The translations under genes and the position numbers were made by a program. Positions 1 to 64,000 of a stretch of 64,000 bases of DNA are shown piece by piece. The notes under the pieces are model-generated. The model was not told the DNA's origin and did not search any database. It saw only the letters and a program-made list of their open reading frames with translations. The first letter of the stretch is position 1, and each line of letters begins with the position of its first letter. The DNA is from Ruegeria arenilitoris (GTDB taxonomy: Bacteria > Pseudomonadota > Alphaproteobacteria > Rhodobacterales > Rhodobacteraceae): contig NZ_WPZQ01000004.1 of the NCBI RefSeq assembly GCF_013030265.1, forward strand, positions 186,001 through 250,000, read 5' to 3'.

Positions 1-595
1 CGCCGTAGGCGATCCACCCGTCTTGCTCATTCAGGACCAGTTCGTTGATTCCGAACCCATGTTCTATCAAACGGCGCGTTTCCTGACCGGTATCGACATC
101 CCAAACACGCAGAGAGCCGTCCATTCCCGCCGAATACAGGGTTTTACCGTCTGCAGAAAACGCGACCGCATTCACACCGCTGCCAGTTGGGCCAAGCATC
201 TTTGTGTCTGTGCCATTCACCGGCCAGATGCCGATTGTGCCGTCCCAGCTTGCTGTAGCCACATGCGTTTTCGAGGCAGCAAGTCCGACGATCTTTCCTT
301 TGTGCTGTCCCACGATTTCTCCGCCGGGCCAGCGCCGCAAAGTGAAATCGTCGCCTGCTGAATAAATTGCTGTGCCATTGAATGCGACGCTGTTTACCGC
401 CGCCTCGTGCCCGTCCAGCCAAACCGGCTGACCCTCGGACCACAATCCGACGGAATTGTCGAAACTCGCCGTTGCAATTCGCCCGTCAGGTGCGGTTGCG
501 ATTCCCATGATGGGACCACCGTGGCCTTTTAGCGTAAAGAACTCTGCCTCTGCGGTCAGAGGCAGAAGGCTTAGCGCCAGAACCAGTCGACGCAT
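1..595 (-). CDS. WD40 repeat protein, exported (partial, cut by window edge)
   Basis: Reading the minus strand from ATG at 593-595 gives an open frame of about 198 residues that runs off the left edge of the window. The first ~18 residues ([17 protein letters not shown]) look like a Sec signal peptide. After it come at least four WD40-type repeats, each with a core ending such as VGLW, TLRRW, IGIW or LRVWD, and the recurring ATAS.D and YSAG.D turns. This predicts a periplasmic beta-propeller. It starts 3 bp after the fdhC stop codon, so it is probably the last or a late gene of the formate dehydrogenase operon. A haem-binding extension beyond the edge is possible but not visible. Substrate or partner unknown. 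Confidence 0.8.
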
Positions 596-1807
596 CTATT
601 CAGCAGGAGAGGCCGCTCCCTCGCTGGCCTCTTTCGCCTGTACCTCTTCCAGCCACAGCGAGTGATGCTCGCGCGCCCATTGTTCTTCTACTTCGCCGGT
701 GCCCATGGCGTCGAATGCGCCCTCCATGCCGACCGAGCCCAGATAGATGTGAGCCAGGATGATCGCGATGAAGGCATAGGCGACCATGACGTGCCAAACC
801 TGCGCGTATTGCATTTCCTCCTGTGGGGACATTTGCGCCGGCAGGTTCAAGCCCAGCATTTGCGGGATCCCAGTCGCGTTTGCGATCGAGAAGGTCTTGG
901 CAAACAGCGGCATCTCAAACGGGAACAGCAGAGACAGACCGGACAGGCTGATTGATACGCCCAGCAGGATGCAAAGCCAGAAGATGATTTTTTGACCCGC
1001 ATTAAATTTCTTGGCTGGGGGATGGCTGCCTTTCGTGAACAAACCACCACCAGCGGCGAGCCATTTCAGATCGACTCGGCTGGGCAGGTTATGCGAAATC
1101 CAATTCACGGTGACGATGATCAGCCCCAGCATGAAGGCCCAAGCGAGGTTGTTGTGCAGCCACTTGCACCCTTGGGCGATTGTCGCAAACCCTTCTTTCC
1201 CAAACAGAGGAATGAGGAAATCGCGGCCATACAACGTCAATAGGCCCGTGAGTCCGAGGATCAGGAACGATCCGGCGAACAACCAATGCCCGAACCGTTC
1301 AAATCCTGTGAACCTGGTAACCGTTCTACCGGTCTTTTCACCGTCTATCCTGATCTTGCCGCGGATGAGGAAGAACAGCAGCAGCAAGATGAGCATGCCG
1401 CCCAGAATATATGTTCCGTAGTCGCGCAGCGGCCCGGTTCGAAAATTCAGCCACCACATGCCTCCATCCTGAATGAGGACGCTTGCCGCAGGGCCGCGGG
1501 ATGACACGGTCACATCGGCTGAGCCGTAGCGCAGCGCACGATAAACGTCACTGTCAGAAGCAACCCCGCGCGTTCCCAACTGCCCGAACAGGCCTTCTGC
1601 GTTGGCCTGGCCGGTGTTGTCCGCGCGATACGAGTCATCAACACTCTCGCCACGCTGACGTGCCATTATGTCTTCAAGCGTCGTCGCACCGCCGGTTTCG
1701 CTGCGTTCGTCTGTCGTCTGTGCGCTCTCTTCGGTGGTGTCCGATTGCGCGGCAGCGAACTGCGTCATTCCGATTGTGAACAGAAAAACTATAAGTAAGC
1801 GGAACAT
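596..1807 (-). CDS. fdhC: Formate dehydrogenase cytochrome b556 (gamma) subunit
   Basis: About 403 residues. This is the membrane cytochrome b that takes electrons from the FdhA/FdhB catalytic subunits and passes them to the quinone pool. I chose the ATG at 1805-1807 because it begins a clear signal peptide (MFRLLIVFLFTIGMTQFAAAQ-like) and has GAGG about 8 nt upstream; an in-frame start 20 codons earlier lacks that logic. After a soluble periplasmic stretch of roughly 100 residues there is a first hydrophobic segment, then a b-type cytochrome domain with at least four membrane helices. Candidate haem histidines sit in FERFGHWLF, WISHNLP, VWHVMVAYAF and ILAHIYLG. The extended N-terminal region is typical of the longer FdhC forms. 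It lies downstream of fdhB in the same operon. Confidence 0.9.
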   Translation of the reverse strand: MFRLLIVFLFTIGMTQFAAAQSDTTEESAQTTDERSETGGATTLEDIMARQRGESVDDSYRADNTGQANAEGLFGQLGTRGVASDSDVYRALRYGSADVTVSSRGPAASVLIQDGGMWWLNFRTGPLRDYGTYILGGMLILLLLFFLIRGKIRIDGEKTGRTVTRFTGFERFGHWLFAGSFLILGLTGLLTLYGRDFLIPLFGKEGFATIAQGCKWLHNNLAWAFMLGLIIVTVNWISHNLPSRVDLKWLAAGGGLFTKGSHPPAKKFNAGQKIIFWLCILLGVSISLSGLSLLFPFEMPLFAKTFSIANATGIPQMLGLNLPAQMSPQEEMQYAQVWHVMVAYAFIAIILAHIYLGSVGMEGAFDAMGTGEVEEQWAREHHSLWLEEVQAKEASEGAASPAE

Positions 1808-1882
1808 CTGAACCTCGGTCAAAATTCCTGAGTGGATGACCCGCTGTCGCGGATCATCCATGTTCATTTGGTCACGGGGGTG

Positions 1883-2476
1883 TCAGCCGTCTTTCTGATC
1901 GTAGGCTGTGCCCCAACCCCATGCGCCCGAGCCAAACCCGCGCGCAACAACGCGCTCGCGGTAGATGGCCGAGACCACATCGCCGTCACCGGCGAGCAGG
2001 GCCTTGGTCGAACACATCTCGGCGCAGATGGGCAGTTTGCCCTCGGCGATCCGGTTGCGTCCGTATTTGGCAAACTCTGCAGTCGAGTTGTTTTCTTCGG
2101 GACCGCCAGCACAGAAGGTACATTTGTCCATCTTGCCGCGTGATCCGAAGTTGCCTGCCTGTGGGTATTGTGGCGCGCCAAAGGGGCACGCATAGAAGCA
2201 ATAGCCACAACCGATGCACAGGTCCTTGGAGTGCAGGACGACGCCTTCTTCGTTCTGATAGAAGCAGTCGACCGGGCACACCGCCATGCAAGGCGCATCC
2301 GAGCAATGCATGCAGGCCACCGAGATCGAGCGTTCGCCCGGTTTGCCATCATTGATCGTCACCACCCTGCGGCGGTTGATGCCCCAGGGTACCTCGTGCT
2401 CATTCTTGCACGCGGTTACGCAGGCATTGCATTCGATGCAGCGTTCAGCGTCGCAGAGAAACTTCGCTCTAGCCAT
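1883..2476 (-). CDS. fdhB: Formate dehydrogenase iron-sulfur (beta) subunit
   Basis: 197 residues. This ferredoxin-like electron-transfer subunit carries electrons between the molybdenum/tungsten subunit and cytochrome b. Cysteine clusters of the four-[4Fe-4S] type are visible: [11 protein letters not shown] near the N-terminus, [14 protein letters not shown] in the middle, [14 protein letters not shown], then CTFC and a later CSTKAL. The start is supported by a strong AAGGAGGA ribosome site 6 nt upstream. It has no C-terminal membrane anchor, unlike the E. coli FdnH type, so it should be held to the membrane by FdhC. It lies 10 bp after fdhA. Confidence 0.93.
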
Positions 2477-2486
2477 TTTGTCCTCC

Positions 2487-5381
2487 TTACGCTGCCCAGA
2501 TCTTGCAGAGAGTCGCTTTGGTCTCCTGCATCTGGGTCACTGAATCATAGCCATAGGTCTGAGCGGTGTTGGAGCTTTCGCCCAGCACATAGGGATCAGC
2601 GCCTTTCGGGTATTTCTCCCTCAGGTCTTCACCCTGGAAATGGCCGCCGAAATGGAATGGCATAAAGGCCACGCCGGCACCGACTCTCTCAGTCAGCATC
2701 GCCATCACTTTGACCTTGCCGCCTTCGGGACCTTCGACCCAGACCTGGCTTCCATCGCGAATACCAAGGTTGTTGGCATCGCGCGGATTGATCTCGACGA
2801 ACATGTCCTGCTGAAGCTCGGCCAACCACGGATTGGACCGGGTTTCCTCGCCACCGCCCTCATACTCGACCAGACGACCAGATGTCAGGATTATCGGGTA
2901 ATCCTTTGAAAAGTCGTTCTTCTGGATCGATGCATACAGGGTGGGCAGGCGATAAGCGTGCCGGTCCTCGTAGGTCGGATAGTCCTCCACCAGATCGCGC
3001 CGGTTCGTATAGAGCGGCTCGCGATGCAGTGGGATCGGATCCGGGAAGGTCCAGACAACCGCACGGGCTTTGGCGTTCCCGAAGGGCGCACAGCCATGGG
3101 CGATCGCGACCCGCTGGATACCGCCAGACAGGTCGGTTTTCCAGTTGGTCTTGGGGCCGGCGACGGCATCGATCGCAGCGCGCTCTTCTGCCGTCAGATC
3201 ACCATCCCAGCCAAGATCCATCAGCATCTGCATCGTAAATTCGGGATAGCCATCCTGAATCTCCGACCCTACGCTGTAGACCCCTTCGGCCAGCAGGTTG
3301 TCGCCTTCACGTTCCACACCGAAACGGGCGCGGAAGGTCAGGCCGCCTTCGGCCACCGGTTTGGACATATCATAGAGGTTTGGTGTCCCCGTATGACCCA
3401 TTTCCGGCGTTCCCCAGCATGGCCAGGGCAAACCATAATATTCGCCGTCGTTTGGTCCACCGATGGCTTGCAGCGTGGTTCTGTCGAACGTGTGCTGGTT
3501 GGCCATATGGCTTTTCAGACGTTCTGGCGACTGACCGGTATAGCCGATGGTCCAGAGGCCCGAGTTGAACTCACGCGTGATGCTTTCAACATTCGGTGTC
3601 TCGGGGTCTTCCATCTCGATATTGCGGAAGAACCGATCTGCCCAGCCAAACTTGTTGGCGAACTTGGCCATGATGACCTCGTCCGGCAGGCTTTCGAACA
3701 GCGGCTCAACAACACGGTCCCGCCATTGCAGCGAGCGGTTCGATGCCGTGACAGAACCACGGGTTTCGAACTGCGTACAGGCTGGCAACAGATAGACGCC
3801 ATCGGTGCGGTCATGCAGAACGGCCGAGACGGTGGGATACGGGTCGATCACGACCAGCATGTCCAGCTTCTCCATCGCCGTTTTCATTTCCGGCCCGCGA
3901 GTCTGCGAGTTCGGAGCATGCCCCCACAAAACCATGGCACGGACGTTGTTGTCCTGATCCATGTTCGCCGGGTCTTCCAAAACACCGTCGATCCAACGGG
4001 AAACCGGGATGCCGCGTTCATTCTGTAACGGCTTGTCCTTGCCTTCCTTGTCCTTGATCGTGGCAAATTGGCCGGCCAGCCATTCCGGTTCTTCTCCCCA
4101 GACACGTGCCCAATGGCCCCATGCGCCTGCGGACAGGCCATAGTAGCCGGGCAGGGTGTGGGACAGAACGCCAAGATCCGTCGCGCCCTGAACGTTGTCG
4201 TGGCCGCGGAAGATGTTGGTGCCACCACCCGAAGTACCCATGTTACCAAGCGCAAGCTGAAGCACGCAGTAGGCGCGGGTGTTGTTGTTACCATTGGTGT
4301 GCTGCGTACCACCCATGCACCAGATCACGGTGCCGGGACGGTTGTTGACCATGGTGCGGGCAACACGCTTCAGCTGTGAGCCCGGAACGCCGGTCACACG
4401 CTCAGTTTCTTCTGGTGTCCAGTTTGCGACCTCTTCGCGGATCTGGTCCATGCCCCAGACACGGGTTCGGATGAACTCTTTGTCTTCCCATCCGTTGTCG
4501 AAGATGTGCCACAACATACCCCAGATCAGAGCGACGTCTGTTCCGGGACGGAAACGGACATACTCATCTGCGTGGGCCGCAGTGCGCGTAAAGCGCGGGT
4601 CGCACACGATCAGCGGCGCGTTGTTCTGCTCTTTCGCGCGCAGAACGTGCAACAGCGAGACGGGGTGCGCCTCGGCCGGGTTGCCGCCGATGATGAAGAT
4701 GGCTTTGGAGTTGTGGATGTCGTTGTACGAATTGGTCATGGCGCCGTAGCCCCATGTATTCGCAACACCCGCAACAGTGGTTGAGTGGCAGATACGGGCC
4801 TGATGGTCCACGTTGTTCGTGCCCCAGTAGGCAGCGAATTTGCGGAACAGATAGGCCTGTTCGTTGTTATGTTTCGCAGAACCCAGCCAGTACACACTGT
4901 CCGGCCCGGATTCTTCGCGGATGCTCATCATGCCATCGCCGATCTCGTTGATCGCCTCTTCCCAGCTGATGCGCTTCCACTCGCCGCCTTCCTTTTTCAT
5001 CGGATATTTCAGGCGACGTTCGCCATGGGCGTGCTCGCGAACCGAGGCCCCCTTGGCGCAGTGTGCACCCAGATTGAACGGGCTGTCCCAACCGGGTTCC
5101 TGCCCGATCCAGACGCCGTTCTGCACTTCGGCAACGACCGTACAGCCGACCGAGCAGTGGGTGCATATGGATTTGATATTCTCAACGGCTTGGTTGGCCG
5201 CTGTTTGGGCGCTGGCTGGTGTCACGGTTCCACCCGTGGCGCTGATCGCGGCAAGTCCGCCGATCGTCAGGCCCGATCCACGCAGGAATGCGCGGCGATC
5301 GACGGTTTTCTCGCCGACCTGGGACAGGATACTTGTCCGCTGGGGGCGTCTCGCAACCCCGTTGGTCTTTTTCCTAAGCAT
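2487..5381 (-). CDS. fdhA: Formate dehydrogenase catalytic (alpha) subunit, Mo/W-bis-MGD
   Basis: 964 residues. It oxidises formate to CO2 at a bis-MGD molybdenum or tungsten centre. A twin-arginine signal is present (DRRAFLRG, Arg29-Arg30, then a hydrophobic stretch to about residue 58), so the enzyme is exported folded to the periplasm. The proximal [4Fe-4S] ligands are C73, C76, C80 and C108. The metal ligand is Cys198 in ARICHST, followed by the conserved His, so this is a cysteine and not a selenocysteine enzyme. The C-terminal molybdopterin dinucleotide-binding domain covers about the last 130 residues. The start has GGGAGGA upstream. It is preceded by the Tat-target peptide gene and the TorD-like chaperone, both expected maturation partners. 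Confidence 0.95.
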
Positions 5382-5484
5382 TTCTTTCCTCCCTTGCTGG
5401 CCATGTAAGCCATGGCTGGCTTGGTACTGCTGGTGCCGACGTCAGGGCCAATCGCAACCGTCAGTCGGAGAGACTTCGTCCGGA

Positions 5485-5673
5485 TTAGAACCGGGCGCTG
5501 TCGAGGTAAGCGCGCGTATGCGCGGTGTCCTGAATGCGGGTTTCATCCGCAGGCAGTTCGGCTGCCTCTGCTTCACCGCTCAGGCTGGCTGCGGCCACCG
5601 CAGCAGGTGCTGCAGTTCCGGCCAGTTTCAGGAAGTCTCGGCGGGTTGCGCCGGTTTCCTTGGTCTTGCTCAT
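5485..5673 (-). CDS. Small Tat-signal protein of formate dehydrogenase loci
   Basis: 62 residues from ATG at 5671-5673, chosen because GGAGG lies just upstream and a Tat signal (TRRDFLKLAG) follows directly; the same frame is open further upstream without a good ribosome site. After the signal only about 30 residues remain, with no recognisable domain. Such short twin-arginine peptides are regularly found directly upstream of fdhA ('formate dehydrogenase region TAT target'). Their role is not known to me; a small structural subunit or export helper of the Fdh complex are reasonable guesses. It sits between the TorD-like chaperone and fdhA. Confidence 0.8.
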   Translation of the reverse strand: MSKTKETGATRRDFLKLAGTAAPAAVAAASLSGEAEAAELPADETRIQDTAHTRAYLDSARF

Positions 5674-5734
5674 GGGATCCTCCTTTCCCATTTGCGATCT
5701 AGCACCCGTCAGGATGCTGGCGAGTGGCAACGGA

Positions 5735-6346
5735 TCACGCTGCCGTCATTCGGAATGCCTCGCGCTCGATCTCCATAAAGACCCGTCCGGCAGTACCGAC
5801 CGAGGCGTAGAGAACCGAGTTCTCGGCTGCTTCCAAATCCGAGTAGAAATGTGCGGCCCATGGGCCGATATGTTTGTTCCAGAAGTTTTTTTGCTCATCC
5901 AGCGGAGCGGGCGTGCCAAAGCGGCCCACGATCATACCCGCCATCATCTCCATCAAAGAGGCGATGTTATCCTCGGGCTCAAAGACGTTCTTCGCCCGTG
6001 TAATTCCGCGTACAGCCATGTCATTTCGCAGTTGCGCCAATGGCTTTTCGTTCAGGAACCCCGTCAGATAAAAACTTGCATAGGGCAAAAGTTCACCGCG
6101 ACCCAATCCGATGAACAGAGTGTTGAACTCTCTCTCTGCAGCAGCCGGTTTTGTCACTTTCGCGACCCGTGCCATGGCCTGAATGGCCTGACCCAGATCA
6201 GTTTCGTCCCCGGACAAGCCAGCCATTTGATCCAACAGCATCTGATCGGGTGGAGCAGCCAAAAGAAGCCCCAGAAAATTGTAGAAATCCGCGCGTAGTC
6301 GATCCTCGGCTGAGACATCCAGATTATGCGCACTGCCTGCGGTCAT
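5735..6346 (-). CDS. TorD/DmsD-family molybdoenzyme maturation chaperone
   Basis: 203 residues, all-helical, matching the TorD family in size and character: an N-terminal FYNFLGLLLAAPP segment, central EFNTLFIGLGRGELLPYASFYLTG and EDNIASLMEMMAGM, and a C-terminal FWNKHIGPWAAHFYSDLE motif. Such chaperones bind the Tat signal of a molybdoenzyme precursor and help cofactor insertion in the cytoplasm. Its position two genes upstream of fdhA makes FdhA the obvious client. Which residues contact the Tat peptide cannot be read from sequence alone. Confidence 0.88.
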   Translation of the reverse strand: MTAGSAHNLDVSAEDRLRADFYNFLGLLLAAPPDQMLLDQMAGLSGDETDLGQAIQAMARVAKVTKPAAAEREFNTLFIGLGRGELLPYASFYLTGFLNEKPLAQLRNDMAVRGITRAKNVFEPEDNIASLMEMMAGMIVGRFGTPAPLDEQKNFWNKHIGPWAAHFYSDLEAAENSVLYASVGTAGRVFMEIEREAFRMTAA

Positions 6347-6362
6347 TTAGTCATCCTTCTAG

Positions 6363-6938
6363 TCATCCTTCGAATTCGAACTTCATGCGACGTGGAGCAG
6401 GGGGCATTTCCATCTCCTCCGGCTCTTCCGTCTCAGGTGCCAGTGCTACAACCTCGGCGACATCCTCGATTTCGTCATCAAGCGCTTCGGGTGCTTCTTC
6501 CAAATCTTCGGCTGGCAAAGCCTCATCTTCGGTCTCGTCTGCAGCGAGCGCTTCGATGTGCGCCAACATCCCTTTGCCGACCTGATAGGCGGTCTGAATA
6601 TTCTCGATCACACAGGCCGCGTCCGTGTAGTCCTCGCCGTAATCCACCAGACCATCTACGTTGGCCAGTACGGGGTTGAGCCGCCAAAGGCGTCGCAATG
6701 CGCGGCGGCGCAGGCGGTCCGGTATGGCCTTTTTCATAAAACCGGACACATCTTCGCCGGGCTTCAATTGATCGGGATCGGGCAGGTTGAATTCGGCCAG
6801 AATTTCATGATCGGGCTTGGCTTCTAACTCGGTCTGCTGATCAGCTACGGCTTTGGCTTCGATCGCCTCGCGTTCTTCATCGGCCTCTGCCAGTACGGCC
6901 GCCTTGCGGCGGGACCAGAAATCGCGGGCTTCGGTCAT
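6363..6938 (-). CDS. DUF3306 protein of formate dehydrogenase locus
   Basis: 191 residues. The N-terminal half (FWSRRKAAVLAEA, then DFNLPDPDQL-like and FMKKAIPDRLRRRALRRLWRLNPVLANVDGLVDYGEDY) is the DUF3306 signature. The C-terminal ~70 residues are very acidic and of low complexity (Glu/Asp/Ala rich), then end with a short basic tail. No cofactor motif or membrane segment is seen. It overlaps the DUF3305 gene by 4 bp, so the two are translationally coupled and probably work together. Family context suggests a role in biogenesis of the formate dehydrogenase; the molecular function is unknown. Confidence 0.82.
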   Translation of the reverse strand: MTEARDFWSRRKAAVLAEADEEREAIEAKAVADQQTELEAKPDHEILAEFNLPDPDQLKPGEDVSGFMKKAIPDRLRRRALRRLWRLNPVLANVDGLVDYGEDYTDAACVIENIQTAYQVGKGMLAHIEALAADETEDEALPAEDLEEAPEALDDEIEDVAEVVALAPETEEPEEMEMPPAPRRMKFEFEG

Positions 6939-7489
6939 TGCACGATCCTCCGCGGGGCGCGATAGACATCCGAGTCTTGTCTTATGCGGGCATCTCCGCG
7001 CCCGTCTTCAACAAGATCAACGCGCTTCTTGTCCCGGCGGCGTTTGACAAACTCTTCATCCCGCCGGTGCAATTGTGCGAAGTCGCGCACCCAGGCGATC
7101 AGGCCGTCAGTCATGGGGATCTTCTCAACAATCTCTTCGCCTGTATCTGCGTAGTCTTGTCCTTCGAAAGGAGACGCGGTGATCAGTACTGCGTTCAGGG
7201 GTCGATCGCCTTCAAGTTCGTCGCGTAGCACGAGATAGATAGATGGCTGTCCGTCTGCCAGATTGGTCAGATAGGCTTCGGTCTCATCCGGCCAAAGGGT
7301 AAGGGGAAGGGTGGCGGCGTGGTATTCGACGGCATCACCTTCGCGACGCAGCTCGACCCAATCCGCCGGGCCTGCGCCCGGCAACGCCGCCACGGCGCGC
7401 CAACTCCATCGCGCCCAGCGGGTCACTCCGGGTGTTTTGCGCACAACGACGCCAACAGGCATTTCAATCTGGCTTGCGGCCTTCGCCAC
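6935..7489 (-). CDS. DUF3305 protein of formate dehydrogenase locus
   Basis: 184 residues if translated from GTG at 7487-7489, which has an excellent GGGGAGGA ribosome site 5 nt upstream. An ATG 22 codons earlier (7553-7555) is in frame but lacks a good site. The DUF3305 core is clear: MPVGVVVRKTPGVTRWARWSW, WVELRREGDAVEYHAATLPL and AYLTNLADGQPSIYLVLR. It is probably the first gene of the minus-strand fdh operon (DUF3305, DUF3306, chaperone, Tat peptide, fdhA, fdhB, fdhC, WD40). A perfect inverted repeat lies about 40 bp upstream of the chosen start. Function unknown, soluble, cytoplasmic by prediction. Confidence 0.82.
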   Translation of the reverse strand: MAKAASQIEMPVGVVVRKTPGVTRWARWSWRAVAALPGAGPADWVELRREGDAVEYHAATLPLTLWPDETEAYLTNLADGQPSIYLVLRDELEGDRPLNAVLITASPFEGQDYADTGEEIVEKIPMTDGLIAWVRDFAQLHRRDEEFVKRRRDKKRVDLVEDGRGDARIRQDSDVYRAPRRIVQ

Positions 7490-7528
7490 TGGCTCCTCCC
7501 CGGAAGGCTCTCCCCTGCCTTCCACGTG

Positions 7529-7544
7529 ATGTACTATGGTACAT
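7529..7544. promoter_or_regulatory. Perfect inverted repeat upstream of the fdh operon
   Basis: ATGTAC-TATG-GTACAT, two 6-bp arms with a 4-bp spacer, 40 bp upstream of the preferred DUF3305 start and in the gap between the two divergent halves of the formate locus. It has the size and symmetry of a dimeric repressor or activator site. If the longer DUF3305 start were used it would fall inside the coding region, which is a further argument for the GTG start. The binding protein is unknown. Confidence 0.4.
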
Positions 7545-7750
7545 AATTCAGTCATCTGCCAAGCCCAGAGTGATATGAAAATGTCGCAATCACCAACTGT
7601 TTATTCGTATTTTTTCCCATGAAAAGTTGCGGTGAAATCAAAATGTGAAAAATAATGCATGTTTTTTCGTTTTGAAGACTGCCTCGCATTGCCGCCGACG
7701 TGATTTAGCCTAAGGTGCAAGAGGACGGAAAGAAGACCCCGGGGGAGGAT

Positions 7751-9706
7751 ATGGCCGCAAAACTCTTGCTTTGCGATTGCGCAGGAACTCAGGCACTGAA
7801 TTCTGAGCTGATATCTTCAACCTGCGGTTTGGAATGCTCGAAGGTTCACACTGCTCTTTGTACGCGTGAGATCAGAGCCGCTGCTGAGTTCATGCAACAT
7901 GAGGATGGCATTGTCATTGCCTGCCAGCAGGAGGCCTCGGTCTTTTCTGAACTTGCGGATGAACTGGGGGTGAACCATCCCGGGTTCGTCGATTTACGAG
8001 ATCGCGCTGGTTGGTCGGAAGAGGGGCAAGATGCCTCTCCAAAGATTGCAGCGCTGGCGGCCGAAGCAATGCTGCCCCAACCGGTAACGCCCAGTGTGGA
8101 TGTTGTCAGTGAGGGCACGTGTTGCATTATCGGGTCTGGCGATGTGACGTTTGATCTGGCTCAGCGCCTGTCTGCTGTGCTTGCAGTAACCGTTCTTACC
8201 ACAGATGACGCCGAACCAATGAGCCGGGATTATGATGTTGTGCGTGGGCAGATCAAATCACTCAGTGGTGCGCTGGGCGGGTTTAGACTGCGTATAGACA
8301 ATCTGCAGCAGCTTGAGCCTGGCGGTCGCGGTGGATTTGGGTGGAGCGGATCACGTGATGGTGCCGTTTCGCGTTGTGATATTGTTCTTGATCTAACAGG
8401 TGGAACGCCTCTGGTTACTGCGCCCGACAAGCGAGAGGGATATCTGCGGGCTGATCCGCGAGATGCGGTCGCGATCGCGGCTTTGGCATTCGATGCGGCC
8501 CAATTGGTCGGGACCTTTGAAAAGCCTCTCTATGTTCGTGTCGAAGAGACTCTGTGCGCCCATTCGCGAGCCGAACAGGTGGGATGTTCAAACTGCCTGG
8601 ATATCTGTCCAACCGGAGCAATCACACCTGCAGGAGAGCATGTTGAAATTGATCCGATGATCTGTGCGGGCTGCGGGGAATGTGCAGCGCTGTGTCCATC
8701 AACAGCGATTACGTATGAAGATCCGCCAGTTTCTGCTCTGCTCTCAAGGATGCACATTCTGGCCCGAACCTATCGCCGGGCGGGTGGGCAGGCGCCTAGG
8801 CTTCTGGTGCATGATGGTCATGGCGCTCAGATGATCCGCATGGCTGCTCGTTTTGGGCGCGGGCTGCCTGCTGATGTCATTCCTCTGGAATTGGGAGTGG
8901 TTTCCGGGTTTGGACATGCCGAGATGCTGGCCGGGCTCGCCCATGGCTTTGCGCGGGTCGATGTACTGATGTCACCCAAAACGGAACGAGATGCTTTGGA
9001 GCGCGAGCTTATTCTTGCACATGCTATAGGGGGGCAGGAAGGTCTTGGTCTGATTGATGAGGCGGATCCGGATGCCCTGACGGAGCTTCTCTACACGCAG
9101 AATGTGCCAGCACCGTTGCAGGACGCCGTATTGCCTTTGGGTAATCGTCGTCAAATCTCTCGCCTTGCGGCGCAGGCGTTGAACCCCGAAGCAGCGGAGC
9201 CGCTGACACTGCCTGAAAACGCTCCGTATGGCGCAATCGCAGTAGATACGGATGCCTGTACCCTTTGCCTTAGTTGCGTTTCGCTCTGCCCGTCAGGGGC
9301 TCTGATCGATAATCCCGATATGCCACAGCTCAATTTTCAGGAGGATGCTTGTCTGCAATGCGGGTTGTGTCGGACCATCTGTCCGGAAAATGCGATCACG
9401 CTGGTGCCACAACTGAACCTGAGCGACGACGCACTATCTCAGAAGGTGCTGAACGAAGAAGAACCCTTTGCCTGCGTCGAATGCGGGGCTTTGTTTGGCG
9501 TAAAGTCCACGGTCGAGCGGATCATGGAGAAGCTTTCGGGTACGCATCCAAGGTTTGCGACAACCGAGCAGGCTAGAATGATCCAGATGTGCGATGACTG
9601 CCGGGTTCAGGCGCAATTCCACAGTCAGGACAACCCGTTCACATCAAATCCCAAACCAAAGGTTGTGACAACGGACGACTATTTCGGTAAGCGCAGGGAT
9701 CACTGA
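7751..9706 (+). CDS. Multi-cluster 4Fe-4S protein of formate dehydrogenase locus
   Basis: 651 residues from ATG at 7751 (GGGGGAGGA upstream; the frame is open 12 codons further to a GTG without support). It has two pairs of ferredoxin [4Fe-4S] motifs: CSNCLDICPTGAI with CAGCGECAALCPSTAI near residues 280-330, and CTLCLSCVSLCPSGAL with CLQCGLCRTICPENAI near 505-570. A C-terminal CVECG...CDDC pair may bind zinc or iron. The N-terminal ~270 residues start with CDCAGTQ and contain further cysteines, suggesting a flavin- or cluster-associated domain like those in HdrA-type proteins, though I see no firm dinucleotide motif. It is cytoplasmic and could shuttle electrons or help cluster assembly for Fdh. 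It overlaps the convergent gene by 7 bp. Confidence 0.82.
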   Translation: MAAKLLLCDCAGTQALNSELISSTCGLECSKVHTALCTREIRAAAEFMQHEDGIVIACQQEASVFSELADELGVNHPGFVDLRDRAGWSEEGQDASPKIAALAAEAMLPQPVTPSVDVVSEGTCCIIGSGDVTFDLAQRLSAVLAVTVLTTDDAEPMSRDYDVVRGQIKSLSGALGGFRLRIDNLQQLEPGGRGGFGWSGSRDGAVSRCDIVLDLTGGTPLVTAPDKREGYLRADPRDAVAIAALAFDAAQLVGTFEKPLYVRVEETLCAHSRAEQVGCSNCLDICPTGAITPAGEHVEIDPMICAGCGECAALCPSTAITYEDPPVSALLSRMHILARTYRRAGGQAPRLLVHDGHGAQMIRMAARFGRGLPADVIPLELGVVSGFGHAEMLAGLAHGFARVDVLMSPKTERDALERELILAHAIGGQEGLGLIDEADPDALTELLYTQNVPAPLQDAVLPLGNRRQISRLAAQALNPEAAEPLTLPENAPYGAIAVDTDACTLCLSCVSLCPSGALIDNPDMPQLNFQEDACLQCGLCRTICPENAITLVPQLNLSDDALSQKVLNEEEPFACVECGALFGVKSTVERIMEKLSGTHPRFATTEQARMIQMCDDCRVQAQFHSQDNPFTSNPKPKVVTTDDYFGKRRDH

Positions 9707-10428
9707 AGTTGAAGGGGTGCGCCCAGATCAGCAGCAGATACCACGGCGACAAAGGCAAGAATGGCTTCAAGCTCTTCTTGGGTGATTGCCAAAGGGAAGA
9801 TGGGCGATGGGCGCTGAGGATCAAACGGAGGCGTAATGCCTTCGATCTGAGTAAAGGCGGGATGCGGGTTCAACACATAGAACGCCTCGAACCGTTCGGA
9901 CCAGTCCGGCATCGCGCGCAAGACCGCAAACGACGGGGTCGAGCCCAATCCATTCATACGGTTCTGAGGGCCTATGACGTGACAGCGCCCGCAATGGGTC
10001 AGAGACAGCTCCTCTCCAAGGGCGGCATCGCCGTCGATCTCGATCTCCTCTTCGATGGCGGTAATCTCGAAACTCGCACTGAAGGCCCCCCCATCTGCTG
10101 GGGCAAAACTCTCAACGGTCCGTTTACCGATGTCCGAAAGCAGCCAGTCGCGAAACCTAAGTTGTCGTGCGTCGTCTTCGATACGCAGGTGGTAGATGAT
10201 AGCGTCGCGTTCAAACACCGGATCACCCGGGGGGCCGACCGCCAGCTCCATTTCGCCGGTTTCTGCTGCAACAACGCGGATCCCGGTCTTGAGTGAGAAG
10301 CGTGGGAGAATATGTTTGAGGAGACCGGATTGCTGTACCTCATCCGGCGCTGCAAGGCCAAGTTCCTCCTGCGACCAAGAGGGACTGGCGTAGAGCGTCA
10401 GGCTCAGGCACAACAACACACAGCGCAT
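9700..10428 (-). CDS. Periplasmic mono-haem protein with TupA-like N-terminus
   Basis: 242 residues. There is a Sec signal peptide to about residue 19. Residues ~30-125 (SGLLKHILPRFSLKTGIRV, then GDPVFERDAIIYHLRIEDDA and FRDWLLSDIGKRTVESF) read like the start and end of a tungstate/molybdate-binding protein of the TupA/ModA kind with the middle removed. Residues ~140-235 carry one c-type haem site, CGRCH, and a small cytochrome-like helical region. It should be a periplasmic electron carrier or sensor. The neighbourhood of a Mo/W formate dehydrogenase makes a link to the metal or to the enzyme attractive, but the truncated binding domain may no longer bind oxyanion. It is transcribed alone, convergent with the 4Fe-4S protein gene. 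Confidence 0.7.
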   Translation of the reverse strand: MRCVLLCLSLTLYASPSWSQEELGLAAPDEVQQSGLLKHILPRFSLKTGIRVVAAETGEMELAVGPPGDPVFERDAIIYHLRIEDDARQLRFRDWLLSDIGKRTVESFAPADGGAFSASFEITAIEEEIEIDGDAALGEELSLTHCGRCHVIGPQNRMNGLGSTPSFAVLRAMPDWSERFEAFYVLNPHPAFTQIEGITPPFDPQRPSPIFPLAITQEELEAILAFVAVVSAADLGAPLQLQ

Positions 10429-10492
10429 GGCCTAACCTAACGGTGATCGGCTAAATGCGTCAAATGAACTGAATGAGACGGAGACCCATGCG

Positions 10493-10690
10493 ATGAGCGG
10501 CGATTACAATATGTCGATGCGCAAATTCCTCAAGCAGGTTGGTGTGACCAGCCAGCAGGCGATCGAGGAAGGCTTGCGTAAGGCAGGAAGCCCCGCGGGC
10601 AAAAGCTTTGAGGCCAAGATGGTTCTGACCATCGATGGGCTGGAGGTCGAGCATGTGGTGACAGGTCAGATCAAGGACGGCGACGCATGA
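10493..10690 (+). CDS. DUF6494 family small protein
   Basis: 65 residues, recognised by the NMSMRKFLKQVGVTSQQAIE start and a C-terminal MVLTIDGLEVEHVVTGQI beta-rich end. It has no membrane segment, cysteine or catalytic motif. A GGAG ribosome site lies about 8 nt upstream. Its stop codon overlaps the mrp start (ATGA), so it is translationally coupled to the Mrp ATPase, and it belongs to the same formate-locus cluster. Function unknown; small size and tight coupling suggest a partner or adaptor of Mrp. Confidence 0.82.
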   Translation: MSGDYNMSMRKFLKQVGVTSQQAIEEGLRKAGSPAGKSFEAKMVLTIDGLEVEHVVTGQIKDGDA

Positions 10691-11748
10691 GCATTCGCGA
10701 CGCGGTTCTCGCGAACCTGAAAAAGATCACAGACCCGGTTTCCGGTCAGGACATTGTCAGCGCCGGTATCGTACGTGCGCTGAATGTTGAAAACGACACT
10801 GTGCGTTTCGTGCTGGAGATTGATCCGAAGCAGGCAGACAAGATGGAGCCGGTAAGGGCCACCGCAGAAAAAGCTGCGCAGATGGTCGAAGGCGTGTCCA
10901 AAGTGTCTGCAATGCTGACAGCGCATTCGGATAAGGCGCCACCAGATCTGAAACCCAAGCCGAAACCCTCGCAGACCGGTCCTCAGGCCGTGCCAGGTGT
11001 GGACCGGATCATCGCTGTCGCTTCGGGCAAAGGCGGCGTGGGTAAGTCGACCGTGTCGGCGAACCTGGCCTGTGCACTGGCTGCCGAAGGCCGTCGGGTT
11101 GGATTGCTGGACGCGGATGTTTACGGCCCGTCACAACCTCGAATGCTGGGTGTTTCAGGTCGTCCTGCCAGCCCCGACGGAAAGACAATCCTACCTCTGC
11201 GTAATCACGGCGTCACCATGATGTCGATGGGGCTGATGACCAACGAAGGACAGGCGGTTGTCTGGCGTGGCCCGATGCTGATGGGGGCCTTGCAGCAGAT
11301 GATGAGCCAAGTGCAATGGGGTGCGCTGGATGTGCTGATCGTCGACCTTCCACCCGGAACAGGTGATGTGCAGCTGACCCTGAGCCAGAAGTTCAAGGTG
11401 GACGGTGCCATCGTCGTGTCGACACCTCAGGACGTTGCGCTGATTGACGCGCGTAAGGGGATCGACATGTTCCGGCAGCTCAAGACGCCGATTGTCGGAA
11501 TGATCGAAAACATGTCCACCCACATTTGCTCGAACTGCGGGCACGAGGAACATGTGTTTGGTCATGGTGGGGTTGCTAACGAAGCGGCAGCATTGGATGT
11601 GCCTTTGCTTGGTGAGATTCCGTTGCATCTGGATATCCGGGTGGCGGCTGATGGGGGTGCGCCCATCGTGGTCAGCAAACCTGACAGTCCTCAGGCAGAG
11701 GCGTTCCGGCTTATCGCTCGTGACCTGATTGCCAAAGGCAACGCATGA
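10687..11748 (+). CDS. mrp: Mrp/NBP35-type Fe-S cluster carrier ATPase
   Basis: 353 residues. The N-terminal ~85 residues form a MIP18/DUF59-like domain, followed by a proline-rich linker and a P-loop ATPase of the Mrp/NBP35 (ParA-superfamily) type: deviant Walker A SGKGGVGKST around residues 116-125, DADVYGPSQPRMLG, and the VDLPPGTGD switch. The CxxC pair in ICSNCGHE is the expected site for a bridging [4Fe-4S] cluster at the dimer interface. The family delivers Fe-S clusters to apoproteins. Here the ATGA overlaps with both neighbours and the location in the formate dehydrogenase cluster suggest dedication to Fdh or the polyferredoxin-like protein rather than only a housekeeping role. Confidence 0.92.
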   Translation: MSIRDAVLANLKKITDPVSGQDIVSAGIVRALNVENDTVRFVLEIDPKQADKMEPVRATAEKAAQMVEGVSKVSAMLTAHSDKAPPDLKPKPKPSQTGPQAVPGVDRIIAVASGKGGVGKSTVSANLACALAAEGRRVGLLDADVYGPSQPRMLGVSGRPASPDGKTILPLRNHGVTMMSMGLMTNEGQAVVWRGPMLMGALQQMMSQVQWGALDVLIVDLPPGTGDVQLTLSQKFKVDGAIVVSTPQDVALIDARKGIDMFRQLKTPIVGMIENMSTHICSNCGHEEHVFGHGGVANEAAALDVPLLGEIPLHLDIRVAADGGAPIVVSKPDSPQAEAFRLIARDLIAKGNA

Positions 11749-12443
11749 GCGAACCGGTCTTTCCCCCCTTGCTGACGGGCCATCCTGTGCAGGGTGGGGA
11801 AGACCCGTTTGAACGTGCTCAGGCCATGGCGGCGCTGGGCTGCGATGCCGGCAGCGTAGTCTATAACATTCAGGCAGACCGTTTGCGCGTGGCGATCGTT
11901 TTCGCGCCCGAGGTAACGCTGCAGGACGCAATGTCGATGCTTCCGCTATGTGCGGTTGGTTTCCAGAACGCGCTGGGCGCGTTGGCCCCGCCTGAGGTGG
12001 CGGTGCATCTTGGGTGGGACGGACTAATCTGTGTGAACGGTGCGAAATGTGGTCAGTTTCAAACCGCTGCCTCGACTACTGATACAAGCGCCATACCGGA
12101 TTGGCTGGTGGTTGGATGGGAACTTGCCTTGCTGCAAACCGGCGATGCACCTGGTGTTAATCCGGATGTTACCGCGCTCTATGACGAAGGCTGTGCAGAT
12201 GTTTCGCCGACACAGCTTGTCGAAAGCTGGTCACGCCATATGCTGACATGGCTCAATCGCTGGCAGGACGAGGGGAATGCCCCCTTGCACAGCGAATGGA
12301 TGGGCTTGCTGCGCGGGGTAGGTGAGCCGTTAGGAGATCAGGGTGTGTTTCTCGGCACGGATGAGCGGTTTGGAATGCTGATCCGTGATGGTGCCGAAAC
12401 GCATCTGCGCCCGCTGACGCAATTGTTGGAGACCACCCAATGA
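11745..12443 (+). CDS. Biotin/lipoate protein ligase-like protein (DUF4444)
   Basis: 232 residues. The fold-defining stretches resemble the biotin/lipoate A/B protein ligase family (LPPLLTGHPVQ start, VVYNIQADRLRVAIVFAPE, AVGFQNALGALAPPEVAVHLGWDGLICVNG), followed by a C-terminal DUF4444-type extension (WMGLLRGVGEPLGDQGVFLGTDERFGMLIRD). The usual GRGRxG biotin loop is not visible and the KWPND-like catalytic stretch is altered to LGWDGLICVNGAKCG, so ordinary biotin or lipoyl ligation is doubtful. No carboxylase or 2-oxoacid dehydrogenase gene is nearby. It overlaps mrp and the DUF6505 gene by ATGA junctions. Possible role: attaching or handling another carboxylate cofactor for the formate locus. 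Confidence 0.75.
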   Translation: MSEPVFPPLLTGHPVQGGEDPFERAQAMAALGCDAGSVVYNIQADRLRVAIVFAPEVTLQDAMSMLPLCAVGFQNALGALAPPEVAVHLGWDGLICVNGAKCGQFQTAASTTDTSAIPDWLVVGWELALLQTGDAPGVNPDVTALYDEGCADVSPTQLVESWSRHMLTWLNRWQDEGNAPLHSEWMGLLRGVGEPLGDQGVFLGTDERFGMLIRDGAETHLRPLTQLLETTQ

Positions 12444-12919
12444 AACTGGCCCGTGCAATTCACTTCGATGAAAGCGACATGAATGTCTTTCACTCTCCGG
12501 CAAGAACCGGTGAGTGGTGCATATCCGGGGGATTTGAGTTTTCAAACTGGGGCGAAGGCGATCTGGAGGGCAAGGCACGACAGGCTTTTGCCAATGGGTG
12601 GCTGGGGCTTGAGACGTTTGGACGTGTGACTTTCGTGGCGGTCACTCAGATAGAACCTGCCGAAGTAGAGCAGCTCAAACAGAGCCTTGCTGAGCATTTT
12701 GTTCGTCTCTACGGCGCTCCATCACTTGAAGCGGCTATCGAAGTGGCGCAGGTCGAAATCGACCATATGTCTGAGATGTGCGAAGATCATGCGCCCAACA
12801 CGCTGCTGACTGTCGCACGCGAGCTGACCGGGGCAGGGGTTCACGAAGCATTCCGTGTGATCACGCCGCAGGAAACACAGCTGGAAGCGCTGGCTGTTCA
12901 CGGTTCGCTGGACGAGTAA
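12440..12919 (+). CDS. DUF6505 family protein
   Basis: 159 residues, soluble, alpha/beta, with the family start KLARAIHFDESDMNVF and central GEWCISGGFEFSNWGEGDLEGKARQAFANGWLGL. It has no signal peptide or recognised catalytic motif. It is the last gene of the overlapping chain DUF6494-mrp-ligase-like-DUF6505, overlapping its upstream neighbour by 4 bp, and ends against the convergent flavin reductase gene with no gap. This family recurs beside formate dehydrogenase genes. Molecular function unknown. Confidence 0.78.
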   Translation: MKLARAIHFDESDMNVFHSPARTGEWCISGGFEFSNWGEGDLEGKARQAFANGWLGLETFGRVTFVAVTQIEPAEVEQLKQSLAEHFVRLYGAPSLEAAIEVAQVEIDHMSEMCEDHAPNTLLTVARELTGAGVHEAFRVITPQETQLEALAVHGSLDE

Positions 12920-13420
12920 TCAGATCAGATCGGCAAACCCGCCAAATTGCCCGCGTTTGAAGATCAGCCCTTTGCCCGACCGATGCATTACGGTCTCGAC
13001 CCGGCCAACAAGGATCAAATGATCGCCGGCTTCATGGCAATCGTGCAGGCTACAGTCAAAACGGGCGAGACAATCAGCTAACCTGGGTCGTCCGGCATGA
13101 TCGCTTTCCCAATCAGCGTGTGAGAAATCCAGTCCGTTGCGGGCGAATTTCAATGCCTGATCCTGTTGTTCTTGCGCCATGACGTGAATGGAATAATGCT
13201 GGCACGTACTGAACGCATCGAACCGGTTGGAATCTTTGGCCAAACACCAAAGCACCAATGGTGGATCAAGCGACACCGAAGCGAATGAGTTCACGGTGAT
13301 CGCGATAGGGCCGTTGGCGGCATTGGTTGTGACCACCGTCACACCGGTGCCAAAACACCCCAGGGCCTCACGAAACGCAAGGCTTTCATCCGGGCCGGGG
13401 GTAAAGGTTTTCTCGGTCAT
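12920..13420 (-). CDS. Flavin reductase family protein (NADH:FMN oxidoreductase-like)
   Basis: 166 residues from ATG at 13418-13420; a GTG 12 codons earlier is also in frame and neither has a strong ribosome site. The flavin reductase fold is clear: FREALGCFGTGVTVVTT, ITVNSFASVSLDPPLVLWCLAK (FMN contact region), YSIHVMAQEQQD and HLILVGRVE. Members supply reduced flavin to a two-component monooxygenase or act on other flavin substrates. No monooxygenase is adjacent, so its partner lies elsewhere. It is convergent with the DUF6505 gene and separate from the exonuclease gene (88 bp gap). Confidence 0.88.
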   Translation of the reverse strand: MTEKTFTPGPDESLAFREALGCFGTGVTVVTTNAANGPIAITVNSFASVSLDPPLVLWCLAKDSNRFDAFSTCQHYSIHVMAQEQQDQALKFARNGLDFSHADWESDHAGRPRLADCLARFDCSLHDCHEAGDHLILVGRVETVMHRSGKGLIFKRGQFGGFADLI

Positions 13421-13508
13421 CGCGCGCTCATTCAGTAGCCGCGCCTCAGGTGCCACGCTGCGCAGGGATTGTCCATGAAAAGCTGTATCCGGATTGAAGG
13501 AATTCCAA

Positions 13509-14927
13509 TCAGTTCAGATCTTCCAGCAATCGCCCATGTTTGCGGGTTTCCTTGATGACATCGCCAAACGTGGTCATTCCGCGTGCATTCAGGATGGGTA
13601 GCATCTTTACCAAGGCTTCAGCGGTGGCGACCGCATCTCCCAAAGCCGTATGCCGAAGGGTCTCTGGAATCGTGATACCCAGCCGCTCACAAACCGCATC
13701 AAGTGTATGCGTTTCGCTCGCCCCGAACACCACTGCCGACAGCAACACAGTATCCAGGATTGGATGAGACCACTCGACATCCATCCTCTTCGAATGGCGG
13801 TGTAGAAACGCCATGTCAAAGGGTGCGTTGTGAGCAACGATAACGGCATCGCGTGCAAAGTGGTGAAACATGCGACCAGCCTGTGCGATATCGGGGGCAC
13901 CCTGAACCATTTGGTCACTGACTTTGTGGACTTTGGTCGAGGCAGCCGGGATCGGAATTCCCGGGTCAACCAGAGTATTCAATTGCTCACCCTCGACGAT
14001 CTTTCCTTTGACCACACGAACTGCGCCGATCTGAACAATTTCGTCCTTATGGGGCAACAATCCGGTGGTTTCAGTGTCGAATACCACAAAGCACAAATCT
14101 GACAAGGCGCGGTTTTCAAACGCCTCATCACTGGGCGTCTCGAGCAGATCAAAGTCATAGACCAGTGGGCGCGCAGCTTCGGGTGGTATACGCGCGACGC
14201 TGTCTTCGAAAATCAGCATGTATCCTGGTGCATCACCCAAGGGCTTCATGCGCACGGTATAGGTCTGCATTCCATCCGCACTGGTCAGGGTGCAGTAAAC
14301 ATCCAACCCGGTTTTGATGAGCTTGGCATACGCATCCGTAAGCGGTTTTCGTTCAAGGTAGTCAAAGAGAGATGCGTTCAGGCGGGGGTGCGCAATCTGT
14401 GCCAGTACACCGGCGGCCTGTGCATCATATAGCACGATCTGATGTTTCGGACTGGCCAGCAGCATGGCAACGGGGATTTCAGACAACAGGTCTGTCAGCC
14501 GCTTTTTTTCAAAGGCCAGATGCGCGGTTTCGGCGGCGACAGCTTCGGCCGTTTGCATCGCGTTTTCTGCCAATTGCTCGGCAAGCCCAGCAGCGGCAGG
14601 GGCCAGATCCCCCAGATAGCGAGCGGCCCGAAGATCCAGATCGCTGCTGACTCCGGCATGGGCACGTGCGCGAAGCTCAGCCGATAACCGCTCAATTGGT
14701 TTGGCAACATTGTCATCAAACAGCAGCCAGACACCTGCAATCAGCGCTAGCAGGCCGAAGGCGATCAGGATCTCCGCAAATATATAAGCGTTGGCAAGAT
14801 CAGGGTCACCAGCACGTGCATAGCTGATCCACAAAGCAACGGAACTTATGACAAGACCGCCAAAAGCCAGCAGGCAAAAGAACAGAAATATCCTCAGACG
14901 TAGGCTCAAACGGGTCAACATGATCAA
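13509..14927 (-). CDS. Membrane-anchored DnaQ-type 3'-5' exonuclease with sensor-like region
   Basis: 472 residues. Two membrane helices lie at about residues 12-35 and 48-68, followed by a HAMP-like helix (VAKPIERLSAELR), a coiled-coil and a PAS-like segment (residues ~155-250). The last ~190 residues are a DEDDh exonuclease domain with FDTETTG, HNAPFDMAFL and HTALGDAVAT, so all catalytic acids and the histidine are present. Most PolIII epsilon-type exonucleases are soluble; here the nuclease is attached to what looks like a histidine-kinase input module. It overlaps the upstream small membrane protein by 4 bp and follows the DUF294 gene, an arrangement seen with acetate permease loci. Substrate unknown. 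Confidence 0.87.
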   Translation of the reverse strand: MIMLTRLSLRLRIFLFFCLLAFGGLVISSVALWISYARAGDPDLANAYIFAEILIAFGLLALIAGVWLLFDDNVAKPIERLSAELRARAHAGVSSDLDLRAARYLGDLAPAAAGLAEQLAENAMQTAEAVAAETAHLAFEKKRLTDLLSEIPVAMLLASPKHQIVLYDAQAAGVLAQIAHPRLNASLFDYLERKPLTDAYAKLIKTGLDVYCTLTSADGMQTYTVRMKPLGDAPGYMLIFEDSVARIPPEAARPLVYDFDLLETPSDEAFENRALSDLCFVVFDTETTGLLPHKDEIVQIGAVRVVKGKIVEGEQLNTLVDPGIPIPAASTKVHKVSDQMVQGAPDIAQAGRMFHHFARDAVIVAHNAPFDMAFLHRHSKRMDVEWSHPILDTVLLSAVVFGASETHTLDAVCERLGITIPETLRHTALGDAVATAEALVKMLPILNARGMTTFGDVIKETRKHGRLLEDLN

Positions 14928-15442
14928 ACCCCGCAGGTGGCCTCAATGATTGGATCATCGGATGGCACTTTGATCCAGTCGGCATTCAGAAGGCGTCCAT
15001 CATCGGCGAAATCGGCCCCGTCTGCCAGATTGGCCCGACGGTTTTCTGCGCAGTCTACAGCTACAGGCACTTTGGATACGGGGGACCAGCGACCGAAGAG
15101 GTACAGGTCAACCAACCGCTCGTCAGGCACCTGCTCATGGGTGCGAACCGATACCGTGTCGATGGCCGCAAAGCGATCAATGAAGGGGATAGCGTAAGTC
15201 CAGGGGCGATAGAAAGCGCGGCTTTCAACCTCCTGGATTACTGCCAAACCTTCGGGCAGGGTGTCCTTTGTGCGCTTGTACCAGGAGTATTCGCTGGCGA
15301 CCGTCATGCTGATCATACCCACGCCGGCGGCAACCGGCGCGGCCCAACGGGGCAGGCGGCCACCCGTCATCTTGTTCAGCACCATGATGATACCTGCAAA
15401 GGCGAGCCCTGCGAAGATTGTGCCTACCAATTCCAGAAACAT
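14924..15442 (-). CDS. Conserved membrane protein of unknown function
   Basis: 172 residues. Two hydrophobic helices are visible at residues ~5-23 and ~34-50, followed by a ~120-residue soluble domain rich in beta-type segments (FYRPWTYAIPFIDRFAAIDTVSVRTHEQ, LVDLYLFGRWSPVSKVPVAVDC). I do not recognise a family. It sits between the DUF294 gene and the exonuclease gene and overlaps the latter by 4 bp, so it is co-expressed with both. No signal for enzymatic activity is seen. Confidence 0.75.
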   Translation of the reverse strand: MFLELVGTIFAGLAFAGIIMVLNKMTGGRLPRWAAPVAAGVGMISMTVASEYSWYKRTKDTLPEGLAVIQEVESRAFYRPWTYAIPFIDRFAAIDTVSVRTHEQVPDERLVDLYLFGRWSPVSKVPVAVDCAENRRANLADGADFADDGRLLNADWIKVPSDDPIIEATCGV

Positions 15443-15503
15443 TCTGCTTCTCCGTATTTCCGGCTATCTGCGCCTTCAGTTTCCCGACTTGGCCGCCCGC
15501 AGG

Positions 15504-17327
15504 TCAGCCCAACATACCCTTGCCATGCCCAACCGCTGATTGCATCGTTTTTACCACGACAAATGCATCTCGTAGATGACTTCGCTCAAAGTCGGACAAG
15601 GCTGAAGGCGGCATGTAGTTGTCTGGCTTTTCACCGGATTTGACCAGCCTTACCTGATGTTCAAGCCGCGTTTCAGCAATCAGATCATACGCATCCAGCA
15701 AATCCCGAGCCCCCGATGCGCTGAGCACACCCGCGCTTTCGGCTGCTTTCAGGCGGGCACGTGTGTTCGCTGGGGTCAGTTGCCCTTGCAAGCTGTAGAT
15801 GCGGGCGAGATCGACCACCGGCACAACGCCGTTGTGTTTCAGATCCAGAGTATTGCGATGCTCGCCCGAACGTATTGTCGCAAATCCGCGCAACAAGCTC
15901 AGCGGTGGGGTGTGCTTTAGTGAGTTGGAGATCATATGGGCCACAAAGATCGAATTGGTGTTGGCTTTGGCAAGCGTATCTGCTTGCAGGTCCGAGAACA
16001 GCTCGAACGCACCTCCGATGGGGCGCAGGTCGAACATAACGGACGCCAGCATCTGCGCCTCGGGGTTTGGCTTGTTGATCCAACCACCAAAATAATCGCG
16101 CCAGACACGGGCAGGCTGACACCAGCGTGGGTTTGTCGCCATCATGTCCCCCGGGCAATAGAAATACCCACACGCGTCCAATCCATCAGAAACAAACTTT
16201 GCCAGAGCGTGGAAGTAGACCATGTCGGTATCGGACACGCTGTCGTCCAGTATCATGCAGTTGTCCTGGTCCGATACGCCCGTCTGTTCCTGCCGACCCT
16301 GAGAGCCGCAGGCCAGCCATAGATACGGCACCGGCGGTGGGCCCATCTTCTGTTCCGCCAAGGCGAGTAGTCGGCGCGTCACCGTGTCTGCAATATCGGT
16401 GATGAGACGGGTCACAGTCTCATGCCGGTTTCCACCAGCCACCAATTGCACCAGCAGCTGGGGTATTTCGGCTGTGACCGATGCCATTTCCTCAGCTGAA
16501 TTTGCCTGCGCTATCCTACGTACCAATTCGGCCGAGCTTACAGCCTGATAATGTGTAAGATCTGTCTGAGTCACTATGCCCACAAGCCGGCCATGGTCGG
16601 TGATGGGAATATGGCCGATGCCGCGTTCCATCATGACATGAAGCACGTCAGAGCCGATATCTGTGGGGGACAGCGTGATCGGATTGCGCGTCATGATCGC
16701 CGAGATTGGCGTATCTGGCGCCATCGCATCTGCGACGTACTTTCCCGAAATATCGCGCAGGGTTGCGATGCCCAGCAGGTTGTCGTCGTCGGTCACGCAA
16801 AGTGAAGATATCCCCTTGTCCCGCATCGTCCGTGCAGCGTGCTGAACTGGGGTGGAAGGGGGGCAGGTCGTCGGATCCGAAGCCATCAGAATGTCGACCG
16901 AACTGGTGGCCAGACTTTGCGGACCAGCCCGCTCACCCCGGCTGCGGTTGAAGAATTTGGAAACGACGTCATGCCCGTCAATCAACTCGCGCACCAAAGC
17001 CGGGGGCAGGACAATCAGAATGGAAGGGGCATGCGCCCGCGCCTTGGTGGCGGCCTTACCGTTTTTGAGCAGGCCCCGCTCACCGAAAGAATTACGAAGA
17101 CCGAGATGGGACACGATGGCACCATTCTCATCCGTGATTTCAACCTGACCTTCATAGATGACGAATACGCCGGGCAATGTATGGCCCAGATCGTAAACTT
17201 CTGAATCCTCATCAACCTCCCAGACCTCGATCTGTTTTGCTACCTGCTCGAGTACAGGGGCGGGCAGGGCGTCATAGGGATGAACGGATTTCAGGAACCG
17301 GGTGATCTGGTCATGGGACAGGGGCAT
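15504..17327 (-). CDS. cNMP-binding / CBS pair / DUF294 nucleotidyltransferase-like protein
   Basis: 607 residues with three parts. Residues ~10-130 form a cyclic-nucleotide-binding barrel (VYDLGHTLPGVFVIYEGQVEI, GERGLLKNGKAATKARA). Residues ~145-270 form two CBS motifs (MASDPTTCPPSTPVQHAARTM; IMTRNPITLSPTDIG) that usually bind adenylates. Residues ~290-607 are a DUF294 nucleotidyltransferase-like domain with GSQGRQEQTGVSDQDNCMIL and its C-terminal helical domain, related to the uridylyltransferase part of GlnD. It probably senses adenylate or cyclic nucleotide state and modifies or regulates a neighbour. The neighbour is the SSS symporter. The start has GGAGA 7 nt upstream. Confidence 0.88.
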   Translation of the reverse strand: MPLSHDQITRFLKSVHPYDALPAPVLEQVAKQIEVWEVDEDSEVYDLGHTLPGVFVIYEGQVEITDENGAIVSHLGLRNSFGERGLLKNGKAATKARAHAPSILIVLPPALVRELIDGHDVVSKFFNRSRGERAGPQSLATSSVDILMASDPTTCPPSTPVQHAARTMRDKGISSLCVTDDDNLLGIATLRDISGKYVADAMAPDTPISAIMTRNPITLSPTDIGSDVLHVMMERGIGHIPITDHGRLVGIVTQTDLTHYQAVSSAELVRRIAQANSAEEMASVTAEIPQLLVQLVAGGNRHETVTRLITDIADTVTRRLLALAEQKMGPPPVPYLWLACGSQGRQEQTGVSDQDNCMILDDSVSDTDMVYFHALAKFVSDGLDACGYFYCPGDMMATNPRWCQPARVWRDYFGGWINKPNPEAQMLASVMFDLRPIGGAFELFSDLQADTLAKANTNSIFVAHMISNSLKHTPPLSLLRGFATIRSGEHRNTLDLKHNGVVPVVDLARIYSLQGQLTPANTRARLKAAESAGVLSASGARDLLDAYDLIAETRLEHQVRLVKSGEKPDNYMPPSALSDFERSHLRDAFVVVKTMQSAVGHGKGMLG

Positions 17328-17348
17328 CAGATTTCTCCGGTATTCTGG

Positions 17349-17380
17349 AAAAATCCCGCCCGGTGGAATGCCGGGCGGGA
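17349..17380 (-). terminator. Rho-independent terminator after the symporter gene
   Basis: On the minus strand a 10-bp stem (TCCCGCCCGG with CCGGGCGGGA, 7-nt loop) is followed by five T. It lies between the end of the SSS symporter gene and the DUF294 gene, so it should end or attenuate the acsA-to-symporter transcript and separate DUF294 expression. Confidence 0.85.
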
Positions 17381-17433
17381 ATAGTCAGTCGAAAGACGCG
17401 GCCCTTGGAAAGTAGCCAGAGGCCGCATCATGC

Positions 17434-19218
17434 TCAATGGTCCTGAGCTGCGCCCGCGCCACGGGGAATGCGGATGCTTTCGACCATATCTTTGATCTCC
17501 TGTGGGGTCTCCTTGGTCATGCCGGAAACTACATAGGCGACGCCGAAGTTGACCATTGCACCGATCGCGCCGAACGAGGTCGATTTGATCGGACCCAGCA
17601 GCGGGTCAGCATCGGTGAACGAGTTGGTGCCCGGAATGAACAGCCAGCCCTTGTGCAGGAAGATATAGACCAGTGTGACGGTCAGACCGGCCAGCATACC
17701 CGCAACCGCGCCGGTGTTGTTGATGCGGGTCGAGAAGATCCCCATCATCAGCGCCGGGAAGATCGAGGCCGCCGCCAGACCGAAGGCAAGTGCAACCGTC
17801 TGCGCCGCAAAGCCCGGTGGGTTCAGACCCAGGTAGGTTGCGACAACGATTGCCACGGCCATTGCGATCCGCGCCGACAAAAGCTCGCTTTTTTCCGAGA
17901 TTTGCGGATTGATCGCGCCCTTGATCAGGTCGTGGGACACAGCCGACGAGATCGCCAGCAACAGACCCGCAGCGGTCGACAGAGCAGCCGCAAGACCACC
18001 GGCAGCGACCAGACCGATCACCCAACCCGGCAGGTTGGCAATTTCGGGGTTGGCCAGAACCAGGATGTCGCGGTTGAACTTGGTCAGCTCGTTCCCGACC
18101 CAGCCTTTTTCTTCGGCAAGCGCCTGCATGTCGGCATTTTTGTCGTTGTAGTACTGGATCTTGCCGTCGCCGTTCTTGTCTTCCCAGTCCAGCAGACCGG
18201 TTTTCTTCCACGTGGCCATCCAGTCATAACGCGCGTCATTGTCGATCTGTTCGACCTTCACAGCACCGCCATCAATGCCACCATTGGGCCACATCATGTC
18301 GGTGATGTTCAGACGAGCCATTGCGCCAACCGCAGGTGCGGTCAGGTACAGCAGCGCGATGAAGACCAGCGCCCAGCCAGCGGACCAACGTGCGTCAGAT
18401 ACTTTCGGTACGGTGAAGAAGCGCATGATTACGTGCGGCAGACCGGCGGTACCGATCATCAGCGACAGCGTAAACAGCACCATGTTCAGCGTATTCGAGT
18501 GGTGGGCAGTATAGTCGTTGAAGCCCAGCTCGGTCACAATGGCGTCCAGTTTGGTCAGCAGTGGCTCACCGCCGGCAGTATCACCAAACAGCCCCAGAGC
18601 GGGGATCGGATTACCTGTCAGCTGCAACGAGATGAAAATGGCCGGGATAGTATAGGCGGTGATCAGTACGCAGTACTGAGCGACCTGAGTATAGGTCACG
18701 CCCTTCATCCCGCCAAACACCGCGTAGGCAAACACAACGCCTGCACCAATCAACAACCCTGTGGTGTTTGACACTTCGAGGAAGCGGCCAAAGGCCACGC
18801 CAACGCCGGTCATCTGGCCGATCACGTAGGTCACGGAAGCTACGATCAGGCAGATTACCGCAACGATGCGCGCGGTCTGACTGTAAAAACGGTCGCCAAT
18901 GAACTCTGATACCGTGAATTTGCCAAACTTACGCAGGTAAGGAGCAAGTAGCAGTGCCAGCAGAACGTAGCCACCGGTCCAGCCCATCAGGAACGAGCTG
19001 TTGTCATAACCGGTAAAGGCGATGAGGCCAGCCATCGAGATGAACGAAGCCGCAGACATCCAGTCCGCCGCTGTCGCCATACCGTTGGTGACCGGATGAA
19101 CGCCGCGCCCGGCGGCGTAGAATTCCGATGTGGAACCCGCGCGGGCCCAGATCGCGATGCCGATGTATAGCGCAAAGGACGCGCCCACAAACAGCAGGTT
19201 GATTGTAAACTGGTCCAT
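17434..19218 (-). CDS. Sodium:solute symporter (acetate/monocarboxylate type)
   Basis: 594 residues from ATG at 19216-19218, chosen because the membrane protein starts there (MDQFTINLLFVGASFALY) and GAGGAG lies upstream across the end of the DUF4212 gene. About 13 hydrophobic helices are visible, with SSS-family segments FYAAGRGVHPVTNGMA, GYVLLALLLAPYLRKFG and LSTAAGLLLAISSAVSHD. A hydrophilic loop near residues ~330-380 contains DKNGDGKIQYYN, which looks like an EF-hand calcium loop. Its DUF4212 partner and nearby acsA support uptake of acetate or a related short carboxylate for activation to acyl-CoA. It resembles ActP in organisation, but the substrate is not proven. Confidence 0.88.
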   Translation of the reverse strand: MDQFTINLLFVGASFALYIGIAIWARAGSTSEFYAAGRGVHPVTNGMATAADWMSAASFISMAGLIAFTGYDNSSFLMGWTGGYVLLALLLAPYLRKFGKFTVSEFIGDRFYSQTARIVAVICLIVASVTYVIGQMTGVGVAFGRFLEVSNTTGLLIGAGVVFAYAVFGGMKGVTYTQVAQYCVLITAYTIPAIFISLQLTGNPIPALGLFGDTAGGEPLLTKLDAIVTELGFNDYTAHHSNTLNMVLFTLSLMIGTAGLPHVIMRFFTVPKVSDARWSAGWALVFIALLYLTAPAVGAMARLNITDMMWPNGGIDGGAVKVEQIDNDARYDWMATWKKTGLLDWEDKNGDGKIQYYNDKNADMQALAEEKGWVGNELTKFNRDILVLANPEIANLPGWVIGLVAAGGLAAALSTAAGLLLAISSAVSHDLIKGAINPQISEKSELLSARIAMAVAIVVATYLGLNPPGFAAQTVALAFGLAAASIFPALMMGIFSTRINNTGAVAGMLAGLTVTLVYIFLHKGWLFIPGTNSFTDADPLLGPIKSTSFGAIGAMVNFGVAYVVSGMTKETPQEIKDMVESIRIPRGAGAAQDH

Positions 19219-19223
19219 TCCGC

Positions 19224-19508
19224 TTACTCCTCGTCCACGCCGTATTCTGCGTCCAGCTTGTTCATGCGCCAGGCGTAGTTGAAGATCAGCACTAGGAAGA
19301 CCAAAATCGATCCCTGCTGGGCGAACCAAAAGCCCAGATCGGTGCCGCCTACGGGGATACCTGACAGCAGCGGACGCAGCAGGATGCCGAATCCAAATGA
19401 CACCAGCGCCCAGATGATCAGGCTGATGACGATAAGGCGCAGGTTGGCCTGCCAATAGCCCTTATCGGACTCGGCAGTCTGCGCGGAGTTTGTTGATTGA
19501 TCCGCCAT
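19224..19508 (-). CDS. DUF4212 small membrane partner of SSS symporter
   Basis: 94 residues from ATG at 19506-19508 with AAGGAGGA upstream; the longer frame upstream has no ribosome site. It has two transmembrane helices (about residues 25-45 and 60-80), with the family motifs YWQANLRLIVISLIIWALVSF and FWFAQQGSILVFLVLIFNYAWRMNKLD. This is the counterpart of E. coli YjcH next to ActP. It ends 5 bp before the symporter start, so translation is likely coupled, and it is presumed to be a subunit or assembly partner of the symporter. Confidence 0.9.
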   Translation of the reverse strand: MADQSTNSAQTAESDKGYWQANLRLIVISLIIWALVSFGFGILLRPLLSGIPVGGTDLGFWFAQQGSILVFLVLIFNYAWRMNKLDAEYGVDEE

Positions 19509-19692
19509 TGCGGGTTCCTCCTTGCTTCCTCCTTGGGCGACCCTTTGTCCATTTCCTCCAGCGCGCAGGGCCGCTTTTCGATATGCCGAATGCCCGGGTG
19601 GCATCAGGCAAGACTTCTCTGGTCCGCCAAGGCGGTTCCTTTGAAGTTTTCCTTTAGGAATTCGGCCCTTATTCAGGGCGGGCCGACTTCCC

Positions 19693-20376
19693 TTAGTTCA
19701 TCGCGTCGTTGACGATCCTTTCCAGATTGCCTGCGATGTCGTTGATATTGCCCATGGCGTTCAGGCCTTTCAGAACCCCATGATCTTGGTAGTAAGTAAT
19801 CAGCGGCGCGGTCTGCGCGTGATAGGCCGCCAGACGCGATGCAACTGTCTCAGCGTTGTCATCGGCTCGGCGCTTGAACTCGGTGCTGCCGCACTTGTCA
19901 CATTCACCTTCGACAGTCGGGACTTTGAACGTGTCGTGATAGCCTTCACCGCATCCGGCGCAGGTGTAACGGCCCGAGATACGGACCACCATTTCAGCGT
20001 CTTCAACTTCAAGGCTGATAGCTGCGTTGATCTTCTGGCCTGTTTCCGCCAGCAGCCCATCCAGTGCCTCGGCCTGAACCGTGGTGCGCGGGAAACCGTC
20101 CAGAATGACGCCCTTGGCACAGTCCGGTTCAGCCAGTCGATCCCGCAGAATAGCGATGACGATCTCGTCACTGACCAGATCACCGGCCTCCATTACCGCC
20201 TTCGCGGCTTTGCCAGCCTCTGTCCCGGCCGCAACAGCGGCGCGCAGCAGGTCCCCGGTGCTGAGTTGCACCAGACCGAACTTGTCTTCAAGCATCCGCG
20301 CCTGTGTACCCTTCCCGGCGCCCGGAGGGCCGAGAAGGATCAGAACAGCGGGTGTGGTGATCGTGGCAGCGTCCAT
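19693..20376 (-). CDS. adk: Adenylate kinase
   Basis: 227 residues from ATG at 20374-20376 (GAGGA upstream). It catalyses ATP + AMP to 2 ADP. The P-loop GPPGAGKGTQA, TGDLLRAAVAAGTE, DGFPRTTVQAEAL and RADDNAETVASRL are all present. The LID carries a four-cysteine zinc site (CAGC near residue 138 and CDKC about 26 residues later). It follows acsA by 7 bp. This makes sense, as acetyl-CoA synthetase produces AMP that adenylate kinase recycles. Alphaproteobacteria often have another adk in the ribosomal protein region, so this may be a second, acetate-linked copy; that cannot be settled here. Confidence 0.93.
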   Translation of the reverse strand: MDAATITTPAVLILLGPPGAGKGTQARMLEDKFGLVQLSTGDLLRAAVAAGTEAGKAAKAVMEAGDLVSDEIVIAILRDRLAEPDCAKGVILDGFPRTTVQAEALDGLLAETGQKINAAISLEVEDAEMVVRISGRYTCAGCGEGYHDTFKVPTVEGECDKCGSTEFKRRADDNAETVASRLAAYHAQTAPLITYYQDHGVLKGLNAMGNINDIAGNLERIVNDAMN

Positions 20377-20383
20377 CACATCC

Positions 20384-22348
20384 TCACTTGTTCGCACGGT
20401 TTTCAATCAGATCTTCGACTACCGAGGGATCGGCCAAGGTCGAGGTGTCACCCAACGAGCCAAAGTCGTTCTCGGCGATCTTGCGCAGGATGCGGCGCAT
20501 GATCTTGCCCGAGCGGGTCTTGGGCAAGCCAGGGGCCCACTGGATCACGTCAGGCGAGGCAATCGGGCCGATCTCGGTCCGGACCCAGGTGCGCAGTTCT
20601 TTCAACAGCTCATCCGAAGGTTCACGGTCGTTCATCAAAGTGACGTAGCAGTAGATACCTTGTCCCTTGATTTCATGTGGGTAACCAACCACAGCGGCCT
20701 CGGCCACAGCGGCATGTGCGACCAGAGCGCTTTCGACCTCGGCAGTGCCCATACGGTGACCTGAGACGTTGATCACGTCGTCAACACGGCCGGTGATCCA
20801 GTAATCACCATCCTCGTCACGGCGGCAGCCGTCACCGGTGAAATAGTAGCCTTTGTAGTCTGAGAAATATGTCTTCTCGAACCGCTCGTGATCTCCCCAG
20901 ACGGTGCGCATCTGGCCGGGCCAGCTGTCTTTGATACACAAAACACCTTCGACGCCATTGCCGTTGATCTCGACGCCGGACTGAGGGTCCAGAACTACCG
21001 GGACAATGCCAAAGAAAGGTTTCATTGCCGAGCCGGGCTTCATCGCGTGGGCACCGGGCAGGGGGGTCATCAGGTGACCGCCAGTTTCCGTTTGCCACCA
21101 TGTGTCAACGATCGGGCAACGTCCACCGCCAACCACTTCGTTATACCAGTTCCACGCCTCTGGATTGATCGGCTCGCCGACTGTGCCCAACGTGCGCAGG
21201 TCGCTCAGGTCGCACTTCTCGACCCACTCGTTGCCTTGTCCCATAAGAGCGCGCAACGCAGTTGGAGCGGTATAGAACTGGTTCACCTTGTGCTTTTCGC
21301 AAACTTGCCAGAAGCGCGAGGCGTCCGGATAGGTGGGTACACCTTCGAACATCAGTGTGGTCGCACCGTTGGCCAGCGGGCCATAGACGATATAGCTGTG
21401 GCCCGTGACCCAGCCAACATCCGCGGTACACCAATAGATGTCACCTTCATGGTAATCGAACGTGATCTCATGCGTCATCGCCGCATAGACCAGATATCCG
21501 CCGGTCGTGTGGACGACACCTTTGGGCTGACCGGTCGAGCCTGAGGTGTAAAGGATGAACAGCGGGTCTTCGGCGCTCATCTCGGCCGGCGCGCAATAGT
21601 CATCCGCCTCAAGCGCCATTTCGTTGTAGTCATAATCGCGACCGTCGATCCAGGTGGTCTGGCCACCGGTGCGTTTTACAACCAGACATTTGACGGTGTC
21701 CTTGCAGTGCAGCAGCGCTGCATCTGCATTGGATTTCAGCGGGGTTTTACGACCACCACGAGGGGCTTCGTCTGCGGTGATGACAACCTTGGCGTCACAG
21801 CCATTGATCCGGGCAGCCAGAGCGTCGGGGGAAAATCCAGCAAAAACAATCGAATGGATTGCGCCGATCCGGGCGCATGCCAGCATGGCATAGGCCGCCT
21901 CGGGGATCATCGGCAGATAGATAACGACCCGGTCGCCTTTGCGTACACCCATCGATTCCAGAATGTTGGCCATCCGGCAGGTGCGACGGTGCAGCTCGGC
22001 ATATGTGATGTGCTGCGCTTCGTCATTTGGATCATCCGGCTCCCAGATGATTGCTGTCTGATCACCGCGGGTTTTCAGATGTCGATCCAGGCAGTTGGCG
22101 GAAACGTTCAGCGTCCCGTCCGCATACCAGTTGATTCCAACAGAGCCGAAGTCATAGCTGACATCCTTGACCTGCGTGTAGGGCTTGATCCAGTCCACCC
22201 GCTTGCCCTGCTCATCCCAGAACGCCACAGGGTCGTTGATGGAGGCCGCATACATCTCGTTGTATTTTTCAGCGTTGACATGCGCGCGGGCTACAGTGTC
22301 GGCGGACGGCGGAAAGGTCGTGGCATCTGCCTGGGCAGCGGTTGTCAT
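20384..22348 (-). CDS. acsA: Acetyl-CoA synthetase (AMP-forming)
   Basis: 654 residues, normal for Acs. It activates acetate with ATP and CoA to acetyl-CoA, AMP and PPi in the cytoplasm. Motifs are [18 protein letters not shown] (P-loop-like A3), TWWQTETGG (A5), [20 protein letters not shown] (A7-A8) and the C-terminal [11 protein letters not shown], whose lysine is the catalytic residue and usual acetylation site. It is the first gene of a minus-strand group with adk, DUF4212 and symporter, which fits uptake and activation of acetate. Confidence 0.95.
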
Positions 22349-22777
22349 TCTGAGGCTCCTCCCTCTGGACTATATTGAACTGGGCCGATTTTGCCTGCTG
22401 AACCGGCAATGTCGACCCATATCCTCCCTGGTGGCAATAATACGGAGAGCTGAAAACAATGAAATAAATTACAGATATCTCAGGATTAGTTTGTAAATTA
22501 GTTTCATCAAACCTTGAAAATCTGTAAATATAATTTCGTATGATTTGTGGAAATACAATGAAAATAATGACTTGGCTGTAACGGATTTCTAAGGTTGCAA
22601 TCGGCCTCTCGATATTCAGTAAAAGTCATTCTGGACTCATCTTTTGGTTGTTAGCGTATGACGGTTCCGTTCACCCTTGATCAGGAATGTCACCCGGGGG
22701 TTGGCACATACCGATGTTGGCGCTAGCTTTGGGCCTAAGCGCCCCGGCAAGGGGGTGCAGCAATGGGAGAAATCACT
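22349..22777. promoter_or_regulatory. Divergent intergenic region acsA / dctP
   Basis: 429 bp without a credible gene. It is clearly more AT-rich than its surroundings (especially 22440-22600), as expected for divergent promoters of acsA (minus) and dctP (plus). A TTGCC-N9-GGCAA inverted repeat lies at 22391-22409, about 45 bp upstream of acsA, and could be an operator for acetate control. No terminator or RNA gene is recognised. Confidence 0.5.
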
Positions 22778-23794
22778 ATGAAAAAGATGTTGAGCGGCGC
22801 TGCTGTTGCCGCTTTGGGTGTTGCGTTCGCGTCAGAAGCCGTCGCAACAGAATGGAACGCCTCAGTCTGGGGTAAGCGCCGCGCATTCACCGAACATGTT
22901 GAAAAGCTTGCAGAACTGGTGAGTGAAAAGACCGGCGGCGATTTCACGATCAACGTCAGCTATGGCGGCCTCTCAAAGCCGAAAGAGAATCTGGACGGCA
23001 TTGAAATCGGTGCGTTTGAGATGGCTCAGTTCTGTGCTGGATATCACCGCGACAAGAACCGTGCCATTACTGTGCTTGAGCTTCCGTTCCTGGGTGTAAA
23101 CACGCTGGACGAAGAAGTGGCTGTCAGCCACGCAGTATATGATCATCCGGCTGTAAAGGATGAGATGGCGCAGTGGAACGCGCGCATCATCATGACCTCG
23201 CCGATGCCGCAGTACAATCTGGTCGGAACCGGTGATCCAAGGGATGAACTGGCAGAGTTCGATGGTATGCGTGTCCGCGCAACCGGTGGACTGGGTCAGG
23301 CGTTCGAAGCAGTAGGGGGTGTGCCGACATCCGTACCTGCAACCGAAGCCTACAACGCAATGGAATCCGGTGTTGTTGACACCGTGGCGTTTGCACAGCA
23401 CGCACATTTGTCGTTCGGAACCATCAACGAAGCAGATTGGTGGACCGCCAACCTGAACCCCGGAACGGTGAACTGCCCGGTGGTTGTGAATATCGAAGCA
23501 TACGAAGCGCTGTCGCCGGAACATCGTGAAGCGCTGGACAGCTCGATTGACGAAGCCATCGACCATTATCTGGCAAACTATGGCTCGTTGCTCGAGAAAT
23601 GGGACGGTGTGCTTGATGAAAAAGGCGTTCAGAAAGTCATGATCGACGACGCTGTAATTGCCGATTTCCGCGCCAAGGCAGCAGACCCGATCCGCGAACA
23701 ATGGATTGCCGACATGTCCGCTCAGGGCCTGCCTGCGCAGGATCTCTATGATCTGGTACAGACGACGTTGCAGCAGCAACGCAGCGGTAACTGA
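22778..23794 (+). CDS. TRAP transporter solute-binding protein, DctP family
   Basis: 338 residues from ATG at 22778 (GGGAG about 9 nt upstream). A Sec signal peptide covers residues 1-24 (MKKMLSGAAVAALGVAFASEAVA). The mature part has the DctP fold, with the RVRATGGLGQAF segment containing the arginine that normally salt-bridges the substrate carboxylate, and AYNAMESGVVDTVAF. It should bind an organic acid in the periplasm and deliver it to the DctQM membrane proteins encoded just downstream. The substrate cannot be read from the sequence. Confidence 0.92.
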   Translation: MKKMLSGAAVAALGVAFASEAVATEWNASVWGKRRAFTEHVEKLAELVSEKTGGDFTINVSYGGLSKPKENLDGIEIGAFEMAQFCAGYHRDKNRAITVLELPFLGVNTLDEEVAVSHAVYDHPAVKDEMAQWNARIIMTSPMPQYNLVGTGDPRDELAEFDGMRVRATGGLGQAFEAVGGVPTSVPATEAYNAMESGVVDTVAFAQHAHLSFGTINEADWWTANLNPGTVNCPVVVNIEAYEALSPEHREALDSSIDEAIDHYLANYGSLLEKWDGVLDEKGVQKVMIDDAVIADFRAKAADPIREQWIADMSAQGLPAQDLYDLVQTTLQQQRSGN

Positions 23795-23804
23795 TCGACA
23801 AAAC

Positions 23805-23826
23805 CCGGGCGCCAGAAGGCGCCCGG
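23805..23826 (+). promoter_or_regulatory. Intercistronic hairpin between dctP and dctQ
   Basis: CCGGGCGCC-AGAA-GGCGCCCGG, a perfect 9-bp GC-rich stem with a 4-nt loop, located 11 bp after the dctP stop. No T-run follows on the plus strand, so it is unlikely to be a complete terminator. Such hairpins after a binding-protein gene typically protect the upstream mRNA or give partial termination, keeping the binding protein in excess over the membrane subunits. Confidence 0.65.
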
Positions 23827-23853
23827 TCACTTTCAGAAACAGGGGATTACCGG

Positions 23854-24483
23854 ATGGCAGGACAGGCCACGGTATTGGAAGACGGCAGTCTGCTCAGCCG
23901 TCTTGATCGTCGTTTGCTTGGGATTGAGAAGTTTCTTGCCCTTATCAGCGGCCTGGCGGTGTTTGGATTGATGCTGCTGGCCGTGATTTCCGTCAGCGGG
24001 CGCAACGCAGTCAATGTGCCCTTGCCGGGTTACGTGGACTGGATCGAGCAGATGATGCCGCTGATTGCATTTCTCGGCATATCTTATGTTCAACGAGACG
24101 GCGGGCATATTCGCATGGATATCGTAATCTCTCGGCTGCATGGCCGTGCGCTGTGGTTGTTCGAACTGTTGTCAGTTGTGCTGATCCTTGTTCTCATGCT
24201 GGCGCTGGTCTGGGGCAGTTGGGCGCATTTTGACCGGTCTTTTGACTTTGGTGCCCCAATGTGGAGCCGCGACAGCTCGATCGATATCGGCATCCCGATC
24301 TGGCCTGCCAAACTATTGGCACCCGTAGCATTTTCGGTGCTGTGTGTTCGCTTGGTTTTGCAAGTGTGGGGATATGGGCGTGCTTTCCTGCTGGGGTTGG
24401 AAACTCCGGTTGCGGTGCCGTTGATACAAGACGCGGCGGCGCAGGCAGCTGCCGAAGCCGAGCAGTTTGAAGGGCAGGACTAA
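23854..24483 (+). CDS. TRAP transporter small membrane subunit, DctQ family
   Basis: 209 residues with four transmembrane helices. Family features are the N-terminal hydrophobic helix (LALISGLAVFGLMLLAVISVSGRNAV), DWIEQMMPLIAFLGISYVQRDGGHIRMDIV and a C-terminal helical pair. The small subunit bridges the binding protein and the large DctM permease. It starts 59 bp after dctP and ends 3 bp before dctM. The ~30 acidic C-terminal residues are cytoplasmic by prediction. Confidence 0.9.
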   Translation: MAGQATVLEDGSLLSRLDRRLLGIEKFLALISGLAVFGLMLLAVISVSGRNAVNVPLPGYVDWIEQMMPLIAFLGISYVQRDGGHIRMDIVISRLHGRALWLFELLSVVLILVLMLALVWGSWAHFDRSFDFGAPMWSRDSSIDIGIPIWPAKLLAPVAFSVLCVRLVLQVWGYGRAFLLGLETPVAVPLIQDAAAQAAAEAEQFEGQD

Positions 24484-24486
24484 CAC

Positions 24487-25890
24487 ATGGACACGATCGA
24501 AATTGGCCTGTGGGTTACAGGCGGCTTGTTGGTTCTTGTCGTCACCGGAATGCGCGTTGCCTTTGCTGCTGGGCTGGCTGGGCTCGTCGGGCTTGTCTGG
24601 ATTTTCTGGGCCAAGTTTGGTTATGATCCGGACCGTTTCGGAAAGGCGCTTACCGTTGCCGTAAAGACAGCGGGGCAGGTGCCGCATTCCAAGGTGGCAT
24701 CACATACGCTCAGCCTGATCCCGACATTCATCCTGATCGGATACCTCGCTTATTACGCAGGGCTGACCCGGGCTTTGTTCGAGGCGGCCAAGCGCTGGAT
24801 TGCCTGGGTCCCGGGGGGGCTTGCGGTTTCGACAGTATTTGCGACGGCAGGTTTTGCAGCCGTGTCTGGCGCATCTGTTGCTACGTCGGCGGTGTTCGCC
24901 CGTATCGCAATCCCTGAAATGCTGGATGTCGGTTACAACAAACGCTTTGCGGCTGGCGTGGTGGCTGCCGGGGGTACGTTGGCGTCGCTCATACCGCCGT
25001 CGGCAATCCTTGTGATCTATGCGATCATTGTTGAACAGAACGTAGGTATGCTGTTGCTTGCAGGGTTTATTCCCGGCGCATTCTCGGCGCTGATCTATGG
25101 GTTGCTGATCGTTGGCATCGCAGTGGTCTTTAAATCCGTGGGTCCGCCAGTCAGAGGGTTCACTTGGAAACAGCGTTTCTCGTCATTACCAGGTGCGTTG
25201 CCGATCGTTGCCGTGGTTCTGATCATCATCTGCTTTGTCTATAACCCGTTCGGTGAAGACGCATGGGGTACACCAACGGAAGGTGGAGCCATCGGAGCCT
25301 TTATCGTATTCTGTTTCGCGCTGTTTCACGGCATGCGTTGGGCCGAGTTCAAATCAGCGCTGCTAGAGACCGCAAAGCTGACGGCGATGATCTTTGCCAT
25401 CATCTGGGGCGTTCTGATCTATGTTCGGTTTCTGGGGTTTGCGGACCTGCCGGGGGCATTCTCGGATTGGATAACCTCGCTCGAAATGTCACCGATGCTG
25501 ATCCTGATCTGCATCCTGCTGGCTTATGCGGTGCTGGGTATGTTCATGGATGCCATCGGTATGCTGCTGCTGACGCTGCCTGTGGTGTATCCGGCTGTGA
25601 TGGCTCTGAACGGTGGTGAAGCTGTGAGTGCTGCAGAAAGTACCTTTGGTATGTCTGGCCCCATGTGTGCGATCTGGTTCGGCATTTTGGTGGTCAAAAT
25701 GGCAGAGTTCTGTCTGATCACGCCGCCCATTGGCCTGAACTGTTTTGTGGTTGCAGGTGTACGTCCGGATCTGAGTGTTCAGGATGTCTTCAAGGGTGTC
25801 ACACCGTTCTTTGTGGCTGACGCAGTTACCATTGCGCTGCTGGTCGCATTCCCGGGTATCGTTTTGTACTTGCCATCCCTTGCAGGGTAA
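24487..25890 (+). CDS. TRAP transporter large permease subunit, DctM family
   Basis: 467 residues, highly hydrophobic, with a dozen or so helices. It is the Na+-driven transport channel of the TRAP system. Recognisable segments are TLASLIPPSAILVIYAIIVEQNVGMLLLAGFIPG and the C-terminal MFMDAIGMLLLTLPVVYPAVMAL and CLITPPIGLNCFVVAGV. It directly follows dctQ (3 bp), completing the DctPQM set. It ends at a bidirectional-looking hairpin shared with the convergent ocd gene. Confidence 0.92.
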   Translation: MDTIEIGLWVTGGLLVLVVTGMRVAFAAGLAGLVGLVWIFWAKFGYDPDRFGKALTVAVKTAGQVPHSKVASHTLSLIPTFILIGYLAYYAGLTRALFEAAKRWIAWVPGGLAVSTVFATAGFAAVSGASVATSAVFARIAIPEMLDVGYNKRFAAGVVAAGGTLASLIPPSAILVIYAIIVEQNVGMLLLAGFIPGAFSALIYGLLIVGIAVVFKSVGPPVRGFTWKQRFSSLPGALPIVAVVLIIICFVYNPFGEDAWGTPTEGGAIGAFIVFCFALFHGMRWAEFKSALLETAKLTAMIFAIIWGVLIYVRFLGFADLPGAFSDWITSLEMSPMLILICILLAYAVLGMFMDAIGMLLLTLPVVYPAVMALNGGEAVSAAESTFGMSGPMCAIWFGILVVKMAEFCLITPPIGLNCFVVAGVRPDLSVQDVFKGVTPFFVADAVTIALLVAFPGIVLYLPSLAG

Positions 25891-25917
25891 AAAAAAGCCC
25901 CGGCCAATGGCCGGGGC
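25889..25917 (-). terminator. Rho-independent terminator between dctM and ocd
   Basis: A 9-bp perfect stem (GCCCCGGCC-AAT-GGCCGGGGC, 25897-25917) is followed on the minus strand by eight T (positions 25896-25889). It is a classic terminator for the minus-strand ocd operon and probably also stops the plus-strand dctPQM message, though without a T-run in that direction. Confidence 0.92.
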
Positions 25918-25940
25918 GAGTTGCCTGAATGTGCAGGTTC

Positions 25941-26984
25941 TTATTTTGCCCGCATCAACATTCCATACAGATCACGCGGATCGTCGGGGTCTGCGAGCAT
26001 ATCCAAAGGCTCAAAGAATTCAGTGCCTTCAATGGCAGTTTTGATATAGCGCAGAGCCGAAAAATCTTCGATCGCGAAGCCTACACTGTCGAACAATGTG
26101 ATCTGCCGATCATCGGTTCGCCCTTTGGCTTGACCCGTCATCACTTGCCACATTTCAGTCACCGGGTGATCGTCATCAAGTGCCTGAATTTCACCCTCAA
26201 TCCGTGTTTGTTCAGGATATTCCACAAAAATTTCGGATCGCAGCAGAATGTCGCTGTGCAGCTCGGTCTTGCCCGGGCAGTCGCCACCAATGGCATTGAT
26301 GTGGACGCCGGGTCCGACCATGTTGTCCGTGAGGATCGTGGCATATTTCTTGTCAGCGGTGCAGGTGGTGATGATCTGGGCGCCTTCGATTGCCTCTTCA
26401 GCCGTTTTACACGGGACAACCGTGAGCCCTTTGCCTTGCAAGTTGGCCGCGCATTTGGCCGTGGCGTTGGCGTCGATGTCATACAGTCGAACCGTATCGA
26501 TTCCGCACATCGCCTTGAATGCGAGGCACTGGAACTCTGACTGAGCCCCATTGCCGATCATCGCCATCGTGGTCGCACCCTTCGGCGCGAGATAGCTGCC
26601 CACAAGTGCCGATGTCGCCGCCGTCCGCAAAGCAGTCAGGATGGTCATTTCGGTCAGCAGCGTGGGGTAGCCGGTGTAGACATCCGCCAGAAGTCCAAAC
26701 GCTGTGACGGTTTGCAGCCCTTCCGAGGTGTTCTTGGGGTGGCCGTTGACGTATTTGAACCCGTAGGCCTCGCCATCCGAGGTGGGCATCAGCTCGATCA
26801 CGCCATGGGGTGAATGCGCCGGGATGCGGGGCGTTTTGTCAAAGCTCTCCCAACGTTTGAAATCGGATTCGATCTGAGCCGCAATTTCGGTGATCACCCG
26901 CTCGACACCGATGTGGTGCACAAGTTGCATCATGTTGTCGACGGAAACGAAGGGCACAAGGGCCTTGTCTGATGGTTGCATCAT
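25941..26984 (-). CDS. Ornithine cyclodeaminase
   Basis: 347 residues of the ornithine cyclodeaminase/mu-crystallin family. It converts L-ornithine to L-proline and ammonia using bound NAD. Visible motifs are the Rossmann NGAQSEFQCLAF, the active-site region EMTILTALRTAATSALVGSYLAPKGA (substrate-binding Lys/Arg) and IGGDCPGKTEL with its catalytic aspartate. It is the third gene of the arginase-ctlX-ocd operon, ending 6 bp before ctlX starts, and is where arginine and citrulline catabolism meet at ornithine. Confidence 0.92.
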   Translation of the reverse strand: MMQPSDKALVPFVSVDNMMQLVHHIGVERVITEIAAQIESDFKRWESFDKTPRIPAHSPHGVIELMPTSDGEAYGFKYVNGHPKNTSEGLQTVTAFGLLADVYTGYPTLLTEMTILTALRTAATSALVGSYLAPKGATTMAMIGNGAQSEFQCLAFKAMCGIDTVRLYDIDANATAKCAANLQGKGLTVVPCKTAEEAIEGAQIITTCTADKKYATILTDNMVGPGVHINAIGGDCPGKTELHSDILLRSEIFVEYPEQTRIEGEIQALDDDHPVTEMWQVMTGQAKGRTDDRQITLFDSVGFAIEDFSALRYIKTAIEGTEFFEPLDMLADPDDPRDLYGMLMRAK

Positions 26985-26990
26985 GCACTC

Positions 26991-27911
26991 CTATCGGCGC
27001 GAAAGGTGGATGCCGGCGATCATACACCGCACCGATCCACCTGCTGTTTCAATTGTGGGAACCGAGAGCGGCAGCGGCGTCGCGCTCGCTTCGATTGTTT
27101 GAGTCTGTTCGGGTCTGAGCGCTGCAAGCGCGCGGCTGGAAAGCGCAAGGACCAATCCATCGCGTCCCGAGAGCTCGATTGCGTTTCCTGCGAATTCCGC
27201 AATCTGTTCGTGGCTGAGATCGATCACTGTTCGCCCGGATTCCTCCAGCCGGTTGCGAACAGTCTGGCGGCGTTCGGTGTCTGCAATCATATCCAGACAA
27301 ATCAGGGCATAATGCGTTCCAATGCCCATGAGAACATTGGTGTGATAAACGTCACGACCATCAACGTCACGTGCTTCGAATGCGATCGGTTCATAGTTAA
27401 AATGCGTGCAAAAGCGTTCAAGCAGGACCGGGTCTGCGCGATTGGATTTGACCGTGTAAGCGATACGCCCCACATGGTCGAGCACCATCGCACCAGTGCC
27501 TTCCAGTGCAAGGTCATCTTGTTCCAAACCCGAATAGTCGATCACGTCCTGAACGCGGTACTCCTGTTTGAGCAGCTCGATCACATCCATTCGCCGTTCG
27601 CGCCTGCGTGAAGGGACGAACATCGGATAGATTGCTACATGCCCGCCATGATGGGTCGAAAACCAGTTATTCGGAAACACGCTGTCCGGCGTATTGTCCT
27701 GACCTTCGTCATCAAAGACATGAACTGTGACGCCTGCTGAACGCAATTGCTCAACAGCGCGATCATGTTCATCCCGTGCAGCCATTGAGGTCGCTTCGAT
27801 TGAGCGATTGGACAGTGTTTGAAAGGCATTGTCGCCATGCGTTTCGGGATTCGAGGTAAACGCATGTGGACGGATCATCACAACAGCGGGGGGGGCCTGA
27901 AGTGACAGCAT
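26991..27911 (-). CDS. ctlX: Citrulline-utilization hydrolase CtlX / arginine deiminase-related protein
   Basis: 306 residues of the guanidino-group-modifying (dimethylargininase-like) superfamily. Active-site regions are FPNNWFSTHHGG, LEGTGAMVLDH, the histidine in YHTNVLMGIG and the near-terminal nucleophilic cysteine in GGSVRCMIAG. The CtlX subgroup is linked to citrulline degradation to ornithine, and the arginase and ornithine cyclodeaminase neighbours fit that. A dimethylarginine or agmatine-type substrate is a possible alternative. Its start codon overlaps the arginase stop by 1 nt. Confidence 0.82.
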   Translation of the reverse strand: MLSLQAPPAVVMIRPHAFTSNPETHGDNAFQTLSNRSIEATSMAARDEHDRAVEQLRSAGVTVHVFDDEGQDNTPDSVFPNNWFSTHHGGHVAIYPMFVPSRRRERRMDVIELLKQEYRVQDVIDYSGLEQDDLALEGTGAMVLDHVGRIAYTVKSNRADPVLLERFCTHFNYEPIAFEARDVDGRDVYHTNVLMGIGTHYALICLDMIADTERRQTVRNRLEESGRTVIDLSHEQIAEFAGNAIELSGRDGLVLALSSRALAALRPEQTQTIEASATPLPLSVPTIETAGGSVRCMIAGIHLSRR

Positions 27912-28831
27912 CAGAAACTCCGCGTCGGGCGGTCAAAGATACGACGGCCAAGCAACGATGCAGCCAAATCGACCATCAGCTTGGCGGTACGGCCGCGTTC
28001 ATCCAGAAATGGGTTCAACTCGACCAGATCCAGCGAACAGACCAGCCCGCTTTCGTGCAGCAATTCCATGACCAGATGTGCTTCGCGCTCGGTTGCGCCG
28101 CCTGGTACCGTTGTTCCAACTGCAGGTGCGATGGCAGGATCCAGAAAGTCCACGTCCAGCGAAACATGCAGAATGCCATTGGCAGCACGAACCTTGTCGA
28201 GGAAAGCCAGTAGCGGAGCCTTGATCCCGTGTTCGTCGATGGTGCGCATGTCAGCGAGCATTGCACTGTCTTTTTCCAGTGCTGCGCGCTCTTCCGGGTC
28301 CACTGAACGCAGGCCAATCATGCCGACGCGGTCCGTGGGGACCGGCGCGGCTACTTTGGGAAACGCATCAAAGCCGGGTTGTCCCGTGAAATAGGCGACG
28401 GGCGTTCCGTGCAGGTTTCCGCTGCCGGTGCTATTGGGCGTGTGAAAGTCACTATGGGCATCCAGCCACAGTACGAACAGGGGGCGATCAATCTTCTGGG
28501 CATGAGCCGCGATACCAGTAACGGTGCCCATCGACAGCGCATGATCCCCGCCCATGAAGATTGGGAGGCCTTGCGTTGCGGCTTCCTCAGCGGCGCGACT
28601 CAGGGCCTGCGTCCAACCCACACACTCAGGCAGAGCAAACAGATGTGAATGCTCGGGCATATCGACGACATCAGGTCGTGTATCGCCTAGATCTGTGACG
28701 GTGTGGCCCAAAGTTGCTAACGCTGCTTCGATACCTGCGACGCGATAAGCGTCGGGACCCATCCGGCAGCCCTGACGCTGTTTGCCGGCGTCCATCGGAG
28801 CGCCGATCAGAATGACGTTCTTTTTATCCAT
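27911..28831 (-). CDS. rocF: Arginase
   Basis: 306 residues, normal for arginase. It hydrolyses L-arginine to L-ornithine and urea with a binuclear manganese centre. Metal and substrate motifs are MGGDHALSMG, DAHSDFHTPNSTGSGNLHG and SLDVDFLDPAIAPAVGTTVPGG. It is the first gene of the operon with ctlX and ocd and diverges from the Lrp/AsnC-type regulator at 28918, the likely arginine- or ornithine-responsive controller. Confidence 0.93.
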   Translation of the reverse strand: MDKKNVILIGAPMDAGKQRQGCRMGPDAYRVAGIEAALATLGHTVTDLGDTRPDVVDMPEHSHLFALPECVGWTQALSRAAEEAATQGLPIFMGGDHALSMGTVTGIAAHAQKIDRPLFVLWLDAHSDFHTPNSTGSGNLHGTPVAYFTGQPGFDAFPKVAAPVPTDRVGMIGLRSVDPEERAALEKDSAMLADMRTIDEHGIKAPLLAFLDKVRAANGILHVSLDVDFLDPAIAPAVGTTVPGGATEREAHLVMELLHESGLVCSLDLVELNPFLDERGRTAKLMVDLAASLLGRRIFDRPTRSF

Positions 28832-28917
28832 ACGTTCATTTACCGGCTCAGCATGGGTTGCAGGAAGATAGCAAAATGTTCAAAATGAAACCCTCTCATG
28901 CAAATTGGAAAGCACAT

Positions 28918-29346
28918 ATGGACGATTTGGATAGTCGATTGCTCAGCGCTCTGCATCGGGATGCCCGTGCCTCGTTATCTGAACTGGCCGAACTGCTGGG
29001 TGTGACGCGGACCACGGTGCGCAGCAGGCTTCAACGATTGAAGCAATCGGGCGAGATCGTTGGCTTTACAGTGCTGACCCGCCGCGATGTTGCGGAAAGC
29101 CCGGTGCGCGGTCTCATGATGCTTGAGATCGAAGGGCGCGGAACCGAGAGAATTATGGCCAGAATAGCAGCCATGCGGCAGGTGCGGGCAGTACACACGA
29201 CCAATGGCAGCTGGGACCTGATTGCGGAAATCTGGGCAGATACGTTGGCTGAGCTTGATGAGGTCCTGTTCCAGATACGCCGGATGGAAGGGATTACGCG
29301 TTCAGAAACCAATCTGCTGCTGTCGACCCGCAAGGGACGTTATTGA
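28918..29346 (+). CDS. Lrp/AsnC family transcriptional regulator
   Basis: 142 residues from ATG at 28918 (GGAAAG upstream), matching the usual MDDLDSRLLSAL family start; an upstream ATG at 28876 is also possible. Residues ~5-60 form the winged helix-turn-helix (ASLSELAELLGVTRTTVRSRLQRL). Residues ~65-140 are the RAM/AsnC ligand-binding domain (VRAVHTTNGSWDLIAEIWADT). It is divergent from arginase with about 86 bp between them, so it most likely senses an amino acid and controls the arginase-ctlX-ocd operon and itself. Confidence 0.9.
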   Translation: MDDLDSRLLSALHRDARASLSELAELLGVTRTTVRSRLQRLKQSGEIVGFTVLTRRDVAESPVRGLMMLEIEGRGTERIMARIAAMRQVRAVHTTNGSWDLIAEIWADTLAELDEVLFQIRRMEGITRSETNLLLSTRKGRY

Positions 29347-29503
29347 CCTCTGCTTCTCAGTTCCTGTCCTTCCTGGCGTGCAGTGCTTTGAAGATCAACG
29401 AAATTGTGCCAAAGTTCGGTAACAGGCCGATTTGATTTCAGGGCATATTTTCTGCTGCGAGATCCATTGGTCCAAATGCGGCAGCAGGGCAGGGAAGCTC
29501 AAT

Positions 29504-32113
29504 ATGTCCATACAAGAGACAGGCGAAGAATCGCGAGCGGTGCGTTGGGTAGAACGCATTACCGAGTTGCTGGAGAAACCTTGGGTCAGACTGGCAATTC
29601 CACTGTTGATCACGCTGATTGCACTGACGGTGCTGCATGATCTGTCTGCGCATGTGAAGTGGGCGGATGTCAAAGCTGACATTGCAGGCACATCATGGCG
29701 TCTGTTGTTCTTTGCCGTTTGCTGGACAGCTTTCAGTTTTCTCTCACTTTCATTTTACGATGTTTTCGCGGTTCAGAGCGTCGCTGAAGGAAAGGTGCCG
29801 CTGCCGGTCGCCGGAATGGCGGGGGCTAGCGGCTATGCGGTTTCGAACTGCCTCGGCTTTTCATACATAACAGGAACCGCCATTCGGTATCGCATATACG
29901 CATCTCTGGGGCTGGATCTGGGTCGCGTAGCCGGAGTGATCGCCACTTCATGGGTCGCATTCTGGATGGGATTGGTTTTGATACTGGGTATTCTGTTGAC
30001 TACCCATCCAGACGGTATCTCGAAAGTGATGCCGATAAGTGAGATCACCGAAACCTCGATCGGTGTCGCCATGCTTATCGGTCTGATTTCGCTCTTTATC
30101 TGGCTTTCAAGCGGCGGTCGCCGGCTTGCTTTCGCTGGGGTTGGTTTCAATCTTCCCGGAGGGCGTCTGGCTGGTTTGCTGACTGTCGCCGCCGTTGGTG
30201 ACCTGTTCGGAGCATCCATGTCACTTTATGTGCTGATGCCCGATGATCTTGGTGTCGGCTACCCGTACTTTTTTACAATTTATATCGCGGCTATCGCGGT
30301 CGGCATATTAAGCCACGCACCGGGTGGTCTGGGGGTGTTCGAGGCGACGTTGATTGCCGGATTGGGCGCATCAGGGCGGTCGGATGTGATTGCTGCGTTG
30401 CTGCTCTATCGGGTGGTTTACACGTTTCTGCCATTTGGTATCGCAAGCGTATCCATCGCAGTCGCATCAGCATTGACCCAACGCCATAGGATCGGTGGGG
30501 CTGCAACATGGGTCTACCGGGTGATCCGGCCAATTGTACCGATGGTAGCAGCAGGTATTGCTGCAGTTGCTGGTGTGATCCTGCTTGTATCCGGCGCCTT
30601 GCCAGCCAGTTCGCAGAGTCTGGGTGCGTTGCGAGAGTTTCTGCCTCTGTCCTTTGTCGAAGCCTCGCATTTGGTGGGCAGTGCGGTCGGCGTGCTGTTG
30701 ATCCTTGTGTCCCGTGGATTGTTCCGCAAGCTGTACCGGGCTTGGATCGTTGCCATGATCCTGATGCTGGCCGGTTTCTTTGCTTCGCTTGCAAAGGGAC
30801 TGGACACACATGAAGCGCTCAGCATGTTGGGTACAATCGCGCTGCTCGCGTTGTTCAAGGGGGCGTTCTACAGGGTTAGCGGAGCATCAATCTTTCGTCT
30901 GAACATACCCTGGCTTGTCAGTGTCATCGCATTGCTGGCTGTGATCTTTTGGGTCGGCTTGTTTGCCTATAAACACGTCGAGTACCAGAACGCTTTGTGG
31001 TGGGAATTTGCCTGGAATGGTGATGCGTCACGGTTCCTGCGATCCAGTTTCGTTGTTGCGGTGATATTGGGTATCGTTGCCGTGAACTCGTTATTCGGGC
31101 GCGAAATCCCTCAGGTAAAGCGCACTGAAATTCCCGAGGTTGTTGAACGCCTTGTGATGGAAAGCGAAGACACTGAGGCGCAGATTTCCCTGACCGGTGA
31201 CAAGCAATTCCTGATCTCCCCCGATGAAACTGCATTCATCGCTTACGCCGATACGGGCAACGCCCTGATCAGTAAAGGTGAACCAGTTGGTGAAGAACAT
31301 GCTGGTCAACAACTGATCTGGCAGTTGCGCGAGATGGCGGATCGCGAAGGAAAGCTCTGCGCATTTTATAGTGTGTCGACCAAGTATCTGCCCACGTTTC
31401 TGGATTTGGGACTTTCGATCCTGAAGATCGGAGAAGTTGCCCGCGTTCCTCTTGAGGATTTCTCTCTGGACGGGAAGCCGCGCAAGCGTTTTCGGCAGGC
31501 CAAAAACCGTGCTGAGCGTGAGGGATATGTATTCGAGATCGTTCCGAAAGAGAAATTGGCCCCGTTACTTCCAGAGCTGCGTCAGATTTCCGATGACTGG
31601 CTTGCCGGTAAATCTGGTGAGGAAAAAGGCTTTGCTCTTGGCGGTTTTGACGAGGAATACCTGTCTTACTTTGATCATGCGATTTTGAAAAATGGCGAAA
31701 CGGGAAAGATCGTTGCATTTGCCAATCTGTTTCAGGGTGGAAACAAGTCCGAATTGTCGCTGGATCTGATGCGGTATGAGCCTGACAGCCCCAGCTTTGT
31801 TATGGATGCTCTGTTTGCGGAAATGATGGTGTGGGGGGCCGAGCAGGGCTTCCACTGGTTCTCGCTTGGCGCGGCACCTTTTTCGGGCATTGAAAATCGG
31901 CAGTTGGCGTCACTTTGGAACCGGATTGGCGGGTTCGTCTATGAGCATGGCGAGCAATTCTATCACTTTGAAGGATTGCGCTCATTCAAACAGAAATTCG
32001 AACCGGAGTGGAGCCCGAACTATCTAGCCAGCCCTGGGGGGCTGGCTGCACCGCGTATCCTTTACGAGGTGAACATTCTGATCTCGGGTGGTCTGCGGGG
32101 GCTGACGAAGTAA
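29504..32113 (+). CDS. mprF: MprF-type phosphatidylglycerol aminoacyltransferase/flippase
   Basis: 869 residues from ATG at 29504 (AGGGA upstream). The first ~540 residues contain about 14 hydrophobic helices forming the lipid flippase part. The last ~300 residues are the cytoplasmic DUF2156/LPG synthase domain (YADTGNALISKGEPVG, FRQAKNRAEREGYVFEIV, WFSLGAAPFSGI). The enzyme moves an aminoacyl group (often lysine or alanine) from tRNA to phosphatidylglycerol and flips the product, raising resistance to cationic peptides and acid. The atvA/virJ-like partner often found with rhizobial lpiA is absent. It stands alone, 157 bp after the Lrp-type gene, and ends 4 bp from the convergent nodT-type gene. 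Confidence 0.9.
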   Translation: MSIQETGEESRAVRWVERITELLEKPWVRLAIPLLITLIALTVLHDLSAHVKWADVKADIAGTSWRLLFFAVCWTAFSFLSLSFYDVFAVQSVAEGKVPLPVAGMAGASGYAVSNCLGFSYITGTAIRYRIYASLGLDLGRVAGVIATSWVAFWMGLVLILGILLTTHPDGISKVMPISEITETSIGVAMLIGLISLFIWLSSGGRRLAFAGVGFNLPGGRLAGLLTVAAVGDLFGASMSLYVLMPDDLGVGYPYFFTIYIAAIAVGILSHAPGGLGVFEATLIAGLGASGRSDVIAALLLYRVVYTFLPFGIASVSIAVASALTQRHRIGGAATWVYRVIRPIVPMVAAGIAAVAGVILLVSGALPASSQSLGALREFLPLSFVEASHLVGSAVGVLLILVSRGLFRKLYRAWIVAMILMLAGFFASLAKGLDTHEALSMLGTIALLALFKGAFYRVSGASIFRLNIPWLVSVIALLAVIFWVGLFAYKHVEYQNALWWEFAWNGDASRFLRSSFVVAVILGIVAVNSLFGREIPQVKRTEIPEVVERLVMESEDTEAQISLTGDKQFLISPDETAFIAYADTGNALISKGEPVGEEHAGQQLIWQLREMADREGKLCAFYSVSTKYLPTFLDLGLSILKIGEVARVPLEDFSLDGKPRKRFRQAKNRAEREGYVFEIVPKEKLAPLLPELRQISDDWLAGKSGEEKGFALGGFDEEYLSYFDHAILKNGETGKIVAFANLFQGGNKSELSLDLMRYEPDSPSFVMDALFAEMMVWGAEQGFHWFSLGAAPFSGIENRQLASLWNRIGGFVYEHGEQFYHFEGLRSFKQKFEPEWSPNYLASPGGLAAPRILYEVNILISGGLRGLTK

Positions 32114-32117
32114 GCCT

Positions 32118-33695
32118 TCAGTTCAGGCTGGCACGTGTTGGCGTTTCCTCTAGCAGGTCGCCCCAATCCGTACGGTAAGCCATTTCGGCAAGCACGGTTT
32201 CAGGCAGAAACTCCTGATTTTGCCGGATTTGCCAGCCGCCACCCAGTCCCTTGTAAACGGCAACCAGGTTGGCAGAAACCTGTTGCCTTGCCTCAATCAG
32301 ATTGGCCTGAGAACGCAGCAGGGCGGTTTGCGTATTCAGAATTCTGGAATAGCTGGCGATGCCGTCACGATACTGGTCGACTGCGATGGCGGCCGCCTTG
32401 CGGGATGCATCGACACTGCGTTGATAGAACGTTACCTGCTTACGCGCCTCAGCATAGGCGACCATCGCGCTTTCCACTTCGGAGTAGGCGGTTAGAACCG
32501 TGTTCTGGTAGTTTGCGATCAAAGCCTGATAGGCGGCGTCCTGTGCTCGCACGTTGTTCTGTATGCGCCCGTAGTTCAGCACGTTCCAGACCACCCCGGC
32601 GCTTGCCAGACCCGTGTTGCTGTTCGAGCTGAACAGGTCGCGACCACCCGAAGCCTGAAGCCCAACAGAGCCAGACAATATGAATTGCGGATAGAGATCT
32701 GCCATCGCGATACCAACCTGTGCGGATTGGGTCGCTGCGGCCAACTCAGCCGCTCTGACGTCCGGTCTCCTGCGCAGCAGTTCAGCCGGAACGCCCACAG
32801 CGACGTTAGATCGTGCGGTTGGAATGCGGCCGTAGTTACCCAGCAGGTTCGTCATGCGCGACGGAGTTGCGCCAAGTAGCACCGCAAGCGCGTTCTTGGC
32901 TTGTTGCAGGTCGCTTTCAATCGTCGGCACCAAGGCTTTGGTGTTGTTCAGAAGGGCGGTTGATTCCTGCACGTCCAGCTCGGTCGTGACACCGTTGTTG
33001 AACCGGAGCTGTGTGAGATCTGCGGATTCCTGCTGCAACTTTATGTTCTCGCGCGCGATCGCGAGTGACTCCTGCAAAGCGCGGATATTGATGTACAGCG
33101 CAGCGACGTCCCCGGTAAGGGTAACGAGCGCATCGTCATAGTTGGCAACCTGCAAGGCCAGATTGGACCGGGCCGCCTGAACGCCACGTCGCTGTGCGCC
33201 CCAAACATCAAGTTCCCACTGTGCGTCAAAGCCGACTTGTGAGGTCGAGAACTCAGTGTCCAGCGGGATGATTTGCCTGATATCCGAAACCGGTCCAAGG
33301 TTGTCACTGATTTGGCGGCGTTGCAGTGATCCGCCGATCGCTTGGGATTGAGGGTATAGCTCTCCAAACGCGATGCCCAATTGAGCACGAGCCTGAAGGA
33401 CGCGAGCGCCTGCCACTTGCAGTGTCAGGTTCTGGGCGTAGGCCTCGGCAATCAGCTTGTTTAGCGTTGGATCGTTGAATGTCTCCCACCACTTCACAAC
33501 GGGCGCGCTGCGAGATGTCAGGCCGCTGCTCTGGCTGGCACTTGGGCTGTTAACTTCGATCCACTGCTTTACCACAGGTGAGTTGGGGCGGACAAAATTC
33601 GGGCCAACAGGGGCACAACCAACAAAGATCGACGCACATAGGGCCGTTCCCATAAGCCTTCTTAACAGATGCTTCTTGGAATTGGGCCATTTCAT
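32118..33695 (-). CDS. Outer-membrane efflux lipoprotein, NodT/OprM family
   Basis: 525 residues from ATG at 33693-33695 (GAGGA about 8 nt upstream; an ATG three codons earlier is too close to the site). A lipoprotein signal with a cysteine lipobox (SIFVGC) is present. Two TolC-type repeats are visible, including PAELLRRRPDVRAAELAAAT, the NodT-family signature, and long alpha-helical hairpins. It should form the trimeric outer-membrane channel of a tripartite export system. It follows the HlyD-type gene by 11 bp, so the two form an export set, although no inner-membrane pump gene is here. Confidence 0.93.
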   Translation of the reverse strand: MKWPNSKKHLLRRLMGTALCASIFVGCAPVGPNFVRPNSPVVKQWIEVNSPSASQSSGLTSRSAPVVKWWETFNDPTLNKLIAEAYAQNLTLQVAGARVLQARAQLGIAFGELYPQSQAIGGSLQRRQISDNLGPVSDIRQIIPLDTEFSTSQVGFDAQWELDVWGAQRRGVQAARSNLALQVANYDDALVTLTGDVAALYINIRALQESLAIARENIKLQQESADLTQLRFNNGVTTELDVQESTALLNNTKALVPTIESDLQQAKNALAVLLGATPSRMTNLLGNYGRIPTARSNVAVGVPAELLRRRPDVRAAELAAATQSAQVGIAMADLYPQFILSGSVGLQASGGRDLFSSNSNTGLASAGVVWNVLNYGRIQNNVRAQDAAYQALIANYQNTVLTAYSEVESAMVAYAEARKQVTFYQRSVDASRKAAAIAVDQYRDGIASYSRILNTQTALLRSQANLIEARQQVSANLVAVYKGLGGGWQIRQNQEFLPETVLAEMAYRTDWGDLLEETPTRASLN

Positions 33696-33706
33696 AATGC
33701 GCATCC

Positions 33707-34852
33707 TCAGATATCCAGTGGTCGGATGAAGTTGGCGAATGAGTAAAGCCGCATGTTGATACGGCGCAGAAACTCAAAGCTTTGACCGCGACCGGTGTAG
33801 ATTGCGACCGCCGCGTGACCGCCTGCAGGGAAAGTGTGGCCCTCGGGTACGTCGACCGTAATCTGTACCGCTATGCGTCCGGGTAGCTTGGGAAGTTCAA
33901 AGCCGGGCAGGCGGCCAGATGGCAGATATTGACCCTGTCTGGTGGCCCACCAGATCGCCTCGACCTTGCCGTTCAGAATCTCACCGGGATAAAGGTCCAG
34001 TGCGACTTCAACCGGTTGGCCGGGTTCCACGAACTTCAGGTTTTGCTGACGGAAGGTGGCAAGAATATAGGGCTCGTCTTCTGTCACGAAACTGGCGATA
34101 GCACCCAAGCGAATTTCGCCTACAACGAGACCGGGTCGGGCCTGTTGCGATACGATCATCCCGTTTTCAGGTGCGTATATCGTTGTATTTTCTAGGAAAT
34201 ACTCAGCTTCTTCCAACTGAGTCTGTGCCTGAATGATCCCGGTGTTTACACCATCGATCTGTGAAGCCAGAGCGAGGTTCGCTTTTTCCAGATTGGCCTC
34301 GGCCTCTTTTACCTGTGCTTGATCCTCGGCGACCTGCTCATTCCAACGATCGAGTTCATCCTGTCGCGCACCACCAGCGGGGACCAAATTTTCATATCGT
34401 GCCTTTTGAGTCAGGGCATAGGCGAGCTGCGCATTGGCACGTTCGATAGACTCAGTCGCCGCAATCACATCTTGTTCCAGAATTTTGGCGTTCTGTTCGG
34501 CGGCTACCAACTGGGCTTTGGCATTGTCTACCGCCAAAGAGAACACGGTATCGTCAAAGCGATACAGCGGTTCTCCCTTGGTGACCCATGTGTTTGGCTC
34601 CACCAGAACTTCGGTCAAAAGGGTTGGCTGCGTCAGTCTCGGGACGATCTGGATGGTCGAGCGAACTACGTGGCTGTCGGCAGAGAAGGGCTGAAAGAAG
34701 CGCAGTGCGACCAGAAAGATCAGCAGCAGATGCGCGCCCACCCAGAATGAAACAACACCCCAGGTGATGTTGAATTTCAGCCATTGTGCCTTGAAGAAAA
34801 TGAACCAGACAAAAATTATGTAGAACAGCGTGATGCCGAGGGCCATGAACAT
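33707..34852 (-). CDS. HlyD-family membrane fusion protein (YiaV/YibH-like)
   Basis: 381 residues. Two hydrophobic helices lie at residues ~5-21 and ~32-52, unusual compared with the single anchor of many adaptors and typical of the YiaV-type. Then come a barrel-sandwich/lipoyl-like domain (TEVLVEPNTWVTKGEPLYRFDDT), a long coiled-coil hairpin (residues ~100-210) and the second lipoyl half (TTIYAPENGMIVSQQARPGLVVG). It should link inner and outer membrane components. Its upstream neighbour is a DUF3302 protein, as in the E. coli yiaVW pair, and the outer-membrane channel gene follows. Confidence 0.88.
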   Translation of the reverse strand: MFMALGITLFYIIFVWFIFFKAQWLKFNITWGVVSFWVGAHLLLIFLVALRFFQPFSADSHVVRSTIQIVPRLTQPTLLTEVLVEPNTWVTKGEPLYRFDDTVFSLAVDNAKAQLVAAEQNAKILEQDVIAATESIERANAQLAYALTQKARYENLVPAGGARQDELDRWNEQVAEDQAQVKEAEANLEKANLALASQIDGVNTGIIQAQTQLEEAEYFLENTTIYAPENGMIVSQQARPGLVVGEIRLGAIASFVTEDEPYILATFRQQNLKFVEPGQPVEVALDLYPGEILNGKVEAIWWATRQGQYLPSGRLPGFELPKLPGRIAVQITVDVPEGHTFPAGGHAAVAIYTGRGQSFEFLRRINMRLYSFANFIRPLDI

Positions 34853-34873
34853 GTTGTTTTGCTTCCTCTGGCC

Positions 34874-35236
34874 TTAGCTCTGCTCTGTGTCGTCGGTGTC
34901 GAGACGATCCCGGTACTCAGGCTTTACTTTGCCGCCTAAGCGTTTGATTTCATCCCGAATTGCGTCGCGTTCATCATCCGGCATACGCCGCAGATCGACG
35001 GTGACGCCGTCATGGAACGCCCACATAAAGGCGTGCACCCACGGAACAACGGCCAGAAAGCCCATCCATCCCATGATCTTGACGGCCTCAGCATGAGGAT
35101 GATTGCGTTTGATGGCGATCCGTCCCGGCAATCCCATGAGGAATAGAAACAGCGCCATGACGGCTGCCAGAAGCAGGATCAACGCCACGAAAGTCAGGTA
35201 GTCATAGTAGCCCAGCGGCTGCCCCAATAGTCCCAT
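34874..35236 (-). CDS. DUF3302 membrane protein (YiaW-like)
   Basis: 120 residues with three hydrophobic segments in the first ~80 residues (YYDYLTFVALILLLAAVMALFLFLMGLPG; IMGWMGFLAVVPWVHAFMWAF) and a charged C-terminal tail (RRMPDDERDAIRDEIKRLGG). It matches the DUF3302 family that pairs with YiaV-type adaptors. It is 21 bp upstream of the HlyD-type gene. It may anchor or assemble the adaptor; no transport activity is known for it. Confidence 0.85.
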   Translation of the reverse strand: MGLLGQPLGYYDYLTFVALILLLAAVMALFLFLMGLPGRIAIKRNHPHAEAVKIMGWMGFLAVVPWVHAFMWAFHDGVTVDLRRMPDDERDAIRDEIKRLGGKVKPEYRDRLDTDDTEQS

Positions 35237-35271
35237 CTACATGCCTCCTTGTGGGAAGGTTGAAACCATCC

Positions 35272-35838
35272 TCAATTGTTGTTGCCCAGTTCGTCAATGA
35301 GTTTGTAGCTGGTTGGCGGGTCAGCGCAAACCGTTGGGCCACATTCGATCAGTGTGGAGACCGCATTCAAAGCAGCTAAACCTAGCATGATAAAGAATGC
35401 GACTTTTGCCAGTGTGCTACCGCCAAAGCGCTGTTCTGTTGATCCGTTTTCATATTGCTTCTCGAACATCAGCATGATCGAGGTGCCGAGCAGGATCAGA
35501 AAAAAGCAGATTGCAGCCCAAGTGTAATAGTGCAGCCCCAAAACGGGAGATCCATAGTGACCGGTTCCCGGGACGATGTGCAAAAGGATTTGGCGAACGG
35601 CAACGCTCACTCCGAACAGTGCACCCAGCAGCATGAGTGCATAGTGCCGTGCCCGGGCACCATAAAGCAGATTGAGGCCGAGGCCGACGCCCACCGCAAC
35701 AAAACCAACCCGCTGTAGCAAGCACAAAGGGCAGGGCAGTTCATAGAGCTTGAGCTGATAGAAGTACGCCAGCACCAGGACCAGGCTGACGGCTAGTGTT
35801 CCAAGCGCATTCAGAGTGCGGGACAGTTCAAGTGTCAT
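35272..35838 (-). CDS. DsbB-type disulfide bond formation protein
   Basis: 188 residues with five hydrophobic segments in total (four expected helices plus an extra C-terminal one). The first redox pair is C36-C39 in PCPLCLLQR, as in DsbB, which passes electrons to quinone. A second pair, C166-C171 in IECGPTVC, is near the C-terminus instead of in the usual second periplasmic loop. It would reoxidise a periplasmic thioredoxin-like partner, but no DsbA gene is adjacent. It is followed upstream by the small DUF5993 gene, the usual neighbour in such loci. Confidence 0.88.
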   Translation of the reverse strand: MTLELSRTLNALGTLAVSLVLVLAYFYQLKLYELPCPLCLLQRVGFVAVGVGLGLNLLYGARARHYALMLLGALFGVSVAVRQILLHIVPGTGHYGSPVLGLHYYTWAAICFFLILLGTSIMLMFEKQYENGSTEQRFGGSTLAKVAFFIMLGLAALNAVSTLIECGPTVCADPPTSYKLIDELGNNN

Positions 35839-35853
35839 GGTCTTGTCCCTCGC

Positions 35854-36009
35854 TCACAACTGAATGGTTAGTTGGCTGGTGGCGTGGTACTTCAGCCAGT
35901 ACACACTCAACGCCAGCGTGATAAAGAAAATGGTATTGGCTATCCCGGTTCTTCCAAAGTAGTTCAGCCCCATAACGGCTGTAAGTAACGCAAACAAAAG
36001 CGCTATCAT
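35854..36009 (-). CDS. DUF5993 small membrane protein
   Basis: 51 residues from ATG at 36007-36009, supported by a strong GGGAGGGA upstream. It has two short hydrophobic segments separated by a turn (LNYFGRTGIAN) and ends with WLKYHATSQLTIQL, the pattern of the DUF5993 family of DsbB-associated mini proteins. It is 15 bp upstream of the dsbB-type gene and probably co-transcribed. Likely an accessory subunit of the disulfide-generating enzyme; function unproven. Confidence 0.78.
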   Translation of the reverse strand: MIALLFALLTAVMGLNYFGRTGIANTIFFITLALSVYWLKYHATSQLTIQL

Positions 36010-36125
36010 GGCCCGGTCCCTCCCTCCCGTGCAACGATTGCAATATGGTTTGATACTGTCAGGTGCGCCGCCATCTGGCAAGAAAGGCGTTCGGGTACTC
36101 GCGCTAAATGAGAAGTTTCAAGGAG

Positions 36126-36887
36126 CTATTCGCAAAGAACCAGACGCGTCTTCCACTCACCGCATTGGCTTGTCAGTTCGGTCGATAGCGGAAGATCGGT
36201 GTAGAATGCGCTGACTTCAGAAAGTGATCCGATGCGCGCGGGCGCGGCGCGGTGAAATTTGGAGTTGTCCGCCACAAGGCAGGTCTGCCGCGCCTGGGCA
36301 ATGATGGTTTGGCTGACATGGACCTCCTGAAAATCGAAATCCAGCAGATCACCCTCAGCATCAAGTGCTGAGCATCCAATAATGGCATAGTCGAATTTGA
36401 ACTGTTTGATTGTGGAAACGGTTAGGTTTCCGATCAAACCTCCATCAGATCTTCTTAGCACCCCGCCCGCTACAACGATCTGACAATCAGGGTTGGCGAC
36501 CAGTATGTTTGCGACGTTCATATTGTTCGTCACGACCATCAGGTTTTTATGGTTCAGCAACTGCTTCGCGACGGCTTCGGTCGACGTGCCAATGTTCATG
36601 AAGATCGAAGCGCCATCCGGGATATCGGCTGCACATTTCGCTGCAATCCGCGATTTGGCATCTTCGTTCAGTTCGCGACGATCTTCGTACCCAATATTCG
36701 AGACACCGGATCGCAGGACCGCGCCTCCGTGAACCCGATCCAGTTTGCCGGCCTCTGAAAGCTCTGAAAGATCACGGCGGATGGTCTGAACAGTTACGCC
36801 AAACTTATCCGCCAGCTCTTCGACCGCGACGCGTCCGTGTTGCTTGGCGATTTCCAGAATGTCGGACTGGCGAAAGGAAAGGGACAT
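36126..36887 (-). CDS. glpR: DeoR-family transcriptional repressor, GlpR-like
   Basis: 253 residues from ATG at 36885-36887 (GGAG 6 nt upstream). An N-terminal DeoR helix-turn-helix (RQSDILEIAKQHGRVAVEELADKFGVTVQTIRRDLSEL) is followed by a DeoR sensor domain with the MNIGTSTEAVAKQLL loop that binds a sugar phosphate. It diverges from glpD, so glycerol-3-phosphate is the likely inducer and glpD the likely target. No glpK or glpF is in view. Confidence 0.85.
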   Translation of the reverse strand: MSLSFRQSDILEIAKQHGRVAVEELADKFGVTVQTIRRDLSELSEAGKLDRVHGGAVLRSGVSNIGYEDRRELNEDAKSRIAAKCAADIPDGASIFMNIGTSTEAVAKQLLNHKNLMVVTNNMNVANILVANPDCQIVVAGGVLRRSDGGLIGNLTVSTIKQFKFDYAIIGCSALDAEGDLLDFDFQEVHVSQTIIAQARQTCLVADNSKFHRAAPARIGSLSEVSAFYTDLPLSTELTSQCGEWKTRLVLCE

Positions 36888-36913
36888 GTAGGGCTCCGGT
36901 GAAACATTCACCT

Positions 36914-36927
36914 GTTCGTTTTTGTTC
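36914..36927. promoter_or_regulatory. TTCGTTTTTG-type candidate GlpR site
   Basis: GTTCGTTTTTGTTC lies 27 bp upstream of the glpR start. It contains TTCGTTTTTG, the reverse complement of the AAACGAA motif repeated at 37051-37070 near glpD, which suggests autoregulation by the DeoR-family protein. Confidence 0.4.
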
Positions 36928-37050
36928 TTTTCTCAGAAGAATTCAATGATTTGTTTCGTCACTACAGCGAGCGATTTGATGGCCTTGATCAATCCAGTTG
37001 TTAATCTGAAAGCTCGTTCAGGTATTTTCGATCTGATGCTTGTACCCATT

Positions 37051-37070
37051 AAAACGAATAAAAACGAAAA
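37051..37070. promoter_or_regulatory. Tandem AAAACGAAWA repeats, candidate GlpR operator
   Basis: Two adjacent 10-bp direct repeats (AAAACGAATA then AAAACGAAAA), one helical turn apart, sit just upstream of the predicted glpD promoter. The AACGAA core is common in DeoR-family operators. Phasing of one turn places both on the same DNA face, as expected for an oligomeric repressor. Confidence 0.5.
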
Positions 37071-37076
37071 TACAAG

Positions 37077-37105
37077 TTGACGATACGAATGTGCGTAGGG
37101 TTAAT
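37077..37105 (+). promoter_or_regulatory. Predicted glpD promoter
   Basis: TTGACG (37077-37082), a 17-bp spacer and GTTAAT (37100-37105) resemble a housekeeping -35/-10 pair, 36 bp upstream of the glpD start and directly beside the tandem operator-like repeats. Confidence 0.45.
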
Positions 37106-37140
37106 GCCCTCGACCTCTCTCAACAGAAGAATCGAGTTCC

Positions 37141-38736
37141 ATGGAACAGCCAGATACCCGAATTACCGACCTTTTCATTATCGGCGGTGGGATCAACGGA
37201 TGCGGGATCGCACGCGATGCAGCTGGTCGCGGATTGTCAGTCACGTTGGCCGAGATGAACGATCTGGCGTCAGCAACGTCTTCGGCATCAACCAAGTTGT
37301 TTCATGGTGGTCTTCGTTACCTCGAATATTTTGAGTTTCGGCTTGTTCGTGAGGCATTGATTGAGCGGGAAACTCTGTTGCACGCAATGCCCCATATCAG
37401 TTGGCCAATGCGGTTCGTGCTGCCTTACCATGACGATATGCGGTTTGACTCGCATACACCGACTTCGCATTTGTTGAGCACCGTTATGCCTTGGATGCAT
37501 GGTCGGCGCCCGGCTTGGTTGATCCGTTTGGGACTGTTTCTTTACGACCATCTTGGCGGCAGAAAGATATTACCAGGCACCAAATCACTTGATCTGCGAA
37601 AAGAACCCGAAGGCGCTCCGCTGCAGAACAAGTTTGAAACCGCTTATGAATACTCCGATTGCTGGATCGAGGATTCACGGTTGGTCATCCTGAATGCACG
37701 TGATGCTGAAGCGCGTGGCGCAGAGATTCTGGTGCGTACCGAAGTACAATCCGCTGAGCGCGTCGATGATCTGTGGCATGTGACCATTCTTGATAAGGAC
37801 AGCGGCGATACACGTCTGGTTCGTGCCCGGATGCTGATCAACGCGGGTGGCCCTTGGGTCGGCGATATCATCCAGTCCAAAATTCGCGTGAATTCGCGCG
37901 AGGGTGTTCGGTTGGTTCGTGGCAGCCATATCGTGACCCATAAGCTGTTCGATCACGACAAGTGCTATTTCTTTCAGGGTGAGGATGGCCGCATAATCTT
38001 TGCAATCCCGTATGAGCAGGATTTCACCCTTATCGGCACGACCGATCAGGATCACGAAAATCCCTCTGAACCACCGGTTTGTACTGAAGCAGAACAGGAC
38101 TATTTGTGTGCCTTTGCAACAAAGTACTTTGAGCGCCCTGTTACACGCGAAGATATCGTGTGGACCTATTCTGGTGTTCGCCCGCTGTATGACGACGGAG
38201 CGCACAGCGCGACAGCGGCCACCCGCGACTATACGCTGAAGGTAGATGCTGCTGGCGGGGCGCCGGTGCTAAACGTGTTTGGTGGCAAGATCACGACCTA
38301 TCGCCGCCTGGCTGAAAGCGCGCTCGAGAAAATAGCCGAACATTTCCCTAACTTGCCCGGTCCTTGGACGGCAGGCGTTTCTCTGCCGGGCGGCGACTTT
38401 CCCGTTGATAGTGCCGCACATCTGGCGAACGATCTTCTAATGGACTACGGCTTTCTTGACCAATTCTGGGCGAACCGATTGATCCGTGCTTATGGCACTG
38501 AGGCGCGGTCAATTTTGGGTAACGCGCAAACTGCCGGGGATCTGGGTGAAGATTTTGGCGCAACGCTTACCGCTCGCGAGCTGGAGTGGCTTATGGACAA
38601 GGAATATGCGCGGACAGCAGACGATGTCGTCTGGCGGCGCAACAAGCTGGGTTTGCGGTTGAATCAGGTGCAAATAGCAAGAATTCAGGCATGGATGGAC
38701 GAGCATCACATCAACGCCGTTGCAGCTGCCCAGTAA
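37141..38736 (+). CDS. glpD: Glycerol-3-phosphate dehydrogenase, FAD-dependent
   Basis: 531 residues, normal for GlpD. It oxidises glycerol-3-phosphate to dihydroxyacetone phosphate at the inner membrane and reduces quinone. An N-terminal FAD-binding motif (FIIGGGINGCGIARDAAGRG), the family segments SATSSASTKLFHGGLRYLEYFEF and NVFGGKITTYRRLAE and a C-terminal helical domain are present. The ribosome site is weak. It is divergent from the DeoR-type repressor gene and stands alone, ending at a strong terminator. Confidence 0.95.
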   Translation: MEQPDTRITDLFIIGGGINGCGIARDAAGRGLSVTLAEMNDLASATSSASTKLFHGGLRYLEYFEFRLVREALIERETLLHAMPHISWPMRFVLPYHDDMRFDSHTPTSHLLSTVMPWMHGRRPAWLIRLGLFLYDHLGGRKILPGTKSLDLRKEPEGAPLQNKFETAYEYSDCWIEDSRLVILNARDAEARGAEILVRTEVQSAERVDDLWHVTILDKDSGDTRLVRARMLINAGGPWVGDIIQSKIRVNSREGVRLVRGSHIVTHKLFDHDKCYFFQGEDGRIIFAIPYEQDFTLIGTTDQDHENPSEPPVCTEAEQDYLCAFATKYFERPVTREDIVWTYSGVRPLYDDGAHSATAATRDYTLKVDAAGGAPVLNVFGGKITTYRRLAESALEKIAEHFPNLPGPWTAGVSLPGGDFPVDSAAHLANDLLMDYGFLDQFWANRLIRAYGTEARSILGNAQTAGDLGEDFGATLTARELEWLMDKEYARTADDVVWRRNKLGLRLNQVQIARIQAWMDEHHINAVAAAQ

Positions 38737-38755
38737 GCTGAGCCAGACAAAAGAA

Positions 38756-38782
38756 AACGCCCCGCGAATTTCGCGGGGCGTT
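38756..38782. terminator. Bidirectional terminator between glpD and acrB
   Basis: A 12-bp perfect stem (AACGCCCCGCGA and TCGCGGGGCGTT, loop ATT) lies between the convergent glpD and RND pump genes. T-rich tracts follow on both strands (TTT on plus, TTTT-CTTTTG on minus), so it can stop transcription from both sides. Confidence 0.9.
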
Positions 38783-38802
38783 TGGCGTTCTACTCCTGCG
38801 CT

Positions 38803-41800
38803 TTAAGCGGCTTCTTCGGAAGGACCAGAGCCCTTGTTGCCGCCTTTCAGCCATTCTCGCATCCCCTGCATCACCGCATATAGTACGGGGACAAGAATGA
38901 CGCCAAACAACGTTGCAGCAAGCATGCCACCGAATACGGCCACACCGATGGCCTTTTGGCTGGCGGCACCCGCGCCACTGGCAGCCAGCAACGGAACAAC
39001 GCCCAGCAGGAAAGATAAAGCCGTCATCATAACCGCACGGAAACGCTGATGCGCAGCCTCGGCCGCGGCGTCTTTGATGGAGAGGCCATTAGCGCGTTGC
39101 TCCATCGCGAACTCGACGATCAGAATCCCGTTCTTGGACGCCAGTCCCACAAGCATGATCATACCGATCTGCGTATAGAGATTGATGTCACTTCCGACGA
39201 TCGCAACTGCTGAAACAGCCCCGAATAGAGCGACGATCACCGATAGCAGGATTGACACCGGCATGGTCCAGCTTTCGTATTGGCCGACAAGGAACAGATA
39301 CCCGAACAGGATTGCCAGACCGAGGATCACAACAACCAGACCACCTGATGCCAACTGCTGCTGAGCGGTCCCGGTCCACTCAAAGGCATATCCGGGGGGC
39401 AGGGCGGTTGCAGACTCTTCCGTCATTACGCTGATCGCATCGCCTGTCGACAACCCTTCTGCTGGGACGGCGGTTACTGTCGCAGAACGGAACAGGTTGT
39501 GCCGTTTCAGCAGAACCGGGCCCAGTACATTCTCAACATCGATCAATGTCCCAAGAGGAACCATCTCGCCTTTTGTCGAACGCACATAGAGGTTTGAGAT
39601 ATCCTCGACATTGTCGCGATAAGAGCCTTCCGCCTGGATCATCACGCGATAGACGCGGCCAAACAAGTTGAAGTCATTGACGTAATAGGAACCCAGTTGC
39701 GCCTGCATTGTCTGGAAGATCTCAGCCACGGACACCTGAAGCGTCTTGGCTTTCTCACGATCCAGATCGACGAACAGCTGCGGAACGTTTGCGCGGAAGG
39801 TCGTATAGGCCTGACCGATCTCTGGACGTTGGTTCGCCGCATAAACGAAGGAACCAACGGCTGAGGCAAGATCCTGAGGCGTACCACCACCGGTTTGCTG
39901 AACCTCCATTTCAACGCCGGCAGACATACCGAGACCCTGAATCGGGGGCGGGTTGAAGGCGACAATGGAAGCTGCGGACTCTCCGTTGGCAATTGCCAGA
40001 ACCTTACCGAGGATGGCATCGGCACTTAGATCTTCCTCCTGTCGATCATCCCAGTTTTCAAGGTTAACAAAGATCGCTGCACCATTGGTGATCGTCCCGT
40101 TCAGCAATGAGAAACCGTTGATCAAAACGGTGCTCGAAACGCCCGGAATCTGTTGGATCTGTTCATCAACCCGTGCCGAAACCAGCTCGGTCCGTTCCAG
40201 TGTAGCAGCATCCGGCAACTGGATGTCGACGAACAGATAACCGTTGTCCTCAAGCGGCAGGAAGCCGCTGGATGTATTGGACATGATGGTCACGCCGCCG
40301 AATGCGAAGGCCGCAATGATACCCAGCGAAACGACGGGTATGATCAGCAATTTCCGGACGATGGCCACATACCCGCTGCGCATTGACCCGATGAAACCTT
40401 CGAACACAGCCAACAGCCCTTTGGGAGGGCCGGACCGTGCTTGCAGCACCAGTCCGCACAAGGCAGGAGAGAGTGTCAGAGCGTTGATCGATGAGATCAC
40501 AACCGCGGTCGAGATCGTGACGGCGAACTGTGAATAAAGCCGTCCTGAAATGCCGGGCATGAAGGTAACCGGCACGAATACAGCCAACAGAACCAGCGTG
40601 GTTGCGATCACCGGCCCGGTGATTTGGCCCATAGCCTTACGAGTTGCTTCGGCCGGTGGCAGACCTTCATCCGCAATGATGCGTTCAACGTTTTCGACCA
40701 CAACAATGGCGTCGTCCACCACGATACCGATGGCCAGAACCAGAGCGAACAATGAGATCGTATTGAGCGACATTCCAAACAGCAGCAGGAATGCAAATGT
40801 ACCGATCAGTGATACCGGGATCGCAACCGCGGGAATGATGGTCGCGCGCCAACTGCCCAAAAACACAAACACGACCGAAATCACCAGAATGAACGTCAGG
40901 ATCAGGGTTGTGACAACGTCATTCAACGATTGCTCGACAAAGTCCGTGGTATTGAACGGGACCTTGTACTCAACGTCAGTTGGGAAGGCGCGAGACAGAC
41001 GCTCCAACTCGGCCTGAACGCGGTCGGACACTGCAAGTGCATTGGCGCCGGGGGCCTGATAAATGCCGATGACTGTGGCAGGAACACTTTCGAAATATCC
41101 AGAGGCTGCATAATACTCGGCACCAAGCTCGACTCTGGCGATGTCTCGGACACGTACGATTGAGCCAGCGTCACCTGTCCTGATCACGATGTCACCAAAC
41201 TCGGTCGCAGATGTCAGACGCCCTTTGGTCTTGATCGTGTACTGGAATGTCTGTCCTTCAGGTACCGGAGGAGCGCCAATGGAACCTGCAGACACTTCGA
41301 TATTCTGCTCCCGAATAGCGTTGATGACGTCCCCAGGTGTGATCGATAGGGCCGCCATCTTGTCCGGGTCCATCCAGATCCGCATGGCGTATTCCAGATT
41401 GGTCAGAACATCCGCTTTACCAACGCCCTGAACACGCGCCAGCGCATCCTTCAGGTTGATGGACGCATAGTTCGACAGGAATACACTGTCATAGGTACCG
41501 TTCGGCGATGTCAGTGTGACCAGCAACAGCATGTTGGTCGACGCCTTTTGCGTCACAACGCCTGAAGCAGTCACTTCGCTGGGCAGGGACGACATGGCTT
41601 GCGCCACACGGTTCTGCACGTTCACCGAGGCGATATCAGGGTCGGTGCCGACCTCGAACGTGATGTTCAGAGAGTAGGAACCGTTGTCTGACGAGGTGGA
41701 CGTCATGTAAATCATGTCGTCCACACCGTTGACCTGCGCCTCAATCGGCGCGGCGACCGTGTTTTCAACGGTTTCAGCGTTCGCCCCGGTATAGGTGGTT

Positions 41801-41940
41801 GTTACGCTTACCACAGGCGGGGTGATGTCAGGGAACTGGGCAACGGGCAGTACCAGATAGCCGATGCCGCCCATGATTGTCAGAACAAGTGAGATAACAA
41901 GCGCCAGCTTAGGCCGGCTGATAAACAGGGCAGAGAACAT
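38803..41940 (-). CDS. RND efflux pump inner-membrane transporter, AcrB/HAE1 type
   Basis: 1045 residues from ATG at 41938-41940 (GGAGA upstream; a TTG one codon earlier is less likely). It is a proton-driven multidrug exporter of the hydrophobe/amphiphile type. Twelve membrane helices and two large periplasmic loops are evident. The helix-4 proton-relay aspartates are present in [18 protein letters not shown]- and C-terminal halves repeat, as expected. It follows the adaptor gene by 3 bp. No outer-membrane channel gene is attached; the NodT-type channel 5 kb away belongs to another operon. Confidence 0.94.
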
Positions 41941-41943
41941 CAA

Positions 41944-43122
41944 TTATTCTCCCGGCTGCTCAGAAGCGACGACCGCGTCTACCGCTACGCCGGGACGTAC
42001 GCGCTGTAGCCCTTCGACGATTACGCTTTCGCCCTCACGCAGGCCATCGGCAACAATTACGGCAGAGCCCACTGTGTCGCCAGTGGTGATGTAGCGCTGT
42101 TCAACCATCTGCTTATCATTGACGACCAGCACGAATTCACCCCGCTGATCACGCTGCAGAGCGGCTTGAGGAATAAGGACTTGCAGTGTCGGCTCCAGCG
42201 CTTCGATACCAACGCTCAGGAAAGCTCCGTCGATGATCAAGCGCTGCGCGTTGTCAAACTCAGCCCGCACAGTAATTGCGCCGGTCAGCGGGTCGATGCG
42301 GTTGTCGACAAACACGATACGGCCCGTTTCGTCCAGTTCGGTACCGTTGGGCAATGTTACATGAACGTTGGGACTTTTGTTGCTTTCCGCCAGCGACGCC
42401 GCGCTCTCTCCGTATTGCTCTAGAACCGAAGTGAACTGTTTTTCGTTCAGTGAGAAATTCACATAAATGGGAGCTTCACTGACCAAGTTAACCAGTGGTG
42501 GGTTGGTTGGGCCAACCACATCACCAACGCTGGTAGCGACCCGACCGATGCGTCCATCGAATGGCGCGTGAATTTCCGTATAGCTCAGATCCAGCTGTGC
42601 TTGCTGGATGGCAGCATTTGCTGCTTTGACTTCGGCCTCGGCAACAAGTTCGTTTGCCCGCGCGATGTCGCGCTCGGATTCCGGGGTCGCGTCGCGCTTG
42701 TAGAGTTCTTCTTTTCGGGCAAGATCGACTTTGGCCAGTTCCAGATTTGCTTCGGCGCGGTCCAGATCTGCTTTGCGCGCCTCAAGGTTGGCCTCGTACA
42801 GATCGGGTTCGATCGTAAAAAGCAGATCGCCTTCATTGACCAAAGCGCCGTCATCGACATTCTGGCTTTCCAAAAATCCGCTTACACGGGCAACGATGTC
42901 GACCTTGTCGATAGCCTCTGCACGTCCGATGAAGACGGCTTCGTCGGTAATCTCCTCAGAGTAAGCTGCGGCAATTGAAACTTTGGGTGGAGGAGCCTCA
43001 CTTTGGTCTTGCGCCAAAACCGGTTGCGCCAGTCCGATGCAGGAAAGTACTGCGGCGCGTCTGAACAATGTCATGATCGCGCCGTTATGAGAGGAAGTTG
43101 AATGCTTCAATGCAAGGGACAT
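41944..43122 (-). CDS. RND efflux membrane fusion protein, AcrA type
   Basis: 392 residues from ATG at 43120-43122 with GAGGC 7 nt upstream; an internal ATG 16 codons later (MTLFRRAAVLSCIGL) also begins a Sec signal peptide and is an alternative. After the signal come the lipoyl-like halves (ARVSGFLESQNVDDGALVNEGDLLFTIEP; IHAPFDGRIGRVATSVGDVVGP), a coiled-coil hairpin (residues ~100-180) and a beta-barrel/membrane-proximal domain. It links the RND pump to an outer-membrane channel. It is first in the operon, with about 269 bp of upstream DNA; no TetR-type repressor gene is adjacent. Confidence 0.92.
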   Translation of the reverse strand: MSLALKHSTSSHNGAIMTLFRRAAVLSCIGLAQPVLAQDQSEAPPPKVSIAAAYSEEITDEAVFIGRAEAIDKVDIVARVSGFLESQNVDDGALVNEGDLLFTIEPDLYEANLEARKADLDRAEANLELAKVDLARKEELYKRDATPESERDIARANELVAEAEVKAANAAIQQAQLDLSYTEIHAPFDGRIGRVATSVGDVVGPTNPPLVNLVSEAPIYVNFSLNEKQFTSVLEQYGESAASLAESNKSPNVHVTLPNGTELDETGRIVFVDNRIDPLTGAITVRAEFDNAQRLIIDGAFLSVGIEALEPTLQVLIPQAALQRDQRGEFVLVVNDKQMVEQRYITTGDTVGSAVIVADGLREGESVIVEGLQRVRPGVAVDAVVASEQPGE

Positions 43123-43338
43123 GGCAATTGCCTCGTTCAAACTACAATCGTTGCGTCGAAGCGGAGTGATCGAAGAGCCGAGTCGACGGAATTCTTAGGC
43201 AGGATGGCTGTTTTGCAGTCATATCTCAAGCATTTGAATTTGTAGTTGTACAAGAGATTGCGCAGATTTCCCCGCAGGTTGGCAGACTTAAGCTCGTGCC
43301 GACACGAGGCATTGACGTCTGTGCCATACCCTTGAACG

Positions 43339-43367
43339 AAAAAATGGGGGTCTGAACGACCCCCATT
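43339..43367 (-). terminator. Rho-independent terminator after metG
   Basis: A 10-bp perfect stem (AATGGGGGTC with GACCCCCATT, 5-nt loop) is followed on the minus strand by six T, 25 bp beyond the metG stop codon. It ends the metG transcript and insulates the efflux operon promoter region. Confidence 0.9.
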
Positions 43368-43391
43368 CTTTGCATTTACTCTTGTCCGAAC

Positions 43392-45110
43392 TTAGCTGCG
43401 CTGACCGGCAAATCGGCTTTGCCATTCCTCACGCTGCTCATCCGTGATTTTGGCGAACAGCACTTCCGGCACAGCAAACTCGTGGCCGGGGGGCAGGGCG
43501 GACAGTGCGGCGGCAACATTGTCCGGCCAACTGGTGTCCAGGGTATTCATCGCGCTTAGCATCCGGGCCGAGGTTTCGGGAATGAACGGTGCGCTCAGTA
43601 CTGCGTAAAGGCGGATCAGGTTCAGGCCCAGGCGCACTTGCGCAGCGGCCTGTTCAGGATCTTCCTTGAAGGTCGACCAGGGCGCCGCGGCCTGAAGGTA
43701 TTCATTGCCCGCGACCCAGATCGCCCGCAGTTCCTGCGCCGATTTACGAACTTCCATCGCTTCCATATGCCCCTCGTAGGCGCGGACGCGTTTGGTCAGT
43801 TCGTCGATCAGGGCTTGCTCACGCTCGCCATAAGCACCACCCTCGGGGACAGCTTCACCAAATTTCGACCGGCAGAACTTGGTGATCCGGCTAACGAAGT
43901 TGCCCAGAACGTCCGCAAGATCCTTGTTCACCGACTGCTGGAAGTTCTCCCAGTTGAACTCGCTGTCGCTGCTCTCGGGGGCATGGCTGAGCAGCCACCA
44001 GCGCCAATAATCGGCGGGCAGAATCTCCAGCGCCTGATCCATGAAAACGCCACGGCCCTGAGAGGTCGAGAACTGGCCGCCGTCATAGTTCAGGTAGTTG
44101 AACGATTTGAGGTGATCGACCAACTTCCACGGCTCGCCAGACCCCAGAATGGTGGCCGGGAAGCTCAGAGTGTGGAAGGGCACATTGTCTTTGCCCATAA
44201 ACTGAACATAGCGCACGTCATCTGCACCTTTGTCGGTCCGCCACCAGCGTTCCCAATCGGCGTCAGTTTTGCCATTGGCGTCGGCCCATTCCTTGGCGCA
44301 AGCGATGTATTCGATGGGGGCGTCGAACCAGACGTAGAAGACTTTGCCTTCCATTCCGGGCCAATCCTGATCGCCTTTCTTAACTGGAACACCCCAGTCC
44401 AGATCGCGGGTAATCCCACGATCCTGCAGGCCGTCACCGTCATGCAGCCATTTCTTGGCAATCGAGGTGGTCAGGATCGGCCAGTCGGTTTTGCTGTCGA
44501 TCCACGCGTCCAGCTGATCTTTCATCGCGGATTGACGCAGATACAAGTGCTTGGTCTCACGCACTTCCAGATCGGTCGAACCTGAAATGGCTGAACGCGG
44601 CTCAATCAGGTCGGTCGGGTCCAGCTGCTTAGTGCAGTTCTCGCACTGGTCACCGCGTGCGCGGTCATAACCGCAATTGGGGCAGGTGCCCTCGATATAA
44701 CGGTCAGGCAGAAAGCGGCCGTCGGCGTTGGAATAGACCTGTTTCTCGGTGACTTCACGGATCAGTCCTGCGTCGTCCAGCTTGCCCGCGAAATGCTGTG
44801 TCAGCTTCTTGTTCTGATCGCTGGATGAACGACCGAAGTGATCGAAGCTCAGGCCAAAGCGATTGGCGATGTCCGCCTGGATGCCATACATCTCGGCACA
44901 GTATTCTGCGACAGGCTTGCCCGCTTTCGCAGCCGCAAGTTCAGCTGGGGTGCCGTGTTCGTCGGTGGCACAAAGGAACATGACCTCGTTCCCTCGGCCA
45001 CGTTGGTAACGTGCGTACAGATCAGCAGGCAACTGCGAGCCGATCAGGTTGCCGAGGTGTTTGATCCCGTTGATATAGGGGATCGCCGAGGTGATGAGAA
45101 TCCGAGCCAT
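43392..45110 (-). CDS. metG: Methionyl-tRNA synthetase
   Basis: 572 residues. It charges tRNA-Met. The class I HIGH-type motif is HLGN in [16 protein letters not shown]. The zinc-binding insert has [17 protein letters not shown], one knuckle with four cysteines. The motif at the KMSKS position reads QFSTSQGRG, that is, both usual lysines are replaced. The anticodon-binding helical domain occupies the C-terminal third (residues ~390-560). It has no C-terminal EMAP/dimerisation domain, so it should be a monomer. It is a single gene with its own terminator. Confidence 0.95.
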
Positions 45111-45327
45111 GTTCCGTATCCGCGTAACTGTCTGCGCGCCCGTCTACCTTATGTGACCGGCCAGCAAAAGCCCGGCTTTGGCACAGATTTTACTTTAAGC
45201 AGCGACACAGCGAAAAATTCACTGGATACGGGATTACAGATTGCAACCTGAATGACCGCCACAATACCCATAGGTTGAAGTTTAGAATCACAACCTCTTG
45301 AATTTTCGTCATGACTTCCCATCTAAA

Positions 45328-45346
45328 ATGTATACCGATGTATACC
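45328..45346. repeat. Tandem ATGTATACC repeat upstream of the YqiJ-like gene
   Basis: ATGTATACCG then ATGTATACC, two copies with a 10-bp period, each containing the GTATAC palindrome, lies 21 bp upstream of the predicted start of the YqiJ-like gene. The one-turn spacing suggests a regulator site overlapping the promoter or 5' leader. The binding protein is unknown. Confidence 0.45.
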
Positions 45347-45366
45347 AAAATAGGAACAATCTGCTG

Positions 45367-46083
45367 ATGTTCGACTTTCTACTAGAGGGTGCTTTTGTGC
45401 CCTTTACAATGGCGCTTGCGCTTCTGTTCGGCCTTCTTGCGTTGGAACTGATCGCATTACTGCTGGGTGGAAGTCTGCTGGCAGGCGAGGCGGAAGCTGA
45501 TCTGGACATGGTCGACGCCCTTGATTTGGATGTCGGTGATTTCGACCTGGATATCGATGCTGATGTCGATCTGGGCGATTTCGAATTGGCCGAGGTTGAG
45601 GTCGAAGCGCCAGACGCCGCTTCGGTTGGTCCGTTCGGTTGGTTGGGCATCGGAAAGATGCCCTTCATGATCTGGCTTGTCGTTCTATTGGCCGGATTCG
45701 GCCTGAGCGGTATGGGTCTGCAACTGGCGCTGCGCGATCTGGTGGGCTTTGACTTGCCATCCTGGATAGCGGCAATTCCTGCAGGTGCATTTGGCCTTTG
45801 GTTTGCGCGAGGGTTCGGCGGAGTATTCGCTCGCCTGCTGCCCAAGACTGAAACCGAGGCTATGTCCGAACGGATGCTGGCCCGCCGCCGAGGTGTCGTA
45901 ACCCAAGGCACCGCCGCAAGGGGCCGTCCGGCAGAAGTTCGCGTGACTGACCGATTTGGCAATTCGCACTACCTGCGCGCAGAGCCGTTGCAGGACAAGG
46001 ATGCGCTGGCTCAGGGCACCGAAGTGCTTGTGCTGCGCGATCGAAGGCGCGACCGGTTCGTTCTGGTCGGCTTGTCTGAATAA
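45367..46083 (+). CDS. YqiJ-like OB-fold membrane protein (NfeD-type partner of flotillin)
   Basis: 238 residues from ATG at 45367 (AGGA about 11 nt upstream). It has an N-terminal hydrophobic helix pair, then a strikingly acidic Asp/Glu-rich loop of about 45 residues (from EADLDMVDALDLD), two more membrane helices and a C-terminal OB-fold (GVVTQGTAARGRPAEVRVTD, GTEVLVLRDRRRDRFVLVGL). YqiJ/NfeD-type proteins sit next to flotillins and help organise membrane microdomains. It precedes the flotillin gene by 34 bp. The acidic loop should face one side of the membrane and could bind cations or basic proteins. Confidence 0.8.
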   Translation: MFDFLLEGAFVPFTMALALLFGLLALELIALLLGGSLLAGEAEADLDMVDALDLDVGDFDLDIDADVDLGDFELAEVEVEAPDAASVGPFGWLGIGKMPFMIWLVVLLAGFGLSGMGLQLALRDLVGFDLPSWIAAIPAGAFGLWFARGFGGVFARLLPKTETEAMSERMLARRRGVVTQGTAARGRPAEVRVTDRFGNSHYLRAEPLQDKDALAQGTEVLVLRDRRRDRFVLVGLSE

Positions 46084-46117
46084 CCAAAATTTTTAACCCC
46101 ATCACGGAGGATATTGC

Positions 46118-47791
46118 ATGGAACTTCCATTCCTTGCCGTCACAGTTGTGACCGTTTTAGCGGTACTCTTGTTTATTGGCCTTGTGCTTGGCCGTCTTTA
46201 CAAACGCGCGACCCGAGAAATCAGTCTCGTGAAAACCGGTGCAGGCGGAAAGAAAGTCATCATGGATGGCGGCGTAATCATCGTACCGCTGCTGCATGAA
46301 GTCAGCCCAGTCAACATGAAGACGCTGCGTCTTGAGGTTCAGCGCAGTGGCGAAGCAGCTCTGATCACCAAAGACCGTATGCGTGTCGATGTAGGCGTTG
46401 AGTTCTATGTCTCAGTCATGGCTACAGAAGAGGGCATCGCACGAGCTGCACAGACTCTTGGTGACCGAACATTCGACGTCGAGCAGCTGCGGGAGATGAT
46501 CGAAGGCAAGCTGATCGACGGTTTGCGCGCCGTGGCTGCTCAGATGACCATGGACGGTCTGCATGAAAACCGTGCTGACTTTGTTCAGGAAGTGCAGAAT
46601 GCAGTGTCCGAAGACTTGCTGAAGAACGGTTTGTCGCTGGAATCCGTTTCACTGACCGCACTGGACCAGACACCGTTTGAAGCTCTGGACGAGAATAACG
46701 CCTTTAACGCCGTGGGTATGCGTAAGCTGGCCGAAGTGATCGCTGTGTCCAAGAAAGAGCGTGCGCAGATTGATGCCGAAGCCGAGGTCGAAGTGCGTCG
46801 CGCAGCGATGGAAGCAGAACGCCAGAAACTGCTGATTGAGCAGGATGAGGCACAGGCGCGGATCGAACAGACGCAGAAGGTCGAAACCCTGCGTGTGGCG
46901 CAAGAGGCTGAGATTGCTGCACGGACCGAAGACTCGGTGCGGGAGACTGAGCGTGCCCGGATCGCCCGTGAAGAAGCGATTCGCGCTGCCGAAATCGAGC
47001 GTGAGCGTAAAATCCGCGATGCGGAGATCGCCAAAGAACGCGAAATCGAAGTCGCCGAGCAGGAGCGTCAGATCATCATCGCGCAGAAATCCGAAGAGGA
47101 AAGCCGCGCTCGTGCGTCTGCTGATCTGGCCCGTGCTGAGGCGACAAAGGCGACCGAAGCTGTGGCAACAGCGCGTCAGGTGGCTGAGGCCGAGCGTCAG
47201 AAGCAGATCGTTCTGATCGAAGCGACTCGTGAGGCCGAGCGTCAGGCGACAGCGATCCGTCTGTCTGCGCAGGCCGAGAAAGAGGCTGCTGCTGACCGTG
47301 CTGAAGCCCGTCGTGAGGAAGCGCAAGCCGAAGCGGACGCGCTTAACATCCGCGCCGAGGCGAAGAAGAACGACATGCTGGCCGAAGCGGAGGGTAAGCG
47401 TGCGATCGTTGAGGCAGACAATGCGCTGTCAGTGGATCAGATCCGGATGAAGGTTGATATGGCACGTATCGAAACCATGCCTTCTATCATCGCGGAAATG
47501 GTCAAACCGGCCGAAAAGATCGACTCGATCAAGATCCATCAGGTTGGTGGCATCGGTGGGGCAAATGGCGGTGGTGCCGCGTCGAGCGGCGACAAGCCTG
47601 TGGTCAACCAGGCATTGGATTCGATCATGGGAATGGCGGTTCAGATGCCAGCGCTCAAGAAGTTGGGTGAAGAGCTGGGTCTGTCGATGGAGCAGGGCGT
47701 TGGCGGAATCGTCAACGGCGCGCTTGAACCATCGGTAGAACAAGTGGAAGAGGCCGAGGTGGTTGAAGAGAAACCACGGACCGAACACTAA
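46118..47791 (+). CDS. Flotillin-like protein (YqiK family)
   Basis: 557 residues. A single N-terminal membrane helix (residues ~3-27) is followed by a SPFH/band-7 domain (residues ~30-215, e.g. ALITKDRMRVDVGVEFYVSV) and a very long Glu/Ala/Arg-rich coiled coil (~215-460) typical of flotillins. The C-terminal ~90 residues include a Gly-rich stretch and an acidic tail. It is a membrane scaffold for ordered lipid microdomains, partnered by the YqiJ-like protein upstream. Ribosome site GGAGG precedes the start, and a clear terminator follows. Confidence 0.9.
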   Translation: MELPFLAVTVVTVLAVLLFIGLVLGRLYKRATREISLVKTGAGGKKVIMDGGVIIVPLLHEVSPVNMKTLRLEVQRSGEAALITKDRMRVDVGVEFYVSVMATEEGIARAAQTLGDRTFDVEQLREMIEGKLIDGLRAVAAQMTMDGLHENRADFVQEVQNAVSEDLLKNGLSLESVSLTALDQTPFEALDENNAFNAVGMRKLAEVIAVSKKERAQIDAEAEVEVRRAAMEAERQKLLIEQDEAQARIEQTQKVETLRVAQEAEIAARTEDSVRETERARIAREEAIRAAEIERERKIRDAEIAKEREIEVAEQERQIIIAQKSEEESRARASADLARAEATKATEAVATARQVAEAERQKQIVLIEATREAERQATAIRLSAQAEKEAAADRAEARREEAQAEADALNIRAEAKKNDMLAEAEGKRAIVEADNALSVDQIRMKVDMARIETMPSIIAEMVKPAEKIDSIKIHQVGGIGGANGGGAASSGDKPVVNQALDSIMGMAVQMPALKKLGEELGLSMEQGVGGIVNGALEPSVEQVEEAEVVEEKPRTEH

Positions 47792-47798
47792 GATGAAG

Positions 47799-47824
47799 GG
47801 GCCGGGATTATCCCGGCCCTTTTT
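47799..47824 (+). terminator. Rho-independent terminator after the flotillin gene
   Basis: A 9-bp perfect stem (GGGCCGGGA-TTA-TCCCGGCCC) with five T after it, 7 bp beyond the flotillin stop. It faces the convergent MFS gene. Confidence 0.93.
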
Positions 47825-49048
47825 CTATCTGCCCTCACGCGAGCGTTTCAACAATCGACCGATCGTGAAGGATGTGCGGGGCGCGTAGACATAGTTCGTG
47901 CGCTCTTCCGGAGTTGGACGTGACCGCATCCGCGCAAGTCCGAAGATGATCAGGAAAACATGTCCGAGCGCAACGAAAGCGAACAAGGCGCCTGGGCCGA
48001 ATTGCTGGATCAGTGTCGATGAGATGTAGGGGGATGCGATAGCACCCAATGCGTACCAGAACATCAGGGCAGCCGACAACTCGACCCGTTGTTCTGTCGT
48101 GGCAAAGTCGTTCGCATGCGCCGAGGACACCGAGAAGATTGGGAATGTTGTAAAGCCGAACAGACCGGCTGCCAGCATTACACCCAGCGTACCGGTTCCG
48201 CTGGCGGCCATAGTAATCCCGCAACTCAGGACCGCGGCAATTGAAAGCCAGATCAAAACCCAGCGACGATCGTATTTATCAGCAAGCCAGCCCATCGGAT
48301 ATTGGGCCAGGGCTCCACCCAGAACAAAGGATGCCAGGAAGAAGGCGATTTGATCCACGCCCAGACCAACCTCCTGGCCGTAAACCGGACCAACCATCCG
48401 GAAAGAAGCCGAACTCAGCGCGGCGACGATCACGCCCGCAACGGCCAGTGGAGAGCTGCGCCATGCCAGTTTCGGACGCAGACGTGGCGCATCAGGTGTC
48501 TCGGGCTGGCTGGCGCGGGTCAGTGTCAAAGGCAGGAGTGACGCGCAGCACAATATGGCGAGCAGATTGTACGAAACGTAGGATGCAGGCGGCAGAACGG
48601 CGATGATCAGCTGCGCCCCCAGAGATGCGCCCATATCGACGATGCGATAGGTGCCCATCGCACGCCCGCGTGTTTCATTTGTGACTTTGGCGTTCAGCCA
48701 CGCCTCAATCACCGTGTAGCTGCCAGCCACACATGTGCCTGAGGCGATACGCAGCGCTGCCCAGATATACGGGTTGTCTGTCAGAGTGTGTCCGATCAAC
48801 CCCATTGCACCCAATGCCGTGCAAACCGCAAACGCTCGCGAGTGACCGACATTGCCCATCAGGCGCGGTGCCCACCAGCATCCGATGAAAAAGCCAAGAA
48901 AATGTGCTGACCCCAGTAGACCGATCTGTTCGGTCGAAAACTCAAGCGTCAGTCCCGAGATTGCATCCAGTGGTCCAACGCCGCCCGTCGAGAGCTGCAG
49001 CAGAATGACAGAAAGAAAAAGGGCGGCAAAGGAAATGATCGTGCGCAT
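47825..49048 (-). CDS. MFS transporter, YcaD-like
   Basis: 407 residues from ATG at 49046-49048; a GTG nine codons earlier is in frame without a ribosome site. Twelve hydrophobic helices are present with MFS loop motifs, such as GSAHFLGFFIGCWWAPRLMGNVG after helix 2 and GWLADKYDRRWVLIW between helices 8 and 9. It most resembles the YcaD/hypothetical MFS group. Substrate unknown. It is a single gene. Confidence 0.88.
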   Translation of the reverse strand: MRTIISFAALFLSVILLQLSTGGVGPLDAISGLTLEFSTEQIGLLGSAHFLGFFIGCWWAPRLMGNVGHSRAFAVCTALGAMGLIGHTLTDNPYIWAALRIASGTCVAGSYTVIEAWLNAKVTNETRGRAMGTYRIVDMGASLGAQLIIAVLPPASYVSYNLLAILCCASLLPLTLTRASQPETPDAPRLRPKLAWRSSPLAVAGVIVAALSSASFRMVGPVYGQEVGLGVDQIAFFLASFVLGGALAQYPMGWLADKYDRRWVLIWLSIAAVLSCGITMAASGTGTLGVMLAAGLFGFTTFPIFSVSSAHANDFATTEQRVELSAALMFWYALGAIASPYISSTLIQQFGPGALFAFVALGHVFLIIFGLARMRSRPTPEERTNYVYAPRTSFTIGRLLKRSREGR

Positions 49049-49128
49049 AACGGTCCCAGCTTGGCGGTATCGCACAGGGTTGCGCGCACCTAATCGACTT
49101 TATCGCGTCGTTTTTTGTCTATCACGGG

Positions 49129-49809
49129 TCAAGTCTGGCGCAAGATCTCGGCACGGATATTCAGACCCACGGTATCCTGAACCAGATCGGGATAGCCCGA
49201 TGCGCCGAAATCATGCCGGTTTAGCGCCCCTTTGAGGTGAATGAAGAGTCGATCAAGGTCTTTCACGTCTGAACCTGATTGTCTGTACAGATTGGCCTGC
49301 AGGGTAATGGGGCGGGTGACACCGCGGACGGTGACATTGCCGGTGATGCTAGCCCCGTTCGAGATACGCCCTCCGGGTCCCAGCTGTATCTTGGTCGAGA
49401 CAAAACGGATTGTTGGGAAACGTGCCGCGTCTAAAACGCTCGGGCTCAGCATGGGCATCTGTGCGAAGGGTAATTTGGTCCGTGCCTTTGCAACATTCAT
49501 GACGACGTCTACCCGGCTGTTTTGCAGGCGGTTTGTGTCGATCCGGATGTTTGCCGATTGAATTGGCATGGTGCCGGTCTGCGCGACCCCGGAAAGATTG
49601 AATGAAAATGAAACAGTCGTGCCGGAAGGAACCAGAGCGTAAGGGCTGAGAGCAGCCTGCGCGATTTGCGCAACGGGCAACAAGGCTATGCCCGCGATCA
49701 CGCTTCGGCGGGACAGTGCTATTGTGCTGCCTTCTTTTTCGGGTACGTGGCCTCGCTGGGCAGTTGAGCGAGACTTAGGATAGCGGTGAGTGGATATCGT
49801 TTGGCCCAT
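49129..49809 (-). CDS. YceI-family periplasmic lipid-binding-like protein
   Basis: Up to 226 residues. An export signal (SRRSVIAGIALLPVAQIAQA) sits at residues ~33-52, so the true start may be downstream of the first ATG, though no ATG is close by. The YceI lipocalin-like barrel follows (PSGTTVSFSFNLSGVAQTGTMPIQSANIRI, ITGNVTVRGVTRPITL, HDFGASGYPDLVQDTVGLNIRAEI). The family binds isoprenoids such as quinone precursors in the periplasm. It stands between the MFS gene and the ImuA-type gene. Confidence 0.87.
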   Translation of the reverse strand: MGQTISTHRYPKSRSTAQRGHVPEKEGSTIALSRRSVIAGIALLPVAQIAQAALSPYALVPSGTTVSFSFNLSGVAQTGTMPIQSANIRIDTNRLQNSRVDVVMNVAKARTKLPFAQMPMLSPSVLDAARFPTIRFVSTKIQLGPGGRISNGASITGNVTVRGVTRPITLQANLYRQSGSDVKDLDRLFIHLKGALNRHDFGASGYPDLVQDTVGLNIRAEILRQT

Positions 49810-49880
49810 GCCTGAACGCTAGGGCGCAGCGCAGGTCTTGGCCATTCACAAGTTCCTTCATCTTTGTGATCTTTATGCGG

Positions 49881-50501
49881 TCATACAGGCGTATCTTCAG
49901 TGGTGATCTGTTTGACCTGCAGGCTGGCACGAGGTTCCGTCTGGGTGGCCAGCCACGTGGCGGGGGGCAGGGCGCGCGCGCGGCGACGGGTCAGGGTCCA
50001 GCTGGTGGCCTCGTTTCGATAGGTGGGGGCCATGTGCCAGCGCGTCTCGATCCCTTGCGCACCACCATCGCCGGGGGTCAGCAACAGGCCCAGCGGCGCT
50101 TGCCCCATCGTTCCGCCCTGTTCCGCCGCCAGATGCATCCGCCGAACAGGTGTCAGGGCCGGGGCTTCTGGCAGATCGCAAATGATCAGAGGCACTGCAC
50201 CGCTGCGCAGCGCCTCCTCCATACACCACAATAAATCCGTAGCGTTTTGAGCGCGTGCAAACAAGAAGCGTGCCGGATCAGCAAAGGGGGCCATACCTTC
50301 GGGATTCAGCTTCTCCACCTCCCATGCTGGCGAAATCCACAAAACTTCTCTCTGTGTCTGGCTGGCCAGCCACATGGCAAAGCTGCGCCGGGCGGGTCCG
50401 CAGGCCTCATGCACGCGACCCAGTTGCAATGTGATCTCATGATGCAGTTTAACCCCCGGCGCCTCACGCGCGGGTTTGCGGCCAAGAAGATGTGCAGACA
50501 T
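49881..50501 (-). CDS. imuA: ImuA-like SOS protein (orphan)
   Basis: 206 residues from ATG at 50499-50501; a GTG five codons earlier is in frame. It has a RecA-like degenerate fold as in ImuA: LHHEITLQLGRVHEACGPARRSFAMWLA, VLWISPAWEVEKLNPEGMAPFADP and MHLAAEQGGTMGQAPLGLLLTPG. ImuA works with ImuB and the error-prone polymerase DnaE2 in SOS mutagenesis. A LexA box (GTTC-N7-GTTC) lies 17 bp upstream. imuB and dnaE2 are not in the window, so this is a separated copy or an orphan. No Walker A motif is seen, as usual for ImuA. Confidence 0.8.
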   Translation of the reverse strand: MSAHLLGRKPAREAPGVKLHHEITLQLGRVHEACGPARRSFAMWLASQTQREVLWISPAWEVEKLNPEGMAPFADPARFLFARAQNATDLLWCMEEALRSGAVPLIICDLPEAPALTPVRRMHLAAEQGGTMGQAPLGLLLTPGDGGAQGIETRWHMAPTYRNEATSWTLTRRRARALPPATWLATQTEPRASLQVKQITTEDTPV

Positions 50502-50517
50502 GTGGTCACGATACACT

Positions 50518-50532
50518 GTTCACTTTTTGTTC
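50518..50532. promoter_or_regulatory. LexA box (GTTC-N7-GTTC) upstream of imuA
   Basis: GTTCACTTTTTGTTC exactly fits the alphaproteobacterial SOS operator, two GTTC half-sites separated by seven bases, 17 bp upstream of the imuA start. The direct-repeat arrangement is diagnostic of alphaproteobacteria and supports DNA-damage induction of imuA. Confidence 0.88.
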
Positions 50533-50570
50533 TCAATTGGAAATCGAGCCTGAAAGCACAGGTAAGTTAC

Positions 50571-51152
50571 TTATCGGGATAGAACCAACCGGCCGTCAGC
50601 AAATTGAATGTTGGAAAATCGGTGCAGGTAGTCCATGCCCAGCAGTGACTGATTCAGGTCACCTTCGTTAATCCAGGCAGAAACGTTGCTATCCGTGATT
50701 GGACCCAGCGTCAGACTGTCCAAGCGCACGGGAGCGGTGCGAACGACACCATTCGCAGTTGCTGCGCGACCGAAATAGTTCAACTGATCCAGATCGATAC
50801 CAATGCGCTTGGCGTCTTGGGGGCTAAGCACGATCTGGCTGGCACCAGTATCGACCAGAAAAGTAATGGGCTCACCGTTCACCAGCATCGGAAGGTAATA
50901 ATGTCCGTCAAAGGAGCGGGGAACCTCGATCGTGTTGCCTGTCACTGCCATTTGCGGCGCAGGGCTGACGGTGGAACGAATATCCTCCCACAGGCCAACC
51001 AGAGCAATGACGCCAACGAAGATGAAGACCCAGGCCATGACCTGCTGCATCGTCTTGCCCAACGACTGACGATTTTGCGTAATGAACCAGAACAGCAGGG
51101 CTGCACCCAGCAGAACCAGATAAGTCAAACGCCCGAAATCGTAGCCATCCAT
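50571..51152 (-). CDS. TIGR02281-type aspartic protease family membrane protein
   Basis: 193 residues. Two membrane helices at the N-terminus (residues ~10-24 and ~38-56) are followed by a retropepsin-like domain with the single catalytic motif VDTGAS and a second part ending LGMDYLHRF. As in retroviral proteases, a dimer would form the active site. The domain is predicted periplasmic. Substrate is unknown. It sits between imuA and marC. Confidence 0.87.
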   Translation of the reverse strand: MDGYDFGRLTYLVLLGAALLFWFITQNRQSLGKTMQQVMAWVFIFVGVIALVGLWEDIRSTVSPAPQMAVTGNTIEVPRSFDGHYYLPMLVNGEPITFLVDTGASQIVLSPQDAKRIGIDLDQLNYFGRAATANGVVRTAPVRLDSLTLGPITDSNVSAWINEGDLNQSLLGMDYLHRFSNIQFADGRLVLSR

Positions 51153-51194
51153 ACCGTCACCCGGAAATTACGAACCTGGCCACTATATGGTGAT

Positions 51195-51815
51195 TCATGA
51201 CGCAAAACCAAAGGCTTTGAGACCATCAAGGATGAACTGAACGGACAGTGCTGCCAGCAGCATGCCGAGCAAACGTGTCAGAACATTCAGGCCGGTCTTG
51301 CCCAGAAAACGCGCGATGAGACCACCGGACAGGAAGAACAACAGAACAACAGCCATCACTGCAAGCATGACAGCGCTTGCGGCGGCGATGCCCTGAATGC
51401 CGGGATGTTCACCAGCAAGCAGGATGATAGTCGCGATAGAGCCGGGACCGGCGACCAGTGGTATGGCAAGGGGAAACACCGAAGGGTCAGGGTGCTCTTC
51501 CTCTTCGACCCGGTCTTCACGTCGTTTCGTGCGGCGTTCAAACAGCATGTCCAAAGCAGTCAGGAACAGCAATGCACCGCCTGCTACTTTGAAGGCCTCC
51601 ATCGAAATTCCCACAAACCCCAATACGGCTTCGCCAAAGGCGGCAAAGGCGATCAGGATGCCGGATGCTGTCAGGCACGTGCGCAGCGCGACACGGCGCC
51701 GGGTCGCGGCATCCATATCCTGCGTCAATGCAACAAAGATCGGAGCCGTGCCGAAAGGGTCAATCACCACGAACAAGGTAGTGAACGCCGTGATGAAGAA
51801 TGCCAAATCAATCAT
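51195..51815 (-). CDS. MarC-family integral membrane protein
   Basis: 206 residues from ATG at 51813-51815; the longer frame would overlap the ABC-F gene more deeply. It has six hydrophobic helices and MarC landmarks (FVVIDPFGTAPIFVALT, FPLAIPLVAGPGSIATIILLAG). Function is unproven for the family; a role in small-molecule export has been suggested. Its start overlaps the ABC-F stop by 4 bp (ATGA), so the two are translationally coupled. A charged Arg/Glu-rich loop lies at ~95-110. Confidence 0.9.
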   Translation of the reverse strand: MIDLAFFITAFTTLFVVIDPFGTAPIFVALTQDMDAATRRRVALRTCLTASGILIAFAAFGEAVLGFVGISMEAFKVAGGALLFLTALDMLFERRTKRREDRVEEEEHPDPSVFPLAIPLVAGPGSIATIILLAGEHPGIQGIAAASAVMLAVMAVVLLFFLSGGLIARFLGKTGLNVLTRLLGMLLAALSVQFILDGLKAFGFAS

Positions 51816-53665
51816 GCGACACCCTCCGCCTGTTCCAGTTTCTCGGCGGCCGCGACCCACAGGGCTTCGGCGCGTTGCATTGCCTCGACCACTTCTGAGA
51901 ATTTGCGGTTCCAGGTCTCCAGATCGCTGATCCGGTCGTCCTCATACAGCGCAGGGTCCGCCAATTTGGCTGACAGTTTATCATGCATGTCAGTCAGCTT
52001 TTCGAGCCGGTCTTCGCATTTTCGCAGGTCCGCGCGCAGCGCCAGCACCGCCTCGCGCGATGGACGCTTTGGTTTTGCGGTTTGCGGTTTCTCTTTGACC
52101 GGTTTGTCGCGGGCCAGCAGCATGGTGCGATAGGTTTCAAGATCACCATCGAATGGTTTGACAGTACCGTCCGAGACCAGCCACAGACGATCAGCAACCA
52201 GTGACAGCAAGTGCATGTCATGGCTGACTAGAACAACTGCACCGGAATAAGCCGTCAGCGCTTCGACCAAAGCCTCGCGGCTTTCGATGTCCAGGTGGTT
52301 GGTTGGTTCGTCGAGGATCAGCATATGGGGCGCGTCGATGGTCGCGATCAGCAGCGATAGCCGTGCTTTTTGCCCGCCCGACAGGCGACCGACCAGAGTC
52401 TCCGCCTGATCCGAGTTCAACCCGAAACCAGCAAGGCGCGACCGCCACTTGCCCGGAGCCTCATCCGGCCGCAGACGTCGTAGGTGGTCCAGCGGTGTTT
52501 CGTCCACATGCAACTCATCGACCTGATGCTGCGCGAAATAGCCGATGCGCAGCCTGTTGCTGCGGGTCATTTTGCCTGCCATCAGGGGCAGGCGGTCGGA
52601 TAACAGCTTGGACAAGGTCGACTTGCCCTGACCGTTCTTCCCCAGCAGGGCGATGCGGTCATCCTGATCGATACGCAGGTTCAGGCGGCGCAGCACTTCG
52701 GTCTCGCCATAGCCGGTCACACCACCTTCGATCTGGATGATCGGAGGGGACAGTTCCTCAGGTTCAGGGAATGAGAATGCGCGCAGCGCGGCTTCTTGCG
52801 GGGTCGAGACCAGTTGGATGCGTTCGATCATCTTCAGGCGAGACTGCGCCTGTACGGCCTTCGAGGCCTTATACCGGAAGCGGTCAACAAAGCTCTGCAG
52901 ATGGGCGATGCGGGCCTTGGCCTTGGCATTCTCGGATTCAGCCTGTGCCAGACGTTCGGCGCGGCGTTCGGCGAATTTGTAGTAGGGCACCGCGTAATAG
53001 GTCAGCTTGCGGTCTTCCAGATGCAGGATCGAGCCGACCGCACGGTTCAGCAGCCCACGGTCGTGGCTGATGATGATGACCGTATGCGGATACTTGGCCA
53101 GATAGCTTTCCAGCCACAACGCACCTTCGAGGTCCAGATAGTTGGTCGGTTCGTCCAGCAGCAGCAGATCGGGCTGCGAAAACAGCACCGCGGCCAAAGC
53201 CACGCGCATCCGCCAGCCGCCCGAGAAATCGGAGCAGGGGCGCAGTTGGTCCTCGTCATCGAAGCCCAGACCTTTTAGGATCGAGGCCGCGCGCGCCTCA
53301 GCCGACCAAGCGTCGATATCGGCCAGACGAGTCTGGATGTCGGCAATGCGGGCAGGGTCCGTGGCGCTGTCGGACTCAGCCATCAATGCGCTGCGTTCGG
53401 TATCAGCCGCCAACACCGTGTTGATCAGCGAGACATCGGAGGAAGGCACCTCTTGCGCCACTCCACCAATCCTCGCGCGTTTCGGCAGCACGATATTGCC
53501 TGATTCCAAGGCCAATTCACCCCGGATCAGCCGGAAGAGGGTGGTTTTCCCCGTACCGTTCCGCCCCACAAGGCCGACCTTGTGGCCATCGGGTATTGTC
53601 GCACTGGCCCCATCGAACAGGGGGCGGCCTTCTACCGCGTAGGTTATGTCTTCGATCCGTAGCAT
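51812..53665 (-). CDS. ABC-F family ATPase
   Basis: 617 residues with two ABC modules and no membrane segments. The first has GRNGTGKTTLFRL and LLLDEPTNYLDLEGALWLE; the second has GKNGQGKSTLSKLL, LSGGQKARLSLL and LILDEPTNHLDIESREALVE. A linker (P-site tRNA-interaction motif region, residues ~240-310) and a C-terminal coiled coil (residues ~535-610) place it near Uup/YheS. The family acts on ribosomes. Downstream coupling to marC is by ATGA overlap. Confidence 0.92.
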   Translation of the reverse strand: MLRIEDITYAVEGRPLFDGASATIPDGHKVGLVGRNGTGKTTLFRLIRGELALESGNIVLPKRARIGGVAQEVPSSDVSLINTVLAADTERSALMAESDSATDPARIADIQTRLADIDAWSAEARAASILKGLGFDDEDQLRPCSDFSGGWRMRVALAAVLFSQPDLLLLDEPTNYLDLEGALWLESYLAKYPHTVIIISHDRGLLNRAVGSILHLEDRKLTYYAVPYYKFAERRAERLAQAESENAKAKARIAHLQSFVDRFRYKASKAVQAQSRLKMIERIQLVSTPQEAALRAFSFPEPEELSPPIIQIEGGVTGYGETEVLRRLNLRIDQDDRIALLGKNGQGKSTLSKLLSDRLPLMAGKMTRSNRLRIGYFAQHQVDELHVDETPLDHLRRLRPDEAPGKWRSRLAGFGLNSDQAETLVGRLSGGQKARLSLLIATIDAPHMLILDEPTNHLDIESREALVEALTAYSGAVVLVSHDMHLLSLVADRLWLVSDGTVKPFDGDLETYRTMLLARDKPVKEKPQTAKPKRPSREAVLALRADLRKCEDRLEKLTDMHDKLSAKLADPALYEDDRISDLETWNRKFSEVVEAMQRAEALWVAAAEKLEQAEGVA

Positions 53666-53770
53666 GACGCGCTCTTAGCAGAGCGGTGATGCCGCCGCCA
53701 GCAGCTTGACATGTTCAAAGCACAGACGATGTGTTAGCGCTGGTCCGATTGGTTTTCTGACGGTTTCATC

Positions 53771-54973
53771 ATGCGCGCGGCTCAGACGCCCCCATCTCTG
53801 ATCACATTGATATTCGCCACGGCGTTATCGGTGTTGTCGTTGAACATGTTTCTGCCGTCACTTGCGCGGATGGGAGAAGACTTTCAGGTCGATTATGCCC
53901 TGATCAACCTGTCGGTTGCTGGCTATCTGGCTGTGTCCGCCGTACTGCAGTTGATCATGGGTCCTTTGTCGGACCGCTTCGGTCGCAGGCCAATCCTTTT
54001 GATTTCCATGAATATTTTCGCGCTCGCCTCTCTGGGTTGCGTATTGGCCGAGTCAATCTGGGTTTTCCTGGGTTTCCGTCTGCTGCAAGCGGCAGTCGTG
54101 GCCGGGCCAGTTTTGTCCAGCGCCTCGATCCGCGACCTGTACACCCCCAACGAGGCGGCCAGCAAACTCGGCTATGTCGCTATGGCGATGGCTCTCGCTC
54201 CGATGCTGGGGCCGATGCTGGGCGGTGCGTTGGATATGCTGTTTGGCTGGAGGGCAGGGTTCGTATTGTACTCCGCTCTTGGTGCCGGAATGCTGCTGTT
54301 GTTGTGGGCGGATATGGGCGAAACCAACACGAACCGATCCGCAACGTTCTCTGCCCAATTGAGAGAATACCCGCATCTGTTTCGCGCACGCCGGTTCTGG
54401 GGCTATGCGCTATGCGCAGCGTTCTCGATTGGGGGCTTTTACAGCTTTATTACAGGTGCCCCTTTGGTGGCGGCCGTTTGGTTCGATCTAAGCCCGGCGA
54501 TGCTGGGTCTTGGGATTGGTATCATCACCGGCGGCTTCATGGTCGGTAACTTCATCACCGGGCGGATCGCGGCAAGAACGCAGTTGACGACCATGATCCT
54601 GATCGGCCGAGTATTTGCCTCGATTGGTCCGCTTTGTGGCCTGCTTCTTTTCCTGGCGGATCAAGGGTCAGTCTGGGTGTTCTTTGGCTCAGCCATTTTT
54701 GTGGGCTTTGGCAATGGCCTGACAAACGCCAATGCCTCGGCAGGGGTGATGTCAGTGCGCCCAAAGCTGGCTGGCAGCGCGGCGGGTCTATCCGGGGCAA
54801 TGATCGTGGCATTGGGGGCAGTGCTGACTTCAATGACAGGCGCTTTCGTTACGCCTGAAAACGGGCCGTACCTGGTTCTTGGGATGATGTTTGCCAGCAG
54901 CTTTGTCGGCCTGCTCGCCGTGCTTTACGTTCGCCGCGTCGACGTGTTGGAGCCTTTGCCGGACACAATCTGA
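53771..54973 (+). CDS. MFS drug-resistance transporter, Bcr/CflA type
   Basis: 400 residues with twelve hydrophobic helices. Helix 2-3 loop motif MGPLSDRFGRRPILLISM and the family start LITLIFATALSVLSLNMFLPSLARMGEDFQVDYALINLSVAGYL are typical of the Bcr/CflA group that exports bicyclomycin, chloramphenicol or sulfonamide-like compounds. The substrate here is not known. It is a single gene, divergent from the ABC-F gene with about 105 bp between them. Confidence 0.9.
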   Translation: MRAAQTPPSLITLIFATALSVLSLNMFLPSLARMGEDFQVDYALINLSVAGYLAVSAVLQLIMGPLSDRFGRRPILLISMNIFALASLGCVLAESIWVFLGFRLLQAAVVAGPVLSSASIRDLYTPNEAASKLGYVAMAMALAPMLGPMLGGALDMLFGWRAGFVLYSALGAGMLLLLWADMGETNTNRSATFSAQLREYPHLFRARRFWGYALCAAFSIGGFYSFITGAPLVAAVWFDLSPAMLGLGIGIITGGFMVGNFITGRIAARTQLTTMILIGRVFASIGPLCGLLLFLADQGSVWVFFGSAIFVGFGNGLTNANASAGVMSVRPKLAGSAAGLSGAMIVALGAVLTSMTGAFVTPENGPYLVLGMMFASSFVGLLAVLYVRRVDVLEPLPDTI

Positions 54974-55087
54974 TCGCCAATCGCCTTAGACGCAATCATT
55001 CCACTTTTCATGAGGCACATACCGTGTTACGCGGCGCGCGATGGATTTCGGCGCGGACCTCGCGCCATATAGTAAGGAGAGGCCGAT

Positions 55088-55510
55088 ATGGCACTGGAAC
55101 GCACATTCTCGATCATCAAACCCGATGCAACCCGCCGCAACCTGACTGGCAAGATCAACGCAAAGTTCGAAGAGGCCGGCCTGCGCATAGTTGCGCAAAA
55201 GCGCATCCACATGACCAAAGAACAAGCTGGCAAGTTCTACGAAGTGCACGCCGAGCGTCCGTTCTATGACGAACTGTGCGAATTCATGTCGTCGGCTCCG
55301 GTTGTTGTTCAGGTTCTGGAAGGCGAAGGCGCCATTGCAAAGAACCGTGAAGTCATGGGGGCAACCAACCCTGCAGACGCAGCAGCTGGCACCATCCGCG
55401 CCGAGTTCGCTGAATCAGTTGGCGAAAACTCGGTCCACGGTTCGGACGCACCTGAAACTGCAGCGGTTGAAATCGCATACTTCTTCTCAGGTATTGAACT
55501 GGTCGGCTAA
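55088..55510 (+). CDS. ndk: Nucleoside diphosphate kinase
   Basis: 140 residues, standard. It moves the terminal phosphate of NTPs via a phosphohistidine. The start [22 protein letters not shown], and the active-site histidine in SVHGSD near residue 118, are clear. An AGGAGAGG ribosome site precedes it. It is a single housekeeping gene with its own terminator. Confidence 0.97.
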
Positions 55511-55532
55511 TTCGCCATCAGTTGAATTCCAG

Positions 55533-55565
55533 AGGCCGTGCCTGAACGAGGCGCGGCCTTTTTTT
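55533..55565 (+). terminator. Rho-independent terminator after ndk
   Basis: A 10-bp stem (AGGCCGTGCC with GGCGCGGCCT, one G-T pair, 7-nt loop) is followed by seven T, 22 bp after the ndk stop. Confidence 0.93.
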
Positions 55566-55570
55566 GTGCT

Positions 55571-55918
55571 CTATACAGGTTTTAAATCCTTGGGTGCCAC
55601 GCGTACGCCAATCGCATCCAGTTCAGAGACCAGTTTTGATTGCGGTGCCTTGGTTATTCCGGTTTTGATCTGGTCGAACCGTTGACGCAGGGCTTTTTTC
55701 TCTTCGCCTTTGCAGTCATTCCAGGGGCGACCCTGTAATCCCATGACCAGCACGTAATATCCAATGAAATGGGCTTTTGTCCCTGCTTCCAACAGTCGGG
55801 AATAGGCTTCGTCCGCACCCAGTTCCCGCAATTGCTGGGCAGAGTGAATGCCCGCACGAGTACAAGCCTGTTCAAAGGCTGGGCCAAGGTTGCGGATTGA
55901 GGAAACCGGATCAGACAT
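55571..55918 (-). CDS. TfoX C-terminal-domain protein
   Basis: 115 residues. It resembles the C-terminal helical (helix-hairpin-helix-like) domain of TfoX/Sxy competence regulators: ISSIRNLGPAFEQACTRAGIHSAQQLRELGADEAY and YVLVMGLQGRPWNDCKGEEKKALRQRFDQI. The N-terminal TfoX domain is absent, so the protein is a stand-alone C-terminal module. Regulation of DNA uptake is the known role of the complete protein; for this form the function is unclear. Confidence 0.78.
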   Translation of the reverse strand: MSDPVSSIRNLGPAFEQACTRAGIHSAQQLRELGADEAYSRLLEAGTKAHFIGYYVLVMGLQGRPWNDCKGEEKKALRQRFDQIKTGITKAPQSKLVSELDAIGVRVAPKDLKPV

Positions 55919-56021
55919 GAACCCGTCTTAGCTTGGCCGCTGCGACATGTCACCATGGTCTCATTCTAATAGTTGTTTGCGCAATTTCATTACGCTACGC
56001 CTTGGGGTCAGGGAGACAGCC

Positions 56022-57245
56022 ATGGATGATTTCAGCGCCACACTATCCGTTCGACATTTGGATTTGATGAATCCTCCTGACGGATTTGTGGACGAACCAT
56101 TCCCATTTTATGATGCTCTGCTGTCCGATGCCCCGGTGTTACAGCAACCAGATGGATCGGTCCTGCTGTCACGCCATTCGGATCTGGACCGGATATATCG
56201 CGATACCACCCTGTATTCTTCGGACAAGAAGGCGGCGTTTGGTCCGAAATACGGTATCGGTTCGCCTCTGTTCGAGCATCACACCACTTCTCTGGTTTTC
56301 TCCGATCCGCCTTTACACACCCGGGTCCGAAAGATCATGACATCTGCGCTTACGCCGCGCGCGATCGCCAAGATGGAGCCCGGCCTGATCGACACCGTCG
56401 ATATATTGTTGGATCGGATGGCGGGCAAAGGACATGTGGATCTGATCGAGGATTTTGCCTCAACCATTCCCATTCAGATCATTGGCAATCTGCTTGACGT
56501 TCCAATGGATGAGCGTGACCCGTTGCGCGACTGGTCACTTGCAATTCTGGGCGCTCTCGAACCTTCGTTGACCGAACAGCAAATGGCCACCGGCCATGCG
56601 GCTGTTACTGAGTTCAAGGAATATCTCAGTGATCTGGTTGCCCGCAGGCGAATGAAACCTGGTGACCCGGAGACAGATGTTCTGACCCGTCTGATCCGAG
56701 GGGAAGGGGAAGATGGGCAACTGAGTGAAATCGAGTTGCTACAGAACTGTATCTTCATCCTGAACGCCGGACACGAAACGACTACAAACCTGATTGGTAA
56801 CGGTTTGGCATTGCTTAACGATTACCCGGAGCAGCGTCGGCGATTGTTGGATGATCCCGATCTGATCAACCCAGCGGTTGAAGAGATTCTTCGCTTTCGC
56901 TCGCCAAATCAGTTCGGCAATCGGGAAGCCACTGCCGATATCGAGTTGGATGGTTTGAATATACCGAAAGGAACCAACCTGCATCTCTGTATCGGCGCAG
57001 CAAACCGGGATCCCGCAGTCTTCGATGATCCGAAGAAATTTGACATATCACGTAAGCCCAATCGCCATCTGGCTTTTGCTGGGGGACCACATGTCTGTGT
57101 CGGCCTCACACTGGCGCGGCTTGAAGGGCGCGTTGCGTTGGGGCGGTTCCTACAGAGATATCCGGATTACAGGTTGCTGGATGAGCGCGTGGGAGGAGGA
57201 CGGATCCGGTTTCGAGGCTATTCATCGCTGCCAGCAATCGTGTGA
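56022..57245 (+). CDS. Cytochrome P450
   Basis: 407 residues from ATG at 56022 (AGGGAG 7 nt upstream). It is a soluble bacterial class I P450. The I-helix oxygen-activation motif is AGHETTTN near residue 247, the EXXR pair is in VEEILRF, and the haem cysteine is C359 in FAGGPHVCVG. It needs ferredoxin and ferredoxin reductase, neither of which is adjacent. Substrate unknown. It is a single gene; the 279 bp after it contain no convincing gene. Confidence 0.93.
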   Translation: MDDFSATLSVRHLDLMNPPDGFVDEPFPFYDALLSDAPVLQQPDGSVLLSRHSDLDRIYRDTTLYSSDKKAAFGPKYGIGSPLFEHHTTSLVFSDPPLHTRVRKIMTSALTPRAIAKMEPGLIDTVDILLDRMAGKGHVDLIEDFASTIPIQIIGNLLDVPMDERDPLRDWSLAILGALEPSLTEQQMATGHAAVTEFKEYLSDLVARRRMKPGDPETDVLTRLIRGEGEDGQLSEIELLQNCIFILNAGHETTTNLIGNGLALLNDYPEQRRRLLDDPDLINPAVEEILRFRSPNQFGNREATADIELDGLNIPKGTNLHLCIGAANRDPAVFDDPKKFDISRKPNRHLAFAGGPHVCVGLTLARLEGRVALGRFLQRYPDYRLLDERVGGGRIRFRGYSSLPAIV

Positions 57246-57524
57246 GTTGGTCGTGCGGGCTTGCGGGAACCATGGTGATGACGCTGGGTAAATCGGGGTT
57301 TTCCTTGATGGGTGTTGGGAAAAGCGGTTCCATGATTTTGTGAGGGTCGGATGACCATGACAAGGAAGCTGGAGCCAACTCGGACAAGAATGGAATCTCG
57401 TTTGTGCTGGATGGAAAACTCTGAAGACAATCCAGAGACGCGCCATCGAAGACGGGCCCGGTTTTCAAAGGAGCAGAGATCCGTTGATGGATGAGCATCT
57501 GAGTACTTTGGCGAAGGGCAGGTC

Positions 57525-59042
57525 ATGACGAACATGTCGGGCAGAGTTTTTGTTATTCCCGGGACGTCTGATGCTGGTCAGTTGGGCAAGCTGGAAAAAC
57601 TATCCGTCAAACTTGAGGCAAAAATCTCAGAGAGACCATTCAAACTTCTGGATTGCCATGATCAGTCGCTGCGTACCTCTGGACGGCTTCTGATCGAAAC
57701 CAGTGGCTTGCTGCATCTGGTTCAGCGAGATGTCGGCGTTATTTCGCAAAAGGCCAAAGGGAATGGTAAGTTTACTCAGGAATTACCCGAAGGTCCTGTG
57801 CGCAGTGCATTGGCTAAATTCCCCAAATTACGAGCGTTAACAGTTCTGGGCGATGGTCGGGTAGAAACCCGCTCGCTCTCGGTATTGGATGAACTCCAAA
57901 AAACGCAAGTGCGTGGAACCGTTATGGCGCTCACCAGTACACAAGGTGCCGCTACGATCGTTTGGTTGCACCATCTGCGCGGATACGACCGGGCATACAG
58001 CAAAACCTGTGCGGCGATGTCAGAGCTTGGCCACGCTGATCGCGGTCTTGAACCACTGTTTCAGACACTTTTCCCTGATCTTGAGCGATATCAGGCCAAA
58101 CCGCATATCCCGCTGGGCCACGAAGAACACGCAATTGAAGCGGCTGGCGATATCATTCGGACCTTCCTGCACGTTGCCCGGCAGAACGAAGAAGGGGTTA
58201 TCGCGGATATCGACACTGAATTTCTGCATGATTACCGCGTCTCACTACGACGAATTCGGTCAGTACTCAGCTTGTTCAAAGGTGTATTCTCAGAAGAGCA
58301 GACCGCAGAGTTGAAACGCACGTTTTCTGATCTGATGGCACCTACCGGTCGCTTGCGCGATCTGGATGTATATCTTCTGGATAAAGAGATTTATTTCAGC
58401 ATGTTGCCGACCTCTCTTCACGTCGGTGTGCAGAAGATGATGGATCAGTTTGAGCGAGAGCGAACCCAGGAACTATCACGCTTGTCCCGCAGGTTTCGAA
58501 GCAAATCTTATGTCGAAACGATGGATGCGCTAGCTGAGCAGTTTCAGGGTCTTTCTGATCTGCAGGCTGGTCCGAATGCAGACCGTGGTGCCTACGAATA
58601 TGCATGTGCTCTGATCTGGAAACGGTATCGCAAGGTCTGCAAACTTGCCCGCAGCATTACCGCCGATACCCCGGACGAAGCAGTTCATGAACTGCGCATC
58701 GATTGTAAAAAGCTACGTTATCTGATGGAGTTTTTTGCGCCTTTGTTTGATGCGAGAGCTTTCAAAACGATCATCAAGCCATTGAAAAAGCTTCAGGATA
58801 ATCTCGGGCTCTTCAATGACTATTCTGTGCAGCAAGAAGCTTTGTTGGAATTCGCCGATCAAAGAAGCAACGCAACCGCACGGATAGATGCCGAATTGGG
58901 GATGGCCGTTGGCGGGCTGATTGCAGGGTTGGACCAAAGGCAAAAAGCTGAACGTGACCGCGTGATTTCGAATTTCGAACACTTTGACGGACCGCAAATT
59001 CGAGACCTGTTCCGCAGTTTGTTTCATGCGTCGGGGGATTAA
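57525..59042 (+). CDS. CHAD domain protein with degenerate CYTH-like N-terminus
   Basis: 505 residues, no signal peptide or membrane helix. Residues ~200-495 are a CHAD domain (conserved-histidine alpha-helical), with the conserved His/Arg helices EFLHDYRVSLRRIRSVLSLF and AVHELRIDCKKLRYLMEFF and many basic residues facing a central channel. CHAD proteins are known to bind polyphosphate. Residues ~30-160 (KLLDCHDQSLRTSGRLLIE, LRALTVLGDGRVETRSL) follow the CYTH strand pattern but lack the acidic and basic catalytic residues. It begins a three-gene operon, 3 bp upstream of parA. AGGGCAGG precedes the start. Confidence 0.88.
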   Translation: MTNMSGRVFVIPGTSDAGQLGKLEKLSVKLEAKISERPFKLLDCHDQSLRTSGRLLIETSGLLHLVQRDVGVISQKAKGNGKFTQELPEGPVRSALAKFPKLRALTVLGDGRVETRSLSVLDELQKTQVRGTVMALTSTQGAATIVWLHHLRGYDRAYSKTCAAMSELGHADRGLEPLFQTLFPDLERYQAKPHIPLGHEEHAIEAAGDIIRTFLHVARQNEEGVIADIDTEFLHDYRVSLRRIRSVLSLFKGVFSEEQTAELKRTFSDLMAPTGRLRDLDVYLLDKEIYFSMLPTSLHVGVQKMMDQFERERTQELSRLSRRFRSKSYVETMDALAEQFQGLSDLQAGPNADRGAYEYACALIWKRYRKVCKLARSITADTPDEAVHELRIDCKKLRYLMEFFAPLFDARAFKTIIKPLKKLQDNLGLFNDYSVQQEALLEFADQRSNATARIDAELGMAVGGLIAGLDQRQKAERDRVISNFEHFDGPQIRDLFRSLFHASGD

Positions 59043-59045
59043 GGA

Positions 59046-59801
59046 ATGAAGATCATTGCCTGCTACAGCAACAAGGGCGGTGTCGGCAAAACCGCCACTT
59101 CGGTCAATTTGGCCTACGAGTTTGCGCAAGCCGGGCAACGCGTGTTGTTGTGCGATTTGGATCCGCAGGGGGCCTCGGGGTTCTACTTACGGATCAAGCC
59201 ATCGAAAAAGCTGACTGAGGCACGGTTCTTCGAGGATGTGAAACGCTTTACCAAAGCGATCCGGGCAAGTGATTTTGAAGGTTTGGACGTACTTCCAGCC
59301 AATCTAACGTTTCGTGATTTCGACGTGTTTCTGTCCCGAATGCGGAACAAACGATCACGGTTGAAGAAGGCTCTGCAATCAGTTGGTGGCGATTATGATG
59401 TGATCGTTCTGGATTGTCCTCCGAACTTCTCGACACTGTCTGAGAACATTTTCAAGGCTGCGGATATGATCGTTGTGCCGGTTATCCCCAGTACTCTTTC
59501 AGAGCGTACATTCGAACAGTTGGTTGGATTCTTTGATGAAAACCGGTTGCCTAAAAAGAAGCTACGCGCGTTTTTCTCAATGGTCCAACGACGCAAAACC
59601 ATGCATCTGGACACGATGAAGGCTATGCGAAAACTCTATCGAAAGAGATTCCTAAAAACCTGCGTGCCGTTTGCTGCAGATATTGAGCGGATGGGGCAGT
59701 ACCGGGCTCCGGTGTGCACATTTGCCGGGCGCAGTCCTGCAGCGAAGGCCTACAGATCGCTGTTCAACGAACTCGAGAATGGATTGGTGTCTGCCAAATG
59801 A
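59046..59801 (+). CDS. ParA-family ATPase
   Basis: 251 residues. It has the deviant Walker A of ParA/MinD proteins (SNKGGVGKTATSVNL, with both lysines), Walker A' DLDPQGAS, and Walker B VIVLDCPPNFSTLSENIF. Such ATPases dimerise with ATP, coat the nucleoid or membrane and position cargo. There is no helix-turn-helix and no parB nearby, so it is not a plasmid or chromosome partition set. It lies 3 bp after the CHAD gene and overlaps the CYTH gene by 4 bp (ATGA). The natural cargo would be bound through the CHAD protein. The basic C-terminal third could contact DNA. Confidence 0.92.
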   Translation: MKIIACYSNKGGVGKTATSVNLAYEFAQAGQRVLLCDLDPQGASGFYLRIKPSKKLTEARFFEDVKRFTKAIRASDFEGLDVLPANLTFRDFDVFLSRMRNKRSRLKKALQSVGGDYDVIVLDCPPNFSTLSENIFKAADMIVVPVIPSTLSERTFEQLVGFFDENRLPKKKLRAFFSMVQRRKTMHLDTMKAMRKLYRKRFLKTCVPFAADIERMGQYRAPVCTFAGRSPAAKAYRSLFNELENGLVSAK

Positions 59802-60265
59802 GCAAGGAAATCGAACGCAAATTCCTCGTATCTGAATTGCCAGATTTGAACGAGGCCAAGAAAGCAGTTGTGAGGCAAGGTTACCTGACTGCGCCCGAGG
59901 ATTCGACAGAGCTGCGCCTGCGCCAAAAGAACGACAGCTTTTTTCTAACCCTCAAAGGCAGTGGTGGCTTGGTTCGTGTCGAGCGTGAAGCCGAAATCTC
60001 GGAACAGCAATTTGGGACGTTTTGGCCCGAGACTGAGGGGCGTCGGGTCGAGAAGGAGCGTTTCACGGGCAGACTGCCCGGTGGTCTGAGCTTTGAACTA
60101 GATGTGTTTCAGGGAGATCTGTCACCGCTGCGCTTGGTTGAAGTCGAGTTTGCCTCGGAAACTGAGGCGCATGAATTTGTTCCGCCCGAGTGGTTCGGCG
60201 AGGATGTCACCGAAGACAAACGCTATAAGAACAAAAACATGGCGATCAATGGTATCCCTTCCTAG
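59798..60265 (+). CDS. CYTH domain protein (triphosphate tunnel enzyme)
   Basis: 155 residues from ATG at 59798, which overlaps the parA stop. It carries the canonical EIERKFLV signature, TELRLRQKNDSFFLTLKG, RVEREAEIS and LRLVEVEFASETEA, so the acidic and basic residues of the tunnel are intact. CYTH enzymes hydrolyse or bind triphosphates and inorganic tri- or polyphosphate; adenylate cyclase activity is the other family option. In this operon with a CHAD protein, inorganic tri/polyphosphate is the likely ligand. It ends sharing a CTAG with the convergent histidine kinase gene (4-bp overlap). Confidence 0.92.
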   Translation: MSKEIERKFLVSELPDLNEAKKAVVRQGYLTAPEDSTELRLRQKNDSFFLTLKGSGGLVRVEREAEISEQQFGTFWPETEGRRVEKERFTGRLPGGLSFELDVFQGDLSPLRLVEVEFASETEAHEFVPPEWFGEDVTEDKRYKNKNMAINGIPS

Positions 60266-61632
60266 GATCGCCGTGCCAGCTTCAAAGTTGTTTCCAAGCC
60301 CGGATCCCGGTTGCGTGCAAGGAATGTTCCTCCATGCATGTGGGAAATCGCAGCGACCAGCGCCAGACCAAGGCCTGAATTGCGCTCGGTTCGTGCCGGG
60401 TCAAGCGTGACAAAGGGCAACTGCAGTCGGGCCAGATCAGCCTCTGGCACGCCGGGGCCACGATCACGCACGCTAAGCAGTGCAAAGGGTCCTTCCTGAC
60501 CAATTTCAATTGTAATCGCAGTACCTTGCGGGGCATAACGCATAGCGTTTTCTAGCAGGTTTGAAAGCGCCTGTGACAGCAAAGGCCGATGCCCCTGGAT
60601 AGGTTTCGCTGTGCCTGTGACTTCAAGCTCGATACCCTGATCAGCAGCGACCGGCTCGTAGAGTTCAACAACATCACCAACGAGCTGCTGCAGATCAACC
60701 TGTTCGAACTGCTCACGCCCGAGGCCTGCTTCGGCACGTGAAATATCAGTCAACTGGCTGAGTACTTTCAATACATGGTCGATTTCTCCGGTTGCCCGGG
60801 CAACGTCGATTTCTCGGTCCAGATCGGACTTTTCGGGATCGCACAGTGTTTCCACTCGTTGCCGCAATCTGGACAGGGGTGAGCGCAAGTCATGTGCAAT
60901 CGAATTTGAGGTCGTCCGAAGGTTGCTGACCAACTCCTCTATCCGATCCAGCATGTTGTTCAGAGTGCCCGCGACCTGATCGAACTCGTCACCGGAGCCT
61001 CGTTGTTGCATCCGCTGAGTGAGGTCGCCCGAAACGATATGATCCGCAGTATCTGCAATGTCCTTGAGGCGCGAGAAAACCAGTCGGGTCAGCAGCCAGC
61101 CGGTCAACATGCTTAAGGCTAATGCAATGGCCAGCGCCAGGGCGACCGAGTGGAATAGAACCCGGTCGAATTGTTGACGGGCGAGGGCATCGCGACCAAC
61201 CAACAGCCGCTCACCACCTGGCAATCTGATCGATGCGGCAGATATCGGGACATATTGTTCGTCTTCGGCCTTTCGAAGCTCAAGATCGACCCAACCGCTA
61301 CCTGCTGCGATCCCTTCCGGCCACTGCCGCAGATTGCCCGCCAGTTTGGTTCCGAAACGATCCGTCAGCAGATAAAGCGCGTCACGTTCGGACGCAGATG
61401 GAATGCGCCGCTCAATGGCATTCATAAGCCCAAGCAATCCGCGTCTTTCGTATTCATCTGCAAGGCCGGTGAGTTCAGCGGACACAACTGAGCGCGTTTC
61501 ACCTTCGATGGTCCGGTTGGCCGTGACATAAACCAATGCCAGCACAGCGGCAGTCAGCATGGTGCTGAGCACCATGCTTGCCAGAACCAACCGCGTTCGA
61601 GAATTGTTGAACGACAGTCGTAGGTTAGCCAT
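60262..61632 (-). CDS. Two-component sensor histidine kinase
   Basis: 456 residues from ATG at 61630-61632, which overlaps the regulator gene by 8 bp. It has two membrane helices (residues ~15-40 and ~160-185) around a ~120-residue periplasmic domain, a HAMP linker (~185-240), HisKA with the phosphorylated His in SIAHDLRSPLSRLRQ, and HATPase with NLLENAMRYA, DRGPGVP and NSGLGLAL. It should phosphorylate the OmpR-type regulator encoded just upstream. The DegP-type protease next to them suggests an envelope stimulus; the signal is unknown. Confidence 0.93.
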   Translation of the reverse strand: MANLRLSFNNSRTRLVLASMVLSTMLTAAVLALVYVTANRTIEGETRSVVSAELTGLADEYERRGLLGLMNAIERRIPSASERDALYLLTDRFGTKLAGNLRQWPEGIAAGSGWVDLELRKAEDEQYVPISAASIRLPGGERLLVGRDALARQQFDRVLFHSVALALAIALALSMLTGWLLTRLVFSRLKDIADTADHIVSGDLTQRMQQRGSGDEFDQVAGTLNNMLDRIEELVSNLRTTSNSIAHDLRSPLSRLRQRVETLCDPEKSDLDREIDVARATGEIDHVLKVLSQLTDISRAEAGLGREQFEQVDLQQLVGDVVELYEPVAADQGIELEVTGTAKPIQGHRPLLSQALSNLLENAMRYAPQGTAITIEIGQEGPFALLSVRDRGPGVPEADLARLQLPFVTLDPARTERNSGLGLALVAAISHMHGGTFLARNRDPGLETTLKLARRS

Positions 61633-62305
61633 CAGATACCATGTATCCGGCACCGCGTACGGTTTCGATCAAGGGTTCTGCACCCCCTTCATCAAGCTGC
61701 CTGCGTAGCTTGGAAATATGTACATCGACAACATTGGTATTGGGATCGAAATGGTAGTCCCAGACGCCTTCAAGCAACATGGTGCGTGAGATTACTCGGT
61801 TTTTGCGACGCAGGAAAAACTCAAGGATCTGAAACTCGCGCGGTGTCAGCGTAATGTCGCGACCGCCACGTGTTACTTTGCGGGTCAGCAGATCCATTTC
61901 GAGGTCCTTGCAGGTCAGGGTAGGGGTCTCCTCTGATTCCTGTGGTCGCCTTAACAGCGCCTCGATCCGCGCGTGTAATTCCTGAAACGAAAAGGGCTTG
62001 ACCAGATAGTCATCTGCACCACCGCGCAGGCCTTTGACCCGCTCATCGACCGCACTCATCGCGGTCAGCATCAGCACAGGAGTGTTCAGACCCGCGGCCC
62101 GCATGGACTTGATCATCGACAGGCCGTCCAGTCCGGGCAGCATCCGGTCCAGTACGACTGCATCGAAACCGCCATCCGTCGCATGGTACAGACCTTCGCG
62201 GCCATCGGCTGCGGTTTCGACAACGTAACCTTCTTCGCCAAACCCTTTGGCAATGAAGTCGCGTGTGTCGGTATCATCTTCGACGATCAGGAGGCGTCTG
62301 CTCAT
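61625..62305 (-). CDS. OmpR-family response regulator
   Basis: 226 residues from ATG at 62303-62305 (AAGGAAA upstream). Receiver domain: acidic pair in IVEDDTDT, phosphoacceptor D53 in VVLDRMLPG, and a conserved Lys in DDYLVKPFSF. The C-terminal winged helix-turn-helix (TLTPREFQILEFFLRRKNRVISRTMLLEGVW) is of the OmpR/PhoB type. It overlaps the kinase gene by 8 bp and follows the degP-type gene, which is separated by a terminator. Likely target: genes of envelope stress, including degP. Confidence 0.95.
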   Translation of the reverse strand: MSRRLLIVEDDTDTRDFIAKGFGEEGYVVETAADGREGLYHATDGGFDAVVLDRMLPGLDGLSMIKSMRAAGLNTPVLMLTAMSAVDERVKGLRGGADDYLVKPFSFQELHARIEALLRRPQESEETPTLTCKDLEMDLLTRKVTRGGRDITLTPREFQILEFFLRRKNRVISRTMLLEGVWDYHFDPNTNVVDVHISKLRRQLDEGGAEPLIETVRGAGYMVSDG

Positions 62306-62350
62306 TGTAGGGTTTCCTTTCAATCACGATATAAGCACGGATATAGATTT

Positions 62351-62385
62351 AAAAAAACATGCCGGGTGCGGTTTACGCACCCGGC
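62351..62385 (-). terminator. Rho-independent terminator after the DegP-type gene
   Basis: A perfect 10-bp stem (GCCGGGTGCG with CGCACCCGGC, 5-nt loop, 62361-62385) is followed on the minus strand by AT-GTTTTTTT. It lies between the DegP-type gene and the response regulator gene, so the regulator and kinase probably have their own promoter or are read by partial read-through. Confidence 0.88.
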
Positions 62386-62472
62386 CGTCCCGACAGCACG
62401 TGGACAAATCGTGTCAGCCAGGAATAGCGCGTGCCAGATATCCCCATCATGTGGCTCGCGCAGGGTTTCAGA

Positions 62473-63909
62473 TCAGGCAATCTCGACCGCAACGAAAATC
62501 TGATTTCCACCACGATTAATCAGCACCAGAGCCGGATCCGTTTTCTCGCTTTCCAGCGCAGCTTTCAGATCATCCGGTGTCACGGTCTCCAGTTCCCCCA
62601 GTTTGACGATCACATCGCCACGCTGCAGGCCTGCTTTGGCGGCAGGGCTATCCGGTTTCAATCCAGTCACGACGACGCCATCAACGTTCTCACCAACGCC
62701 CATTTCGGCGCGCGCGGTCTCAGTCAACGGTGCGACCGTCACGCCTAGCGACGTACCGGCGACCTTGTCATCTACAGTGACATCTGCCTCGGCTGAGGCC
62801 GCCTGATGCTGACCGATGGTCAGTTCAAGCTGCTCTTCCTGGCCGTTGCGCAGGACGGTGATCACGCTATCAGTGCCCACTTTGGTCGTGCCGACCAAGA
62901 TTGGCAGATCGCTACTGGAATCAACGGCTTCGTCGTTGAATGTCAGGATCACGTCACCTTGCTGCAGAACACCGTCCGCTGGGCTACCGCTGACAATGTC
63001 TGACACGAGCGCGCCGGTTGCAGTATCGATACCCATAGCCGCAGCCAGTTCGGGGCTGACGTTCTGGATCGATACACCCAGCCAGCCTCGGCTGACCTGA
63101 CCATCATCGCGCAAGTCGGCGGTGATGTGATCGACGATATTCGAGGTTACGGCAAAGCCGAGGCCCACGGATCCGCCGCTTGGCGAGTAGATCGCTGAGT
63201 TTACGCCAACAACCTCACCTTCCATGTTGAAAAGCGGGCCACCCGAGTTGCCTTTGTTGATGGCGGCATCGGTTTGGATAAACTCGGCATAAGGGCCTTC
63301 GGAAATGTTGCGACCCTTGGCCGATACAATACCAGTTGTGACTGTAGCGTTCAGGCCAAAAGGGTTACCGATTGCGACAACATCTTCGCCCACGCGAATA
63401 ACGTCGCTGTCACCCAGTTTCACCGGCTGCAGTGCTTCGCCGGCGTCAATCTTGAGCACGGCGATATCAGTCAGCGGGTCGGTGCCGACGATTTCGGCCT
63501 CGAACGAACGATCGTCGCTGAGACGAACCGTGATGGTGCTGGCGTTATCTACGACGTGGTGGTTGGTGACGATATAACCGTCTTCATCGAGAACAAAGCC
63601 CGAGCCCAGACCTTGGCTTGGGCCACGGTCAGGCATCTTGAAGCCTTCTGGCCCACCAAAGCGTTTGAAGAACTCACCGAAAGGGTGGCCTTCGAAATCG
63701 AATTCCTGTCCCTGAGCCGGGACGGGGGCAGCGTCCTGTACTGCGACGATGGTCACGACCGAAGGCGATACGGTTTCGACCAGATCGGCCAGAGCTTCGT
63801 CTGCCAATGAAGGTATTGCTGTCCCGGCAAGCAAAGCTGCGCCCAGTGCACTGGCACCGATCCAGTTTGTTGTACGAGGATAAAGGCGAGAGGATTTGCG
63901 AATGCTCAT
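62473..63909 (-). CDS. degP: DegP/HtrA-type (Do) periplasmic serine protease
   Basis: 478 residues from ATG at 63907-63909 (AGGAGA about 11 nt upstream; an in-frame start 30 codons earlier has no such support). A signal peptide covers ~1-36 (ending PSLADE). The trypsin-like domain carries the triad His118 (TNHHVV), Asp148 (LTDIAV) and Ser222 (KGNSGGP). Two PDZ domains follow (~280-365 and ~380-475). It degrades or refolds misfolded periplasmic proteins. It neighbours an OmpR-type two-component system that may control it. Confidence 0.94.
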   Translation of the reverse strand: MSIRKSSRLYPRTTNWIGASALGAALLAGTAIPSLADEALADLVETVSPSVVTIVAVQDAAPVPAQGQEFDFEGHPFGEFFKRFGGPEGFKMPDRGPSQGLGSGFVLDEDGYIVTNHHVVDNASTITVRLSDDRSFEAEIVGTDPLTDIAVLKIDAGEALQPVKLGDSDVIRVGEDVVAIGNPFGLNATVTTGIVSAKGRNISEGPYAEFIQTDAAINKGNSGGPLFNMEGEVVGVNSAIYSPSGGSVGLGFAVTSNIVDHITADLRDDGQVSRGWLGVSIQNVSPELAAAMGIDTATGALVSDIVSGSPADGVLQQGDVILTFNDEAVDSSSDLPILVGTTKVGTDSVITVLRNGQEEQLELTIGQHQAASAEADVTVDDKVAGTSLGVTVAPLTETARAEMGVGENVDGVVVTGLKPDSPAAKAGLQRGDVIVKLGELETVTPDDLKAALESEKTDPALVLINRGGNQIFVAVEIA

Positions 63910-64000
63910 TCTGATTATGTCTCCTGTATACGGCACGCTTGCGTACGCGCGTTGAAACAAGAGATGGCGCATCAGCCTGAGCGTTTTCTGACTGATCAAT

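Follow-up and report, generated by a model that had tools for sequence, protein, structure and literature searches.

In the McdAB system, a ParA-type ATPase and an adaptor are described to act on a non-DNA cargo with the nucleoid as their basis (PMC13052382, PMC10241942). For polyphosphate (polyP) granules, AlgP of Pseudomonas is the sole positioning protein mentioned in a 2025 review, which lists the proteins positioning the granules of Caulobacter as not identified (PMC13052382). AlgP of Pseudomonas aeruginosa is described to influence the even spacing of polyP granules (PMC9239181, PMC13052382), but it is a histone-H1-like DNA-binding protein and comes with neither a ParA ATPase nor a CHAD domain. 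CHAD domains with conserved polyP-contact residues are known from the phosins and other CHAD proteins (those of R. eutropha, CtCHAD, and YgiF), whose descriptions, as far as accessible, mention no ParA partner. CHAD proteins have been described to localise to polyP granules and to shift the granules to the poles if over-expressed (Tumlirsch & Jendrossek, via PMC6537752). Deletions of CHAD genes in Ralstonia reportedly resulted in no phenotype. A related gene neighbourhood has already been published with the folD-ppk-parA-CHAD clusters of Acidithiobacillus (PMC10892726, PMC6416229), in which parA adjoins a CYTH/CHAD gene and ppk. These clusters concern a single genus and are discussed, in the accessible parts of the two papers, under copper resistance or cAMP signalling and not under granule positioning. 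The statement of the initial annotation that no system of this composition had been described therefore has to be restricted, because the cluster is in print, although with other readings. A literature search for "CHAD" with "ParA family" returned no paper, the Acidithiobacillus papers having surfaced by other routes, and we came across no experimental work on such a pair in the literature searched.

Here, we analysed a stretch of 64,000 nucleotides of Ruegeria arenilitoris (the window), in which a CHAD-ParA pair is a strong candidate for the machinery that places polyP storage granules. The gene of the CHAD protein (57525..59042, + strand, 505 aa), the gene of the ParA-type ATPase (59046..59801, + strand, 251 aa), and a stand-alone CYTH (triphosphate tunnel) gene (59798..60265, + strand, 155 aa) are all open and intact, with intergenic gaps of +3 bp (CHAD/ParA) and -4 bp (ParA/CYTH). 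Their Pfam matches (CHAD 8e-60, AAA_31 for ParA 4e-40, CYTH 2e-7) are all above the curated cut-offs, and the tight operon of three intact genes that had been proposed is thus confirmed. The neighbours comprise, by Pfam, P450, NDK, TfoX_C, and CYTH, in addition to a sensor kinase, a regulator, and a protease that were named by eye. Neither carboxysome genes nor McdB are among the neighbouring ORFs inspected, and the locus differs from McdAB in having a CHAD protein as partner instead of McdB. A parB adjoining the ParA gene was not found either, in agreement with the earlier claim, as CHAD is located upstream and CYTH downstream. A gidA-gidB-parA-parB cluster is present elsewhere in the genome (locus L245; gene names read by eye), and the ParA at 59046-59801 is therefore an additional ParA. 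Thus, the ATPase shares the Soj type with ParABS, but its operon is devoid of parB and a separate chromosomal-type parAB exists. The source genome encodes three PPK2 and no PPK1, which is likewise missing in the 16 genus genomes inspected for it (0/16).

Concerning conservation beyond the strain, the order CHAD-ParA-CYTH recurs in 18/18 genus orthologues, window counted, which excludes a chance arrangement. CHAD is found directly 5' of ParA on the same strand in these 18 and also in 18/18 other Rhodobacteraceae matches. In GTDB, the same arrangement was identified in 58 of the 80 best of at least 522 confirmed matches, and within these 80 the CHAD-ParA loci bear the names of six phyla. The remainder of the 80 consists of 16 loci without CHAD nearby, three that are cut by contig ends, and three with CHAD on the opposite strand. 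Because only CHAD-linked ParAs were used as query and only the best 80 of at least 522 matches were considered, this sample favours linked loci. Apart from CHAD and ParA the flanking genes vary between loci (the neighbour scan covered 51 of the 58 linked loci, leaving out three without suitable ORF and four with more than 900 aa). Pairs are also present in cultured bacteria, for example Methylotuvimicrobium buryatense, Nitrosomonas marina, and Thalassobaculum litoreum.

The third gene does not share this conservation. CYTH adjoins ParA in 11/18 other Rhodobacteraceae matches and was not found there in 7/18, and it is present in only three of the best 80 of at least 522 GTDB matches. CYTH was therefore rejected as a core component; it is an accessory, and the conserved unit is CHAD-ParA. 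The expectation that the gene order extends beyond the strain accordingly stands for the pair, across genus, family, and six phyla, but not for a fixed set of three genes. The CYTH protein retains EIERK (ExExK), Y29, and K53, and matches NE1496 (structure 2fbl, E 9e-55), which we take to be NeuTTM, the CYTH tripolyphosphatase of Nitrosomonas europaea. Y29 and K53 align, with a one-residue offset taken from the alignment, with the dyad Tyr28/Lys52 described for NeuTTM (PMC3440374). The third gene is thus predicted from its residues to encode a tripolyphosphatase that keeps the Tyr/Lys dyad of NeuTTM but belongs to a CHAD-ParA operon.

The CHAD protein combines an N-terminal domain of the triphosphate-tunnel (TTM, CYTH-fold) type (57525..58139, + strand, about aa 1-205) with a C-terminal CHAD domain (58152..58844, + strand, Pfam match aa 210-440), which reaches 203 bits against a PF05235 cut-off of 25.6. 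An AF2 model of the protein (pLDDT 90.2, pTM 0.88) matched CtCHAD (6qv7/6qva) and the TTM folds of ygiF, ThTPase, and a class IV cyclase in Foldseek. The organism from which the nearest CHAD structure was obtained is Chlorobium tepidum. Residues of CtCHAD have been described whose mutation lowers polyP binding (PMC6537752). Transferred by spacing, with CtCHAD R385, K386, K389, and K390 left out of the mapping, these contact positions are kept in the window as H235, R238, R242, R278, R398, Y399, and K421. Each of the seven is conserved in 34 or 35 of 35 CHAD proteins (the window and 34 of 55 ParA-linked CHADs), whereas the counterpart of CtCHAD R438, K418, is variable within the family. The intact contact residues support, at the level of sequence, the claimed polyP binding, and the protein is predicted to be a polyP-binding adaptor.

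An association with polyP is also suggested by the gene neighbourhoods. PPK1 or PPK2 was detected in the fetched DNA of at least seven of the best 80 of at least 522 GTDB ParA loci, five with linked CHAD (L150, L158, L186, L208, L220) and two without (L209, L223). The PPK2 of L150 and the PPKs of L158, L186, L208, and L223 were checked by Pfam. Since the PPK genes were sought first with motif patterns and afterwards through sequence similarity, some have possibly been missed. The seven loci compare with about 0.7 expected (Poisson probability of about 1e-5). This expectation takes an assumed density, not one derived from random loci, of roughly four PPK genes in a genome of 4.5 Mb; if the density is doubled, the probability becomes about 1e-3. 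For example, L158 shows the order PPK1-CHAD-ParA together with CYTH on the opposite strand and a PhoR-type sensor. Further recurring neighbours are CYTH, SixA/Nudix, and GAK genes, and a narrow literature search on the GAK system found no paper. PolyP enzymes thus recur at CHAD-ParA loci, which supports the initial interpretation.

The ATPase itself has the deviant Walker A motif KGGVGKT, which differs from the SGGQGKT listed for McdA but agrees with KGGxxK[ST], given with its signature lysine as the ParA/MinD motif (PMC9178275). K10, K15, T16, D39, and D123 are invariant across an alignment of 25 sequences, which together with the AAA_31 match establishes an intact ParA-type ATPase. These residues are those of positioning ATPases, and the best matches among solved structures are of the ParA/Soj type, the MinD types scoring far lower. 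Both observations argue against a reading in which the ATPase, instead of being a motor, would serve polyP metabolism as a nucleotide-dependent assembly factor or switch, acting through CHAD on PPK, CYTH, or granule-surface enzymes. A precedent is BcsQ, a ParA-family member with a metabolic partner that is described to serve cellulose synthesis (PMC9178275), and the recurrent polyP enzymes would also fit this reading. It is also favoured by the termini of the CHAD proteins. ParA partners have been described with a basic, disordered N-terminus (PMC10241942), and the ParB of the source genome opens with a basic stretch. A basic N-terminal adaptor peptide was not found on CHAD: with start codons as chosen by us, the first 20 residues have a median charge of -1, reach at least +3 in only 3/55 proteins, and are at 0 in the window. 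The last 20 residues have a median net charge of +2 on the same start-codon choice, but with at least +3 in just 26/55 proteins they are no firm substitute. Altogether, we regard an assembly factor as unlikely, though it is the alternative to be taken most seriously.

Many close relatives of this ParA are orphans in unrelated contexts. ParA relatives without CHAD account for 23 of 30 fetched loci at the phylum level and for 12 of 16 at the class level, and no CHAD was found in the fetched stretch around the orphan ParAs L032-L034 and L035. Therefore, it could be imagined that ParA positions or tethers a cargo other than polyP granules, such as DNA or a metabolic complex, with CHAD merely linking it to the phosphate status. 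However, PPK1, PPX, and CYTH adjoin ParA even where CHAD is missing (L209, L223), and this reading seems quite improbable. On a tree of 151 ParA rows built with a quick method, the linked/orphan label changes 11 times compared to a shuffled mean of 43.7. Across 398 Pseudomonadota genomes CHAD and the ParA family co-occur (60/76 versus 142/322), and the Fisher value of 4e-8 has to be taken with caution because the lineages are not independent.

The N-terminal tunnel domain of the window CHAD has no ExExK motif. Where this domain begins, judged by eye, the motif is present in 0/55 ParA-linked proteins in comparison to 23/26 CHADs not beside ParA (L240 reads EIELT there). Searched as a string anywhere ahead of the CHAD domain, ExExK is found in 1/55 versus 24/26 proteins. 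The single ParA-linked string (L221) is off-site, in a later region 170 residues past the chosen start, and the two comparison proteins without a string are L059 and L060, the latter short. The 55 proteins are those of the 58 linked loci, drawn from the best 80 of at least 522 GTDB matches, that have a full CHAD gene (the truncated genes of L176, L195, and L203 were omitted). The 26 comparison CHADs were hand-picked, 20 of them from 202 genomes (long frames, different families) and six from elsewhere. With the same rule, 46 further loci, two of them without ParA, gave one string, which was discounted as off-site (L079, frame position 79). YgiF is a reported tripolyphosphatase (PMC3440374), but the ParA-linked CHAD proteins have lost ExExK, and their tunnel domain is predicted to be non-catalytic. 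This makes a role of the protein as adenylate cyclase or as a different polyP-regulated signalling enzyme, with ParA being incidental, very improbable. Such a role has been proposed for the CYTH-CHAD gene near ppk and parA in Acidithiobacillus (PMC6416229), whose protein is outside the set compared here. Least probable of all is that the genes are operon neighbours without shared function: one congener (G016) retains CHAD without ParA and CYTH, the genome G024 also has CHAD without ParA, and CYTH is inconstant in the family, but the CHAD-ParA order persists in records of six phyla among the best 80 of at least 522 matches while other neighbours vary.

CHAD-ParA is thus probably a cargo-positioning pair for polyP granules. 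The linkage, the polyP enzymes, the contact residues, and the non-chromosomal ParA speak for the positioning initially suggested, and the optional CYTH corrects the proposed composition. The missing basic N-terminal peptide, the numerous ParA relatives without CHAD, the absence of this ParA from 7/25 genus genomes (with CHAD retained in G016), the lack of PPK1 in the genus genomes inspected, and the reported Ralstonia deletions speak against it. We infer that ParA contacts the CHAD protein and positions the granule through it as adaptor. The CHAD domain would dock onto polyP, and the tunnel fold with its lost catalytic motif is a candidate for the ParA-interaction region and the likely contact. 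ATP would cause ParA to dimerise and to bind the nucleoid, and a CHAD-coated granule would trigger its release. Granules might thereby track ParA gradients and be spaced, kept apart, and divided among the daughters, and the adjoining CYTH (elsewhere SixA, Nudix, PPK, or GAK) may handle phosphate products or granule turnover. In its widest form, which we consider conceivable but slightly less than an even bet, CHAD-ParA would be an ancient multi-phylum partition system for polyP condensates, with the dead TTM domain as ParA-activating adaptor, CHAD as granule anchor, and interchangeable CYTH, SixA-Nudix, PPK, or GAK proteins trimming or modifying the ParA-carried granule.

The pair is a concrete positioning candidate in the bacteria that carry it, and because linked pairs occur in cultured bacteria, the positioning question is open to bench work. 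If the proposal is true, an inorganic-polymer condensate would join the cargos of ParA ATPases, and some of the "orphan" ParAs would gain a likely cargo.

The operon lies on the forward strand and comprises the genes for a CHAD protein (57525-59042), a ParA ATPase (59046-59801), and a CYTH protein (59798-60265), with intergenic gaps of +3 bp (CHAD/ParA) and -4 bp (ParA/CYTH). The three genes and their spacing are those of the initial annotation, and Pfam agrees for all three genes with scores above the curated cut-offs. Upstream of the operon Pfam identifies a P450, a TfoX_C protein, and NDK, and downstream a convergent sensor kinase and a response regulator were read by eye. Because a gidA-gidB-parA-parB cluster (read by eye) is present elsewhere in the genome, the ParA of the operon is an additional one.

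Within the genus, an orthologous ParA of at least 78% identity is encoded in 18 of the 25 sampled genomes (the own genome and 24 others), and all 18 share CHAD-ParA-CYTH and the convergent kinase. ParA is better conserved (78-86% identity) than CHAD (59-67%). Among the seven genomes without orthologous ParA, G016 has retained a CHAD gene that adjoins the kinase (locus L044), and neither a ParA orthologue nor a CYTH match was found there. G024 encodes a CHAD protein at 41% without ParA, G006 has a weak CHAD match only, and no CHAD match was found in four of the seven. Three genus genomes contain a second ParA with 61-64% identity to that of the window (L032:4875-5648, L033, L034). There is no CHAD gene within the stretches retrieved around these orphan ParAs, which in L032 and L033 adjoin gyrA (gene read by eye).

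Close ParA matches (E up to 1e-45) are found in 19 of 248 family genomes, the own genome included. The initial annotation had made its reading depend on the three-gene order being conserved beyond this strain, and at the family level this holds for CHAD, which is directly upstream of ParA in all 18 other genomes, but less so for CYTH, which adjoins ParA in 11 of the 18. At the class level, 16 of 385 genomes have a ParA match at 1e-35, and CHAD is adjacent at the four of these 16 loci with E < 1e-80 (own included). At the phylum level, with matches in 76 of 398 genomes, CHAD is adjacent in seven of 30 retrieved loci including all five with E < 1e-80. Three alphaproteobacterial loci (L082, L083, L096) have a CYTH gene as a neighbour too, encoded on the opposite strand.

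A wider scan covered named GTDB genomes; of its 522 confirmed matches, the best 80 were examined. CHAD is directly upstream on the same strand in 58 of these best 80, a share that is not an unbiased estimate because the query alignment consisted solely of CHAD-linked ParAs and the best matches were taken. CHAD is absent near ParA in 16, three are broken by contig ends, and in three, all from Halomonas (L188, L199, L211), CHAD is downstream of ParA on the opposite strand instead. By the phyla named in the records, the 58 linked loci belong to Pseudomonadota (41), Actinomycetota (10), Chloroflexota (2), Acidobacteriota, Dormiibacterota, and Dadabacteria (1 each; NCBI places the Dadabacteria record under Thermodesulfobacteriota), and two have no phylum name. 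Many of the 58 are metagenome bins, including all records from Chloroflexota, Acidobacteriota, Dormiibacterota, and Dadabacteria, so that these phyla depend on binning. On a tree of 151 ParAs, built by a quick method and with some long branches flagged, the linked/orphan label has to change 11 times, compared to 43.7 times on average for shuffled labels. This clustering is consistent with an old linkage that would have been lost at times, e.g. among Methylococcaceae. Two of nine plasmid matches (four of the nine were inspected), both Paracoccus plasmids, have the order CHAD-ParA-CYTH-Nudix. The record of a Pontibacter plasmid match stops 53 bases upstream, short of where a CHAD gene would lie. 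Marinobacter pMAQU02 has no annotated CHAD near ParA; on this plasmid, a ParA relative (37%) is found near phbB and pyruvate kinase (L144:1673-6747), which is possibly another storage-granule context.

The AlphaFold2 model of the CHAD protein (pLDDT 90.2) resembles the polyphosphate-bound structure of the Chlorobium CHAD protein (CtCHAD) and also the folds of YgiF, thiamine triphosphatase, and class IV cyclases. Judged from lengths and folds, the C-terminal part would account for the CtCHAD likeness and the N-terminal part for that to the triphosphate tunnel (TTM) folds. CtCHAD residues whose mutation weakens polyphosphate binding are known (PMC6537752). By alignment spacing, and leaving out four back-side residues, they correspond to H235, R238, R242, R278, R398, Y399, and K421, each retained in 34 or all 35 of the proteins aligned; CtCHAD R438 corresponds to K418 at a variable position. 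The catalytic ExExK motif precedes the CHAD domain in one of 55 ParA-linked proteins, far off the proper site, but in 24 of 26 CHAD proteins not beside ParA, counted by the same rule; the 26 were picked for long frames. This difference marks the ParA-linked CHAD proteins as a separate subfamily, in which the job of the enzyme domain has probably changed. In contrast to this N-terminal domain, the stand-alone CYTH protein has kept the motif, and also the Tyr/Lys dyad known from the tripolyphosphatase of Nitrosomonas.

Polyphosphate kinase genes are present in the retrieved DNA (mean 9 kb) of seven of the best 80 of 522 GTDB loci, five with CHAD (L150, L158, L186, L208, L220) and two without (L209, L223). 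L158 has the order PPK1-CHAD-ParA and additionally encodes a PhoR-type sensor and, on the opposite strand, CYTH; the acidobacterial L223 (5001-10151) has a ParA-CYTH tandem facing PPK1 and PPX. In L209 (5007-8043, Marinobacter sp. 1-4A), PPK1 is immediately downstream of ParA on the opposite strand. SixA-type phosphatases are encoded in 15 of 100 loci (80 GTDB and 20 others) and Nudix genes in further ones. Four loci (L123, L131, L136, L210) contain, of the GAK set, ATP-grasp, HprK-related kinase B, and PhoU-APH protein together, and L135 has a part of the set, with HprK-related kinase B, a SixA-Nudix gene, and a histidine phosphatase gene; the family names were assigned for L136 and carried to the others by similarity. 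Its position beside CHAD-ParA is a clue that the unexplained GAK system might possibly act on polyphosphate. PPK1 was not found in any of 16 genomes (own and 15 congeners), all of which encode three to five PPK2 genes (own genome three). The absence of PPK1 is compatible with polyphosphate granules in Ruegeria because a Silicibacter pomeroyi PPK2 homologue has been reported to have properties like Escherichia coli PPK1 and proposed to make polyphosphate (PMC3163519). Among these 16 genomes, an additional class of PPK2 (E 9e-83 to 1e-80) is encoded by 10 of the 11 that have the operon, the window's own genome being the sole exception, versus none of the five that lack it (Fisher 0.0014, to which lineage effects may contribute).

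The initial annotation knew of no described system of this composition. Neighbouring ppk, parA, and CYTH/CHAD genes have in fact been published for Acidithiobacillus and discussed for copper resistance and cAMP; the positioning reading is absent from the accessible parts of these papers (PMC10892726, section 3.3; PMC6416229). A 2025 review of organelle positioning names AlgP for polyphosphate, and no ParA, in its section 6 (PMC13052382). Judged by titles and the opening lines of abstracts, no report of CHAD-ParA as a positioning system was found in the literature searched, which contained few subscription papers and no bioRxiv preprints.

The pairing of CHAD and ParA, the folds, the residues, and the polyphosphate association are observations. 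Most likely, the two proteins would act together as a positioning system of the ParA type, in which CHAD would be the adaptor to the polyphosphate cargo; we infer that CHAD would contact ParA, that ParA would bind the nucleoid, and that granules would thereby be moved. The main rival is that ParA would have a regulatory role like that of BcsQ. The strongest counterpoints to positioning are a missing basic N-terminus and a report on Ralstonia. ParA partner proteins are described to have a basic N-terminus (PMC10241942), which the own genome's ParB has, but just three of 55 ParA-linked CHAD proteins carry a charge of +3 or more there. Contact to ParA would therefore need another surface, for example on the TTM domain or on the C-terminal tail; the tail is basic in 26 of the 55 proteins. 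Loss of CHAD proteins in Ralstonia, taken regardless of ParA linkage, reportedly causes no apparent phenotype (PMC6537752). The CHAD-ParA module is real, widely conserved, and firmly associated with polyphosphate, and the positioning of polyphosphate granules would, from the sequence data, be the best explanation for it.
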